Source of the DNA: Cafeteria roenbergensis
Lineage: Eukaryota; Sar; Bigyra; Bicosoecida; Cafeteriaceae
Reading direction: 5' to 3'
Length of the DNA stretch: 64,000 nt
Assembly (NCBI GenBank): GCA_008330645.1
Contig: VLTN01000054.1
Location: 124,001-188,000, forward strand
Part shown: one piece after another, positions 1 through 64,000 of the stretch
How positions within the stretch are numbered: the stretch's first letter is position 1
How the letters are laid out: every line of letters begins with the position of its first letter
Program-made: the position numbers and the translations under genes
Notes under the pieces: model-generated
The model's database searches: none
What the model was told of the DNA's origin: nothing
What the model saw: only the letters and a program-made list of their open reading frames with translations

Positions 1-92
1 GAGGCATGCAGCAGGCACTTGCCATGCCTGACGCACGCTGTCACACCGCACTCAGATTCACACAAGGGAATGCACTGGGCTGTAGGAGGCAT

Positions 93-2504
<2,412 letters not shown>

Positions 2505-3294
2505 GCTGGTCTGGGAAAACCTCGCAGGTCTCGGGACAAGTGTCCAGCGGGCGTTCGGCAGCGTGCTCGATCGACCAGCCGCAGCCCGGCTCTGCACTGG
2601 TGACCCATCTCGCGCCGGTCAGCGCCCTCGCCAGCGCCTCCCTGCCGCGCTGGCGCCTGGCGGCAACCGCCTCGCGTCGCCGGGCTCGGCAGGGCAGAAT
2701 CCGGTCGCGGCGTGCGCCACCGTCGGGCACGCGCGCTCGGAGGTGAAGCAGGGCGGAGTGAGGGCGAGGGGGGGGGAAGGGCAGCTCGCGGCGCAGCCCT
2801 GGTTGCGGGGCACGCGCGCCTGACCGCTGCGAGAGTGCTGTTGTGACGCACCAGCGGCCGACTCCAATGACGCAGACTGTCGGTTCAAGGCGCCATCAGG
2901 GCACTGACATCACACCTGCCCCGCCCACGCTCTCGGCACACGCCGCCGGCTGGCAGTCGGGCACCTTGGCCATCCCGCTCCCCTGTGGACTGAAGGGCGT
3001 TTCTCAAGCAGCGCGCAGGCCGGCCCGCGCCTGCAGTCGCACGCAAGGGCTTGCGCCGCAAGTTCCGCCCTGCAACACGCGCCGGCACCTCCTGCGGGCA
3101 CGCACGGCGACCGCTGCACGGCAAGTTCGGCGCACGGGGCGAGAATCCCTGGGGTGAAAGTCCCTCGACTTCGCTCCGAGACTTGAGCGCCTGGAAAAAC
3201 CACCCGGTGATCTGCCGGCTGCTTCTGCCGCGCGCATTCGGGGAGCGCTGCACCTCGGCGCAGCCCCACCCGCCCGCCCGAGACCGCTGGGGCG
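2505..3294. promoter_or_regulatory. Divergent intergenic region between TPI-GAPDH and the histidine kinase
   Basis: About 790 bases separate two genes transcribed away from each other, so both promoters and 5' untranslated regions should lie here. I found no TATA box, no clear operator and no conserved coding segment. The short frames in it have the arginine/proline-rich look of random GC-rich sequence. Confidence 0.4.
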
Positions 3295-6200
3295 ATGCTC
3301 AACCTTCGTCCGGGGGAATGGGAGTGGCTGGCGATGGCGCCAGACGGGAGGCATCTGTCCCCAGGCCTGTCGGTGCACCACCCGGCCGCTTCCCAGGACC
3401 AGCTGCCCAAGATGGAGGCCTCCCCGGTGGCTGGCACGCGGTGGGGCCATGCAAGCTTCCTTGTGGCCTGCGTGGTCGTCATGGCTTTGACCATGGCCGC
3501 CCCGGCGGCCGTGGGTGCCAGACACGAATACCTCGTCTACGACGGCGCCGATCACGCATCGACGCTGGCCGCTGTCACAACGACGGCAGGAGCAGCGCTC
3601 GTGGCCTTGGCGATGGTCTTTTTCGCGCGAGGGGCATTGGAGCCGCGTGATCGTGTTGGGTGAGCCTCCTGCTGCCCCTGGAGTACGCATCGTCACGCTG
3701 ACCGGCTCGGGGGCAATTGCGGTCCCTCTGGCCTTTTGCGCCCTCGCCGGCCCGAGCGAAGGCCTTCCTCCGTCGCGCGCTGGTCCTGTGCGAGCGCGGG
3801 GGTGTGCGCTGCGCTGGGCGCCGCCACGAAGGCATGCTGCTCGTCGCCCGTCGCATCGTCGCAGTGCCTTGGACCTGGCAGCTGGCATGGTGAGCAATGT
3901 GTCGCAACGCGCCAGCAGGCTTCAGCCGGCCGCCCTTCGCCACCGCGCCCTGGTTGCCTGGTCCCGGCACGCGCTTTCCCTGGGCCGGGGATGGGCACGG
4001 GGCCGGCTCTTGCGAGGCAGCGCATGGCAGCATCGCGGTGCGAGGCGGCGGGAGGAAAGGGAAGGCGGGGGAACCACCTGCCTGCGACGGTCACTTTTGG
4101 CACGGCTTGAATCGGCTCTCCTCGCAGATTGCCGGCTGGATTCCCGTCCTTTTGGAATGGACAGGGGCTGTAAAGAGCGCTGTGGATGTTTGGCAAGTCA
4201 TCCCGGGTGCTTGCATGAGCGTGCCGGTCTCGGCGCATGCCGTTCTAGCCGTGTCTTTTGCCTCGGTGGTCGCCGTCGGACACGCCGCGCAAGACCGCTT
4301 CGACGACGTGGACGCGACTGGCGCCAGCCCGTGGGCGCGGCTTTTGGCGCTCAACGCGCTAGCCGTTGCCTTCTGGCCCGGGCTCGTCAGCCCGTGGCTG
4401 CTCGGCTCGACAGCTGGCAACGTGTTTGGCATCGTCGCGTTTGCAACCGTTGGCACGCTTTGCGCCGCCCTCTTTTGGGAGGTGATCATTTCATCGGGCA
4501 GGCGCGTGCTGCTGGCCTGCTCCCAGGCTCGCAAGCGGTGCTGCCGGTGCATGCAGCAGCGGCGCCCAAGGCTCGTGCGGCCCTCCGGTTCCTCGGAGGA
4601 CGCCAACAGCAGCGATGACGAGCTCCGGGACAAGAAAGTTGCTTCGGCAGCAGAAATTGTTCGTCTCCTGATCCCAGCATTCGTGTTTGTTCTGCTGCTT
4701 GTCAACGTGGTTGCCGTCATTGTCAGCCAGATGCACCTCGATGGGTGTCCCGCTGCCTTTGCCGACCCGACCGCTGAGCTTCCAAGCGGAGTTTCCTACC
4801 CCGTCGGGTTTTCTCGCGACGCCGAGGCAAGAGGGCGGGCCGTGTCCAACGTCATGCGTTGGTCCTCCGCCGCGGCCTTCTCGCTGGCATGCGTCATCCT
4901 CGTCGCGCGCGCCCAGGAGGCAATGGCGGACAAGCGCAGCGCTGCCTCGCGGGCCTCCGCTCGCAACCTCAGGCAAACGCTCCGAGTCCTCAGCCACGAG
5001 ACCAGGGGCCCCGTCAACGGCGCGGTCTTGGCCTTGTCGCTGCTGGAGCGGTCGGTCAGGCGCCACGACAACGACGAAGTCGAGGACCTTCTGGGCGATT
5101 TGCGCGTCAGCCTGGAGCGCACCAAGCGCGGCCTGGACTCGCTCCTCGCGCTGCAATCCGCGCATGCCTCCGACAAGGCCGCCTCTGATGTCCAGTGGGA
5201 GTGGTGTGCTGCCCACGCAGTATCGCTGCGGCAGGTCAGAGCCACAATGCGGGGCGCATGCGCCGCCGAAGGCGTGGAGCTCGCCCTTGAGATGGTGGAG
5301 CCCTGCGATGACGGCCAGCCCGGCGCGCCCAAAGGCCGGCTGCTGCCTCCTGGCTCCCCCTTCCTGAAACCCAAGGTTCCGTCCGCGCCTCTGGATGAGG
5401 CGTCTGTCGCAGGACTGTCCCAGCTTGGGGCCACCCAGGGAATCCCCGAGCTTGAGCCGTTGGCCTTGCCCGCAGCGCACTCAGCAGGGTCCATCATGAC
5501 GGGCAGGCGTCACCAGTCATCTTCGCAAGGCTTTGGCGGGGGCCTTGCTCGCGCGCCGCCGGCCACGCCTCGCAGGGCCGCTGGCTTGCGCCGCAGCTCC
5601 GGTCGCCCGCGCGCTGTGCCGAGCGACCCCGACGGCTGCCGGTCCCTCGTCCCGAGATGGGAGGTCTTTGTCGACGCCGACAAAGTAACCGCCGTCTGCC
5701 TCAACTTCGTGTCCAACGCCCTCAAGCACGCGCCGGCCCAGGGGGGCAGTATTGCGCTGCGGGTCAGTCTCCGCGTCACGGGCGACCTGGGCCCGTCGCT
5801 GCAGGACACCTCCCGCCCAACAACGCCCGCCTCAGCTCGCAGCGCAGTGCAGGGCGGAGCCTCCCTCGCCATGCAGCCCCACGCCTCGCTCCCGCGGAGG
5901 CGAGGCAACTCCCGGAGCAGAGCAGGGTCCCACTTGTCCAGCAACTCCGTCGGCGAAGCAGCGCGCACCAGCGGGCGCCCCGGTCCTGGACTTCCCGCCC
6001 TGCCGCTTGCCCTGGAATCAAGCCTGCCCGCGTCTGACGTGGACCTCGTCAGGGCCGCGCTCTTGCCCCGGCGAGCGCCCCCGTGCACCGGCGACAAGGC
6101 CGGGTCCGTCCCCGAGCAAAGCGGCGGCGCCCTCAGAGAAGTCACCAGTGCCTCGGCCGGGTCTGGCGCGACGGGTCGGCGAAATCGAACGGCACGCGTT

Positions 6201-7985
6201 TGCCCTGCAAGCGGCCCGGCCCCAGGACGGGGGCAGGACATCCCGAGCGCGGCATGCACCACTGCCTCGGCCTCTGCGACGGTTTCGCAACGCCGGGGCG
6301 AGTCCGCGTCCAGCCCGATGGGTAAGCAGAGCGCGAGCTCATCACTCCGGCCGACGCTCAAGGGCTCGGCAAGCAGCCTGACCGGCAAGCACGAGGCCAG
6401 CGCCGCAGCACCGCCCCCCCCGGCGCGGGACGACGAGACCGAACACGCCTCCAGCGGCCAGGAGACGTCAGCCGATGGCATCCCAAGCTCAGCGGCGCTG
6501 ACGGCTGGAGCAGGGGCCGCAGCCACGGACGCGCAGTCCAGCAGCGCAGCCAGGAGGCCAAGCAGCATCGTGGCAGGCATTCGGCAGCCCGCAGCGTGCG
6601 GGCGGGGCTCTCACGCTGCCTTGGGCCGAAAGCGGGATATTTCAGCCGAGCAGACTGGCCCCACTGTCGACACGAGCGTCGCGACGGCGGCCATGGAGCG
6701 CGACCGCCTTGCTCGAGCACTGGCCGACGACGAGTCGTTCACGCTTGGCCAGGTGCCGACTGGGGACGGATCGGCGCCCGGAAAGACGATCACCCCCACC
6801 AATCTAGACGACCCGCCCGCTCAGGCGCCCCTTCAGCGCTGCATGCTGGTCGTGGAGGCCGTCGACAATGGCGCCGGGCTGCCGGAGCACGTGATGACCT
6901 CGGGAAAGCTCTTCACTCCGTTTGCACGCCTGCAACAGGGAGACGCGTGCTTGCGAATGTCCTCCACCGGCCTCGGCCTCGCCATCGTGAAGAGCATGGT
7001 GGTGACGGACCTCGGTGGCGCGGTTGGGGTGGCCAGCAAGCACGGTCAGGGGGCCTGCTTCTTTGCCCTTATTCCTTGCTGGGGGCGCTTGTCCAGCGAG
7101 GCGGTGCGGGGTCCTGGTCCAGGGCAGGGCCAGGGCGCAGCGCGGTGCGGCCTGCCGCGCCTGCTGGAAGAGCCCAGCGCCGCCGGCAGGGCCCGGGCTC
7201 CAGGCTGGGTGCCCGTCCAGTGCCCGCCGCAACAGGACCCCCAAGAGGTCGGGCCAACTCACCGCCAGGCGGCCTCCTTGCCAACGACCCCCAAGCTGCA
7301 CGCTGGTGACGTGGGCGGGGGGCTCACTGCCGAAGAGCTCGCTGGAGTCGTCGGCCGCGCAGCCGGCGGCAGGGCGACGCGGGCGCTCAGCGTCGCTGAA
7401 AGCAACTCCACCACGCGCAAGTCGAGCATGTCGCGGGGCGAAAGAGAGTCCCGTCGCGCCGCCCGCAACGCGTCCCGCGTTGCTTCCTCGCAGCGCATGG
7501 CCTTAAGCCCAGTGGCGCGGGTGGGCTCCATGACTGGCAAGCCGCTGTGCCTCGTGGTGGACGACGACGCCATCAGCCGCTCCCTCACCGCGCGCTTGAT
7601 CCGGAGCTTCGGACTTGACGCCACAACTCTCGACGATGGCGAGGCGTTTGTGCAGCACTTGACAGCAGCTCTCAAGGGCACCGCCTCCGCCTCGGTCCGC
7701 TGGCCCAGCGTTGTCTGCCTTGATTCGAGCATGCCCAAGCTCAGCGGGCCCGCCGCGCTTGCGAAGCTGGACGACCTTGCAACCCAACTCGACAGTGACG
7801 GGAGCGTTGTGGAGGCCGCTCGTTTGCGGTCGCTCCCGATCATCGGGGTAACGGGCAATGCTCTCGCCGGTGACAAGGCCCGGTTCATCCGTGCCGGCGC
7901 CAGGACCGTAGTGGTCAAGCCCGTCGATGCCCCGCTGCTGCGAGGCAGCCTGTCGGCGTGTCTCGGGCCTCTCATGCCAATGTAG
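3295..7985 (+). CDS. Membrane hybrid sensor histidine kinase with receiver domain
   Basis: Two-component kinase: autophosphorylates a His, then passes the phosphate to its own receiver Asp. The main exon is open to the stop at 7985. It shows several hydrophobic segments (about 4220-4500, 4660-4730, 4855-4915), an H-box LSHETRGPVNG with the His codon at 4995, an N-box CLNFVSNALKH (about 5700), G-boxes DNGAGLP (about 6868) and GLGLAIVK (about 6970), and a receiver from about 7540 with DDD, the phospho-acceptor Asp at 7722 and the conserved Lys in VVKPVD. About 360 low-complexity residues lie between the N-box and first G-box, and about 140 more before the receiver. The 5' end is uncertain. An upstream exon from ATG 3295 encodes two more membrane spans and ends at a GTGAGC donor (3660). 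One phase-consistent model is 3295-3659, 3757-3889, 4128-7985, but the middle exon is weak. The largest single exon alone could start at ATG 3897. Confidence 0.8.
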
Positions 7986-8249
7986 CGGGCAGCGAGAGAT
8001 TGGCCGGTGTTTTGCTTTCGCCTTCGCTTGTTGCGGGCAAACGCCTGCCTCGCTTTGAAAGACTGCGATTCCCGTGTAGGGAGACTTGTGTGCAGTGATG
8101 TGAATGCAGCTTTTTCGAGTGTGGCCGCTCTTGGACCATTGTCAAGGCACTCGGGATATGTTCGGCTGGTTTGATCCAGTCGCAGTGAGCACGAACGCAA
8201 CATCAAGCAGCCTCGTTGCAGAGCAGGCTTGGTTCCGGCTGCCTCAAAG
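7986..8249. other. Convergent intergenic region
   Basis: About 264 bases between two genes that end towards each other. It is slightly less GC-rich than its surroundings. No gene or clear polyadenylation motif is seen. Confidence 0.4.
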
Positions 8250-11200
8250 CTAGCGTGCGCTGGGATCGTCCCCCGCAAAGAGGATACGATCGATGATGTG
8301 CACCACGACGCCGTTTTTGCACCGAATGTTGCCTTGCACAACACGAATGGCATCAATGGGGGCCGGACCAGCCTCGACGGGGTCTCCTGGCCGAGCGGCC
8401 GGCGTCGTTCCGTGCCCGAAAGCCGACGAGGCGCGTGACAGCTCCTTGTCAAGCGCCGACGTGCTGAGGCTGCTGCGAACGGAGAGGCCCGCTCCGTGGG
8501 CCAGCCTGGCGACATGCTGCACGTGCCGGGACTGAGCCCTCGTGCTCGGCAGCAGCAGGCTCCCGGACAGCTCCGTCAGCCGGCCAGTGTGCTTGCGGGA
8601 GCGGGCCTTGAGGGCAGTGGCGGCGAGGCTTCCGTGAAACCGGTCGTTTCGCCGATGCGCCGGCCGCCTTCCGCCTCGTCTGCCGTCGTCCAGCAGCACG
8701 TCCGCCTGCAGCACGTAGGCGCCGTCGTGCGGCCGAGTGCCCACGCGCAGGACGGACGTTGAGTCCTCCGTGGGAACGAAGCCGCCTGAGAACCCTGCCA
8801 GATGCTCCAGCCTGTAGGGCGCCCCTACAACGTGCGCGAGCAGCAGCGCGTCGTCCCACACGCTCGGCGGCCCGCTGCTGTCAACCGCTCCAGTGCCGGA
8901 GGCCGGCGCCAGTGCCCCGTCCAGTGCTTCTTCGGCCTCGTGGGGATCTGCCAAGGGGCGAAGCGCCGACGTGGGCGGCAGGCGCAGCCGCACGTGCGGC
9001 GGCGGGCCCTCGGGGGGCTCTTCTTCCGCTTGCAGCAACGCTTCCGCTGCGGCAAGCTCTGCAGCCCGTTGCCGCGCAGCCTCCTCCCCCTCGTCCTCCT
9101 CCCCGCCCTCGTGAAAGCGCGCCTCGCTCTCGAAGAAGGACCGCTGCGTCGCGGAGCCCATCAGGGGGGCAGAGCGAGGCCACTCCCCGTGCTGGGCTGC
9201 GAGGTTGCGGCGCGGGGCTGGCGACGTGCCCGGCCCTCCCGTCGCCGCGAACTCAGGCGGCGACCCGCCGAGCGCCGACCCAGGGGTGCGGGGCCAGTCG
9301 GACCCGCCGCCGTCAGTGGCCGACGCAACGGACCCTTTCACGCTGCCCGTACGAGGGGCCTTGACGCTCCCAGTGTCGCGGTGGCGGCCTATGCCGTCCG
9401 CGCGCCCTCCGGGGCCCGAGCTCCCTCCAACGCTCCTGGCCGGGGCAGGCAGGCCCCCTGACAGCCTGAGGGAGCGGGCGACAGATCGAGGAGTGTCGAG
9501 CTGAGCGTCTTCGTAGCCGCCCGACACCGAGACGTGGTCCCCCGGCGCGAGAGTGGTCTGCGTGACCCAGGAGCCCACGGACCGCGCGTCCGCGGACAAG
9601 GCCGCCATGCTTGACCCGAAGGAGCCCACGCGGCGGAGGGCGCCGTGCATACCCAGGCCCGTAGCAGCCGTGATGCCGCCCGTCTGCGCGAGCCCCCAGA
9701 TGCGGGCCAGGATGTCAGCCTCCGCAGCAACGCTTCGCTCGGGAACTCGGGGCCTGGCGCCGAGCCCCGCCGACGCGAGGTCCAGCCGCGGCACCGTGCA
9801 CTGGCCGCGAGGGCCAGCATCGCCCTGCGAGGCCGCTCGCATCGGCGACACTGCGCACACTGCCCCGCTGCCCTCGTCGCGAGGCTCGCCCCCATCTGGC
9901 CCCGGCTCGCGCTCCGGGTGCGCCGCGCCAGCGCCGTCCACGTGGCCAGCCCGTGGCGACCGGCTTCCGTGCTCTCCGTCATCCTCCGCGAGCTCGCGTC
10001 TGGCCGCAAGCAATCCGGCTCGCGCAGCGTCGACTGGCGGCGGCAGGCCTGCGTCCTGCCGAGGTGCCGCCGCCTGCGACGCCGTGGCGAACGGACCTCC
10101 GCGGCTTGGCGGCGCGAGGGCACCGCCCGGTTCGAAGCCCCGGTGCGGCTGCAGAGGCGGCTCGTCAGGCGTGCTCGGCCTGGAGGAGAATGGGGTCGCC
10201 GAGGAGGCGTCCAGTTCGCCGGGTGCATCCGCCAGAGGCGACATGGGCCGCGGCGTGTAGGCCGGAAGGCCCTCGTCCAAGGACGCCGGGGAGGCCATGA
10301 GGTTGCCTGGCGCGCCGCCCCACCGGCGGGCGTCGTTCACGGTGCGGGAGCAGGCAGCCTCGGCGATGCCCGCCCCGCCGCCGACCTGCGCCCAGCTCGC
10401 CGCCATCGCCGCCCGCGCGTGGGCGCGCCCCTTGGCGGGCAGCGCGGGCTGCGCCCCGTCCCCCTCCGCCCCCTCCGCCACGCGCGAGCGCGGCGAAAGC
10501 GCGCGGGACCCAGGCTCGCTCGGCCAGCCGTCGCTGTCAGGGTCCGCCGCTGGCGCGTGGCCCGAGGAGGGCGTGCCCAGGGGGTGCCTCGGCCTGGAGC
10601 GGCGCGACAGGGGGCTCCAGCCTCCGCCCTCGCCCTGCGTGTCCTGAGCCGTGCTGTCGCTGTCGACACGGCGGGCAGACGGCGGCCTGCTGCTGCCGGC
10701 CTCACGCCTGTCGCCCCCAGGCAGGTGGTCCAGTGCGTCCCGCTCGGAGGCCGTGTCTGGAGCCCATCCGCGCGGCCGGGAGCTGCCGCCACCGCTGCTC
10801 TCCCCCGCCCCTACCAGCGTGCTAATCTCGTCAATCGTCACCCTCAAACCAGCGCGCTTGCCTGCAGGCGGCAGTCCGGCCGCAAAGCCCTCAACTCCGG
10901 CGCTGGCCGTGCGCGCCGCGGCGGGGTACGCAGGCGGGCCTGCGGGGGCGTGCTGTGGCGCGGCGTCCCCGGCAAGCCGGCTCGACGGCCGAACGGGCGA
11001 GCCGGCGCTGCTGCGTCGTCGGTGGGACACGCCCACCGGCTGAGTGGCGCACGCCGACGGCAGCAGCGCGGCGCCGGAGTCCATGCGGCGAAGGCCAGCA
11101 CGCTCCCCAGGTCGACCGAGGAGGTCGCCCACCACACCGGCCTGAGGCGAACGCTGCTCGCCGCCAAGACTCGCCCCGTGAAGGCCGGGCGGCAGGTCGG

Positions 11201-14200
11201 CTGGCTGCCCGCTAAGCTCGAACTGGCGTCGGGCGCCGTCCGGGAGCACGACACCGCCTCCCCGCACGGCGTCGCTGCCGTCGCCAAGGGGAGCCACGGG
11301 CATTGCGCCCGCGCTGACGCCGGCGCTCGCGCCGCTAGCAAGGCTCCCCAACGCCGCTGTGCCTCTTCCCTCGATGCCCAGGCTGCTCCCAGCCGGGCTG
11401 GAGCCGCCAAGGCTGCTCTCCACGCCTGGGGCGCCTCGAGCAGCGCTGGAGCCGCGAGGCCACGTTGTGCGGCGCTCGGGGGTCGGGGCCGAGGCTGACG
11501 CGATGACGCCTCGGGCGAGCGAGCCGTCCGCGCTGGCGGCCGTTACGTGATGGATTCCAGCTCCGGGCGAGCGCGGGGACTGCCAGGGACTGGCGGCCAG
11601 ACTTGCGTGCGGCCGCTTGCTTGCTTCTCCCTCGGGGGCCGAAATCGGCTCCGATGCCGCTTCGTCCGCCATTCCGGAGGCGTCGTCACGGTTGTCGTCG
11701 CTGTCGTGGTCGTCTCCGTCCGCGGCGCCTGCGCCGGCGTGGTAAACCCCTTCCTCGTCCTCCCCTCCCTGGTTTGATGCCGAGGTGGGCCCTGCCGACG
11801 CGCCGCCCCCCGCGAGTGCCGGGAAGAGCTCACGCCGGCCGCTCTGCCCTCTGCGAAAGGTCTCCTGGTCCTCCTCCGCGATGCTGACGCGCGATCTGCC
11901 GGCAGGGCTTGTTGCGAACGAAAGCGCGAACGCTGGCCGGGGGGCGGGACTGTCAGGCCCGGCCAAGGACAGCGGTGCCTTGAGCGACTGACGGAACTCG
12001 TCGACGCGGCGCTCGTCGTTTCCGGGGGGGGGCTCCAGCCCCGCGGTAGACTCGGCCTCGTTCGCGGCCAGGCTGGCCTGTGCAAGCGCCTCGACAGCCT
12101 GCCGGTGTTCCCAGTCCCGCCGTCGGAGGCGAGCGCCCTCCACTGCCTCCCAGGCAGCGAGGGCCGCATCCCGCTCTGCAACCAGCCTCTCAAAGTGCGC
12201 TGACGTCGACCGAGCCTGGGCAATTTTGACGCGCACGCGGGAAGCCGTTGCTCCCGATTCTGCGGCAGCCCGGGCTGCTCTGGCGGCCTCCTCCGCTCGG
12301 CTGCCGCCGCCCCCCGCTGCGCCCGTGGGCATGCCGTACACAGGGTTCGAAGCAGTCGCCTTGCCGGCCCTCTCTGCGGTCCGGACGCGGGCCCTCACTT
12401 CGGCTCTGCCGCGGTTTCGCTCGATTGCAAGGCCCTCCCGGATAGCCACAGCACGCGACGCGGCGCCGGCCGCCCTTGCTGCTGCTCCCACCGTGGGGTC
12501 AACGTGCTGGCCGTCAAACCGCAGCAGCGGGTCCGCCCTTGCAGCAGCTTCGGCGGGCGGCGTGCGCGGAGTGATGGCCTCGCCGTCGTCGGTGTCGGCG
12601 TTGGGGTCGCCGTCGCCGTCGCCGTCGCCGTCGTCGGCTGGCGAAGCGCCAGCGTGCGCGCTTTGCTCGCCTGCGTTCCCTCCTGCCCCGGAGCGCGCTA
12701 CCCGCCCCGCCCGCGACCGACGCCTGCCACGGATCTCGTCCTCCGCCTCGACGAGGCGGCGCAGCGTGCTCAGCGCCGCAGCAGCTGCGTGCCCAGTCCC
12801 GCGGCCAGCCTCCTGCTCTGCCTTCTGCCATGGCCTCGCGCCCTCTCCGCGGCCGATGGGGCCACGCTCCAGGGACCCAGCGCCAGAAGTGAGCGCACCG
12901 CCATCGGTTGCACCTGCCCTCCCGGCTGGCAAAGCCTCGCTGGTCCCAGTCGACTGGCTGGAGGCTCCATGAAGCGCCCCGCCCGAGCGCCAACGATGCG
13001 CCGCCGTGCCGCCGCGAGAGCCAGGCAGTGGCGACTGAACAGGGCTGTAGGTGGTGCGACCAGGCGGCAAGTCCGACACGCTGCGCAGGCCCGGCAGCCG
13101 GGAGGGCGACTCGCGCAAGGTGACGCCGTCTCGCGACAGGCCCCTCCACGCATCGCCCCCCTCGCGAGAGCCCAGCGGAACGGGCATGGTGGCCGGCCAG
13201 CCGCCCGCGGCGGCCGCTCCCCTCCTCATCGCCGCATCCACGCCGTCCGCTGACCGCTGCTGCGCTCCTGACATGGGCGAGGCTGCTCGTCCCGCGCCCG
13301 CCAGCAGCGCCTGCTCTGCCACGCCTGGGTCCTTGGAGTAGGCGGCTCTGCCACTATCGAGCTCCATCCGCATGGCAGTGGGGCCGGGCGATCCCTGCCG
13401 CAGCTCGCCCAGCGACGGCTGCTGCGACTGCAGGCGCAGCTGCCGGGCGAGGGGCCCGTCGCGCCGGTCTTGGTCGCTGCTGCTCGGTGCGCCCGGAAGG
13501 TTCGGGGTGCGGGCCAAGGGCCGGGGCGGCCTCGAGCTTGTGGGGCTCGTGCTCCCAGGAGCAGAGCCACCCTCGCCGCGCCCCTCGTCCTCCTCGTCGT
13601 CTTCCTCGTCGTCCTCGTCCTCCTCCTCGTCCTCTGCCTCGTCCTCTGCCTCGTCCTCCTCGTCCTCGTCCTCGTCGTCCTCTGCCTCGTCCTCCTCTTC
13701 CTTTCCGCCAGAGTCGTCGCCAGCGCCTTGCGAATGTTGAAGGCCAGTGCTCGCAGCCCTCCCGCCAGATGGCGAAGCGAGGACGCCCTGCTCTGTGCAC
13801 TGCGATGGCCCCGCTCCCTGGGGCGCGAACGGCAATGCCGCTCCCTGAAGATATGCGGTGCTACCGGGCTGCCTCCCACCGACTGCACCCTGTTCCGTGG
13901 AGCCGCTGCTCACCTCACTGCCGGAGCCGGACTCGGAGCTGCTGCTGTCCTCGTCAGAGTCGCAGGAGCCCTCGGAGCTCGAGGCCGAAGATCCCACGGA
14001 CTCGCCCCCATCCTCAGCCAATCTGGCCCCGGATCCAACGCTCTCAAGCGCCCTTCCACCCTGCCTGTGCCGCGCATTCTCGCCTAGGCGGGGCAGCAGC
14101 CGACTGGCGTCAAGCCCTCTGGACAGGGGGCCGTCTTTCGCGTCGCGGCGGCGTCGAACGGCCGACACTCCAAGCTTCGGCATTGCAACGCCGCCCCCAA

Positions 14201-17200
14201 CGCCAGCGCCGCTACTGCCGGCACCAGCACCCCTGCTGCGGCCGACCGCAAGGCCTCTGCTCCCTCGCGCCGGGAGGTGCTCTGCTGGCCGCTCGCGCAA
14301 ACCGCCGTCGCTACTCCTGGCGCCAGCCACCCGGGCGTCGCCTGGGGTCATCAAGCCGTCCGGCAACAGAGCAGAGCCCTGCTCTCGCGCAATCGCACCC
14401 TCTCTCGGCCCGTTGGAACTCTCACCGCCTCGGCCGCCCCCCGGGAGGTGCCCCGCGCTGCGAGGCAGCGTGGCCCTGGGAAGCAGCGTGGGGTCTTCCG
14501 GGGCCACGAAAGCGTCGTCAACGGGCGCGAACAGCGTGCAGTTCCGCAGGCGGAGGTGGCCCCTCTGCACAGCGCGCTCCACCGCAGCCAGGAACCGACG
14601 GGCCCCTGCCGCGATAAGCACCTGGCGAAGCGACGGAAGGGCCTCGCCCGATCCTTCCACTCCCATGAGCCGGCCCTGCTCTGCCTCAGTCATGGACACG
14701 ACCAGGTCTGACGCGGCGCGCTGGGCAGCCCGAGCGGCAGCCCTCACTGACCTCACGCGGGAGGGCTGCTTGCTCAGCGTGGAGCCCATCACCACGACAT
14801 CTCCCATCACGATCGAGAGCCCGGCGACGGGAGGGCGCCGCCACGAGGAGCCCTCAGTGCCGGGGCGGGAGATCATTTGTCCGCCGCTCCCGGCGCCAAG
14901 CGTGCCAGCCACGCGACTGTGCAGGCCGCCGGCTCCTCCTAGGCCTCCACCGCCTGCGCTCGATGTTGCGCGCGTATCCGCAGTGTCGGGCCTGCCCAGC
15001 AGCGCGGCACCCACGCCGCGCCCCATGGCAGGAAGGCCAGCAGACACCGGCCTGGCCCGTGCCAAGTCGCTGAGCGCCGTCGCTGCGCTGTGCGGCCTGC
15101 CCAGCCCGGCGCCCATGGGACCGCTTTTGCCTCCTACGGACAGCTCGGCCAGTCTTGCTGCGGCAGCGGGATCCACCTCGGGAGTAGGAAGAGGGCCGCT
15201 CGCCTCTGGCGCACACCCAAGCAGCGCCGCCTGGAATAGGGCAGACCTGTACGCCGTAACTGCCGCCGCAATCCCGTGGAGCGTTCCCGGTGCCAGCAGC
15301 GACCCCGCCCTGGCGATGAGCTCTTCCACTTCGGACAGCTCTGCCGGACTGACGTCCACGGTGGAAGCGGCCCCGACCATGCTGAGGGCCTGGCGCTCGT
15401 CTGCGGCGGACAGCTGGACGGCCAAGTGGGCCGTCTCCGCGAGGTTCGCCCCGCCCGGCGCCGCGCTGCCCGACCGCGCCGACATGCGGCTCCTTCCGGC
15501 AGAGCTGGCGCGGCTCTGCGGCCGCCAGCCGCCTCCCACGCCGAGGCCGTTCGCCGAGAGCAATGCTGAACCCGCTCTTGCCGGGCCAGCGCTCGGCGGC
15601 CGCGAGTCACGCCCGTCGCTGGCGCTGCCGGCCATGGAGAGCTTTCCCTCGGCGTCCTTGCCTTCGTCGGCGCGCGCAGCCCACCAGCGGTGACCGGCGT
15701 CTCTCTTGATTCCATCAGAAGCAGCTCCAGCGGCAGCAGCCGCAGCCGCAGTCGCAGCCGCAGCCGCAGCCTCCTCCTCCTCCTCCTCGCTGTCCGTCAC
15801 GGCGTCTTTCGCCATGGCCTCTTCCAGATTGAATGGCACGACCGCTCCACCCAGCGCCTCTGCTTCAGAGGGCGCGGCTGCGTGCCACGGCCGCCTTGGC
15901 CGGCGCCTCCCCCCTCCGGTGGCGGCGCCGCCGCCGCGCCCGCCGCCCGACCCCGAAGCCGCTCCTGCTGAGCTGGTCGAGCCCCGCTGAAGCGGCCCTG
16001 CGTGGGCCTGCCGCCTGGCCTCCGCTGCCGCTCGCTTCCGCTGCCCAAGCAGCAGCCGCCTCGCAAGCAGTGCCGCCGGCAGCGCCTGTGCCCGGGGCAG
16101 CCCGAGGAGCAGCAGCGCAACTCGTCGCCCCTCCAGAGCGACGTGCGGCAGGGCCTTGCGCAGGCGCCTCAGGGCTGCGCTGACCCCGCTCACGAAGGCA
16201 GCTCTGCCGGCGGCGGAACTGGCCTCAGCGGCGTCGACGGCGGCAGCGCGGCACCAGGCGCGGACGTCGGCAGGCACGGCGCAACGGTCGGTGGCCTGGG
16301 CTGCCCCAGAAGGAGCCCCAGCCCTTCCGATTGACGCCCCGTGGCTTCCGGCGCTGCTGCTTGCGGCACCGGACGAGGCTCCGCCGAAGTATCCGCTGCC
16401 CCCGGCAGTGGTGCTGGAGGGGGGGAACTGGCTCTGCTGCGCCCGCAGTGGCAGAGCTGGCGGAACGCCGCTGCGCCCCCTTGCGCCCCTGATCACTTCG
16501 TCCTCAAGCTGGCCAATGGAAGCCTTGACCGCCTGAACGGCCGCCACGGCAGCTGCCGCTGTGGCAAGGCCCCCACCCGCCAGGGGAGCCCCGATCACGC
16601 CCCCTGCCAGCAGCAGGGCGCTGGCCGCCACCACCCCCGGCGCGTTGAGCCTAAGAGCCTCCTCGATCCCCTCCCCGGCGGCGGCCAGCGCCTCCTCGGC
16701 CTCCAGCCTGCCCCGCAGGGCCCCCGCCCGACGCTTCCACGCGCCGTACGCCGCACCCTCTGCCTCGCCGCGCACCATGGCCGCCTCCTTCAAGCCGTCA
16801 CGCCGCCGCCTCTCCACCGCCTCGTCCCCGAAGAAGCCGCTCCGATCGAAATCCACGACCAAGGGGGCCACCACGCTGCCCGTTGCGTCCCGGCGAAGCC
16901 TCGCCGCCCGCTGGGCTGCGGTTTCGTCGCCGCCAGCACCAGCGCCGGGCTCGCTGCCGGCGCCTGTGCCCGCGCGGGCGGGCTTTGCTCGTGGCTTGAA
17001 GTGAATGCAGGTGGCGCTGGCGCCCGCCGCCGCGCCGCTCAGCACCGCCATGGCCGCCTCGAAGCCTCCGTAGGACATGAACCTGGCGTACGCGTCCACC
17101 ACCCACGTGTGGCCCGGGGGCCTCCTCCTGCGCGGGCGCACGGTCGAACGATCGCTCCTGGCTCGCCCGCTCCCGGCCGGGCCACTCGCGGCCAGCGCCC

Positions 17201-18167
17201 GCGAGCCGCGGCTTCCCACCGCGCCTGCGGAGCTCCTTCCGGACCGGGCTGTCATCGCCGCCGAGGCCGGGGGCGACCTGTCGTCCGTGCGCGAGCCAGC
17301 CGCGGCGTCTGCCTCCGCCGCCAGAATCTCCGCAGCCGCCGCCTCGGGCCAAGTCGCCTCCACAACAGCCTCCACCTCGGAGAGGTTGCCAAAGGGCGCA
17401 AAGAGGCGGCGGACGCGCTCGGAGAGCCGTGCGCGCCACTTCGGTGGAAAGAGCGGCCGGCCCGTGAGCGGAGAAACGGTGACAGCCGTTCCGTCCTCAC
17501 GCCACCCCAGCGCCTCGGCAGGAAGCCGCCGCAGCACGACCGTGTCTGGCCGATGCGCTGGCTCCAGAGACGCGAAGGCCAGGTGCGGGTTTGCTCTGCC
17601 GAGGTTGGCAAGTCCGCCCGCGCCTCCCGCAGAGGCGCGGGAGGAGGGCCCACGGCCACGCGGCCCTGCCCCGCCGCTGCCGCCGAAGAAATAGCCAATC
17701 CAGTCGGATGGCCCAGGCGGGCGCCAGAGCAGCACCTCCAGGGCGAGCGGCGTGTCGGCTGGCCCCGTGTAGCCATTTGAGCGCGCCGACTCTGACGCCT
17801 CACGAGTGGGCTGCTGCGACACTGACTGGCCCAGCACGCGAAGCTGGGCCTCTAGCATCACGTCCGCGGCTCGGGCTCCTGGCCCGCGAGAGCTTGCCTT
17901 GCCGTCGGGAACCGCAACGGCAGCAGTTGCGGCCGCGGCAGCCTCCTTGGAGTCAAAGTCAAGCGCGACGTCCCCTCCCACCACTGCGATACCCACAACG
18001 CCGCTCAAATCGATGCCCGCGCGGGCCAAGCGTGTGAGCACGGCCCGCTGCAGCCGCGCAACCCCTGCGCTGCTCGACCGGCAATCACCGGGCTGCTCGC
18101 TTGGCCGCTCCGACGCGGCTGGCTCCCGCACAACCACCCGGAAGCTCGGCAGTAAATGAAAAGCCAT
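8250..18167 (-). CDS. Giant protein: AKAP17A-like N-terminus plus a split FAS1 (fasciclin) domain
   Basis: Single uninterrupted frame of about 3,305 residues from ATG 18167; a longer in-frame start at 18320 would be GTG. Residues 1-560 follow the order of A-kinase anchor protein 17A, a splicing-linked RNA-binding family: a start like MAFHLLPSF, then DWIGYFF, PDTVVLRRLP, an RRM-like stretch with LFAPFGNLSEVE and AYARFMSYGGFEAAM, then VDFDRSGFFGDEAVERRR leading into a charged helix. A fasciclin H1 motif (TLFAPVDDAF) lies near 14,530-14,560. The rest of that fold (LLLAHVV near 8,840 and NGVVVHIIDRILF at 8,270-8,340) is only at the extreme C-terminus. The roughly 1,880 residues between are Ser/Gly/Ala/Pro-rich with an acidic run (13,583-13,703) and some predicted helix. 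No signal peptide is seen. It could be two neighbouring genes sharing one open frame; I favour one gene because the frame stays open for 9.9 kb. Confidence 0.7.
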   Translation of the reverse strand: MAFHLLPSFRVVVREPAASERPSEQPGDCRSSSAGVARLQRAVLTRLARAGIDLSGVVGIAVVGGDVALDFDSKEAAAAATAAVAVPDGKASSRGPGARAADVMLEAQLRVLGQSVSQQPTREASESARSNGYTGPADTPLALEVLLWRPPGPSDWIGYFFGGSGGAGPRGRGPSSRASAGGAGGLANLGRANPHLAFASLEPAHRPDTVVLRRLPAEALGWREDGTAVTVSPLTGRPLFPPKWRARLSERVRRLFAPFGNLSEVEAVVEATWPEAAAAEILAAEADAAAGSRTDDRSPPASAAMTARSGRSSAGAVGSRGSRALAASGPAGSGRARSDRSTVRPRRRRPPGHTWVVDAYARFMSYGGFEAAMAVLSGAAAGASATCIHFKPRAKPARAGTGAGSEPGAGAGGDETAAQRAARLRRDATGSVVAPLVVDFDRSGFFGDEAVERRRRDGLKEAAMVRGEAEGAAYGAWKRRAGALRGRLEAEEALAAAGEGIEEALRLNAPGVVAASALLLAGGVIGAPLAGGGLATAAAAVAAVQAVKASIGQLEDEVIRGARGRSGVPPALPLRAQQSQFPPSSTTAGGSGYFGGASSGAASSSAGSHGASIGRAGAPSGAAQATDRCAVPADVRAWCRAAAVDAAEASSAAGRAAFVSGVSAALRRLRKALPHVALEGRRVALLLLGLPRAQALPAALLARRLLLGQRKRAAAEARRQAHAGPLQRGSTSSAGAASGSGGGRGGGAATGGGRRRPRRPWHAAAPSEAEALGGAVVPFNLEEAMAKDAVTDSEEEEEEAAAAAATAAAAAAAGAASDGIKRDAGHRWWAARADEGKDAEGKLSMAGSASDGRDSRPPSAGPARAGSALLSANGLGVGGGWRPQSRASSAGRSRMSARSGSAAPGGANLAETAHLAVQLSAADERQALSMVGAASTVDVSPAELSEVEELIARAGSLLAPGTLHGIAAAVTAYRSALFQAALLGCAPEASGPLPTPEVDPAAAARLAELSVGGKSGPMGAGLGRPHSAATALSDLARARPVSAGLPAMGRGVGAALLGRPDTADTRATSSAGGGGLGGAGGLHSRVAGTLGAGSGGQMISRPGTEGSSWRRPPVAGLSIVMGDVVVMGSTLSKQPSRVRSVRAAARAAQRAASDLVVSMTEAEQGRLMGVEGSGEALPSLRQVLIAAGARRFLAAVERAVQRGHLRLRNCTLFAPVDDAFVAPEDPTLLPRATLPRSAGHLPGGGRGGESSNGPREGAIAREQGSALLPDGLMTPGDARVAGARSSDGGLRERPAEHLPARGSRGLAVGRSRGAGAGSSGAGVGGGVAMPKLGVSAVRRRRDAKDGPLSRGLDASRLLPRLGENARHRQGGRALESVGSGARLAEDGGESVGSSASSSEGSCDSDEDSSSSESGSGSEVSSGSTEQGAVGGRQPGSTAYLQGAALPFAPQGAGPSQCTEQGVLASPSGGRAASTGLQHSQGAGDDSGGKEEEDEAEDDEDEDEEDEAEDEAEDEEEDEDDEEDDEEDEGRGEGGSAPGSTSPTSSRPPRPLARTPNLPGAPSSSDQDRRDGPLARQLRLQSQQPSLGELRQGSPGPTAMRMELDSGRAAYSKDPGVAEQALLAGAGRAASPMSGAQQRSADGVDAAMRRGAAAAGGWPATMPVPLGSREGGDAWRGLSRDGVTLRESPSRLPGLRSVSDLPPGRTTYSPVQSPLPGSRGGTAAHRWRSGGALHGASSQSTGTSEALPAGRAGATDGGALTSGAGSLERGPIGRGEGARPWQKAEQEAGRGTGHAAAAALSTLRRLVEAEDEIRGRRRSRAGRVARSGAGGNAGEQSAHAGASPADDGDGDGDGDPNADTDDGEAITPRTPPAEAAARADPLLRFDGQHVDPTVGAAARAAGAASRAVAIREGLAIERNRGRAEVRARVRTAERAGKATASNPVYGMPTGAAGGGGSRAEEAARAARAAAESGATASRVRVKIAQARSTSAHFERLVAERDAALAAWEAVEGARLRRRDWEHRQAVEALAQASLAANEAESTAGLEPPPGNDERRVDEFRQSLKAPLSLAGPDSPAPRPAFALSFATSPAGRSRVSIAEEDQETFRRGQSGRRELFPALAGGGASAGPTSASNQGGEDEEGVYHAGAGAADGDDHDSDDNRDDASGMADEAASEPISAPEGEASKRPHASLAASPWQSPRSPGAGIHHVTAASADGSLARGVIASASAPTPERRTTWPRGSSAARGAPGVESSLGGSSPAGSSLGIEGRGTAALGSLASGASAGVSAGAMPVAPLGDGSDAVRGGGVVLPDGARRQFELSGQPADLPPGLHGASLGGEQRSPQAGVVGDLLGRPGERAGLRRMDSGAALLPSACATQPVGVSHRRRSSAGSPVRPSSRLAGDAAPQHAPAGPPAYPAAARTASAGVEGFAAGLPPAGKRAGLRVTIDEISTLVGAGESSGGGSSRPRGWAPDTASERDALDHLPGGDRREAGSSRPPSARRVDSDSTAQDTQGEGGGWSPLSRRSRPRHPLGTPSSGHAPAADPDSDGWPSEPGSRALSPRSRVAEGAEGDGAQPALPAKGRAHARAAMAASWAQVGGGAGIAEAACSRTVNDARRWGGAPGNLMASPASLDEGLPAYTPRPMSPLADAPGELDASSATPFSSRPSTPDEPPLQPHRGFEPGGALAPPSRGGPFATASQAAAPRQDAGLPPPVDAARAGLLAARRELAEDDGEHGSRSPRAGHVDGAGAAHPEREPGPDGGEPRDEGSGAVCAVSPMRAASQGDAGPRGQCTVPRLDLASAGLGARPRVPERSVAAEADILARIWGLAQTGGITAATGLGMHGALRRVGSFGSSMAALSADARSVGSWVTQTTLAPGDHVSVSGGYEDAQLDTPRSVARSLRLSGGLPAPARSVGGSSGPGGRADGIGRHRDTGSVKAPRTGSVKGSVASATDGGGSDWPRTPGSALGGSPPEFAATGGPGTSPAPRRNLAAQHGEWPRSAPLMGSATQRSFFESEARFHEGGEEDEGEEAARQRAAELAAAEALLQAEEEPPEGPPPHVRLRLPPTSALRPLADPHEAEEALDGALAPASGTGAVDSSGPPSVWDDALLLAHVVGAPYRLEHLAGFSGGFVPTEDSTSVLRVGTRPHDGAYVLQADVLLDDGRRGGRRPAHRRNDRFHGSLAATALKARSRKHTGRLTELSGSLLLPSTRAQSRHVQHVARLAHGAGLSVRSSLSTSALDKELSRASSAFGHGTTPAARPGDPVEAGPAPIDAIRVVQGNIRCKNGVVVHIIDRILFAGDDPSAR
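12604..12638. repeat. Short GTCGCC hexanucleotide tract
   Basis: A run of GTCGCC units inside the giant minus-strand frame, encoding alternating Gly-Asp on the minus strand. It is coding low complexity, not a mobile element. Confidence 0.8.
13583..13703. repeat. CCTCGT-type repeat encoding an acidic tract
   Basis: Imperfect CTC/GTC trinucleotide repeats on the plus strand. Read on the minus strand they encode about 40 nearly uninterrupted Glu and Asp residues inside the insert that splits the FAS1 domain. The tract is a likely site of replication slippage. Confidence 0.85.
15725..15785. repeat. GCAGCC/CTC repeat encoding poly-Ala and poly-Glu
   Basis: Imperfect trinucleotide and hexanucleotide repeats. 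On the minus strand they encode a run of Glu followed by a long Ala run in the giant protein. Confidence 0.8.
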
Positions 18168-18533
18168 CAGCGGCCAGAGGCCGTCCCGTGGCGGGGGAGG
18201 CCGCCCAGGACGGGTCCGGGCGCGATTTGCGGGGTGGCCGCTCGGAGCCTGCGGAGCAGCAACCTGCTCTGCTTCGGTCCAAGGCTGCCGCGGCGCTCGG
18301 GAGCGTCGTCGTGGCGGCACTCTTGAACGCCTTGGCGCAACGCAGGTGCGCGGGGCAAGGCGCGTTTGTCGCGAGCCCCAAACTGGCGGCGCCTGCGGAA
18401 GGCCTCAGGCTTGGACCGGCACGGCCAGGCCCGCTTGCACTGGCCGTCAACGGCCCTTGTCAGCGTCGCCGCCGACTTTCCGGTGCCACCGGGTGGCCCT
18501 GCTTCTGCCCCCCGCCCGCCCATCGAGCCGCAG
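18168..18533. promoter_or_regulatory. Divergent promoter region, giant gene and DNAL1
   Basis: About 366 bases between the two start codons of divergently transcribed genes. Both promoters should lie here. No TATA-like element is recognised. Confidence 0.4.
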
Positions 18534-19419
18534 ATGATCCCCCTGTCCAAGGCGCTGGCGACATGGGTGAGACGAGAGCCGGGATCGCAGCGCGCACGCC
18601 AGGCCGTCGCCCTGACCGTCCCCGATCAGCTGCATAGCCTCGGTCGCGAGTTCCCGCAGCAGCCACGCGTGCCCGCCCCGCGCGTGATCCTCATCTGTGA
18701 ATATGTCTACTGTGTGCACAGCAAACTGTGACTGGCAAAGTCCCCGAGGAGGCGGACGACATTCGCATCTGCGGCGGCATTTCGGCGGACGGCGGGCACA
18801 CTCGAGCCTTCATCAACAAGCTGGACGCCAAAGTAGGCACGCTCAGCAACTGCGAGCGGCTCTCGCTGTCTACCAATTGCATTGACAAGCTGCTCCCTTT
18901 CTCGGGCATGACCAAGCTGAAGATCCTGTCGCTCGGGCGAAACCTGCTCAAGCGGGTCGAGAAGCTGGACGACCTGGCCGGAACGCTTGAGCAGCTCTGG
19001 TTGTCTTACAACAGCATTAGCGGCCTGGACGGTGTGCTGCCGCTGACCAACTTGCAGGTGCTGTACATGGCTCACAACGCCATCAAGGATTGGGCTGAGA
19101 TCGAAAAGCTCGCTGGCCTCGCCCACCTCCGCGAAGTCATTTTCATCGGCAACCCCATTTACGAGGGCATGGACGACGACACTGCCAGGGCGCACGTTGT
19201 GAAGCGCATCCCCCACGTGAGCACTCCCCGCCCAGCCCGCCGCGGCCGGCGCCCGACTCTGACAGCCCCGACGAAGCCAGCGCGCGCCGTCGCCGCCCCC
19301 GCCGTGGAGCCACGGCCCGCCCTTCGCTGCTCCGCCCCGTGTACGGCTCGCAGATTGTCAAGGTGGACACCAAGCTGGTAACAGATGAGCTCAGGGAGGC
19401 TGCCGCCGCTCTGCCATAG
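18534..19419 (+). CDS. DNAL1: Axonemal dynein light chain 1 (LC1), leucine-rich repeat protein
   Basis: LRR light chain of the outer-arm dynein gamma heavy chain; binds the motor domain in motile cilia. Three exons, all phase 0: 18534-18566 (MIPLSKALATW), 18722-19216 and 19354-19419, giving 197 residues against about 190 for the human protein. The first exon is too short to be found as an open frame, but it supplies the family's N-terminal ALATW segment before TGKVPEEADDIRI. Diagnostic motifs are LSNCERLSLSTNCID, LSLGRNLLKRVEKL, LEQLWLSYNSISGLDG, LYMAHNAIKDWAE and FIGNPIYEG. Exon 3 encodes the short tail VKVDTKLVTDEL, the counterpart of the family's KLDGTPV segment. Donors are GTGAGA and GTGAGC. 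The gene shows that the organism assembles outer dynein arms, consistent with DNAAF1 at 59,486-61,723. Confidence 0.95.
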
Positions 19420-19608
19420 TTGTTGCGGAAACCCTTGTTGGCGGCGAGGGCCTGCCTGCCTTGCCAGGCCGCCTCTGCTGCCGCACCGCCTCCCCCTCAG
19501 CACTGCCGCCATCACCTCCTCTGCCATGCGTCTCTTCTTCTTGCTTGCTTCGTTTGTGTGTCGTGGCGTGCCACCTCCCGCGCACGGCGCGGTGTGGGCT
19601 GTTCGCCT
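19420..19608. other. Intergenic region 3' of DNAL1
   Basis: Short stretch between the DNAL1 stop codon and the downstream end of the opposite-strand gene. Nothing recognisable is seen. Confidence 0.3.
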
Positions 19609-21238
19609 TCATCGCTCGCCTGGTTCAAGGTTCGTTCCCGAGTCGACAAGCTGGCGAACATTCCAAGCACGAGTGTGCTCGAGTTGCTGCAGTCTGCGCG
19701 CTGCAACACGCACAGCGATGTCAGATGCCGAAACGGCCAGCCGCGCCTGCTGGGTGCCGAGCTCCGGGGTGTCCCCAGGCTTGATATCTGCCGACGCCCG
19801 GCTTTCGCCCAGCAAAGCCCCGGTTGGCTCCTCGCGAATGCCCATGCGCGTGCAGTGCGAGCTGCACGGCATTCGTTGCTCTTGGCATCCCAGGGCGCGA
19901 GCTGCGCGGGCGCAACGGCGCAGCCTCGCCCGGAGCCAGCCAGCGAAGCGCGTCGGCTCAACCGCGCGTGCGAGTCGATCGAAAAGCCAGGGTGTCGCCA
20001 GGCCTGCTCGAGCGCTGCGAGCGCTGCGAGCGCTGCGAGCGCTGCGAGCCTTGGGAGCGAGCTGACGGGGCCGCTGAGGTCGATCGTCTGCCACTCGCCC
20101 GCGACTGGTGGGACCTCGCTGAGAAGGCTGCTGCCTCGTTCGCAGGGCTTCCGGCCGCCACAGGCGAGGCGGGATGTAGTGAGGCCGCGTGTTGCCTCGC
20201 TGAGGCCAAGCGGGACCCGGGAGGGTTGGCGACGCGCTCTCCCGCGGGATCGAGCCCTGGAGTCGCCTGAGGGCCCGATTCCGGCGCGAAGGGGGAGTGT
20301 GCCACCGATCGCGCGGCGGCATTCCGTGGAATGACAGCCGATGACCGCTCAATGGGGCGGGCGCGGGGCGGGAGACCGTACTTGCGCCCCGCCCATCGCA
20401 CTGGCTCCGCGCTGGCATCTTGGCTGTAGTCTGGGGCCGCCTTGGCCTCAAGCTCCTGAAGGGTGGCCCCGCTCCCGTATGTGGACGACATCGTGAGGCC
20501 GCGCCGGCCTGCGAAGGGCTTGCCGGCTCTGGGGTCCGGCCGAGCGCCTGGAAGGGAGTCAACCAGCGCGCGGCCCACGCCCGGCAGCAGGGGGAGTGAC
20601 CCACCGATGCGGGCTGCGTGTCCGCTTCGGATCCGCCCCGGAAAGGCGAGTGAAGCCCCGCCCGCGCCACGATCATCGCCGCCGGTTGCAGGTGTCTCGC
20701 AGCCATCCGTGCTTTCGCGGACGCGGTCGTCGGCGGCTTCGTCCTCCGCCTCCTCGAAGCCGGGCACGAGCATCGTGTGCCTTCCGATGGGAACGGAGCG
20801 GAACGGACCCACGGGGACTCGGTCCCGCCCAAAGTATCGACTGTGAAACCACGAAGGGCTCTCGAACGAAACCTGGCTGCCCTCGCGGCAAGGGTCGGAA
20901 ATCACCTTGCGAGTTGTCACGAAGTCCCAGGCCTGCAGCGGCCTGCGGGTTGGGCGCTCAACTTCCTGAATTCGCATCCAAGCTGGCTTCTCGCTATGGG
21001 ATCCCAACGCGATAGCCGTCCGGTCACTGCGGGTCGGCACCACGGCGCGGCAGTGCTGGCCCTCCGTCACCGTGGACCTGGTCCAGCTTGGCTGCAAGCG
21101 CTGTCCTGCGCGAACGCGTGGCCTTTCTTCAGCAGAAGTTGGGTTGCTCCGCTTCCCGGAAGGCCGTGTATCCCAAAAAGGCCGCTCGGGCGCGTGGGAG
21201 TCGCGCGAGCCAGCAGACTCGGCGCGTGCGGAGGCCAT
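19609..21238 (-). CDS. Unrecognised protein, probably two exons
   Basis: I do not recognise this protein. A frame from ATG 21238 (MASARAESAG) runs open to 19958 and looks coding. It has a composition unlike random GC-rich shadow frames, with segments such as RPFWDTRPSGKRS, QAWDFVTTRKVISD, PSWFHSRYFGRDRVPVGPF and RHTMLVPGFEE. Its end is a Ser/Arg/Gln repeat (9-base units at 20,010-20,049) and becomes unconvincing. A different minus frame ending at 19609 has a protein-like C-terminus (GIREEPTGALLGE, ASADIKPGD, RRLQQLEHTRAWNVRQLVD). A splice between the two, somewhere near 19,860-20,100, is therefore likely; I could not fix the site. If no splice exists, the coding end is 19958. No signal peptide or membrane span is seen. 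The Trp/Phe/Tyr-rich short motifs resemble microtubule-associated ciliary proteins in style only, so this is no functional call. Confidence 0.45.
20010..20049. repeat. 9-base tandem repeat (AGCGCTGCG)
   Basis: About four tandem copies of a 9-base unit near the predicted C-terminal coding region of the unrecognised minus-strand gene. On that strand one frame gives repeating Ser-Gln-Arg. Confidence 0.85.
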
Positions 21239-21919
21239 GGCGCCACCTGCCGGAACCGGCTGCCGCCTCAACCAACAGCGCCGGCGAAGCCGAGCCTGGA
21301 TCGGGGAGATCTAGCACGCTTGCCCACCTCAGCTCCCCTCCCCCCCCAACTCGCCTGTGCAGTGGGGTGCGGGGCGCGCGGAGGGCGAGGCGCGCTTGCC
21401 GGACGCCGTGGCCGGTGCAAGCAGTCGGTTGCGGTTCGTGGCGCATATTGCGCGGAATTGCGAACATTTCGCACTGCAAACCGCTTTGGCCAGCGGCGCT
21501 CCGCTCCGGGCTCTCGTTCGCGCCGCAGTCAGCGCCTCGCTTCCTACAACCTTGCTGCTTGCCCGTGTGGCAGTCCGTGGGGGGCGCTCGCGGCTTGTGG
21601 TTGTGATAGGCGGCGCTCGGTGCGGGCGAAAAACAACCCGCGACCGGGGCTTGGCTCTGTCCGCAGCGCAGCCAGAGAGAGCAGCGGCCCACGCGTCGCT
21701 GGGGACAGCCAAAGACGGCGACCGCGAAGCTTGCAGTGCCAGCGTGGTCTGACTTGTCTAGGGCAGGGCGGCACAGCCCACGCAAGCAACGCGTGTGCCC
21801 ATTGCTCTGACCGTTCCGGCGTCTGCAGGTTTCGCTTCTGGTTGCTGCACAACGCTTGCAGTTCCTGGCCCTCAGGTCGGCACACTGGCCAGCTGGCAAC
21901 CTGTGAAGAGCTCACGTCC
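21239..21919. promoter_or_regulatory. Divergent intergenic region
   Basis: About 680 bases between divergent start codons. The plus frame of the downstream gene is open through it, but the translation has no conserved look. It probably holds both promoters. AT content rises locally near 21,450-21,480. No motif is recognised. Confidence 0.35.
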
Positions 21920-24613
21920 ATGCTTCCCACCACAAGGATGAGCGTGCTGGGACTCAAGCGATGCCGCTGGCGCCGCCTGGCAAGGAAACTTGTCGCGCTG
22001 CTGCTTGCTGCGGCCGTCCATCAGACTACTGCGTCGCCGAGCTCCAGCAAGCTGCTCGAGTGGCACCCGCGGAAAATCTTCAGCCACCTTCTGGTGCCAC
22101 ATCCTTCCGGACGACAACCATGCGCAGTGGTGGCGCTGATCTCCGCGGGACGCCCACACGCTGGCGTCGCCGGTCTGTTGCGGGCTGCAATGGCGTCGCA
22201 GGCAGCGCCGCACCCTGGTGCACCCCAAGTCAAGATCAGTCGTTTCGAAGGGCTTGACGCCCATGCGGCAGGAGAGGGGCCCGTCGCATTCTGCTGGATC
22301 AACGCGCTTCGGCACGCTGACGAGTTGCAGCGTTTGCAGCAAGCTGGCACTGCCCGCCCCTGGTCGCCCACCATCGGCGCAAGCAGCCACAACCTGTCAC
22401 AAACCGAAACCCCGGCAGCATGGTGGACTGGCCTGCCCGCAGTGAGAATCTTCACGAGAGCGCGGCCAAGTTTCGTATCAGGAGCCGGCAAGGGGCAGCC
22501 TGGAACCTGCGACGTCCAAGCTGCGCGGCAGCTCAGCCGCGCGCTGGCCCGTGCCAACAGCAAGGCCGCTCAGGCAAAGATTTTTCGCGCAGCTGACGTT
22601 GAACTCATTCAAGGCTGCGTGACGAGCTCCAATCCCTGCGCCGGCGGGTGTCACGACGCAAGTCGACTGCTGGAGTCCATTCCAGCCGAATGTGATGCTC
22701 AAGCGGAGTTGTCACCAGCCGGCGAATCTGTGCTCCGAAAGCTCAGACAGCAATCCGAGACTGCAGCAGTCGCAGTTTCGCGCGAATCCTATGGCACCCT
22801 CAGCATGCAAGCGACGATCGCTTCAGGCGAATGGGGGTTGGAGATTGCGGACGATGCGCGGATGGGTCGGCGCTCGTTGGGTCACTTGAGCGTCTCGCGC
22901 AGACCCGGCGGCCACCTCCGAGCTCCTGGCGGCGTCTGGCAAGCCGTGCACAGCTGGAGCAGCTTTGCAGCGTTTGGTCCCCAGCAATTCGTGGCTGGGG
23001 GTGCACGTCACATCCGCCACGGGCAACGGCAAGCAACGGCGCTGCACGTGGCTGCCTCGTCGCTGGACGAGGCTCTGGTTGCGCGGCTTCTCGCGGCAGG
23101 CATGGATGTCGACGTTCGTGATTCCATTGGCTGGACGCCGCTGCTGTCGCTCTTTGCAAAGCTGCCAGCGGTGATGGAAGCTGCTGAGCGAGGAGAATGG
23201 CTTCATGTAGGCGCGCGACTCGACGTCGCACGGTCGGCCGAGCTAAGTTGGCTCCAGTCGACGAAAGGGCGGGACTCGCGCATCCAGTCGGCCGTGGAAG
23301 AGGTGCTCGCAGTGCAGCAACAGCTGCTCGCGCAGGGGGCGAGCCCCAATGCAGCGGCTGTTGCCGGTACTTCGCCCCTCCTGGCTCTGGCAGCCAATTG
23401 CCAGCGGCTGGACACCCTCCAGGACGCGACAGGGATATCGTTCGTGCGAGCCCGGCTTGGGACCATAGCCGGCGGACCTCGCTCCACAGAGGCGACTGCT
23501 GCGCGCACAAGGCCGGGGGCGGCAGCGTTCGCGGCGCTCCTCGCCGAGGTTGCTGACCGGTCGCAACATGATGGCTCCCGCCGCCATCTGCAAGGAAATG
23601 TGTCCAGCGGGCTTCGGCAGCTTCTGCTGTCGGAGAGCGAGCTCGGAGAGCAGGGTCTTGAAGACCCCTGGGGAGCCTGCGTTGCTGCACTGCCGGCGGG
23701 AGTCCGGCTCCTTGGGGCTCGCCGCAAGGACGTCGAGCTGGCTGCTGCACTGACTGGATCCTCCGAGCACGAGCTTGTCTCCGCTGCTCTTGGAATTGCG
23801 GCAAGCGCACAAGTCGGGGAGTATCCGCTGTGGAAGGAGTACTCCAAGATCTGGCCTCGCGAGGGCGCAAGAGGGCCGCAGCAGTCGCGCGTGGCATCGC
23901 CGGTGTCGCTTGCGACCCTCGCCAGCCAGCTTCTTGGCAACCGCCCCGAGCGCGACTCGCCTGCGTCGGGGTGCTCGGCCAGTCTTGTGGCTCTTGTTCG
24001 GTCGGGCGTCGCCATCGGCCAGCCCGATGCGTTTGGGCAAACCGCTCTGCACATACTTGCAAGGCATGGCCCCGCTCACGCCATCTGGGCCCTCGGCATG
24101 GTGCTCGAGGCAACAAGTTCATCTGGGCCACAAGGGCAGCTGCCCCGAATGCTGGACCGCCTCAACTCCAAGGACTGGCGAGGAAACCGCCCGCTGCACT
24201 ACGTGGTGGCCGAGTTCAGCCATGCAATCGGCGAGGGCCGGAGCAACACTCACAAGTCTCGGCTTGTATTGCTTGGCCTTCGGACCATGCCCAGCGTGGA
24301 GGCCTCCATTGAGGTGCGCCGCGAGATGCGATCGGTGCGCCACTCGTCCCAGCTCCCATTTCGGGCCATGGGAAGGCGCCTGGCTGAGGGAGCGTCCACG
24401 ACCATGCTGGCCGCTGCCGTCGTCAAGATGTGCGCTTGGAGGACGTCGCACTCGCAGTTTCTTCGCCAGAGCCCATCGCGATCAACAATGTGGCCAACGG
24501 CAGGCCTACCGCCTCTCCGAGCGCCCAGTGACGACGAGCACTTTACGACTGGGCACTTGAGAGCAGCAATTGCCATACTCAGCCAAAATGGGACATCTCC
24601 CTCCATCGCCTGA
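21920..24613 (+). CDS. Putative secreted protein with thioredoxin-like segment and ankyrin repeats
   Basis: About 897 residues from ATG 21920; the frame is open further upstream, but a second ATG (21938) also precedes a good signal peptide: basic residues, then LARKLVALLLAAAVHQTTA. Residues about 45-200 contain VAFCWINA and LPAVRIF, spaced like the core strands of a thioredoxin/PDI fold, but no CxxC is present. This is a weak call. Ankyrin-like units follow: TALHVAASSLDEALVARLLAAG (about 23,040), a looser set near 23,330-23,400, and FGQTALHILARHG (about 24,035) with DWRGNRPLHYV (about 24,175). Ankyrin repeats behind a signal peptide are unusual, since most are cytosolic. The stop at 24613 lies inside the next reading frame, so the two may belong to one transcription unit. 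Confidence 0.55.
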   Translation: MLPTTRMSVLGLKRCRWRRLARKLVALLLAAAVHQTTASPSSSKLLEWHPRKIFSHLLVPHPSGRQPCAVVALISAGRPHAGVAGLLRAAMASQAAPHPGAPQVKISRFEGLDAHAAGEGPVAFCWINALRHADELQRLQQAGTARPWSPTIGASSHNLSQTETPAAWWTGLPAVRIFTRARPSFVSGAGKGQPGTCDVQAARQLSRALARANSKAAQAKIFRAADVELIQGCVTSSNPCAGGCHDASRLLESIPAECDAQAELSPAGESVLRKLRQQSETAAVAVSRESYGTLSMQATIASGEWGLEIADDARMGRRSLGHLSVSRRPGGHLRAPGGVWQAVHSWSSFAAFGPQQFVAGGARHIRHGQRQATALHVAASSLDEALVARLLAAGMDVDVRDSIGWTPLLSLFAKLPAVMEAAERGEWLHVGARLDVARSAELSWLQSTKGRDSRIQSAVEEVLAVQQQLLAQGASPNAAAVAGTSPLLALAANCQRLDTLQDATGISFVRARLGTIAGGPRSTEATAARTRPGAAAFAALLAEVADRSQHDGSRRHLQGNVSSGLRQLLLSESELGEQGLEDPWGACVAALPAGVRLLGARRKDVELAAALTGSSEHELVSAALGIAASAQVGEYPLWKEYSKIWPREGARGPQQSRVASPVSLATLASQLLGNRPERDSPASGCSASLVALVRSGVAIGQPDAFGQTALHILARHGPAHAIWALGMVLEATSSSGPQGQLPRMLDRLNSKDWRGNRPLHYVVAEFSHAIGEGRSNTHKSRLVLLGLRTMPSVEASIEVRREMRSVRHSSQLPFRAMGRRLAEGASTTMLAAAVVKMCAWRTSHSQFLRQSPSRSTMWPTAGLPPLRAPSDDEHFTTGHLRAAIAILSQNGTSPSIA

Positions 24614-27600
24614 GGCCCCGACGTTCGGATTCGTGAGCCGCCGCGTGGAAGTTAGCGAGGGCGCCTCGCCAGGCGCGTCGGTGCTCTCGGGGGCCTCGCT
24701 TGGGGCCAGTGACCCCGAAACACCGGACGCCTCCGACCTCAAGTTTGCCATCTTGAGCGGCAACCAGCAGGGCCTCTGGTCGATGGACGCGGTCGGGGGC
24801 GACATTCGCTTCGCGCAGTCCAACCCCCGCGCCCTGGACTTTGAGAGCGCCCCGCGCCAGTCCACGCTGGTGGTGTCCGTGACGGACAACGGGGCACCGG
24901 ACGGCTTGAAGCGCAGCGGTACGGCGACGTTGCAGATGATCGTTCTGGACGTGAACGAGCCGCCGGCTGTCGTGCTGCCGGTCGCAGGCCTCGAGGTCCG
25001 CGAAAACTCCGCTCCAGGCGCTTCGGCCGGGAGTGTGAGCTGCGCCGACGTGGACGCCAGCGACCAGAGCGGGCTGGCGCTGGCGCTGGTGGCGCAGGAG
25101 GCCATTCCGGGGACCAGCGGAGTGCTGCCCTTCATGATTGACGCCGGCACTGGAGTGCTTCGCGTGAGCCCGGGCGCTGGTGGGGCGCTGCTGGATGCTG
25201 AGAGCAAGGCCACGTACGAACTCCAGCTCCAGTGCACGGACAATTTGGGGTTGGTATCAGAGACCAAGTCGGCAAGCGTCCGCATCGTGGACGTGAACGA
25301 GGCACCAGTTTGTGCGGGGCCCTTGAGCTTCTCCGCGGCGGAGGGTGTCAAAGCCATGGTGGGCACTCCGCTCGGGGCCGTGTGCTCCGATCCAGACTCT
25401 GGGGACACGCTCGTGTTCGCGATCGACCCGTCCAGCCAGGCAGCAGCGCCCGCCTTTGCGGTGGACGCCACCTCTGGGCAGCTGCGAGTGCACGACGTCT
25501 CGGGCACAGGCGCCGGCTCGGTCAACGATGCGAGCGCGCGCTTTGCGCTGAATGTGACGGTTGCGGACAAGCAGGGGCTTGCAACCGTGGTCCATGTGCT
25601 CGTGCAAATGACGGACACCAATGACCCCCCCGTGTTCGGCGCGTCCGTCCCAAGAATGCTGTCGGTGCCGGAGAGCTCCACTGACGGCTTCATCGTGGCA
25701 CTGCTACAGGCCACGGACGAGGACTTCGCGTCTGACCAGTCTCATCGCTTGACGTACTCGCTTGCGCCCACGGGCCGCTCCGTCAACAGGCCCTTTCCCT
25801 TTGCGGTCACAACCACGCAGGGATCGTCGGCCCTGGGAGCTGGTCAGATTGTACTCAGGCTGCAGGGCTCCGGGCTGGCTAGCCTTGACTTTGAGGGGGC
25901 GCAGAGCGAGTTCGAGGCAATCGTGACGGCGACGGACAACGGCACGCCGCAGCTGTCGGCCAGCGCTGTCGTGACCATTCGGGTGGCGGATGCTGCGGAA
26001 CCGCCCACGTTTGACGCCCTGGTGGCCGAAAGCAGTCCGGATGTGGACGCTGCGACCGGCCTCCCTGTGATTCGCGCTTTCGTGCCCGAGGGCCTCAGGA
26101 AGGGTGCAATCGCCTTCTCGGTGGCGGCCACGGACCCGGATGCGGCCTCGCAGGGGCACCTCGAGTGGGCCATTGCGGCGCCTACCAGCCTATTCAGCGA
26201 GCACTTCACGCTCGACCCAGCTTCGGGGGCAGTTGCGGCGGCGTCAGATATCGATTTCGAGGCCATCGCGCCTCGGGCAGGCGTGGGCCTGGCGAGCGGA
26301 CACGCGCTGTCGGTCACAGTCACGGTGGGCGACGTCAATGAGGCCGCCAGCATGAGGACGAGCGCGGTGCTCCGCGTCTCCGTCACAGACGTGAACGAGC
26401 CGCCGGTGGTGTCTGCAAGCACGGCGCTGGAGGTGGCCGAGGACGCCACGAGCGGGGCAGTCGTCGGCACCGTTCCTGCCACGGACCCCGACTCCGGTTC
26501 CAGGGGCCAGCTGAGGTTCCGGATCAACGGCTCCGCCGCTGGCGATGGAGCGTCTTTCCGCATCGACCAGCTGTCGGGCGCCGTCTCGATCGCCTCGGCG
26601 GGCCTGGACTGGGAGGACCGGCCTGAGTACCGTTTCCAGGTGCTGATCCAGGACGGCGACAGCGTGGAACCGCTGCAGGTGGCCACAATGGTCACCATCA
26701 GCGTCAGTAATGTGAACGACGTCCAAGTGACAGCCCTTCGCCTGGACCCGACGGAGACCCCGTGCACCAGCAGCCCCTGCGCAGAGGGATCGCTGGCGGA
26801 CATGGTGCCGCGGCCCAGTTTGGCGTCGATGTCGTCAACAGGAATCTTCTTTTCGCCCCTGGGGGGCGCGGCAGTCCAGCTCGTGGGGACTGGCATCGGG
26901 TTCACCGCTGCGCGCTTGGAGCGCGAGGGCTTGACGATGGCGGACGTCAAGGTGGCTGTGTCGTACGGCCCCACGGCCACCGAGTACGTGGCACAGGACT
27001 GCCGAGTGGTCGCTGCCGGGTCAGTGGTGCAGTGTCGGACCGTGGCGGCATGGGGAGGCAGTCACAAGTGGCGGCTGGAGGTCACGCAGGTGGGCTCAAC
27101 GCAGCTGAATCACGCCTTCGAGGCCCCACTGACGACCTCGGCAATGCCCCCTGAGATCACAAGCGTGACCGTCTCGGAGCACTCCGGCCAGCTGCCGGCT
27201 GGCCAGCTGCCTACGTACGGCGGTGCCAGCTTCACCGTCGAGGGCTCGGGCTTTGGGCCCAAGGCTAGCGTCATCAGCCTATCGCTCGGAGGTGCGGACG
27301 GGCGGCGGTTCTCGGTTCAGTTTTGCAGCGTCTTGAGCGACGGCCAAAACCTCGCTCAATGTTTCGTAGCCCCGGCTGGGCTTGGCAAGAATCTGCTGTT
27401 TGCTGTCGTCGCGTCGGGCCTCCCGAGCGCGGTGTTCCAGTCAGCTGTGTCCTACGCGCCTCCCGTCATCACATCAGTGGCGGTGAAGGACCAAGTGACG
27501 TCGTCGGCTTCGCAATCGACGCTCCGCACCCGCGGCGGCCAGGTGCTGATTGTTTCGGGCAGCCAACTGTCGGACGGGGCCTTCCCAGAGGAGCTTGAGC

Positions 27601-30600
27601 TGCGCTACGGCGACGGCAGCGGCGGCTCCCGCCGGTTCCAGGCGACGCAGTGCCGCGTCACAAAGCCCCACACGGAGATACAGTGCATGAGCGTGGCAGG
27701 AGTCGGCTTTGGGCTCGGCGTCCAGGTGCAAGTGGGCGGACAGTGGTCGGAGCCGTCAGCAGCGACGCTGGCCTACGCTTCGCCGATCGTCTCGTCGGTG
27801 AGCGGAGCGGGGGCGCTGGCGTCCGTGACGGCGGGCGGTGAGACCCTCAGCGTCGTGGGCGACAACTTCGGGCCGGCTGACACCAGCCTCGCCTCAGTGG
27901 TGGTTCGCTACGGCCCCGCCGCCAACCCTGGCAAGTACACGGCTCACAGCTGCCGGTACGGCGCCGCCAACACGGAGATCGTGTGCCTTACCGCCCCCGG
28001 AACCGGCCGCGCCCATGCCCTGTCCGTGACGGTGGCCTCGCAGACCTCGGCCCTGCTGGCAGGCGCGGTGAGCTACGAGCCGCCCGTTGTGGCCTTCTAC
28101 GAGGGCGCGGGCTCCCTCGGTGCGGCCACCGATGGGATGCAGGAGGTGCTTGTGACGGGCCGCAACTTTGGCCCGCTCGGCCACGGCGCAATCGACCTGG
28201 TGGTGTACCGCCAGCCGTCCGGCGCGGCGGAAGGCCTCACTCCAACGGACCTGACGACACTGGCTTCGACAAGCAGCCAGTGGAACAACTGGACGGACGT
28301 GCCCTCGCTGGACACGGAGCAGTTCGTGTTCCGGGCTGGCTCCTGCCGAGTGTCTGTTGCGCACGTGCAGATGTCGTGCTTGACTGCGGAGGGAGCGGGC
28401 CGTGGCATGCAGTGGGCGGCTGTAGTCGACGGCCAGGCATCCACCGTGCCCTCGACGTCGTATGGCGCGCCGAGGTTGGTCTCAGTCTCCGGCCTGGGCA
28501 CAGACGGGGCGACGACTGATGGTGGCGAAGAAGTGGTGCTGCGCGGAGCCAACTTCGGGCCTTCTTTCGAGCTATTGGACGGGGGGGCAGCGGGCTTCCT
28601 GTCGTCCGTGACGTATGGGCCTTCACGGCGGGAGTACATGGCACAGGGCTGCAGGCTGGCGTCGCACTCCGAGATCCGCTGCCGGACGAGCGCGGGTGTT
28701 GGGCGCGGCCACCGCTGGCGGGTGGTGGTGGGCGGCCAGGAGACGGCGGACTACCGCGATACGGTCGAGGCCAGGGCCGCCGGGCTGGTGCTCGACTACG
28801 CAAGTCCAGTGCTGTCGTCCGTTTCGCCGCTGACGGGGACCACAGAGGGCGGTTTCACCCTCCACCTGTCGGGCACGAACCTTGGCCTCTCCGATGCCCG
28901 CCGCGCCAGCTCGGGAGATGCGGTGATGACTGTGCTGTTCGGTGACCTCCAGCTGCCAGTTGTGGCGCAGTCGTCCGACGGCCAGGGGGGGCATTCTGCG
29001 GACGTGTATGTTCCCGAGTCCGATGGCGGAGCTCGCGACGTTCAGGTGCGCCTGATCGACCCTGCTGGCCGGGAGACGGTGTCCAACACTTTTGCATTCG
29101 TGTTTGGAGCGCCGACGCTGGAGAAAGACTTGTACGTGGTGCTGACGATTGGAAACCGATTCAACATCACGGCCACGGGGACCAACTTTGGCCTTGCGCC
29201 GCGCATTCTGGTGAACGGCATCCCGACTGAGAATTGTGCGGTGATTGTTCCCCACAGGCAGGTGACATGCCAGTTTGAGGGGCGGTCGGGAAGCGTCGCT
29301 GTCGTAGCCAGGTCAGGTTTCGTGTCGAACAGCGTGTTCTTCGACTTCATCAGCCCCTCCTTCCTGGTGGGCGACGCGTCGAGCCGGCCGCTTCTGGATA
29401 CCCAGGGAGGGACAGTGATTCGAGTGGAGGGGCTGAACTGGCAGACAGACCCGTCCCAGATCAACGTGACGGTGGGCGGGGCCCCGTGCCCGATCATGCC
29501 CCTCGAAAGCCCAGTCATTGTGCTCGAAGACGAGACTGAGAGCCGGTTCAGCCTGGAATGCCGGACGCCGCCAGGGCAGGGCCAGGACGTTCCTGTCGTG
29601 ATCACTCGCGGGGGCCAGGCGTCGCTCCCGGACTTTGCGTGGTCGTATGCGCCGCCCAGCCTCGCCTCTGTGGACCCTGCAGCGTCGCTCCCGACCACCG
29701 GTGGCCGCATCACCATCCGCGGGTCCAATTTTGGGATATCCGGCGTGGTGCTGCTGCCAGGCATCTCGGTGCAGGTGGAGTCGTGGTCGCACGATACCAT
29801 CGTGGCGCTGGTGGATGCCGGCGAGGGGGCCGCGCTGAGCCTCGAGGTGGACGTGGCCCAGCAGCGCAGCGCGCCCCTTCCCTTCAGCTTCGCCCCTCCC
29901 CTGATCACGCAGGCGCCGGCAACGGGCCCAACGGTGGGCCAAGCTGGGGCGCTGATCGTCGGCGCGAACTTCGGCGTGTCGATGCCGACTGTGTCACTCG
30001 TCCGGTCCCGGCTGGGCGTGACGGGCGTGCTGCAGTCGCTGCGGTGTCCAGTCGTGAGCTTCGACCACTCCCAGCTTGTTGTGAACCTGCCAGAGGGCAC
30101 GGGGACTGGCTGGCGCCTCGTGGTGACGGCAGCCGGGCAGGAGCCCGTGGCTCCGCCCCCGTTCGACTTCGACCGGCCGGAGCTGGTGCGGATCGACCAT
30201 GACCCGCTCATGGGGCTGCCCACCTCTGGTGGGGTGGAGATCACGGCTCTGGGCGCCAACCTGGGCCCGAGCGGCGCCGTCCTCTTTTTGCGCGCATTCG
30301 GGGACTCGAACCCGCTCAGCGGCTACCAGGCCACTTGGCTGCGACAGACGCACGCCAACGCCACCTTCACCTTGCCGGAAGGCCAGGGCAGCACTCTCGA
30401 GGCAGTGCTGACCGTCGACGGGCAGCACTCGGACCCGCTGCCGTTCGCCTTCGACGCGCCTCGGATCGACTCGCTCCTTCTCCCAGACCAGGTTCCCACG
30501 GAAGGCACGTGGCGTTCGCGGGACCCCATCCGTCGCGACGTGGTCACGATCATGGGCTCGTCCTTCGGCGTGCAGTCCACGCAGCGGACGGAGGTGCGCA

Positions 30601-33590
30601 TCCTCCCGGCAGCAGCGAACGCCTCTGCCCCCTTCGCTGCCATCTCGCCGGACGACTTCCGCAAGGGCGTGGCCTGCACGCTCTCGGTGGAGCCTGACCC
30701 GCTCGCGCCGGGCCAGTACAAGGAGACTGAGTCGGGCGTGCGAAACTACGGCCACGGCATGATCCGCGCTGGCATTCCGGAGGGCTACGGCCGCGACCTG
30801 CGGCTGGTGGTGTCCGTGGGCGGCCGCCTCTCCAACGCGGTGCTCTTCTCGTACGACCCCCCGATGGTGGCGGCTGCGATGCCAAACGTCCCTACCGCCG
30901 CGACGTGTCCACAGACCAACGCGGCGCTCGGCACCTGCGCGGCCGCGCGGCCGCAGGGGCAGAGCATCCGCCTGACGGGCCGCAACTTTGGCGAAACGCC
31001 TCCTCTGGACGGCGAGCTGGACATCCGCATCGGCGGCCTCCCGTGCTCGGTGCAGTCGTGGAACCGCGACGCCACGCTGGGCGGACGGCCGTACCTGACC
31101 TGCTCCATCCCCTGGGACACAGTGGGCGTCAAGAACCTCACCGTCGAGGTGGCGCTGCAGGAAATCGAGCCATGGACCGCCGCGGAGGGCCTGCTGGCCA
31201 CCGAGTGCGCGGCCGGGGCCTACGGCGTCGAGGGCGAGCACTGCCTGGAGTGCCCGGCAGGGGCGTCGTGCGAGGGAGGGTCGGCCGACCCGGTCTCGCT
31301 GCCCGGCTGGTTCGATGTGCGCCCCGGGCTGGGCGCAAACGGCACGGACAAGGTTGACGACGCTCTCTGCCCCGCGCAGCGGCGGGTGCTGTCGGCGCGC
31401 GACTTCTGCTTCCGCCCCATGCCGTGCGAGCCCAAGGAGGCCTGCATCGGCGCCTCGCTTTGCGCCACGGGGTATTCGGGCGAGCGCTGCTCCCAGTGCG
31501 AGCCCGGCCGGTTTTACCGCATCAACGGCCTGTGCGAGCGCTGCCCCGACAGCCCCGGGCTCATCGTCGCCCTGTTCGTGGTGGTCGCGCTGGCGGCCTG
31601 CGTTGCCGGGTACGTGCTCAACCAGAAGAGCGTCAATGTTGGGCTGCTGGCCGTGGGCGTGGACTACTTCCAGGTGCTGGCCATCTTCGCCCGCACCCGG
31701 GTGCGCTGGCCGGCCTTCGTTCGGGACCTGTTCCGCTGGCTGTCGGCCTTCAACCTCAACCTGGAGCTCGCGGCCCCCGAGTGCGTGCTGCCCGAGATGA
31801 CCTTCGCCCTCAAGTGGTTCATGACCATGCTCCTGCCGCTTGCGGCCGTCATCGTGCTGGGCCTGACCTTCGGAGCGCAAGTGGTGTACAAGCGCTTCGT
31901 CATGGGCCGGCGCGACTGGCGCGAGCTCACGTCGCACCTGGACCCCCTGGTGGCCGTCATGGTCGTGGTGGGCGTGTTCCTCTACCTGGTGCTCTCCCGC
32001 ATGACGCTGGACGTGTTCAACTGCGCCCCCACGGACCCGCCGGACGGAGACAACCTGTACATGAGCGGCATGCTCGACGTCATCTGCTTCCAGTCCGAGA
32101 CGCACCTGCTGCTCTTCCCGTTTGCGGTCACGGCTGCGGTCCTGTACGTGGCTGGGTTCCCCGCCTTTGTGTTCATGTTTGTGCGTCGCAACCTGTACAA
32201 GGTCAAGTACGACCAGATCCTGCGCGCCCGCGGCATCTCGCCGAGCTCCAAGCTGATGCCGCCCCAGATCAAGGCGTTCCGCGCTCGCTGGCATCGGCTC
32301 TACTACCTGTACCGCCCCGGCAAGGCCTACTGGCTGGTGGTCATCCTGGCGCGCAAGTTCCTCGTCGCCTTCACTGCGCTGGCGTTCCGGTCGACGCCCA
32401 CGTACCAGCTTGCGGCCTCAATCGTCGTGCTCTTCGCCGCCTTCACGCTCCAGGTGCGCCACTCGCCGTACATGTCGCTCAGCGACCACGACGCCGTGGC
32501 GAGCCAGTTCCGGGACTTCACCGACGCGGCCAACATCAAGGCGGAGGGGACGCTGCAGCTCGCGATCCGCTCCAACATGGACGACTTCGAGCAGTCCTTT
32601 GAAGCCGAGGGGAAGCGCGGTGCGGGGGGCAAGTGGGGCGCGGCCGCGTCCGAGATCGGCAAGGCCAGTTCGGCGCTCAAGGCCAGAGCGACGACCGCCA
32701 TCGCGGAGCAGCTCGTCAACTACAACGCCGTGGAGATCGGGCTGCTGGGCTGCGGGATTCTGGTCAACCTCGCGGGCATCATGTTCTTGTCGGAGCGGTT
32801 CGCCGACTCGTACAACGGCTACTACCAGGCGGAGTACGACACGCTCGCAGTGGTAGTTGGCCTGGTGATCTTCTCGTCGCTGGTGTTCTTCGTCGGCACG
32901 CTTGCAGTCGAGGTGATGCATGTGGCAGCTCCTGCCACAGCAGCCCGCGTGTTTGGCGTCTGCGTCAGCACCAAGCGAGCGGACAAACGACTCGCCCGCG
33001 CGGTAAGCAAGCACGGTCTGATGCTTGGCGCTGGCGGAGCCACCACCACGGCCCCGCTGCGAGCCTCTGGCAGCGGCAGCGGCGGCGGCACGTTCGAGAT
33101 GGTCAACAACCCCGCATCCAGTGCCCTTGACCTGGCCGCGGACGGCATCAGCGGCAGCAGCTTGCCAGAGGAGCTGCCGGACCAGGAAACGTGGTCCAGC
33201 GTGCGGGCGAACTACCGGCGCAACGAGCGGCAGATGAAGGAGCTGCGCGCAATGGTGTCGAAGCTGCAGGATGAGGCCAAGCGAGTGGAAACCATCGCAA
33301 GCATGGCCACCCGGCTTCCTTCCTTGGCTGACGCGCTTGCGGACGGCCCGGGAGCGTCCCGTCGGAGCCCCTCGTCTCCAGTCAGCAGCCCGGCCGGGGC
33401 GCACAAGCGGCGCCTGCGAGTCGGAGCTCGATCGCCGCATCTGAGCTCTCGGCGCTCGTCTGATGCAACAGGGAGCGACTTTGCTGCTCCGGTAATGGCG
33501 CTCGGCTCGCCAGCACTCCCCGCGTTTGGCGCGGGGGTGACTGCCCCGCCCCCGGCGCGAGCGACAGGGGTGCCCAGGCGCAAGCGCTGA
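24588..33590 (+). CDS. Cadherin-IPT/TIG-cysteine-rich multi-span membrane protein
   Basis: Very large surface protein of about 3,000 residues from ATG 24588; the frame is open slightly upstream but begins with TTG. About six cadherin repeats span 24,620-26,730, marked by calcium-site motifs DVNEPP, DVNEAP, DTNDPP and DVNEPP. A dozen or so IPT/TIG immunoglobulin-like repeats follow (about 26,830-31,150), with recurring GGxxxxVxGxNFG and CR/CxT patterns. Next is a Cys-rich EGF/ephrin-receptor-like module (31,200-31,550, for example CxxCPAGASC and CSQCEPG). Seven or eight hydrophobic spans then run from 31,560 to 32,930. The cytoplasmic tail has Gly/Ser linkers and a predicted coiled coil (NERQMKELRAMVSKLQDE). 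Adhesion or mechanosensing is likely by architecture. No signal peptide precedes the first cadherin repeat, so a 5' exon is missing or the upstream frame supplies it. Confidence 0.85.
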   Translation: MGHLPPSPEAPTFGFVSRRVEVSEGASPGASVLSGASLGASDPETPDASDLKFAILSGNQQGLWSMDAVGGDIRFAQSNPRALDFESAPRQSTLVVSVTDNGAPDGLKRSGTATLQMIVLDVNEPPAVVLPVAGLEVRENSAPGASAGSVSCADVDASDQSGLALALVAQEAIPGTSGVLPFMIDAGTGVLRVSPGAGGALLDAESKATYELQLQCTDNLGLVSETKSASVRIVDVNEAPVCAGPLSFSAAEGVKAMVGTPLGAVCSDPDSGDTLVFAIDPSSQAAAPAFAVDATSGQLRVHDVSGTGAGSVNDASARFALNVTVADKQGLATVVHVLVQMTDTNDPPVFGASVPRMLSVPESSTDGFIVALLQATDEDFASDQSHRLTYSLAPTGRSVNRPFPFAVTTTQGSSALGAGQIVLRLQGSGLASLDFEGAQSEFEAIVTATDNGTPQLSASAVVTIRVADAAEPPTFDALVAESSPDVDAATGLPVIRAFVPEGLRKGAIAFSVAATDPDAASQGHLEWAIAAPTSLFSEHFTLDPASGAVAAASDIDFEAIAPRAGVGLASGHALSVTVTVGDVNEAASMRTSAVLRVSVTDVNEPPVVSASTALEVAEDATSGAVVGTVPATDPDSGSRGQLRFRINGSAAGDGASFRIDQLSGAVSIASAGLDWEDRPEYRFQVLIQDGDSVEPLQVATMVTISVSNVNDVQVTALRLDPTETPCTSSPCAEGSLADMVPRPSLASMSSTGIFFSPLGGAAVQLVGTGIGFTAARLEREGLTMADVKVAVSYGPTATEYVAQDCRVVAAGSVVQCRTVAAWGGSHKWRLEVTQVGSTQLNHAFEAPLTTSAMPPEITSVTVSEHSGQLPAGQLPTYGGASFTVEGSGFGPKASVISLSLGGADGRRFSVQFCSVLSDGQNLAQCFVAPAGLGKNLLFAVVASGLPSAVFQSAVSYAPPVITSVAVKDQVTSSASQSTLRTRGGQVLIVSGSQLSDGAFPEELELRYGDGSGGSRRFQATQCRVTKPHTEIQCMSVAGVGFGLGVQVQVGGQWSEPSAATLAYASPIVSSVSGAGALASVTAGGETLSVVGDNFGPADTSLASVVVRYGPAANPGKYTAHSCRYGAANTEIVCLTAPGTGRAHALSVTVASQTSALLAGAVSYEPPVVAFYEGAGSLGAATDGMQEVLVTGRNFGPLGHGAIDLVVYRQPSGAAEGLTPTDLTTLASTSSQWNNWTDVPSLDTEQFVFRAGSCRVSVAHVQMSCLTAEGAGRGMQWAAVVDGQASTVPSTSYGAPRLVSVSGLGTDGATTDGGEEVVLRGANFGPSFELLDGGAAGFLSSVTYGPSRREYMAQGCRLASHSEIRCRTSAGVGRGHRWRVVVGGQETADYRDTVEARAAGLVLDYASPVLSSVSPLTGTTEGGFTLHLSGTNLGLSDARRASSGDAVMTVLFGDLQLPVVAQSSDGQGGHSADVYVPESDGGARDVQVRLIDPAGRETVSNTFAFVFGAPTLEKDLYVVLTIGNRFNITATGTNFGLAPRILVNGIPTENCAVIVPHRQVTCQFEGRSGSVAVVARSGFVSNSVFFDFISPSFLVGDASSRPLLDTQGGTVIRVEGLNWQTDPSQINVTVGGAPCPIMPLESPVIVLEDETESRFSLECRTPPGQGQDVPVVITRGGQASLPDFAWSYAPPSLASVDPAASLPTTGGRITIRGSNFGISGVVLLPGISVQVESWSHDTIVALVDAGEGAALSLEVDVAQQRSAPLPFSFAPPLITQAPATGPTVGQAGALIVGANFGVSMPTVSLVRSRLGVTGVLQSLRCPVVSFDHSQLVVNLPEGTGTGWRLVVTAAGQEPVAPPPFDFDRPELVRIDHDPLMGLPTSGGVEITALGANLGPSGAVLFLRAFGDSNPLSGYQATWLRQTHANATFTLPEGQGSTLEAVLTVDGQHSDPLPFAFDAPRIDSLLLPDQVPTEGTWRSRDPIRRDVVTIMGSSFGVQSTQRTEVRILPAAANASAPFAAISPDDFRKGVACTLSVEPDPLAPGQYKETESGVRNYGHGMIRAGIPEGYGRDLRLVVSVGGRLSNAVLFSYDPPMVAAAMPNVPTAATCPQTNAALGTCAAARPQGQSIRLTGRNFGETPPLDGELDIRIGGLPCSVQSWNRDATLGGRPYLTCSIPWDTVGVKNLTVEVALQEIEPWTAAEGLLATECAAGAYGVEGEHCLECPAGASCEGGSADPVSLPGWFDVRPGLGANGTDKVDDALCPAQRRVLSARDFCFRPMPCEPKEACIGASLCATGYSGERCSQCEPGRFYRINGLCERCPDSPGLIVALFVVVALAACVAGYVLNQKSVNVGLLAVGVDYFQVLAIFARTRVRWPAFVRDLFRWLSAFNLNLELAAPECVLPEMTFALKWFMTMLLPLAAVIVLGLTFGAQVVYKRFVMGRRDWRELTSHLDPLVAVMVVVGVFLYLVLSRMTLDVFNCAPTDPPDGDNLYMSGMLDVICFQSETHLLLFPFAVTAAVLYVAGFPAFVFMFVRRNLYKVKYDQILRARGISPSSKLMPPQIKAFRARWHRLYYLYRPGKAYWLVVILARKFLVAFTALAFRSTPTYQLAASIVVLFAAFTLQVRHSPYMSLSDHDAVASQFRDFTDAANIKAEGTLQLAIRSNMDDFEQSFEAEGKRGAGGKWGAAASEIGKASSALKARATTAIAEQLVNYNAVEIGLLGCGILVNLAGIMFLSERFADSYNGYYQAEYDTLAVVVGLVIFSSLVFFVGTLAVEVMHVAAPATAARVFGVCVSTKRADKRLARAVSKHGLMLGAGGATTTAPLRASGSGSGGGTFEMVNNPASSALDLAADGISGSSLPEELPDQETWSSVRANYRRNERQMKELRAMVSKLQDEAKRVETIASMATRLPSLADALADGPGASRRSPSSPVSSPAGAHKRRLRVGARSPHLSSRRSSDATGSDFAAPVMALGSPALPAFGAGVTAPPPARATGVPRRKR

Positions 33591-34513
33591 GTGTTGCCGG
33601 CCGCCCACCTTGGCCAATTGGCTGTATGCACCGAAGTGCGACCGGGTGTGGTGCCAGCGTGCACTTCGCTCGTTCGCTGCATCGAGGCGGTCTGTTCTTG
33701 AGAGCGGCGCGTTGGGCTTTTTTTTCTTCGTCTTCCCTTCGGAGTCAAGTTTGCATTATGGAGGGGTGGCTTGCCGCGACATGCAGGCGCGACATGGTGT
33801 CCCAACACCACTGCTCAGCTCCCTGCATTGATCGTCCATGCCTATTCGATCCCTCCCGACGCTCCCGATTGTGGCTCGGTGTCCAAATCGCGCTGCTGGG
33901 GAACGGGGACCACAGCCAAGGTCCTGCCTGCCCTGGGAGTCCTTCAACTGGAGCCAAGCCGCTTGGGGACGGCCCCCAGCTGGAGCGTGGATGTGTGATA
34001 CGTGATGGCTTGTTTGCCTTGGCTTGTGCGAGTCTGATGCGTCTGAGTGTTGCCAGGGCGGCAAGTGCCCTGCTCCGCACATCCGAGAGGATGGGAGTTG
34101 CGTTCGCGAGGGCTGTGGAACCTGAGACCGCGTGGCTCCCCGCAAGATGCCGGGCCGAACTCCATTTGCTCCTCCGAGCGCAGTCGTTGGCGAGCCCACC
34201 AGCACAACGCACGCAAGTACGAGTTGGCGGCCTGCACGATGCACCACCAACACGCGGCTGTGCCGGGGCGGCCGGCTGTCTCAACCCCACGCGACGGGCC
34301 ACCCAGGACTGGCGCTTCTGGCCGCCACCCGCCATGAGTCTCCCGCGGCAAGCGACAGCCTCTGTTTGCTGCTGCTGGGGCTGGAGAGCCATGAGCCGTC
34401 CCTGGCGCCCATGGCAGAGCACCTCCGACGGAGCTCCACTGACCGACGACGGAGCTCGCCATCTGCTGCGGATATCACCCGAGAGCCGCGCGGGGCCGAG
34501 CTTCCTAGCGGCC
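33591..34513. promoter_or_regulatory. Long intergenic region upstream of the Ran-binding gene
   Basis: About 920 bases of lower GC than average between two plus-strand genes. It contains a CCAAT-type sequence near 33,612, an 8-base inverted repeat (CGAAGTGC at about 33,633 with GCACTTCG at about 33,662) and a T-run near 33,720. The downstream frame is open from 33626, but its translation looks non-coding until about 34,514. It probably holds the 3' region of the cadherin gene and the promoter of the next. Confidence 0.4.
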
Positions 34514-35779
34514 ATGGACCCTGGCTCGCATGCGCAGTCCGAAGGCCTGTCGTTTGCATCGTTTGCGGGTGGACAGGGGAGCGCGTTTGCCGTGCTGGCT
34601 GCCGAGGCAGCCGCCAAGGCAGCGCCCACCGAGCAGCCGACGCCTGCTGCGACCAGCGGGTTTGTGCCCCTCGACGCGTCGCTGTACGCCGAGGGCAACG
34701 AGACACTGTGCTTTGGGCAGCTCGAGCCGGTGGGCTCCGAGCCAGCCAGCGCAAGCGCAGCATCGACGCTCAGCAACTCGCCAAAGGGAGCCTCAAAGCG
34801 CCCTCGCGAGGAGGCTGGCGACGCCCCGGCGACGCATGCCGCCCCTCCCTCGCTTCCCCCGGTGGCCGAACGTGATGTTCCAGAACTGGCTGGCGCCGCG
34901 GCTCTGACCGGCGAAGAGGGCGAGGACACGGTTGCCGAGACCAGAGTTCGCCTGTACGTGTGGGAGGGGCCCAGGGAGACGGGCGCGAGCAAGGAGCTTT
35001 CCGAAGAGCCGGCCGCGGCCCCTCCAGGCGCCGCGTCAGGGTGCACGGCAGGCCTGCTGGACGGGACGGCAGATGCCAGCTCGCCAACCGCAAAACGTCC
35101 CCGCCACGCCGACGCAGCAAGTGCGAACAGCGTCGCAGCTCGTTCTGAGGAGGGCAGCGCAAGAAGCGAGCTCGAGGGCAGTCGCAGCGTCGGATTCGAA
35201 GCTCAGAACGGTCAAGCGGCTCACCCGGCAGGCGGCACGGCCGTCGGGTCCGGGGCGCTGCCCGACAGCGGCAAGCTGGCGGCAGCCGGCGGCAGCGCCG
35301 GCACAGCTGGCGCTGCTGCAGCTTCTGCTGCCGCCAAGCCTGACGCGGCCGAGCCTGCCGCTGATGCGGTGGCGGCGAGGACGAGCGGCTCGGCCCTGCT
35401 TGGCATGCGAGGCACGACCAGCCTGCCCCGGGCAGCCTGTACGGCAGAGCAAGGCAGGTGGGAGTGGCGCGGCACCGGGCCGCTGCGGCTCAACCTGTCT
35501 CGCGCTGACGACTCGGCCAGGCTTGTGCTGCGGCAGGAGGCAGAGCGCGGTGGCGTCGGGACCCGGGTGCTGGTCAACGCGGCCGTGACGGCTGAGCTCC
35601 ACTGGGCTAGGCAGGGGGACGACACCGACAAGTTCCTCAGGACGACGCTGCCCGTGGAAGGCACGACTGGGCCGCAGCTCTGCCTGCTGCGGTTTCGCAG
35701 CGCGGAGGACGCTGAGCGGATGATGGAGCACGTGGGTGGTGCCATCGCCAAGGCCCAGGAGCGGCAGCGGGCGCAGTGA
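34514..35779 (+). CDS. Ran-binding-domain protein (RanBP1/Nup50-like), domain split by insert
   Basis: About 421 residues from ATG 34514 (MDPGSHAQSEG), chosen because upstream in-frame sequence looks non-coding. The N-terminal part has scattered phenylalanines, including a single FG (CFGQLEPV), and a basic SKRPREEA patch that could be a nuclear signal. A Ran-binding domain starts with EDTVAETRVRLYVWEG (about 34,922-34,970). It is then interrupted by about 160 Ala/Ser/Glu-rich residues and resumes with RWEWRGTGPLRLNL (about 35,458), RLVLRQEAE, LHWARQ and LLRFRSAEDAERMMEHV (about 35,690). In the family, the EW(K/R)ERGxG segment and the following strands clasp the C-terminus of Ran-GTP. A role in nuclear transport is likely. 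The insert falls between the first strand and the W-RGTG turn, a surface loop in the known fold. Confidence 0.8.
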   Translation: MDPGSHAQSEGLSFASFAGGQGSAFAVLAAEAAAKAAPTEQPTPAATSGFVPLDASLYAEGNETLCFGQLEPVGSEPASASAASTLSNSPKGASKRPREEAGDAPATHAAPPSLPPVAERDVPELAGAAALTGEEGEDTVAETRVRLYVWEGPRETGASKELSEEPAAAPPGAASGCTAGLLDGTADASSPTAKRPRHADAASANSVAARSEEGSARSELEGSRSVGFEAQNGQAAHPAGGTAVGSGALPDSGKLAAAGGSAGTAGAAAASAAAKPDAAEPAADAVAARTSGSALLGMRGTTSLPRAACTAEQGRWEWRGTGPLRLNLSRADDSARLVLRQEAERGGVGTRVLVNAAVTAELHWARQGDDTDKFLRTTLPVEGTTGPQLCLLRFRSAEDAERMMEHVGGAIAKAQERQRAQ

Positions 35780-36045
35780 GCGTGTGTGCAGGGCGAAGAC
35801 GTGGGAGCTTGGGGCCGAGTGGATCGTGTGAGGGCGCGCTGGCTCGTCAAGAATGAAGGTCCTCCGTCCTTGCCTGCGGGGCGCTGCAGTCGATGAGCGG
35901 ATGTTGACAGGTTGCGGAACAACGGACAAAGCTGCAGCAGCAGGAGCGAGAAGCAGGGGGGCCGCGCCGCCTCACGCGCAAAACCTGTTGCTTCAAGAGT
36001 CCCGGGTCGGTTTGGCTGTGACGGTTGAGGCAGCTGGTGACCACA
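35780..36045. other. Convergent intergenic region
   Basis: About 266 bases between the Ran-binding gene and the sterol desaturase, whose 3' ends face each other. No feature is recognised. Confidence 0.35.
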
Positions 36046-37249
36046 TCACTCGGCCTTGGCCTTGGCCTTGGCCTCTGCTGCGTCCTGTTCCGCCCAGGAC
36101 CCCTGCAGGGAGAGGCCGAGCTTTGGGTACTCGGGAACGAGCAGGGTGCCGAACAGCCAGTCGAAGAAGATGAAGTACTGCCCGTAGTTGTAGACCCAGT
36201 CGGTGTGGTGCAGGGTGTGGTACGCCGACCCCATCACGGGCTCAGTCTTGCCCACGAGAGTGTCGTGGATGTTGGTCGTCCACATCGCAGTCGCAAACTG
36301 GGGAGGCCAGGGTGGAGGAGCGTCGGGGAACGGGGGGAGGGGTTGGGGGGGGGGGACAGAAGAGGTCGCTGGCTGGGGACTGGGGCTACGCGGCCAAGCG
36401 GGTGCGAACAGGTGCGCTCATCGTGGCGAACCCAACGCGCCGCGGCAACAGCGCGGGCCTGACGTCAGCGGCAGAACAGCGCAAGGCAAGGCCAGCCGCA
36501 GCACGCATGTGCGCCGGCTTCAGGCTCACCAGCATGACCATGAAGGTCCAGAAGTGGACAGGGATGAGGACCAGGAGGAAGACGTACGGGGAGGCCTGCA
36601 TCATGCCGTCGACCGGGTGGAAGGCAAGGCCAGCCCATGGCGAGAGCGAGTCACCGGTGTTGTAGATGTGGTGATCGGCGTGCAGCCACTTGATCAGGGG
36701 GTGGTGGAGCGCGCGGTGCACCCAGTAGACGCAAAACTCAATGAGGAAGAGGTACAGCGCAGTCCATGCGAGGTAGGGCACGATGCCGCCGATTTCCTCG
36801 ATCGAGTAGTAGCAGCGGGACAGGCCGTTCTCGGCCAGCCACTCGCCGATGGTGGGCATGAGCGTGTACATCACGAGCGCCTTCTGGGACACCCAGATCT
36901 GGGCGAGCTGGGCGGAAAGTGTGGGCACGCCTCCCTTGGGAAAGATGCGCGACCGGAAGCATCCGTAGATGAGAGCGCACCAAACCAGACCGAGCACGTA
37001 GTAGAGAGCCGACCCCGCCACGAGGTTCCGCAGCCAGGAGGCAAGCACCCGCGGCATCTGGTCCCTCACAGAGACAGGGAGCACCAGGGCGTTCTTCCAG
37101 TCGTTGGACTCGGCGAACGGCCGCAGTCCTTCAGGCATCGTGGCGATATCGCGGTCGAGAGAGTCCCAAGCCCATGACGCCGCGTCTGCCAGGGGGCCGT
37201 CCGCGAAGGCCGACAGCGCAGGGAACGGAAACGCTGCAGTCTCGGACAT
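36046..37249 (-). CDS. C-5 sterol desaturase (fatty acid hydroxylase superfamily)
   Basis: Di-iron endoplasmic-reticulum membrane enzyme that introduces the C-5 double bond into sterols. Two exons, phase 0: 37249-36530 and 36297-36046, about 323 residues, starting MSETAAFPF. A longer in-frame start at 37312 is GTG. The three histidine clusters are complete: HRALHH and HADHH in exon 1, and HTLHHTDWVYNYG in exon 2 directly after AMWTTNIHD, a stretch typical of this subfamily. Hydrophobic spans surround LYYVLGLVWCALIYG, YLFLIEFCVYWVH and YVFLLVLIPVHFW. The C-terminus ends in a short Lys-Ala repeat (36,054-36,072). The 232-base intron has a GTGAGC donor and a C-rich tract on the sense strand (36,345-36,355). 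The gene supports de novo sterol synthesis. Confidence 0.93.
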
Positions 37250-37637
37250 CTGGTCCAGCGAGGCGTCCAAGTGCGCGGCCAGGGGAGGCGCGGCGCACTC
37301 TGTCTTTGCCACCTCCTCTGCCGATTGCGGTCGCCCGCGAATATTGGGCGATCAAACATTGAGTCGCCGGCGCATCAGCCAAATCGGTCAGTCCCAGCGA
37401 TCTTTAGCTGACTCGGGGCGGCTGTTCTCGGTCCAAAGCAGCTGCACCCATCCTGCGTCGCTTGCGGTCCTGCCGGCGGCAGCTTTGGTCCGCACGGCGG
37501 GCACGGGGCGAACACGCAGCCTCGGAGAATTCGGCACAGTTGCGTTTGCCGACCGAGCATGTGCAATCGGGCACATGCGGGGGAGCGAGGGGCAAGTGTT
37601 CTGCATGGCGGGCGGGTTCGCGATGCGAGAGAGCGCT
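37250..37637. promoter_or_regulatory. Intergenic region between polymerase theta and sterol desaturase
   Basis: About 388 bases between the 3' end of one minus-strand gene and the 5' end of the next. It presumably contains the desaturase promoter. No motif is recognised. Confidence 0.35.
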
Positions 37638-38397
37638 TCACGCAAGCTCACTCCAGGCCTTTCCCTTGGCCACGCTGACTCGAAGAGGCACGCTCAGGCC
37701 TCCCGGAACGGCAGCCGTCATCGCCTGCCGGCACTGATCAGCGACAGCGTCCGCGATGGGCTCTGCAACTTCGAGCAACAGCTCGTCGTGGACGCAGAGG
37801 AGGATGCGCACGGCATCCTCTGCGGGGCCAGCCGACGCCGGATGTCCGCCGAGGGGCCCAGACCGGACGCGGAGCCCCGACGAAGGGCGAACTGCGCTTG
37901 CGGCCCCAGCGCACAGGGCACCGGCTCTGTGGAGGGCGTTGATCCCCTCCACCACCCTTGTCACCCGCACCAGAGCCTGCCTGAAGATGTCAGCAGCGCT
38001 GCCCTGGACTGCGGTTGAAAATGCCTGCCTCCGTGCGCGGGCGCGCTTGGCGGCGCTCTTGTCTCCGATGCCTGGCAGCCACCGCCGCCTCCCGATGATG
38101 GTGGCCACGTGGCTGTGCGCCCTGCAAAACCGCTCCATCGACGCGCGAAACCGCACCAGGCCTGGAAACGCCCGTTGAATTGAGGCCACTTCTCGCCTCG
38201 CGCGGTCCATTGACCAGCCGACCTCCGCCGCCAGGCGGCGAGGCGCCATGCCGTACAGCACTCCGTAAATAAGCCGCTTTGCCTGCGTCCGCTCTTCGTC
38301 GCTCACCTCCGAGGCAGTCCGCGACAGCCACTGCGCCGCAACTGTTCGAAACACATCGGCTTCGGACCTGAACAAGGCCACGAGGCCGGGGTCAGCA

Positions 38398-38431
<34 letters not shown>

Positions 38432-41400
38432 CAAAGTCGAGACTCAGCAGCACGCGTCCCGGCGGCGCACGAACACAGGCCCGGATGTCAACGAGGAGCC
38501 GGCGAGGAGGAGGCCAGCACCCGGACGCCAGGCGCGAGCCTGGGTCGCCATCACCAGTCGAGCGGGCAGGACCAAGGAGTCGCGCTGGGTCGTGCTCTGC
38601 CGAGGCTCCGACGCCACTGCTGCAGTCCCGGAGTGAGCTTGCGGCGCTCGGGTCGAAGACCCACGTCCCCTTTGGCACCGCCTGCAGGTTGGGCCTGCGC
38701 GCACTCACCCGGCCGGTGCTGCTGAACGGGTCGAGGCAGGCGAAGGCTCGGCCAGGAAGCTCAACTATCGCCTCATTGGCACGGCTGGCCCCGCCTCCCG
38801 TCGCTTGGCCGTGGTCGCGAGTGTCGGTACGTCCGCCTCTGCTCTCACCGGCGGAGGCGGCAGCGGAGGGGCAGTCGTCCGAGTGGGCGCCTTGGCGGGC
38901 GGCGAAGGGTTGCCCTGAGGTGCCGGGGCGAGCCGAGGCGGGCAGGGCCGCAACACTTGCGGATAGAATTGCCTCCGCGTCTCTCAACAGCGGCGCCACT
39001 CGGCGGTGCTCGAGCACGCACCTGGCGACGACTGACCCCGCTTTGGCTGCGGCTTCGAGCTCCTCTGCCGCTGCCGAGTTGAGCCTCGTCTGGAAGCCCT
39101 CCCCCCGCAGGTCGATCTCGGCGTTGACCGCTCGTGCCACCGCAGCGCTATCGCCGAGCGCAAACCCGCCACCAGCAGCAGTGGTCGCCATGGCGCGGAG
39201 CGCGGCCTCAACACCCCGCAGTCTCCCATGCAGACTCAGCAGCGCCCTGGGAAGCACTGGGAGCCCCGTGGCCGCCACCGCGGCCAGACAGGGCAGAAAC
39301 GGCGCGTCAACGCGCAGAAACGCCTGTTCCGCGCCTTTGAGCCACAGCCGGGGCATCACCAGCGCGCCCACGAGCAGGCAGAGCTGGCTCTTCGATGCCC
39401 ATTCCTGCGGCAGAGCCACGACACCCTGCCGCCCCCTTCCGCCGGAGCACAGCCGGCAGGCCGCCTCCGCTCGCCGCAGCGAGCTGGCCGCTGCCATGGT
39501 GCTGCCATCCGACGGCCGCGCCGCGCCTGAGCCTGTGCCAGTCCTCCCGGCCTCGACCCTCCCCCCCGGTCCGGCGAAGCAAGCGGGGGCGCAATGGGCC
39601 TCAGCGGCAGCGTCCTCCCCGTGTGCCGGAGGGAGCCGCACCCACACCGGAACGGCGGGGCCTCCGTGTCCGCCGCCGCTTCCGCCGCTGCCGCCGCCGC
39701 CGCCGCCGCCGCTTCCGCACCCACCTGTCGGCCGCTCGAGCAGCGTTTGCAGGCTCGCGCCCTCGGGGGCCGTGAGGTCGTGGAACGACCCTGCATCGCT
39801 CACAGCATCCAGTGCCGCTCGCAGACGTCTGTTCGCAAGCACGCCAAGCAGGCTTAGCGCAGAAACCGCAGCGCGCCGCTCCACCCCGGAGGGAAGTGCG
39901 CCGACGACGCGGTGGCGAGGCAGGACACTCCCGCCTGGCACCAGGGCCGCCTCCACTGCGTCATCTGGAGGCAGAGCAGCGCCCTCGAAGGGGTCGGCTT
40001 CGCGGCCACCGCTGCCCGGGACGGCCACAGGCACCACAAGAGCGGCGAGGTCCACTCCCGCTGCTGCTGCCTCCGCGATGGCAGCTTGCCATTCCGGCCG
40101 CGCGGCCCCGGCTGTCTGGACCGCTGCATGCGCGCTGCTGGCGCCAGGCAAGCCGGCAGCGCCCCCCTCGACCGGCCGGCTTGCCTCGCCTCGTTCTTCA
40201 CAGGCAGACGGCCGCGAGAGCAGCCACTGCAGCGCAAGCCTGGCTCTCAGGCAGCCTCCCACGAGGTCCACCGGTCCAGGCCTGAGAAAGAGTGCTGCTG
40301 TGAGGCGGTGCAGAGGCGCCACCGCCGGGCTGGGCATGGAGGGGGTGTCTTCGCATGCCAGCCACGCAGCGGCGCCAACATCCAAAAGTCGCTTGGTCGG
40401 GGACAGGGACACGCCGTGCTCCTCCAGGAGCGCGAGCTGCCAGCCGGCATTGTAGGCCATGAACGCTGGCGCTCCGCCGCTGCCGCTGCCGCTGCTACAT
40501 CTGCCCTTTGCCCCCCTGCCGCCTCCACCGGCACGCATCGTTGACGAGGCACGCCGCGGCGCCGACGGCGCCGAAAGCAGCCGCCGCAGCAGAGCCCACC
40601 GGTTTCGCACAACCGGGCCCACGGCGGTGTTGCGCGCAGACCGAAACGCGAGGTTCCACGACCGGCAAGCTGTCCCTGCCGCTGCTGCCGGAACGACCCA
40701 CCCGCCCGACGTCGCGGCCCCCTTCCCCGCCGCAAGGCCGGCCCCCTCGCCCTGCCATCGCCCGCTTAGGCCTGTCCCCTCCGCCTCAGACCCCTCCACG
40801 CCAAAGCCAAGCGGGAGCGGCCCGAGGAACTCCATCACCAAGCCAACAATCCCAGGCTGCGTCCTGCCAAGACGCGCCCAGTCCACTGCGCGGCCCTGGG
40901 TCGCTCGGACGCCAGGGCGGACCGGCTCGGCTGGGAGGGCCGGAACGAGAGGCAGGTCTGGCGCCAGCGACCAAAACGTCTTCTCAGCCGAGCCAGCCCC
41001 CCATGCGAAGGCGATGCCCACCACTACGGCAGGTCGCGAGCCCGAGGCCGCCCGCACAGGCCGCTCTGCGCCACCCCCCTGGCACGTCTCAGCGGCCAGG
41101 CGCACCTGGCAGGCCTGCCTGGCCGGCAGCAGGCCAGCCCAGCTGCGCAGGTCAGACGTGCTGGGCGGGGCCCTGACAGCCAGCTGAAGCGCCAGGTGCG
41201 AGCACGCCTCAAGCTTCAACAACGACGACCAGTCATCACTGCCCGTGCGCGGCTGGCGGCCGCGGCCTCGGCTGAGCGCGCCGTCGCCCTCGCTGCTGCC
41301 ACGTCGACCGCCGCGGATCCGGGTGCCTTGGGCGGTGGATCCGAGGGCGGGCGCAGGACCCTCCTGAATCTCCGCGTCCTCGAATGACGCTGCCTCGGGC

Positions 41401-44400
41401 TGCGTGACGGCAGGGGTCGCGATGGGAGACGGCTTGAACACCAGCTGCTCCGATTGCCTGCGTGAACCGCCCGCGCCCCCTCGGCCGGATCCGCCGCCGC
41501 CCTGGCCGGGCCCCTCGGCGCCCACCGCGCTTCCAACGGAGCCAAGCCTGTTCCTTCGCCTGCTGCGCCCGCGGTGGCCCCCGAGCGCTGTGCCACGACC
41601 CCTCAAGCCGAATCCACCGCCTTGGTCACCCGGAGCGCCGCCCCCGCGCTTCCCCGAGTCCCAGCCGCCGCGTTGGTCGCAAGCAAAGTCCTCGTCGTCC
41701 CCGTCGTCGCTGGAGTCCGACAAACTGCCTTGCACCGACGCGCCGTCGGAGGACATGTCTTCAGCGTCGTCGGACGAATCGAGGCAGCTCAGGCCGTCGT
41801 CTGCCCCCTCCTCCTCCTCGCTCCACTCGTCGGCCTCTTCGGGCCCGTCGCTCTCGTCGCTCGCTTCGGCCAGCAGCTCTGCCAGCGCCTCGGCCGCGCT
41901 CGCGGCCGCGACGTCCCCCTCAGCCTCTCCCTCAGCGCCCTGTGCTCGCATCGCGGCCGATGGCCCAGCCGCCGCCCCCCTCACCCGGCTGGCCCCGCGC
42001 CGCGAAGCCGCGCCGGCAGCGCTCGACGAGTGCGGTGCCTGTGACGTCGCCGCCAATGCCGCACCCCTGGCCCCCTGCCCATCGTTGGCGGCCAGTTGCC
42101 GCGCCGCCTCTCTCAGGCGAGTGGCGAAGGCCAGCGCCGCGTCGCTCCTCTTGGCCGCCTCCTGAGCGTGCAGCCCAACAAGGGTTGCGTTGAGCAGGGA
42201 CAGCGCGGCGCCGTCGTCCTCATCGTCCTGGCCTCTGTCCCTCGGAGCGGCAGCCCCGCAGCCTGCCTCGCCCGCCGCCGCTCCCGGGCCCGCTGATGCT
42301 GACGCGGAGCGCGACTCTGACGCTGCCGTCGCCGCAAGCGGCTTTGGTGTCGCCAGAGCCGCCCGCCGGCCACCGGGTCCGCCCAGCCCCGTGGCCTCGA
42401 AGGGCTCCACCTTGGAGAGCACGTCCACGAGGAAGCCGAGGTCGGCCTCCGCGAGCGCGGGCGCCGACGAGATACCCGCCTTGGCCAGCCGCGCGAGCTG
42501 CGCCGGGAGCAGCCCCAGCGGAGCCAGCGCCCGCTCCCGCCGGGGCGGCCGCTTCATCGACAGCTGCAAGTCCTTCCGGGCTCGCAGGGCGACGCGGCCG
42601 AGGGCCGTCCATCGGAGCTCCAGACAGAAGCGGCCCACCCGCTGCGCATCTCTCACTGCACGGGCGACGAACGCCTCCACCTCTCCCTCTGTGGGGAGCC
42701 GCCACCCCAGTCCGTGCTCCAGCGCCCAGGCGTCGGCCTGCTGCCCGCCTGCCGCCTCCAAGGCCGCCGCCGCCCGCTGGCGCGCTCGCCGCAGAAACGC
42801 CACCACCGGCCCCGCGCGCCCCACGGTCGCTACGGCCTCGAGCAGCAGAGCGCCGTACCACCGGACGCACGCTTTCCTGTCCTCCTCCGTTGCACGGCGC
42901 GGCTCGCTTGCGGGTCGCCGGCTGTCTCCCGCGCCAGGGGCAGCTGCCACCGCGGCACGGCCACCCTCGCTCCCCACCGGCCTAAAGGCCGCAACGCCGT
43001 CGAAGGAGTGTGCGCACGCGTCGCTGGCCCGCGCCAGCAGGTGGAGCAGCGCCGGCTCCACCCCGTTGGCCACCGCCGCCTCCCTCGCGGATGGGGACGA
43101 CATTTCCAGCAGCATAGAGAGCATTCGAAACGGGAAGTGGACGGGACCCGGCTCTGCCGGGGCCACCAGCATGTACGCAGTGATGGTCGACCCGAGGTGC
43201 ACGCGCCCAAAGTGCGATCGAGCGTGACGGAACACGTCCAGGCTCGCCTGCGGGCCGAGCGAGGCGCGCTGTGCCGCCAGGGCCAGGCGGGAGGCGCGCA
43301 GCTCAGGAGCAGCAGGGTGGGGCGCCTCGCAGAGGGCGGAGGCTGCGGTGGAGGCCGCAGCGCAGCCGGCGGGTCCAGCGCATGCCGGGGCTGCCAGATG
43401 GGGCGCCGCTGCCCTTCCTGGGCCCAGAGGAGACGGCTGACGAGGCTGAGCGGCGGCTGCCCCGGCTCCCCTCAAGAGCGGCGCCGCAAGCAGCGCCGGC
43501 CCGCCGCTCCCAGCAGAATCGGCTCCCAGAGCAGCAGCACCACCAGCACCGCCAGCAACAGCACCGCCAGCAACGGCACCGCCAGCAACAGCACCGCCAG
43601 CAACAGCAGCTTCGCCAGCGCGAGAGCATCCGATACCCCAGGCCAGTGGCCTGGGCGCCACACGCTCCAGGAACCCCGCCTCCACAAGGCGGTCCGCGAC
43701 CACTCCAGCGGCCGCGGTGGCTCTGGCGGGCCCTGCCTGCACACCGAGCAGCGTGCAGTCTCGGAGCAGCTCCACCACGTCCGCGCCAGTTGACACCACC
43801 CCGCCAGCCAGCGCGTGCACCACCAGCGCCTCGCAGGCGTCGGCGGGCTCAAGGGTCCCTGGAAGGCGAGGCGACGCGCCGAGGCTGCTTCGCCGGCTGT
43901 CAGGGGACGAGCGACGACGTCGGCCCGCCGGGCTCTGCCACGCGAGGCGCCCTGTTGACTGGCGTTGTGTCTCGGCCGGGCTCTGCCTCCTGGCCGACCC
44001 GGCCTGAGGTGCATGGCCCGCGGCTCTAGCGGGGTCGGCGGCGGCCGCTTGCGCCGAGGCTGGGCCGGAGGGCAGCAATCGCTCCGCGCTGCCGCCGCCC
44101 CGCGTCGCGCCGTCAGTCGCCCGCGCGCCACCGGTGCCGCCGCCGTTGGCTCCGCCTGCGGGCAGGTCGACGTCCACGCTGTCGTCGTGAGCTCGCAGCT
44201 GGCTCAGACAAGGGGCCATGGTGCCGGCCACGAGGCGGGCCGCGAGCTCCACCGGCGAGCGACGCGGGTCGACGATGCACACCACCGCAGCGTCGCATCC
44301 TTGCGCGTGGCCAGCCCGGCCGGCTCTGCCGGCCATTTGGCGGAACCGCGCAGAGTCAAGGGGCTGCCTCCCAATGGCAAGCGAACGAAAGACGACGACG

Positions 44401-45941
44401 TCCACGGGCAGGTTGACGCCCGTGCCGAGGGTGGAGGTGGCTGCAACGACGCTGGCTTCCCCAGCGATGACCAGTTTGGCCACGACGGAGAGGTCGTCCG
44501 CGCCAAGGCCTGCGTGGTGGAACGCGACTCCGCTGGCCAGGGCCGCTGCGAGCTTCGTCGAGGAGACCCGCCGCGACGCGGCGACCAGCAGCGGCGGCGG
44601 GGGCCTCCCGGATGACGCCAAGGCCCTGCCCGCGCGGGCTGCGACCGACTCCACCGCCGCCTTGCTTGCGCAGAACACCAGGCAGCGAAGGCCGGCTGCT
44701 GCGCACTTGGAGGCGGCCCAGGCGCACAGCGAGTCCTGCCTATCCCAGGTCATGGCCCTTCGGGGGTTGACGTCCGGCGGCGCGAAGAATATGTCGTCGG
44801 CGGGGAGAGGGGTGCGCGCGCCTGTCGAGGAACAGAGCTGTTCGGCCAGGCCGCAGCCGATGGCGACGTGGCGGAGGAGGACTGGGCGAGCGGCGCTGCG
44901 GTGGACCACGGCGCGCATCCAGCGGGCGAGCTGGCCGACATTGGGGAGGGTTGCTGAGAGCCCGACGAGCTGCAGGGGTGGCGCGACCCGGGAGGCGGGC
45001 GGGAGCGCGGAGGTGCTGGTGGCGGAGGCATGCGAGCGCGCTGCTGGCGGGGAGGGGCCGGCCGAGCAGGGGCCGCGCCCCGGAGAGGGTGGCTCCCGGA
45101 GGGCGCATGGCCGAGCCTGGGGCGGCGATGGCGAAGGCGATGGCGAAGGCGGGCTCTGAGGAGCAGAGCCCGCCCCGAGGGCCTGCATGCGGCGGCGCCT
45201 GAGGAAGAGCAGCTTTGCGATGAGCGCCTCCACCACCCACCCCCTGGAGGGATCCGCGACGCTGTGCAGCTCGTCGACCACCACGCACGTGAGATCCGCC
45301 GCCTCGCCGGACCGGATCAGCTGCGACAGGACCGCGTCGGCCATCTCCGGCGTGCACACCGTGATCCTGGCAGGAGCAGACTTGCGCGACCCGCCCAGCA
45401 CGACGGACACGGAAATGGCCGGCTGCGTGACCCGCTGTGTGGCCGCTTGGAGCACCTCCGCCTTCTCCCTGGCCAACGCGCGGTAGGGCACCACGTAGAG
45501 CGCACGCGAGCCGTCGCGCGCGGCAAGGCGCCGCAGCATCACAGCGTCCGCGACGAAGGACTTGCCGCCCGATGTCGGGGCAGTGACAATGAGGTTGCGC
45601 TCTCCGGAAGCCACGGCAGGGTCGTTCACGGCCGCCAGCTGCCACGGGTACGGGTCAATCACCCCCGCCGCGGCAAAGTATGCGTCTGCAATCGTCCCCG
45701 GCAGGCCGTCGATCACGCTGGGCCTCTCAGCCTGTCGCGGCGACTTGGGCAGAGGCGGGTGCTCACCGACCGCCGAGACCAGCTCCTCCACATCACCGAC
45801 GCCCCCGGGACTGCGGCTGCGCTTCGATCGCCGCTGCGGGGGCCCAGCGCCGCGGGGGGAATCGTCCTCAGGGGCGGCCTCGTGGGCCAAAGCCTCGGCC
45901 TCGAGCCTCAGCAGCTCCTCAAAACTCTCCTCGTCTGCCAT
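37638..45941 (-). CDS. POLQ: DNA polymerase theta (helicase-polymerase)
   Basis: Enzyme of theta-mediated (microhomology) end joining. One exon of about 2,767 residues from ATG 45941 (MADEESFEELL), close to the human length of about 2,590; the frame is open to 46232. The N-terminal superfamily-2 helicase has motif I APTSGGKS (about residue 120), DELH (about 223), the FCASK strand and QMAGRAGRAG (about 537). The C-terminal family-A polymerase has motif A SLDFAQIELRVMAHL (about 2,500), motif B KRLIYGVLYGM (about 2,553), the GRRRWLPGI segment and motif C CVHDELLLEV (about 2,716), so the three metal/nucleotide-binding motifs look intact. A degenerate exonuclease-like region (around 40,400) and a long, partly acidic central linker (41,400-42,200) separate the two. 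Gly/Ala repeats interrupt the helicase C-terminal region (43,545-43,609). The gene is divergent from the glycosylase gene. Confidence 0.95.
39670..39718. repeat. GCC trinucleotide tract encoding poly-Gly
   Basis: Imperfect GCC/TTC repeat in the polymerase theta gene, encoding a Gly/Ser run on the minus strand between the exonuclease-like region and the polymerase domain. Confidence 0.85.
43545..43609. repeat. 15-base tandem repeat encoding AGGAV units
   Basis: About four copies of a 15-base unit in the polymerase theta gene, encoding repeated Ala-Gly-Gly-Ala-Val on the minus strand. One copy differs by a single base. The array lies in a linker after the helicase core. Confidence 0.85.
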
Positions 45942-46369
45942 GGCATTGGCGTTGATGCCGGCCCGCCGCACCCTCAACGGGAGGGACTCAGCCTCTGTCC
46001 AAGCAAATCTCGAGCGTTTGTGGAGCCTCCGCGAGTGCTTCGCGCTGGGAGGCGTTTGAACGCGCACATGGCACCCTGCAGAGCCGAACGCCGGCGGGCA
46101 AATGCGCGCGCGCCGCATCCCATGCCGAAAACGGGCAGGCCAGCGCAGCGCAACTGCAGCGGCCTTCCCTGCCGTGCTCGCAAGCGGCCCGGGGGGCTTT
46201 AGTCCACACCGCATGCCCCAGCCGATGCGCAACTCATCGCAGGAGGAATGTTTGGCTGCACCCCAACATGCGGTGCCAGTTGCGCTTGCGTCAGCGCGTC
46301 ACCGGACAGCATCCGACCGGGCCGTGGCCTGGGGCTCTCGAGCCGAGCCCGGACCACTGCTGCTTCGAA
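45942..46369. promoter_or_regulatory. Divergent promoter region shared by two DNA repair genes
   Basis: About 428 bases between the start codons of polymerase theta (minus) and the formamidopyrimidine-DNA glycosylase (plus). Both promoters should lie here. I see no recognisable element. Confidence 0.45.
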
Positions 46370-47978
46370 ATGCCCGAGCTGGCCGAGCTTGAGACGTGAG
46401 CTGCAGGGGTACTGTCGGCCTGCCTTCCAAGGGACCACGTCAGCGCGGCGCGCCAGCGGACACGGCCCTGTTCCCCCCCCTCCCTGCCCCCCCGGCCGAA
46501 CCGGCCTCGCGCGGGGGCATGCTGGCAATTATGCAGCATCTTTGCGGCTCGGCCGCCTCGTCAGAGCCCCTCTTGTCGGCAGCCTTGCCTCTGGGTGCCG
46601 CAGGGCGCGCCGTCTGGTGGAGGAGCACTGCGCGGGAAAGCGCATCACCGAGGTCACGACGACTGTGCAGCGCGCGTCTGTCGAGCTAAACGGCCGTCCC
46701 GACCCTATTGTCTACGTGTGCGACCCCGTCGAGTTCGAAAAGGCGCTTGTGGGTCGAGTTCTGGAGCGCGCCTGCCGCAAGGGCAAGCAAATGTGGTGGC
46801 AGCTGGGCGGCCCAGGCAAGCACCCGGGCCTGCACTTTGGGATGACCGGCGGCATTGCCGTGCGGGGCGTGTCCGGTCCCAAGTACAAGCGGTACGGGGT
46901 GGACGCGACGGAGTGGCCGCCTCGGTTCACCCGGCTCGAGGTCGGCTTTGGGGACGGCACGCGCCTGGCTTTCGTCAACTCGAGGCGCATAGGAAGGATT
47001 CGACTGCTTGATGACCCGGAGCACGAGCCACCCGTGAGCCTGCTGGGCTTTGACCCCTTTACGTCGCCCCCCAATGCCGCCACGTTCCGAGGACTGTTGC
47101 AAGCCAGGCGCGGGCCGATCAAGGCTGTGCTGTTGGATCAATCTTTCTCGGCAGGCGTGGGAAACTGGATCGCGGACGAGGTGTGCTACCAGGCCCGGGT
47201 TCACCCGGCGCGCCCCGTGGCTACCATGTCCGACGACGTCATCGAGCGGGTTCGTGCGGCGCTCACTGACATCGTCAAAACCGCTTGCGAGGCGAGGGCC
47301 GATCACAGCCTCTTTCCGAAGGATTGGCTGTTTCACGTGCGGTGGAGCAAGGGCAAGCGGCCTGGCGGCGAGGCGCCCCGCACACTGGATGGCCACCCGA
47401 TTGCGTTCAGCACGGTGGGGGGGCGGACGACGGCAAGCGTGGCGGCAGTGCAGGGGGGAAAGGATTGGGCTGGCCAAGCCAGACCGCGCAAGCCCGTCGG
47501 GCCCGAAGCTGCACCAGAGACAGCGGGAGGCGACGCGGCGGCACCGGAGGTCTCAGTGCGGGGGCGCTCTGCCGGCCCTAGCCCGCCGGCCAGAGTGCGG
47601 CAGGGCAGCGCAGCGAGCCAGCCCAAGCAGCGAGCGGGCACCAAGGCGGCCAGGCCAAAGCGAGCTTCGCACGCCGCCGCAGACGCCACACCAATCGAGC
47701 CGGCCTCGCACCCGTCACCTGCTGGCGCTTTGGACGAAGCCGGCCGCACAGCCTCGGCCGACGGGCACAGCCAGCGCTCTGCAGGCCCAAGAGCGACTCG
47801 CGGCGATGCTGCCACACCCGCTGGCACTGCTGCCCCGGCCAAGCGACGACGACCGGCGAAGCGGCCTCGCCCCGAAGGGCTGGCAGCCCCCGCAGGCGCT
47901 GCCCCGCCCCGTGCGCGAGCCACGCCGGCGGACTCCGTTGCAGCACGCCGGCCCAAGCGCGCTTGTCGCCAGAGGTAG
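46370..47978 (+). CDS. Formamidopyrimidine-DNA glycosylase (Fpg/MutM family, zincless plant/fungal type)
   Basis: Base-excision repair glycosylase/AP lyase that removes oxidised purines. Two exons: 46370-46395 (MPELAELE plus two bases) and 46604-47978, about 466 residues. The tiny first exon supplies the catalytic Pro and Glu that follow the initiator Met. It is identified by the family start MPELPEVE and by the exact phase match to ARRLVEEHCAGKRI. The core includes HFGMTG-like LHFGMTGGIAVRG and the helix-two-turn-helix LDQSFSAGVGNWIADEVCYQARVHP. The C-terminal finger is the cysteine-free kind: HPIAFSTVGGRTTASVAAVQ. That is the plant/fungal arrangement, unlike bacterial zinc-finger Fpg. About 160 basic, Ala/Pro-rich residues follow, with KRRRPAKRPRP as a likely nuclear signal. 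It is divergent from polymerase theta. Confidence 0.93.
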
Positions 47979-48295
47979 TCGGGACACCGGCTCGTCAGTC
48001 TGGCGGACTCGTGCGCAGTTTCACGTGCGCCCCGCACCCTCCAAGCCTCGCGACCTTGCCCGCTGAGCGCGCCGTGCGTCCCGATTTGCGTGCCTAGATC
48101 CGTCGATGTTTGGCTTCAAGGGAACAGATGCGAGGCCGAGCGTACCGCGAGAGAGCGCATACGTCGAAAGGAACATCGTTGGGGGGGGTCAAGAACTCGA
48201 AAGGAACGGCAACCGTTCTGCCGGCCTGGGCCCGCACTCGCCGCGGCAGCAGAGGCCACACGCCGAGCGACTCGACTCGGCCGCTGCTGAACGCG
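47979..48295. other. Convergent intergenic region
   Basis: About 317 bases between the glycosylase stop and the end of an opposite-strand membrane protein gene. Nothing is recognised. Local AT content is somewhat raised. Confidence 0.35.
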
Positions 48296-49539
48296 TCACA
48301 CAGGCAATGGCGGAGCCCGAGTGGCGGAACTCGCAGCGGGTCGCGGTGCCTGGGCCAGAAGCGCTGTCCGCTCGGAGGGCAGGAGTTGCCGGCCGGAAAG
48401 CTGGCTTGCAACAGAGCTGGTGCGGGTGCTGCGCCGTGGGGGCCGGCTTCCCGCCGGGGGAAGCTCTCCCTGCTGGGTGACCACGAGCAGCACGACGGCA
48501 GCCGAGGGCTCCGCGATGCAGTGGACCACGTACATGTAGGCTAGGTATGCCTGGGGGTCGCCGTCGGGGCTGGTTCCGGCAGCAACGACGATTCCCACGC
48601 AGAGGACGAGGATGCCGGCGGTTGAAACGGACACGATGGTCATTTGAAAGGCCTCTCGGAGCCGCCGCAGCACCATCAGGGCGCGTATCCTGTCGTCGTA
48701 GGACGGAATGGCGCGAACGTCGCTCGCCATTGAGAGGGCGAGGTCCCGCAACCGGCTCGCCGCCCTTGCGCCCGTGATGGCGAGGACGGCGACGAATGCC
48801 GCGAAGGCAATGTCGCCGGCCACGCGCAGCGCGGTCCTGCCGCCGAAGCCGCCAGCCTCGGCCGCGTCCACCACAGCGATGGCGCTCGTGGACAAGGTCA
48901 TGAACCCAGAAGCCACCCACACGGCCGTGACGTGCCACTTCTCGGGGGGGCGGCCGCCGGACGCAGCCGTGATCTCGCGCCACACCAGAATCACGAAGCA
49001 GTATGCGCTCAGCCACGCTGACTGGGGCAGGCGCAGCAAGAGACCGTCGACCGCTCGCGCGCCGATGGTCCACGTCGAGGAGACGTTCGTCAGCCACAGC
49101 AAGCGCAGCAGGCTGCCGCCGGTGTTGAGCCACGCGGCGGTGTCGCGCGCTCCCCATGCCGGGCAAAGCGCTTTGGTCCGGAGCCACCGCCAAACCAGGC
49201 GCCACAGCGCGATCAGCACGCAGACTATGTGCACCGCCGCTGTGATGACCACCATGGCTGTCCAGGGCGCCGTTCCCGATTCTTGCACAAAATCAACTTG
49301 GCACTTGTCCCCCAGATAGTACCTCTGGCACAAGCACATTCCCTCCCAGCAGTGGCCTGCGGGCGTGAGCGAAGCCAGACCCAAAGCCTGCAGCTGGATG
49401 TGGAGCTCGTCCGTGCGGGGGTGGCCCTGGGGGGCTGCAGCAATGCCGGGCGCTCACCGAATGCTCCACATCCTCCTGGCTCGCAGGCGGCCGCTGCCTG
49501 GACTGGGTCCGCAGGCTGGGCCCAGCCACTCTCCCCCAT
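48296..49539 (-). CDS. EGF-like domain plus about seven membrane spans; function unknown
   Basis: Two exons, 49539-49458 and 49356-48296, join in phase 1 to give about 380 residues. The splice reconstitutes a textbook EGF-like cysteine pattern: CEPGGC at the end of exon 1, then GHCWEGMCLCQRYYLGDKC from exon 2. That is strong evidence for the intron (101 bases, GTGAGC donor). About seven hydrophobic segments follow, including VVITAAVHIVCVLIALW, YCFVILVW, VWVASGFMTLSTSAIAVV, IAFAAFVAVLAITGA, SVSTAGILVLCVGIVVAAG and the last near AEPSAAVVLLVV. The tail is Ser/Arg/Pro-rich and probably cytoplasmic. The arrangement resembles small adhesion-type seven-span receptors, but I recognise no family. No signal peptide precedes the EGF module from ATG 49539, so a further 5' exon is possible. 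Confidence 0.75.
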
Positions 49540-49851
49540 TTTGCGCAAACAGTGGGGTTATCGTGCCGCCTGAGTGGGACGGCTGGTTCGCGTTGAGTGC
49601 TGCTCACGCGCCTTGGCCTGCGGCGTGCCGCCGGCAGAGCCGGTGGGCGGGTTGCACATCAGACACTGGCAACACACACCGCGCCGGCGGACAAGCGGAA
49701 GCAGCGGTGGAGCGGGACGGAAGGGGACGGAGGAGGGGACCACTCGCTCTTCCAGACAACACAGCGCTGGAAAATACATTGCTCGGCATCGCTAAGGGCT
49801 GGCCGAGCGCACCCTGGCACTCGCAGCCCAGCGCCGCGCTGAGGCCAGCAA
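49540..49851. promoter_or_regulatory. Intergenic region upstream of the EGF/seven-span gene
   Basis: About 312 bases between the 3' end of the TBC gene and the start of the next minus-strand gene. It presumably includes that gene's promoter. No feature is recognised. Confidence 0.3.
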
Positions 49852-52800
49852 TCAACACACACGAAGCAGCTCCTGCGGCAGGCCGCTGACCAGCCGAGAC
49901 AGGGCAGCGTGCCCCTCGGCGCCAAGCCGCACAGTGGGGCTGCGGACGCCCTCCCCCCACTCGCTGCTGCTCCGCCGCTTGCGGCCGCTGCGAGCCTGTC
50001 CGCGGCTGCGGCTGCGGCTGCCAGCGCCACGGGGCTGCCCCCCGGTCCTCCCCACCACGGCCTCTGCCAGAGCCCGCGTGCTCATTGGCCGGTGGCGGGC
50101 CTCGGGGGCGCTCTCCCCCGGCGAGCCCGTTCGCCGGCCGCCAGCGCGCGCTGCATGGCCAGCTCTGCCGGATGCGCCGACGGAACCGCGGGCGGCGGCG
50201 CCGGTGTCCGCAAGGGCCCGTGCGCGGGCCTTGGAAACCAGCCGCCGATTGTGCGCAGAGGCGGAGGCGTGCCGGCGGTGTCGAGCGCGCTCGGCGTCGG
50301 TGGCGGCGTGGGCCACAGACGCCCCCTTCGCCAGGGCAGCGGTGGCGCGGCGCTGCGAGGCGGCAGCAGCAGCCGCTCGGCGCTGGGCCACGACGCCTCC
50401 GACGGAGGTGGGGGGGGTCGCCTGCCTGCGCTGGCGGGAGGGTCGGGCGGCCGGGGGCTGCCGGAGGCCGAGGTGTTTGGCGATAGCCAACGGGCCGTCG
50501 TGCAGCCAGTCAGCTGGGGGCGCGTCCTCCGCCTCCCCCTCCTCCCCGTGCTCCGTCGCCGTGGCAGTGGCGGTGGCGGTGGCAGCTGCGGCTGCGGCGC
50601 CTGGGGGCTGGCCGGCGGCAGCATGCTGCCTGTGAGACGACCGCCGCCCAGCTGGGCCTCTGCCTCCGCCGCCCGCGCCTGCGCCTCGCCTGCCAGCGAG
50701 CGCCGCCGTCTCTATAACGCCGTTGATCGTTGCCGCCGCCGCCAGAGCGTCTCTCACCGCCTGAATGGAAGCGGCCTCCCGCAGGAGGGGGAAGCGCGAG
50801 GCACGATCCATGCTGGCGCCCGCAGCGCCGGGCCGCCAGTGGTGGTGATGGGGGGAGCCGACAGCGGCTGGCTCGTGAGAGGCTATGGCAGAGCGCCCGT
50901 TGGACGCGCTCAAGGGCGACGGAGGCGGCTGCGGGGGGCGAGCCGCAACAGGCCGGCCCTCTGACAGGGTGAGGCGACGAACAGGGGTGGCGGCACAGTC
51001 GGCAGCCGCGAGGGCGCGGGCGGCGCGGGAAGGCGATGCGACCGGCGCGGCGGCCGTCGCGCCTGGCCCCGCGCCCAGCGGAGGGGTCATCGATGGGCCC
51101 GGCGCGCCGGGCAGGCGGGCGCCACGTCCCTGCGATGGGCCAGAGGGGTGGGAGGGGCTGCGGTCCGAGCCGGCGCGAGCTCGAGGGGGAGCGGCAGCAG
51201 CATGGCCTGCGGAGCCGGCGTCAGCTTGGCGATGGGAGGTGGGTCTGCCGCAGCCGTCGAGCTCCAGCGAGGCCGTTGCACGGCCGTGTGACGGCGGCGA
51301 GTGCCGGTGGAGCCCGCCGTTCTCACCGCGCGCCGGTGAGGGGGGGTGATCGGCTGCCGCTCGCAGGATACGGGAGCGGAGGTCTTGAGGCGACTCTGGC
51401 ACGTTGCTGTCCGGCATCGCGGCAGAGGCGGGGCGGTGTGGCGGGCTCCGGCTGGCCTCTTGGCGGCCCACACGCGCTGCGTGCCGGCTGGCGTAGCCAT
51501 TTTTCGAATCGCCGTGTGGAGAGCCGACGTTGCGGCGAACACCTCCGTGGGCGGGGCGGCGCCTGCGGGGCAGCTGGCTCTGCTGCTCCTGCATGTGAGG
51601 GCGGCCGTCGGGGCTGTGGAGATCGCGATGATGGTCATGGTCGCGGTGGTGGTCGCGGTGGTGGTCGCGATGGTGCTCACGATGACCATGGTGGTCCCGA
51701 TGGTGGTCCCAATGGTGGTCTTCGTGGCGGTCCGTCGCCTCGAGCGGGCGCCTCGTCCTGCCACGGGGGTGGTCTGCGCCCGATGGGCCACTCGCCGCTT
51801 CACGCGGCACAGCGGCATGGGGAGACGCGTGGACGGGCGCAGCCTGGATTCTGCCACGGCCACCCACTGCCGCGGCCGCCGCCGCCCCGTCCCCGTTCGC
51901 ACCTGCGCGCGCGATCAAGCCGTCGTCCCTCCGCCCCGCGGGCGCTCCAGCAGCAGCACCGCCGGCAGCACCAGCAGCGCCTCTGTCGTTGCCGCCTCTG
52001 GCTGCCTCGGAGCTAGCAGAGCCGGCGCTGTTCGGCGGCGCGGCGCCCGGCGTTTCCGGAAGGCTCGGAGGGGAGCTTACGGGGAGGAGGCTGGGGGCGC
52101 TGCTGGTACGGCCCGTTCCCGTCGTCGCTCCAGCATGCTGCAGCAGAGCGAGCGATCGAGGGTGCGGAGGCGACCCCGGCGGGTGCAGGAGCTGTTCCGA
52201 CGCCCCCGAGTGAGCCTGGCCGGCATGCCCTGCCTGCCCAGCAGACGCGTGCTCCCGCGAATGGCTGCGGCCCGACGCTGGCGCGCCGCTCCCGCTGGTC
52301 GGGTCGGGGCCCTCCACGTCGGCCGCGTATCCGCCCGCCGCAGTGCCAGGGTCCGCCCGCAGCGCGTCGCAGGCTGCAACCCTGCGGCGGATCAGTGCCT
52401 CGGCCGCCTCCACGTCTGCCCACACGCGGTCGGTCCCCGCGCAGACGTCGAGCAGCTCTGCCATTTCCTTGTCCGGCAGAGCCGTCGCCACGGCCGTGAG
52501 GGCGTCGAGCTGCTCCCGAGCGTTGAGGCCTCCCGTGGACGGCATCATGAGGGCGCGGTGGACCTCTGCCCGCGCTCGCGACTCGGGGGAGGCCCGAGGG
52601 GGTGCCCAGGTGAGGGCGGCAGAGCCTCCGCGGGCGACCATCGCAGGCCCTCCCGCGAGGTTCGGGATCGAGGGGGCGCCCACCGTGGCGGCCCCGGTAG
52701 ACGAGGTGCGCGGAATTGCAGCCGGGGCCGGCGGCGGGGCTTGCTCCGGCAGCGGCTGCCGCAGGAGCGGCGCTGCCGCGTGGATGATGGTGGCGCTGAG

Positions 52801-53595
52801 CGGCAGCAAGTCCGCCACGCACAGCAGCGCAGGGGCATGCCCCCCCAGCGCGAAAAAGCCGTCCCACAGAGCTACGATTTCGGCGAGGTCTGCATCCGAC
52901 GTGGGGATGGCGTGAAGCGCGCAGAGGCGGGACCACGCCCAGAACCGCGGCCAGCTCTCGCCCGCGGACATGGAGGCGTCAAGGGCGTCGTGCAGGCTGG
53001 GATCCAGCGCCGAGACGGCCATGCGAACGCACTCGCATGCCTCCACGACGCCCTCGAGCCGCGGGCGCGACCAGGTGGCGGGCAGGAGCCTGCGTCGCAG
53101 AGCGCGCAAGCACCCGAAGGCCGCAGCCTCCGGCATGACCAGCAGCAGAATGCCCGCCACGCGGTTCAGGCCCTGCGCGTACACCGTTAGGTTGGCCCCT
53201 GTCCCGACCCGGCCGTCAGCGGCGCCGGGCCCGAGCTGGGCGAGAGCCTCGGCGAGCTCGCGGTGGTCGTGAGCGCTGGCCTGCAGCACGCGGCGTAGGC
53301 TGTCGTCGGGCACGAGCTTGGCGAAGCTCCGGGCCGTCCGCAGGGTCCTAGGCACGTCGGTCGGGATGAGCTCCGCACCGGGGCAGGGCCCGAGCTCCGC
53401 GAGCCTGGCGAACTCGGCCTCCGACTCGGCCGGCCGAGGGGCGCCCAGCAAAAGCGACCACACCTCGGCCCGAAGCCCGAGCGAGGGGGCGCACGCCGGC
53501 GACCATCGCGGCAGGCCTTCACAGAGCACGAGCCGCCGCAGCTTGGCCGAGCATGCCTCGTCTGCGGGAGGGCCGAGCGGCGAGAGCGGGCGCAT
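49852..53595 (-). CDS. TBC-domain Rab GTPase-activating-like protein with long disordered tail
   Basis: Single exon of about 1,247 residues from ATG 53595; an in-frame start at 53643 is TTG. Residues about 20-310 form a TBC domain: LGLRAEVWSLLLG, then LIPTDVPRT holding the candidate arginine finger, then LTVYAQGLNRVAGILLLVMPE holding the candidate glutamine finger, then DPSLHDAL, PRFWAWSRLCALH and EIVALWDGFFALGG. TBC proteins stimulate GTP hydrolysis by Rab GTPases on endomembranes. The other roughly 900 residues are Ala/Gly/Ser/His-rich and disordered. They include a His-Asp repeat (51,624-51,728) and a basic C-terminal part ending in a short helix (HAALSRLVSGLPQELL). No second domain is recognised. 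The next gene is also a membrane-traffic gene in the same orientation, but 1.1 kb away. Confidence 0.8.
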   Translation of the reverse strand: MRPLSPLGPPADEACSAKLRRLVLCEGLPRWSPACAPSLGLRAEVWSLLLGAPRPAESEAEFARLAELGPCPGAELIPTDVPRTLRTARSFAKLVPDDSLRRVLQASAHDHRELAEALAQLGPGAADGRVGTGANLTVYAQGLNRVAGILLLVMPEAAAFGCLRALRRRLLPATWSRPRLEGVVEACECVRMAVSALDPSLHDALDASMSAGESWPRFWAWSRLCALHAIPTSDADLAEIVALWDGFFALGGHAPALLCVADLLPLSATIIHAAAPLLRQPLPEQAPPPAPAAIPRTSSTGAATVGAPSIPNLAGGPAMVARGGSAALTWAPPRASPESRARAEVHRALMMPSTGGLNAREQLDALTAVATALPDKEMAELLDVCAGTDRVWADVEAAEALIRRRVAACDALRADPGTAAGGYAADVEGPDPTSGSGAPASGRSHSREHASAGQAGHAGQAHSGASEQLLHPPGSPPHPRSLALLQHAGATTGTGRTSSAPSLLPVSSPPSLPETPGAAPPNSAGSASSEAARGGNDRGAAGAAGGAAAGAPAGRRDDGLIARAGANGDGAAAAAAVGGRGRIQAAPVHASPHAAVPREAASGPSGADHPRGRTRRPLEATDRHEDHHWDHHRDHHGHREHHRDHHRDHHRDHDHHRDLHSPDGRPHMQEQQSQLPRRRRPAHGGVRRNVGSPHGDSKNGYASRHAARVGRQEASRSPPHRPASAAMPDSNVPESPQDLRSRILRAAADHPPSPARGENGGLHRHSPPSHGRATASLELDGCGRPTSHRQADAGSAGHAAAAPPRARAGSDRSPSHPSGPSQGRGARLPGAPGPSMTPPLGAGPGATAAAPVASPSRAARALAAADCAATPVRRLTLSEGRPVAARPPQPPPSPLSASNGRSAIASHEPAAVGSPHHHHWRPGAAGASMDRASRFPLLREAASIQAVRDALAAAATINGVIETAALAGRRGAGAGGGGRGPAGRRSSHRQHAAAGQPPGAAAAAATATATATATEHGEEGEAEDAPPADWLHDGPLAIAKHLGLRQPPAARPSRQRRQATPPTSVGGVVAQRRAAAAAASQRRATAALAKGASVAHAATDAERARHRRHASASAHNRRLVSKARARALADTGAAARGSVGASGRAGHAARAGGRRTGSPGESAPEARHRPMSTRALAEAVVGRTGGQPRGAGSRSRSRGQARSGRKRRSSSEWGEGVRSPTVRLGAEGHAALSRLVSGLPQELLRVC
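51624..51728. repeat. Repeat encoding a His/Asp-rich segment
   Basis: Imperfect short repeats of the ATGGTGGTC kind. Read on the minus strand they give repeated DHHRDHH-like units in the tail of the TBC protein. Such clusters can bind divalent metals; that role is inference. Confidence 0.8.
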
Positions 53596-54671
53596 CGAGC
53601 GAAAGGTGACAGGTTTTCCTGGCTTTGACGCGGACGGTGGCAAGCTCGCCCGCTCGCGAGCCTGAGCGCGGGCATCGTGCGCGCGCCCAGCCCCGAGCCC
53701 CTGGGCCCTGGCGAGCGCTGGCGAGCGCCAGCAGGGTCGCAGCGGTGCCCCGCGCGGAGGGCGGGACGCGCCTTGCGGCCCTCAATCGGATTGCCTCACC
53801 CGCTGGCGCTTCGCGCAAGCGGCGGCACGCCGCTGCCACGCGCGCCACCACGTGGGCTTGCTTGCCTGGGTCGTCCACGGGTGCCGGCTCGCCAACGAGC
53901 CCAGCCCCTGCCATCCCCTCGCTCGCAGCGCAACGGGGTGCACGGCCCTACGCCGGCGAGTGCAGGCGAGAGCCGACCTACGTTGCAACCTCCCTCTGCA
54001 GAAGCGCCTGCCGAGACGGCGTAACGTTTTTTAGTGTGTCCAGCTTGCGCGGGCCCACAGCCGCCAGCAGCCGCCTGTGGGGCTCCATACCGGCCCGGCG
54101 GGCCGGCGAGGCACCCGGGCACCCCAGGGGGCTCGGCCGCGGGCGGGCTCGAGTGTAGCCGCTCTCCAGAGCCCAACTGCAGTGGGGAAGCGCGATGCGA
54201 AAGCGCGAAAGGCCAGCTTGCCGGCGGTGGCCCAGGGCCTGTGCTGGCCTGGCAATTCAAGAGCGCAAGGCCCTGGAGCCTTTTCGCGGCCGAGGAGGGC
54301 AGATGGCGCCGGGGTCGCTGCAGCGCCGCCACGTGAGCCGGCCGTCGGCAACTTGCACTCGCAAGTCTCGGTCGCGGCAACGCCAGCAAGCAAGCAAGGC
54401 CTCTCGCCGCTCGAGCGGCACGGGCGCGCGCCCTCCCGCTCCGCACTCCCACACGCAGACTCCCCGGTCGCGGCTGTTTCCTTCGCTGTGGCCCGTGAGC
54501 CAACGGGCGAGCACACGGAATCGTCGTTGCATCCGTTGGGGCTCAAGGCTCCGCTCTCGCGGATCACTCGCTGCCCGCAGAAACGCAACCTGGGGCCGAG
54601 CAGCGCGCGCGTGCGCGCGGCACACACACACACACACACACACAAAGGCAATGGCGCAGCAGCGTCGTGAC
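53596..54671. promoter_or_regulatory. Long intergenic region between the TBC and FYVE genes
   Basis: About 1.08 kb with no convincing gene. The frames that cross it are Arg/Ala/Pro-rich shadows. It must hold the TBC promoter near 53,600-54,000 and the 3' end of the FYVE gene. A CA microsatellite lies at 54,621-54,644. Confidence 0.4.
54621..54644. repeat. (CA)12 microsatellite
   Basis: Twelve CA units, preceded by a mostly alternating purine-pyrimidine GCGCGCGTGCGCGC stretch from about 54,604, just beyond the 3' end of the FYVE gene. Confidence 0.95.
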
Positions 54672-57600
54672 TCAGAACAAGCCAAACACGCGCTGCTTTT
54701 GCTGCGCCTCGAGTTGGCGAGCAGCTGCGGCGAAGTCAGCGCCAGTTGCAGCAAACGCCGCCGATTGGTCCGCCACCTCGCGCAGCCGTTCGCCCTGGGC
54801 CCGGAGCGCAGCGAGGTTGTCCTGCATGACGTCCTGCACCTCGCTCAGCCCGCCAGCGGCCCCGCTGCCTGCGCCGCCGGCGCGGTCTTCGCTGCCGCGC
54901 ATCAGCATTCCGCGCTCCGCAGCCTGCTCGCGCAGCTCGGCAGACTTGCGCGACGCCACTGCCGCCCGCGCTCGTTCCATGTCGCGCTGTCGCTCGCGCT
55001 TGCGGGCCTCCGCTGCCGCCCAGTCTGCCACGAACTTGCAGAAGCAGCCGTCGCAAACGCGGTGGCGCACGGACGCTTCGCTGGCAGGTCCCGCAGCCGC
55101 CGCTGGCCGGCCAGCGCGGCTCATCGCCTCACGGAGAGGGTCTGTGCCTGGGGCAAGCAGGGGGGCCGCCTTGGACGAGCAGTCCCCACAAACGACCGCG
55201 TTGCAGCTTCGGCAGTGGTGGCGCCGCTGGAACCACCCGAACTCGGCCCCGCAGCCCATGCAGCACAAGGCAGCCGAGTCGGGCAGGAAGGCCGCCTGCG
55301 CCAGGGCCACCGCGCACGGCGCCCGCATCATGCGGTGGCACACGCGGAGAGCGCCAGCCTGAGCTGCCGCGGGCGATGCCGAGGGCTGACGAGCGGCCTG
55401 CGCGGCAGGGGGCAGCGGCTCGGCGCCTGGCGCGACAGCGGGCCCGCCGAGCGTGGTGAGCGCCACTCCCTCGGGGGCGGGAAGCGACGAGAAGCGCGCC
55501 GCGGCCGCCTCGAGGTCCAGCCCTGCTGAGGCGAGCAGGGCCGTGGAGGCCGCCCCAGACCCGTCCACCACCGCGGGCCGGGCACCGGCTCCAAGCAAGG
55601 CCGCCACTGCCGCCGCGGCGGCAGGCCGGTCAAGGGGCGCGAGCTCTGCCGCCGCGGCAGGCCCCGTCGAGGCAAGAGCTCTGCCGATGAAGTGGAGCGG
55701 AGTGGAGCAGCCGGTGGAGGGCCCTGAGCGGAGATTGGGCTTGGCTCCGCACTTGAGCAGCAGGGCCACCGCAGCCGGACTCACGCTGCCGAGCCCGGGC
55801 GCCGCAGCGACCAAGGTCCCCGAGGAGGAATCAGCCACCCAGCCCTCCGCCACCGTGCGCAACAGCTGCGCGGTGGCGGCGTCGCCGGTAAGCCCCGCCC
55901 CGCACGCCAGGTGCAGGGCCGTCAGACCGCCGCAGCCCCGACCAGGCACCACCTCTGCGCCCACGGGCAGCAGCAGCGCCGCGCGCTGGTGCTCCTCCGC
56001 CCGCCGCTGGGCCGCGTCCGCCGATCCCGCCTTGGCTGCTGGCGGCGCCGCCGCTTCCGACGACGCTGTTGCTGCTGTCGTTGCTGCTGCCGCTGCTGCT
56101 GCCGCAACTGTCTCAAGGAGCGGCGAGTTGATGTCCACGCCTGCCGCCACCAGGCTGGGCAAGCAAGCCTCGAAGCCGCCGCCCCGCAACACTGCCCGGT
56201 GCGCCAGCGTGACGCCCTCGGCCGCGGAGCCGTCGTCGGCACGGGCCGTGGCGCCGGCAGACACCATCGCATCCACGATCTGGCAAGCCGCCCCAGCATC
56301 GGGCCCGGCAAAGGCCGCTTCCAGCGCGGTTTCACCGAGCAGGTCCGTCGCGCCGCGCCCGCTGACGGGCGACCCGTGCTGGACGAGGGTGGCCACGAGC
56401 GTGGCGTGGCCCTTTCGCGCCGCGAGGCTGACAGCGCAGCGCATGTCCGAGTTCACTGCGGCCACATCACACCCCATTCGGAGCAGCGCGCGTGCGCACT
56501 CCAGCTCGCCCGTCTCCGCGGCGAGCAGCAGAGCCGTGCGCTCTGCGCCGTCCTCGGCGTCGCAGTCCACTTTGCCCCCCAGAAGCGCCGCCTGTGCGCG
56601 TGAGGCGAACGCCTCCGCCCCGTCCATGGCCACGCCGCCGACGACGCCGCCGGCGGCCGCCGCAGCCCCATCGCCGGCCCTCGAACCAGCACCGGCAGGG
56701 CCGGCCGCAGAGCGAGGCAGCGGCGCCGCCAGCCCAAAGCCCGCAGCGTCGTTCTCAGACGCTGCCCACGACCCCGACGAGGCGGCGGGCGCGTGCCCCG
56801 CCGCCGCCGCCGCCACGCCACCACGGGGCTTGTCTCCGGCTGCAAATGCCGCCACCAGCGCCAGCGCTTCGGCGGAACCCTCCGCCGACACCGAGTCGCT
56901 GGCGGCGGCTTCGAGCTCCCGGACCGACAGCTCCAGGGCCGCCACGAGGGAGGCCAGGAAGGGGTCGGCCGCTGCTGCAACCGTGGCTGGGGAGGAGCGA
57001 GCGGCCGCCGCCTCAGCAGGCGTCGGCTGGCCAGCGCCCGAGTCGCCGGACCGCTGAGGCGGTGCGTGCGGGTCCGCCAGCAGCGTCTCGGGGTCGAACA
57101 CGCCGTGCCCCAGCTCGCCGGACGCACGCCCGATGCCCTCCGCCGAGCACAGGCCCAAAACGTCCGCTCGGACAGCAGAACTGAGGGCGACCGCGGCGTG
57201 CAGCGTGTCGTCCCGAAAACGATGCGCAATCAGGCCCGCCACGTCGTGCGCGATGCGGGCCTCCAGGGGGCACGACGAGGCCAGGCACTTGGAGAGGTTG
57301 GCTACCCACCGGCGCTTCTCGGCGGCATTTTGAGCGCGCATGGTCAGCTCGCCGCTCGGCAAGCACAACCTGAACGAAAACGGCTGCGGTGCCGTTGCCG
57401 GCCCAGTCTCCCCGCGGAGAGCAGCGGCCCTGGCCTCGACGAAGGACAGGTCGCAGTCTTCCACCCGGACTGCCGGGGGGACGGCATGGATGGCGGGTCC
57501 CGCGGCGGCGAAGGCCTCGGCAAAGTCAACATGCTGCTTGACGGAGAGCAAGGTGCGATCGCGCTTGCAAACGAGCAGCGCGTCGTTGAGCAGGACGACC

Positions 57601-57992
57601 GCCCGAGCCTTGACGCCGCGGAACACTCCCCCGCTTGCTGCGAGTGACATCAGCGAGCAACTCGGGCCGGGGGGGGCGGGGGGGGGAAAGGGTTGGCTCG
57701 CGTGGGGCAACGAGGCTGGGCGGTGCAACTGGGCGTGGAACTCCGGCCCGCAGGCAGCAGCCGGAGAGCGGCAAGCGCCGCGGTCGTGCTTGCCGCAAGT
57801 GCCTCGCTCCGAGGGGCGCTCACAGAAGTGCACTAGGCCCGCCATCACGACGCGGCGGCCCTTGCGGGCCGGGTCAAACCCCAGAGTGTTGCCGCTCGCC
57901 AACAGCTTGGAGAGGCGGGCCATCGCGGCCGCAGCCTCGGCCTCGTCCACCACATCGTCGCCATGGGACGCAAGCTCCGATATCATGTCCAT
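54672..57992 (-). CDS. PH-ankyrin-FYVE protein with C-terminal SNARE-like motif
   Basis: Two exons, 57992-57824 and 57637-54672, join in phase 1 for about 1,044 residues (start MDMISELASHG). The 186-base intron splits a PH domain: GRRVVMAGLVHF is followed after splicing by SGGVFRGVKARAVVLLNDALLVCK, SFRLCLPSGELTMRA and KRRWVANLSKCL. Ankyrin repeats span residues about 410-750 (ERTALLLAAETGELECARALL, GGLTALHLACGAG). A FYVE zinc finger follows at about 845-925: CMGCGAEFGWF, the PI3P-binding RRHHCRSC, VCGDC and VCDGC. A basic coiled coil then leads to about 58 C-terminal residues, EVQDVMQDNLAALRAQGERL and on to ARQLE. These show heptad spacing and an AQGERL segment matching the zero-layer region of SNAP-25-type Q-SNAREs. 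There is no transmembrane anchor; FYVE could anchor it to endosomes. The SNARE reading is inference. Confidence 0.85.
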   Translation of the reverse strand: MDMISELASHGDDVVDEAEAAAAMARLSKLLASGNTLGFDPARKGRRVVMAGLVHFCERPSERGTCGKHDRGACRSPAAACGPEFHAQLHRPASLPHASQPFPPPAPPGPSCSLMSLAASGGVFRGVKARAVVLLNDALLVCKRDRTLLSVKQHVDFAEAFAAAGPAIHAVPPAVRVEDCDLSFVEARAAALRGETGPATAPQPFSFRLCLPSGELTMRAQNAAEKRRWVANLSKCLASSCPLEARIAHDVAGLIAHRFRDDTLHAAVALSSAVRADVLGLCSAEGIGRASGELGHGVFDPETLLADPHAPPQRSGDSGAGQPTPAEAAAARSSPATVAAAADPFLASLVAALELSVRELEAAASDSVSAEGSAEALALVAAFAAGDKPRGGVAAAAAGHAPAASSGSWAASENDAAGFGLAAPLPRSAAGPAGAGSRAGDGAAAAAGGVVGGVAMDGAEAFASRAQAALLGGKVDCDAEDGAERTALLLAAETGELECARALLRMGCDVAAVNSDMRCAVSLAARKGHATLVATLVQHGSPVSGRGATDLLGETALEAAFAGPDAGAACQIVDAMVSAGATARADDGSAAEGVTLAHRAVLRGGGFEACLPSLVAAGVDINSPLLETVAAAAAAAATTAATASSEAAAPPAAKAGSADAAQRRAEEHQRAALLLPVGAEVVPGRGCGGLTALHLACGAGLTGDAATAQLLRTVAEGWVADSSSGTLVAAAPGLGSVSPAAVALLLKCGAKPNLRSGPSTGCSTPLHFIGRALASTGPAAAAELAPLDRPAAAAAVAALLGAGARPAVVDGSGAASTALLASAGLDLEAAAARFSSLPAPEGVALTTLGGPAVAPGAEPLPPAAQAARQPSASPAAAQAGALRVCHRMMRAPCAVALAQAAFLPDSAALCCMGCGAEFGWFQRRHHCRSCNAVVCGDCSSKAAPLLAPGTDPLREAMSRAGRPAAAAGPASEASVRHRVCDGCFCKFVADWAAAEARKRERQRDMERARAAVASRKSAELREQAAERGMLMRGSEDRAGGAGSGAAGGLSEVQDVMQDNLAALRAQGERLREVADQSAAFAATGADFAAAARQLEAQQKQRVFGLF

Positions 57993-58187
57993 GGCTCCAG
58001 GTCTTGGGTCGCTTGGGTCCCCTGGGCCACGATCTGGCAACCTCGGGGTGCCGAAACGTTGCGCAGGCCAGTGTTCGATTCGCATGTTTGCTTGAGACAT
58101 GCATTGGCGAACAAGGCCGCCCAGGCGGGCCGCACACCGGCCAGGCTCCCGTCGCACCAGCTCCAAGAAGGAAGCACACGCGCCAAG
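57993..58187. promoter_or_regulatory. Short divergent promoter region
   Basis: Only 195 bases lie between the start codons of the FYVE gene (minus) and the PRXL2-like gene (plus). The region is AT-richer around 58,070-58,115. No named element is recognised. Confidence 0.4.
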
Positions 58188-59281
58188 ATGTCCCGGTCCG
58201 CCACTCGCGCGCTCACCTCCGTCCGAAGGCTCGGGTTCGTCGCGACGGCAGCCGCGGCAGCTGCGATGCCCTCGTTCGCCCACGCTGCTGCCGCCGGCTC
58301 TTCGCGCAGCGCTTCTTCTTCCGCTGCCAGCGCCACCCCCTTCGCGTGCGAGCGTAAGGACGTCGCCCCGGGCCGAAAAGTGGGCGCCACAGGGCTCCCG
58401 ATGGACGGGCCCGACGGCAAGAACGCTGCTGACGTGTTGCAGTGAGATCAGGTTCCGCACGCAGGGTCCGTCACTGCCGGCCGGCCCGCCAGAGTCGCGC
58501 GTGCTTGCTGATGCAGCCAGCCGCACTCAAACGGGATATTTCGTGATGGCCGGCGAGCCTCCTGGTGGCCGGGAGGGCGTCTGTCGGCAGGCTCGGCTGC
58601 GCGTCGCGCGGCGTGGCGTTGCTGACCGCACGGCCGTCGCCCCCCTGCACCGCTTAGCTGTCTCGCAGCGACATCCGCGTGACGGACCCCGCAACCGGCA
58701 AGCAGACCGCGCCCCTTGGCGAGCTCATCGACGGAGGCGGCCCCGTGTTGCTGCACCTGGTCCGGCGATTCGGCTGCCCGCTCTGTCGCGAGGCCGCTGC
58801 CGATCTCAGCACCATGGCGGGCGAGGTCCAGGCCGCAGGCGGCCGCCTCGTTGCCATCGGCTGCCAGACCGAAGGGTTGGAGGAGTTCGTGGAAGGGTCC
58901 TTCTTCGCAGGCCCCGTGTGGGTCGACGCGGACAAGCTGGCCTTCTCCGCCCTCAAGCTGCACCGCTCGGGCCTGCACGACGGATACGGCTTCCTGGACC
59001 CAGCCTCGTGGTCGGCCATGTGGCGCTCGTACCAGCGCGGGGTGCCGGGGGACCTCAAGGGTGATGGCTTCCAGATGGGCGGAACGTTCCTTTTCGTGGG
59101 AGGCCGCTGCGTGTACGACCACCGCATGACGTCACACGGCGACAAGCCTGACGTCGACGAGATCGAGGCCGCGCTCAGGACAGCACTGGCCGCGTCCAAG
59201 GTGACGGCAGGGCCCGCTGCAGCCGCGTCCGGCGTCGCTGGGTCTGAGGCTGCCACGGCGGGCGACTCCCCGCGGGCATGA
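58188..59281 (+). CDS. Thioredoxin-fold PRXL2/prostamide synthase-like protein, probably organellar
   Basis: Redox protein of the AhpC/TSA-2 (FAM213/PRXL2) group. Two exons, 58188-58441 and 58669-59281, join in phase 2 for about 288 residues. Exon 1 encodes a basic, Ala/Ser-rich leader (MSRSATRALTSVRRLGFVA and on) that looks like a mitochondrial or other organellar targeting sequence, then ADVL. After splicing comes HDIRVTDPATG. The thioredoxin fold shows LLHLVRRFGCPLCREAA with a CxxC motif, LVAIGCQTEGLEEF, FAGPVWVDADKLAF and GGTFLFVGGRCVYDHR near the end of the fold. In the family the CxxC reduces prostaglandin- or peroxide-type substrates; the substrate here is unknown. The tail is Ala/Ser-rich. 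Donor is GTGAGA and acceptor TCTCGCAG. Confidence 0.88.
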
Positions 59282-59485
59282 GACCGCTTGCTCGCCGCGC
59301 CGCGGGCCAGGCGCCCACAGTCCCCCCAGGAGCCCCATCAACGCGGCAAAGCGTTCGTGGTTGAGTGCGAGCCTGGCGAGCGGTTCGGGCCCACCGTTGC
59401 CCCGGCCACAACTGGATATGCAAGCAGTGCGCAGCCTCGGAACACGCAAATGCGCCCCTGCAATCAAGCACCACACGGCCGCCAG

Positions 59486-61723
59486 TCAGTCCATCATCTC
59501 GATGTCGTCGTCTGCCGGCGAGACCGCCGCGCTGGCAGCCGCGTGAGCCGGCATGGGACCGGGGGGCGGGGCAGATGCCGCAGGCACCGCGCCGGACAGC
59601 CCAGCAGCGCCGCCTGCACTTGCAGCAGCGCCGCCTGCACTTGCAGCAGCGCCAGCTCCGGTCACCGCGCCTGCGCCTGAACTTGCAGCAGCGCCGCCTG
59701 CACTTGCAGCAGCGCCTGCGCCCGCGCCCGCGCCTGCGCCCGCGCCGCTGTCCCCGTCCCACTTTGCCGCGTCCCTGGCCGGGTCGAGGTGCGCCTTGTC
59801 CCCGCGGATGACGTCACGGAGGCGCTCCTCGCGCGCCGCCCGGAGAAACTCGCTCTCAGGCATGTCCGGGAGCGGCCCCGAGGAGGCCACGGACTCCGCG
59901 GCGCTGGCTGCGTCGGCGGTGCTGGCGCCGCCTGCGCCGGCTCTGCGCCCTGCGGCGGTTTCCAGGAACGCTCTTCGCCCGATCCCAGCGGGCGCCTGCG
60001 AGTAAGCCCGCACGGCCGCCTCGCTGCCGCTGCGGCAGGGCTCGAGCACGTGTTCGGCCTCGACGTCAGCGCCTGCGCGCAGGGTTCCGGGGCCGCTTGT
60101 GGCAGCCGGCGGCTCGCCGTCCGCCGCGCCTGCCAGCGGTGCGACCGCTCCAAGCGGGGCGGGAACAGCGGCGCTCAGCGGGGGGGAGTCCGCGGTCTTG
60201 CTCTCAGTCATGACCCCAGGCCTCGATGTTGGCGTTGGCGCAGCAGCGCCACCGGCACCGGCAGCAGCGCCACCGGCACCGGCAGCAGCGCCACCGGCAC
60301 CGGCAGCAGCACCACCGGCACCGGCAGCAGCGCTCGCTGCCGCTGCTCCCGCCGCCTCGGCGGCCCTGCTGGCCTGAACAAACGCCTCTGCAGGCAGCGG
60401 CGTCGTCTCCCATGGGAGGGCCCCCTCAGGGCCCCTGGCTTCCCGCTCCGCCGCAGTGGCGACTGCGGTAGCTGCCTCGGCTGACTCCAGGTACGCCTCT
60501 GTGCGGGCCTCCGTCTCCCCCGGAGCGGCGTGGCTGCGAACCATGGCCTCGAAGGCCCGAAAATTCCGCTCATCCGCCTCTCGCGCCCGCTGCTTCTGGG
60601 CGGCGATGGTTGCCCGCTCTCGCGCCGCCGCCTCCTTGGAGCCTCCCGCCTTCATCCCGGCCGCCCAAGCCGTCACCCTCTCCCTCTCCTCATCGAACAC
60701 GGGCCTGTCGTCCAGGAAGCGAAGCCCCTCCAGCCTGGAGATGACCGTTTTGCGGTAGTGACGGATCCGCTTCACCACGGGGTTGCCCTGCAGGTACAGC
60801 ACTCGGAGGGATGGCATCGCCGCCAGCACGTCCAGCACCGCGGGGTCGTCGATGATGTTGCCCTTGAGGTCGAGGCAGGCGAGCGCAGGCAAGTCCGCGA
60901 CGGCGCGGATGTCCTCGGCCGTCTCGAGCTGGTTGTTGGCGATGGTGAGCGTCTGCGCGCACGGGACATGCAGCGAGGAAGCCAAAGGTATGTGCATGAG
61001 GGGGGAGGGGGCGGTAGGCGTCGCGGAAGCGGCCGGGTCGACGGGCAAGCGCGCAGCGGCGGGCGGCGCGGTTGCCTTGAAGCGCCGCTCGGCGCCAGGC
61101 TGACCTCGAGCTTGGTGAGCGGGCTCAGCCCCTCGATGCGGTCGATGCAGTTGTCCGACAGGTTCAGCTGGGTCAGGTCGACGAGGTGCTCGAGGTTCTC
61201 GATTCGGGCGATGGCATTTTCGTGCAGCATAAGGGCGCGCAGGGACGTTTGAGCCTCGAGCCCCTCGATTCGCCGCAGCCCATTGGCCTCCAGCCACAGG
61301 ACCTGCGAGCACGAGTTTTCGCAAGCAATTCGCACGTAATACTTGACGGGAGGGGGCGCAGGAGGCGCTCGTGCTCGCAAACGCGCGCCTCGCAGAGCGG
61401 CAACCGACCCGTCAACGCTCGAATCGAATTCCGCCGACGCCGCTGTCCCGGAGGCGAACGCAAAGCACGACCCTCACCTTGAGGCCGGTGTACGGCTCCA
61501 GGTTTTCGATTTTTGCGAAGCCCTGCAGACAAGCGTGGGAAGCAGCGCCCGGGAGGCAGGTTGTCGGTGGTGCGGGAATGCACAGCGCGGAGCCTTTGGG
61601 CGCCGCTGCCCCGCCGCCGGAGCTCACCTTGTGGTGCAGGTACAGCACATCGTTCAGGTATGCCGTGCCGTAGCCCTTGCAGTCTTGGCAGATTTTCTTG
61701 ATCGCGCCCGGGGTCATCTCCAT
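59486..61723 (-). CDS. DNAAF1: Dynein axonemal assembly factor 1 (LRRC50/ODA7), leucine-rich repeat protein
   Basis: Cytoplasmic factor needed to preassemble ciliary dynein arms. Four exons, all phase 0: 61723-61628, 61522-61478, 61302-61105 and 60952-59486, about 601 residues. The spliced N-terminus follows the family closely: IKKICQDCKGYGTAYLNDVLYLHHK, then GFAKIENLEPYTGLK, then VLWLEANGLRRIEGLE, ALMLHENAIARIENLE, NLSDNCIDRIEGL, and in exon 4 NQLETAEDI, LDLKGNIIDDP, VLYLQGNPVVK and RFLDDRPVFDEERERV. The Ala/Gly-rich C-terminal half contains two 21-base repeat arrays and ends IEMMD. The third donor is GTCAGC, weaker than the others (GTGAGC, GTGAGG). It is separated by 115 bases from the divergent ligase IV gene. 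Confidence 0.94.
59602..59720. repeat. 21-base repeat array in the DNAAF1 tail
   Basis: Interrupted copies of a 21-base unit (near CAGCAGCGCCGCCTGCACTTG) coding Ala/Gly/Ser-rich heptads on the minus strand, followed by a CGCGCC-rich run. Confidence 0.8.
60241..60335. repeat. Second 21-base repeat array in DNAAF1
   Basis: Four close copies of a 21-base unit encoding Ala-Ala-Gly-Ala-Gly-Gly-Ala heptads on the minus strand. The unit length matches the array at 59,602-59,720, but the base sequence differs. Confidence 0.85.
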
Positions 61724-61838
61724 GGCTCCCGGCGCACGGTCTCCCCTAAGAGTGCCTCCCAGTGACCGTCCAATTACGGCTGCTCTGCCCGCTAGTCATT
61801 CCCAGTCGCAGCGCAGCTGCCGCTGCGCGGCACTTGGC
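61724..61838. promoter_or_regulatory. Compact bidirectional promoter region
   Basis: 115 bases between the start codons of DNAAF1 (minus) and DNA ligase IV (plus). Both transcription starts must lie here or inside the neighbouring 5' exons. No named motif is recognised. Confidence 0.45.
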
Positions 61839-64000
61839 ATGGCCGCAGCTGCCGCCAGCTCGGCGACCGCCGCAACAGAGTCCCTGGGCACTGAATTCGA
61901 GGATGACTCCCGCCTGCAAAGCTCCGAATTGCGAGCTGCGCTCTCCCGGTTGCCGAGGCGCGAGCGCGGCGAGAGCCTCTGCGCGTTCATGCACCGCCTC
62001 TCTGCGACGCCCTCGTACATGAGGACGCTCGAGGCAGTGACCCACGGCAAGAAAATCGAGGACCTTCCCTTCTCGCGGCTGTGCGATCGGCTCACCAAGT
62101 GCAGCACCGACGCCAGCCTCAGGCCTGGCACTCGGTTTGACGCGCTCGTCCCCAGGGACCTGGCGTACCTGTGGTACACCGGCCAAAGCCTCTTCCCGTT
62201 GTTTCGGCTAATCATGCCCCTGCAGGTGCGGCCGGCGGCAAGGCGATGGTGGCTGCGGGTGCCCGTGCTCCGGGATGCCTCCGCCTCCCTGCCCTGCAAT
62301 GCAATGCTATGTGCCGCCCCCCCCACCACCTCTGGCTTCCCTCGCTGGGTCGCAGGACGTGAACCGGCGGACCTACAACGTGAAGGAGAACCGGATCGCA
62401 AAGCTCTTCGCGGGCGTGCTCAAGGTGCCGACTTCCAGCTTCGGCATGACCCAGTACAAGGCGAGGTCGCAGGTGGGCGAGGCAGCGGGCGACTTCGGGG
62501 CAGCGGCGGAGCGGAGCTTGCAGGGCCGCACCCGCGTGCAGGACCCGCGCCCCGCTGGGAGCCCGGGGCCCACGATTTCGCAAGTCAACGCGATGCTGGA
62601 CCGGCTGGCGGCAGCGGAGGGCGACCTTGCCCAGCGGGCTGTTGTGCTGGAGCTTCTGCAACAGCTCACGCCCCGCGAGCACAAGTGGCTCCTCCGCATC
62701 GTCCTCAAAGACCTCAAGGCGCGCATTCGTCACGAGAGCTTCCTGTCGGAGTTTCACGAGGTGAGCCCTCGCCCCGCGTTCCGCAGCACATTGGCGCTGG
62801 CTTGGCGCGGCTGGCACTCCCTCGTCGCCGGCCAGCCCCCCGGGGCCCCACCTCCCCCGGTGATCCGACCTGGCTGACCCCCCTCCCCCGCGGCGCGCTC
62901 GCACGCGTGGCTTCGGTGGGCTGCCCTGATGCCCCACGCTCGCAGTCTGCTCGGGAGATTTACAACAGCCGCAACGACCTCTCCACCATCTGCTCGGCCG
63001 ACGACTTTCGGAAACCGGCCTCAGAGCACCTCAGCACAGGTATCTTGTTCGGCACAGCGTTCCACCCCATGCTGTGCGGGCGCTTTGACGCCAGCGGGCA
63101 CGTGGTGAGCTCCTCGCGGCCGTGGCAGCGCGGGTGCGCCGACAAGCGGCTGGAAATTGGCGGGGGTGAACCCGCCACAGCGGTCTCGCCTGCTTCCCCA
63201 GCCCACCGCCCGCCCCCGCCCCGCGCGCGCCCCGACTCCTCGTCGCAGGGAATACGCGTCTGCGAGAAAATGGTGACCCCCGCGGGCCGGCCGGCCCCCT
63301 TTGCGATCGAGGACAAGCTCGACGGCGAGCGCTTGCTCGTGCACAAGGACGGCGCCACAATCACGTGCTTCACGCGCCGCACAACGGACTACACGGCCAC
63401 GTACGAGCCTGTACTCCGCGAAGCCATCGTCACCGGGGTCAAGGCGCACCGCGCCATTCTCGACGGCGAGATGCTTGCCTTCGACAGCACGACCGGCGAG
63501 TTCCTCAAGTTCGGGGAGAACCGGACCGTGGCCGAGGAGGAGGCCAGGGGTGCGTCGGGGTCCAAAACGATGGTCAGTCACCGGCGTCTCGCAGGCGCCC
63601 GCTGTTGGCTCTGGCGGGTGCCTCGCTTGCATGGGGAGGGGGGGGGGGGGGGGGGGGGGTGCTCGGCAGTCGGCCCGGGCGTTCTGCCTCCTCCCCCGTG
63701 CCGCCCGCCGCTCGTGACGCTCTCTGCTCCCCGCTGCCGTTCTCGCGACGGACCCCGCATGTGACCCTGCCTGCCTTGTCACAAACTCGCAGTGCTTCGT
63801 GGTGTTCGACATTCTGTGGGTTCAGGGCCCGCAAGTGGGCGTCACACGCGAGGGCGACATCACCCGCCTGGCCCTCTCGGAGCGGCGCAAGCTTCTCGAG
63901 GCCATCATCCCGCCGGCCAGTAGGCGCCGCGGAAAGCTCGTCGTCCTGGACTCCGAGGTGGTGGGTGCGGACCGATCCGACCCCGAGCGTATCGAGGCCG
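61839..64000 (+). CDS. LIG4: DNA ligase IV, 5' part (continues beyond the window)
   Basis: ATP-dependent ligase of non-homologous end joining. Exons are 61839-62225, 62356-62760, 62946-63104, 63249-63572 and 63793 to the edge, all phase 0. The N-terminal DNA-binding domain includes LCAFMHRLSATPSYM, YNVKENRIAKLFAGVLKV and WLLRIVLKDLKARI. The catalytic core has the adenylated Lys in IEDKLDGERLLVHKD, then ILDGEMLAFDSTTGEF and CFVVFDILWVQG. Family order and spacing match ligase IV better than ligase I or III. BRCT repeats, if present, lie outside the window. Intron 4 (63573-63792) has a GTCAGT donor and a 22-base G run at 63,638-63,659. A donor at the more obvious GTGCGT near 63,550 would break the phase, so 63572 was preferred. 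Start ATG 61839 opens an Ala-rich leader. Confidence 0.93.
63638..63659 (+). repeat. 22-base poly-G run in a ligase IV intron
   Basis: An uninterrupted run of 22 G, preceded by GGGGA, within intron 4. It can form G-quadruplexes in DNA and pre-mRNA and is prone to sequencing and replication error, so its exact length is doubtful. Confidence 0.9.

Follow-up and report, generated by a model that had tools for sequence, protein, structure and literature searches.

Cafeteria roenbergensis is a marine flagellate and a bacterivore that feeds by phagocytosis. Within a 64,000-nucleotide stretch of its genome (contig VLTN01000054.1; this whole stretch is the window, and all positions refer to it), the minus strand carries a gene whose product combines a FYVE zinc finger with an apparent SNARE motif at its end. 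The locus raises the question of whether this end is a SNARE motif, from which SNARE lineage it derives, and what such a protein could do on a membrane that it is not predicted to span. A sequence-only reading had proposed a tail-less, Q-SNARE-like protein of the SNAP-25 Qb type, analogous to Vam7.

Gene model and domain order

The features of the locus are as follows.

54672..57992, minus strand: gene of the FYVE-SNARE protein, with its ATG at 57992, its stop codon at 54674-54672 and two exons (57992-57824 and 57637-54672)
57638..57823, minus strand: probable intron of 186 nt, in frame, GTGAGC...CACTCGCAG, within the PH domain, predicted from the sequence
57282..57848, minus strand: intron-interrupted PH domain, residues 49-175 of the spliced protein; PF00169 exceeds its cut-off only if spliced
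56370..56585, minus strand: ankyrin repeats, the best Ank_2 stretch of two that exceed the Pfam cut-off
55038..55283, minus strand: FYVE zinc finger (Pfam, 55.4 bits, cut-off 27.8)
54849..55037, minus strand: charged helical linker with a Gly/Ala-rich break at its end (sequence; AF2 helix)
54699..54848, minus strand: synaptobrevin-class SNARE motif (PF00957, VAMP4 alignment, R-SNARE profile with shuffles, AF2 helix)
54795..54797, minus strand: zero-layer codon CAG (Gln), residue 1004 of the spliced protein
54672..54698, minus strand: C-terminal end past the Pfam match, ...RVFGLF and stop, with neither a membrane span nor a prenylation Cys

The minus-strand frame is open from 54672 to 58526 and gives 1106 residues if read unspliced from the ATG at 57992. 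Removing the interval 57823-57638 (GTGAGC...CGCAG) raises the match to PF00169 (PH) from 19.1 to 25.8 bits, past the cut-off of 25.1, and this interval is probably an intron. Its removal takes out 186 nt in frame and leaves a protein of about 1044 residues, in agreement with the numbering used in the sequence-only reading. Because the upstream frame remains open to 58526, a further start or 5' exon on that side is possible; a Pfam search of the stretch 5' of the ATG, up to E = 1, gave no match.

The order of parts is PH domain, ankyrin repeats, FYVE finger, helical linker and C-terminal SNARE motif. The three domains ahead of the linker had all been named beforehand, and all are recovered by Pfam, the ankyrin repeats at 48.8 bits (Ank_2, cut-off 27.3). 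The FYVE finger contains RRHHCR and RVC, has FLPD at the WxxD position and carries a long loop ahead of RVC; we take RRHHCR (the basic motif), RVC and WxxD to be the FYVE signature motifs. Judging by its sequence, the finger may bind PI3P. The same Pfam search of the protein returned no longin family and no PX match. An AF2 model of the fragment from FYVE to the end, made with no alignment given, left the FYVE finger unmodelled (mean pLDDT 63.7) and placed a helix at fragment residues 79-145, with low confidence ahead of residue 88.

Lineage of the C-terminal motif

The sole SNARE family in Pfam that the tail matches is PF00957, at 29.4 bits for the tail alone (29.1 in the genome search) with a cut-off of 26.4; the whole protein scores 23.2, below that cut-off. 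The best PDB match of the tail is VAMP4 at 25.6 bits, while the VAMP7-like R-SNARE of the same genome, queried with its span, reaches 56.3 with its best chain. A profile built from the genome's five other R-SNAREs gives the tail 25.1-26.3 bits. Heptad-preserving shuffles of the tail (10,000 made, 9,971 scored) gave at most 13.5 bits, and 0 of the 9,971 reached the tail's score. When the R profile was run against 5,246 translated background pieces, no unrelated piece appeared among the best 16, and the reversed tail and the linker scored 3.7 and 2.4 bits. A chance coiled coil is ruled out by these comparisons. The check that had been suggested for the C-terminal SNARE motif, a profile match above generic coiled coils, was run, and the match stands.

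The proposed likeness to SNAP-25-type Qb motifs did not hold up. Pfam returned no Q-SNARE family for the tail up to E = 10, a limit at which HMMER filters remove most matches above about 0.1, and the 13 PDB sequences found up to E = 10 include no SNAP-25 chain and no tomosyn chain. Two profiles, R and Qa, were compared on the tail: the Qa profile scores 6.6 bits, which is background level (an unrelated piece gets 7.1), as against 26.3 for the R profile. A Qb Q-SNARE of the SNAP-25 type fused to FYVE would account for the Gln at the zero layer, but is highly improbable in the face of these results, and the assignment was rejected. By sequence similarity the motif belongs to the synaptobrevin (R-SNARE) lineage, and the description as Q-SNARE-like holds for the zero-layer residue only.

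A gapless assignment reads layers -5 to +8 as L V M N L Q L V S F G F A L, with Gly at +5; layers -7 and -6 would sit in the Gly/Ala linker. In the AF2 model the SNARE region forms one helix, with pLDDT values per 10-residue block of 70, 91, 93, 85, 86, 82 and 65. No relatives of the protein were found in the viral contigs searched.

Zero layer, tail and the other SNAREs of the genome

The zero-layer Gln had been noted correctly. Arg occupies this position in VAMP4 and in four of the genome's five other R-SNAREs, and the CAG codon lies one base away from the Arg codon CGG.

The absence of a predicted membrane span in the tail was likewise confirmed. The best 19-residue hydropathy in the tail is 0.81; four of the genome's other R-SNAREs reach 2.2-3.2. 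The other R-SNARE frames number five: four finish with a hydrophobic span, and the Ykt6-like one finishes with CCAVM. The usual hydropathy mark for a membrane span is 1.6. Windows of up to 1.74 occur in the Ala-rich ankyrin region of the whole unspliced protein, and windows of 1.6-1.8 in the three downstream frames (54740-53644), directly after the stop, at a TG repeat that translates as CVCV. Such values exceed the mark yet fall below the 2.2-3.2 of the genome's real SNARE spans. A search of 54740-54341 for a GT[AG]AG donor gave none, and a span added by downstream splicing is unlikely. Domain matches and hydropathy together support the central proposal of a tail-less protein that combines phosphoinositide-binding-type domains with a C-terminal SNARE motif.

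Three of the 14 SNARE motifs read in the genome depart from the usual residue at the zero layer: that of the FYVE-SNARE protein, that of a Sec22-like protein (L010), which has Asn, and that of a syntaxin (L017). In the syntaxin, Arg is aligned to the zero-layer Gln of syntaxin-1A, and four other Qa-type motifs have Gln. Turning its codon, CGC, into one for Gln takes two changes or more, so a single wrong base cannot account for the Arg. One genome therefore encodes both an R-lineage motif with Gln and a syntaxin with the opposite change. Assignment of L017 as a plasma-membrane-type syntaxin was dropped, since a syntaxin-1 chain is the best PDB match of each of the three syntaxin-like frames compared with the PDB (L016, L017 and L019) and does not discriminate among them. 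Among the genome's other SNAREs are a Qb-like one (L022) and a Qc-like one (L018). The genome search also found 18 PX places, none of which overlaps a SNARE place.

A candidate regulatory SNARE and its rivals

The best explanation, to which we give a probability of about one half, is that the protein is a PI3P-recruited, tail-less regulatory SNARE acting like tomosyn. It starts from the observed domains, motif class, zero-layer Gln and lack of a predicted tail span, from which we infer PI3P binding, location, an ankyrin partner, bundle entry and a regulatory outcome. FYVE and PH would direct the protein to membranes of the endosome or phagosome type, the ankyrin repeats would bind a partner, and the R-lineage helix would take the R position of a Q-SNARE bundle. 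Because of the zero-layer Gln, the missing span and the missing first two layers, the resulting bundle would be weaker and could not drive fusion on its own, so that the protein would keep Q-SNAREs held or primed until its place is taken by a true R-SNARE.

By analogy, two precedents count for the regulatory reading. Tomosyn is presented as an R-SNARE with a regulatory role, unable to be fusogenic because it has no anchor (PMC2639358). Fly Ykt6 is reported to keep its function with Arg changed to Gln at the zero layer, and a regulatory role ending in displacement by Vamp7 was proposed for it (PMC5937789); this result is not general, as the same change in yeast Ykt6 is lethal (cited in PMC5937789). 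Nor does a missing span prove a regulatory role, since Vam7 lacks one and is described as working in fusion (PMC2639358). Further points against the regulatory reading are the divergence of the motif, given its modest VAMP4 score and its sub-threshold Pfam score within the whole protein, and the Qa motif with Arg, which would suit a working swapped complex.

Such a complex would be a natural zero-layer swap, in which the FYVE-SNARE protein (R lineage, Gln) and L017 (Qa, Arg), together with ordinary SNAREs of the Qb and Qc types, restore 3Q:1R in a fusion-competent bundle that disfavours the usual partners. We regard this as unlikely, although the contrast between L017 and the four other Qa-type motifs, together with an Arg not explicable by one wrong base, speaks for it. 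A natural swap may exist here because an engineered yeast pair of this kind works: Sso1-Q224R with Snc2-R52Q is reported to give a growth rate equal to that of the SSO1 sso2-delta control, and vam7-Q284R to be compensated by nyv1-R192Q or ykt6-R165Q (PMC11091695). Rescue of Syx17 Gln to Arg by Vamp7 Arg to Gln is also on record (cited in PMC5937789). Against it stand the one-base distance of the FYVE-SNARE Gln codon from Arg, the lack of a span, and the fact that L017 and the FYVE-SNARE protein are a putative pair only, matched by their zero-layer residues. Some swaps are also tolerated without compensation, among them an Arg-to-Gln change in the exocytic R-SNARE of yeast and a worm syntaxin changed from Gln to Arg (cited in PMC5937789). 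As the Sec22-like protein has Asn at this layer, a hint of laxity, all three departures may reflect relaxed constraint. A stricter version, in which the syntaxin gained Arg, the FYVE-anchored, synaptobrevin-derived protein gained Gln, and only this pair restores 3Q:1R in a private, insulated SNARE channel on a PI3P-marked membrane, is quite unlikely.

The motif could instead be degenerate and retained merely as a coiled coil, in a PI3P-binding scaffold or tether outside SNARE bundles. The zero-layer Gln, the first two layers lying in the Gly/Ala linker, the Gly at +5, an Ala-rich face and the sub-threshold PF00957 score of the whole protein would fit; decay should cost layers more broadly, however, and the gapless run from -5 to +8 and the score far above heptad-preserving shuffles make this doubtful.

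Comparison with known systems

Tomosyn is closer in kind to the FYVE-SNARE protein than Vam7 is, sharing an R-type SNARE motif and the lack of a membrane anchor, although tomosyn homologues are described with beta-propellers (PMC2639358). As to membrane recruitment, the analogy with Vam7 holds: Vam7 is likewise described as a soluble SNARE held on the membrane by a PI3P-binding domain, a binding that the FYVE-SNARE protein would share. It fails on lineage and domain, since Vam7 is a Qc SNARE with PX, presented as a fungal invention (PMC2639358), whereas the present motif is of R lineage and joined to FYVE. Beside that fungal PX-SNARE, a synaptobrevin-class motif tethered by FYVE would mean that the PI3P-held soluble SNARE was invented a second time. 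A 2010 survey reported SNARE combined with PX and not with FYVE, and a literature search on FYVE found no FYVE-SNARE protein.

Amisyn has a PH domain, and the zero layer of both tomosyn and amisyn is Arg; to our knowledge, neither has FYVE or ankyrin repeats. With VAMP4 and synaptobrevin (PF00957) the protein shares the sequence of the motif and its layers from -5 to +8, and it differs in its zero-layer Gln for Arg, its lack of a span and the PH-Ank-FYVE region ahead of the motif.

The Sso1-Q224R and Snc2-R52Q pair combines a Qa SNARE with Arg and an R-SNARE with Gln, the same residues as here (PMC11091695); the yeast pair is engineered, whereas both residues are natural in this genome and the pairing is putative. 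The 3Q:1R rule has so far been tested via engineered swaps, and if the pairing were true, both halves of a swap would be natural in one genome, a test case run by evolution. Phytolongins also belong to the R-SNARE lineage and do not conserve the zero-layer Arg, but they are longin-domain proteins, described as non-SNARE in an account that mentions no FYVE (PMC2779197).

Class of the C-terminal motif

The FYVE gene (minus strand, ATG at 57992, stop at 54672) encodes a protein whose C-terminal SNARE motif belongs, judged by its sequence, to the synaptobrevin lineage; it carries Gln at the zero layer and is not a Qb motif. Queried alone against Pfam up to E = 10, the motif matches Synaptobrevin (PF00957) as its sole SNARE family (29.4 bits, cut-off 26.4); the other match is FBF1 (E 0.1). 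The same family scores 23.2 bits on the whole protein, below the cut-off, scores 29.1 bits for the motif in the genome-wide search and gives sub-cut-off matches in three of the 14 prokaryote genomes used as controls. Among solved structures VAMP4 matches best (E 1.4e-4); Snc1 (0.14) and Nyv1 (0.34) come next and say little on their own. The 13 PDB sequences matched, 11 synaptobrevin-type and two unrelated, include neither SNAP-25 nor tomosyn. The SNAP-25-type Qb class proposed in the sequence-only reading is thus set aside. The VAMP7-like R-SNARE L009 of the same genome, queried with its span, reaches 56.3 bits to its best PDB chain against 25.6 for the motif, which is therefore a divergent member.

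The alignment with VAMP4 has no gaps and places VIERGERL (VAMP4) opposite LRAQGERL. GERL fixes the register, so Gln occupies the zero-layer Arg position, as that reading had it. Layers -5 to +8 are L V M N L Q L V S F G F A L, compared with L V M N V R I L S L A F A L in L009; layers -7 and -6 lie in a Gly/Ala linker.

A profile of the host's five other R-SNAREs, with the motif left out of training, gives the motif 25.1 bits. Shuffles (5,000 plain and 5,000 heptad-preserving made; 4,977 and 4,994 scored) reach 13.5 at best, the genome's eight Q-SNARE motifs 4.2 or less, the reversed motif 3.7 and the protein's own linker 2.4. The refuting condition of the sequence-only reading, no SNARE profile match beyond generic coiled coils, is thus not borne out. 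The test is partly dependent on Pfam, since PF00957 picked the training set. The top 16 of 5,246 translated pieces from the window and loci are all R-SNARE frames or the FYVE gene, and a Qa profile gives the motif 6.6 bits, at background level. AlphaFold2 without an alignment predicts one helix (10-residue pLDDT blocks of 70, 91, 93, 85, 86, 82 and 65) within a model that is poor overall (63.7).

Gene model and membrane anchorage

The open minus-strand frame at 54672-58526 has 1284 codons, and the product from the ATG at 57992 has 1106 residues unspliced. The frame is open upstream of this ATG, so the true start is uncertain. Also upstream, a minus-strand frame in another phase (57983-58420) has protein-like composition and a GTGAGC site and may be a 5' exon; the 85 residues tried from it had no Pfam match. 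One interval lies within the PH domain:

57823-57638, minus strand: GT-AG interval of 186 nt, GTGAGC...CACTCGCAG

Its removal raises the PH score from 19.1 to 25.8 bits, barely exceeding the Pfam cut-off of 25.1, and leaves 1044 residues, the length that the earlier residue numbering matches. Once spliced, the chain runs from PH through ankyrin repeats (48.8 bits), FYVE (55.4 bits) and a linker to the SNARE motif. This single-chain architecture, as proposed, is real and unusual. RRHHCR and RVC are present in the FYVE finger, with F replacing the usual W of WxxD, and we infer that the finger binds PI3P.

As suggested, the tail has no predicted membrane span: its top 19-residue hydropathy is 0.81, whereas the R-SNAREs L009, L010, L011 and L014 have C-terminal spans at 2.86, 3.21, 2.23 and 2.33, respectively. 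The product ends QRVFGLF, with no prenylation Cys at this end; the fifth other R-SNARE, the Ykt6-like L012, ends CCAVM. Just beyond the stop, a TG repeat lifts other frames to 1.6-1.8, and a span spliced onto the product is unlikely. The FYVE gene product is an R-SNARE-derived, tail-less SNARE-motif protein, not classed as an R-SNARE because the zero-layer Arg and the anchor are absent.

Zero-layer residues and proposed role

PF00957 has six places in the genome, with zero-layer Arg in four (L009, L011, L012 and L014), Asn in the Sec22-like L010 and Gln in the FYVE gene. The Q-SNARE families PF05739 and PF12352 have ten places up to E = 10, two of which were left out: L021 (not SNARE-looking) and L024 (a 27-residue partial match, zero layer unreadable). 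Half of the eight used exceed the Pfam cut-off (L015, L016, L017 and L022); L018, L019, L020 and L023 fall below it and were taken by eye on heptads and a C-terminal hydrophobic stretch, L019 also through PDB matches. Seven of the eight have Gln (L018, L022 and L023 were read by eye) and L017 has Arg. Departures from the zero-layer rule thus number 3 in 14 motifs, two of them reciprocal, and the census is a lower bound because the search goes exon by exon. Two of the loci are:

G000:C41:46885-47139: L010, Sec22-like R-SNARE (named by eye), Asn at the zero layer
G000:C72:47806-47922, minus strand: L017, syntaxin, zero-layer Arg (CGC), motif split by an intron

L017 is a syntaxin by sequence, at 46.0 bits to PF05739 with hand-joined exons and 30.8 for the last exon alone. 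Its top structure is syntaxin-1A (E 1.8e-8), with LVEAR opposite LVESQ so that Arg faces the zero-layer Gln; this match gives no compartment, since L016 and L019 also match syntaxin-1 chains first. The CGC codon is at least two changes from Gln, and the FYVE gene's Gln codon is one change from Arg. The assembly is described as having been polished with reads from both PacBio and Illumina (PMC6972860).

FYVE and PH would hold the protein on membranes of endosomes or phagosomes, with the motif's helix entering Q-SNARE bundles. By analogy, such a membrane-held regulator is the most likely role. Tomosyn, an anchorless R-type SNARE, is said to be incapable of fusogenic action (PMC2639358), and fly Ykt6 with Arg changed to Gln at the zero layer is reported as functional and thought regulatory (PMC5937789). 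The FYVE gene product and L017 may instead form a working swapped complex, as yeast pairs would allow: Sso1-Q224R with Snc2-R52Q is reported to grow at the rate of the SSO1 sso2-delta control, and vam7-Q284R to be compensated by nyv1-R192Q or ykt6-R165Q (PMC11091695). However, a meeting of the two proteins is putative only, the Asn of L010 suggests general laxity, and a single zero-layer change can be tolerated or lethal, depending on the system (cited in PMC5937789).

Known systems and neighboring frames

A 2010 survey of FYVE/PX architectures gives PH and Ank as partners of FYVE and SNARE as a partner of PX only (PMC2837644), and Vam7 has been termed a fungal invention (PMC2639358). No FYVE-SNARE protein appears among the titles and abstract beginnings listed or in an exact-phrase literature search, most subscription journals, including those with SNARE classifications, being outside the scope of both. 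Span-less SNAREs are described elsewhere, for example kinetoplastid SynPM (PMC5399786), and phytolongins, as described, have lost the zero-layer Arg (PMC2779197). The motif is present as one copy, and the genome's eight FYVE and six PF00957 places overlap in the FYVE gene only.

As far as the loci extend, other FYVE frames have FYVE followed by PH_BEACH and BEACH (L003), an SCP2 match, FYVE and then an ABC1 kinase domain (L004), or FYVE followed by ankyrin repeats (L007); L008 lies outside that scan. Downstream of the FYVE gene, the next long minus-strand frame (49852-53643) has a RabGAP-TBC domain (51.1 bits), a membrane-traffic neighbor. Divergent from the FYVE gene is an AhpC-TSA_2 antioxidant-type protein (58679-59281, plus, 76 bits), and 59486-61324 (minus) encodes an LRR_9 leucine-rich-repeat protein (37.4 bits).
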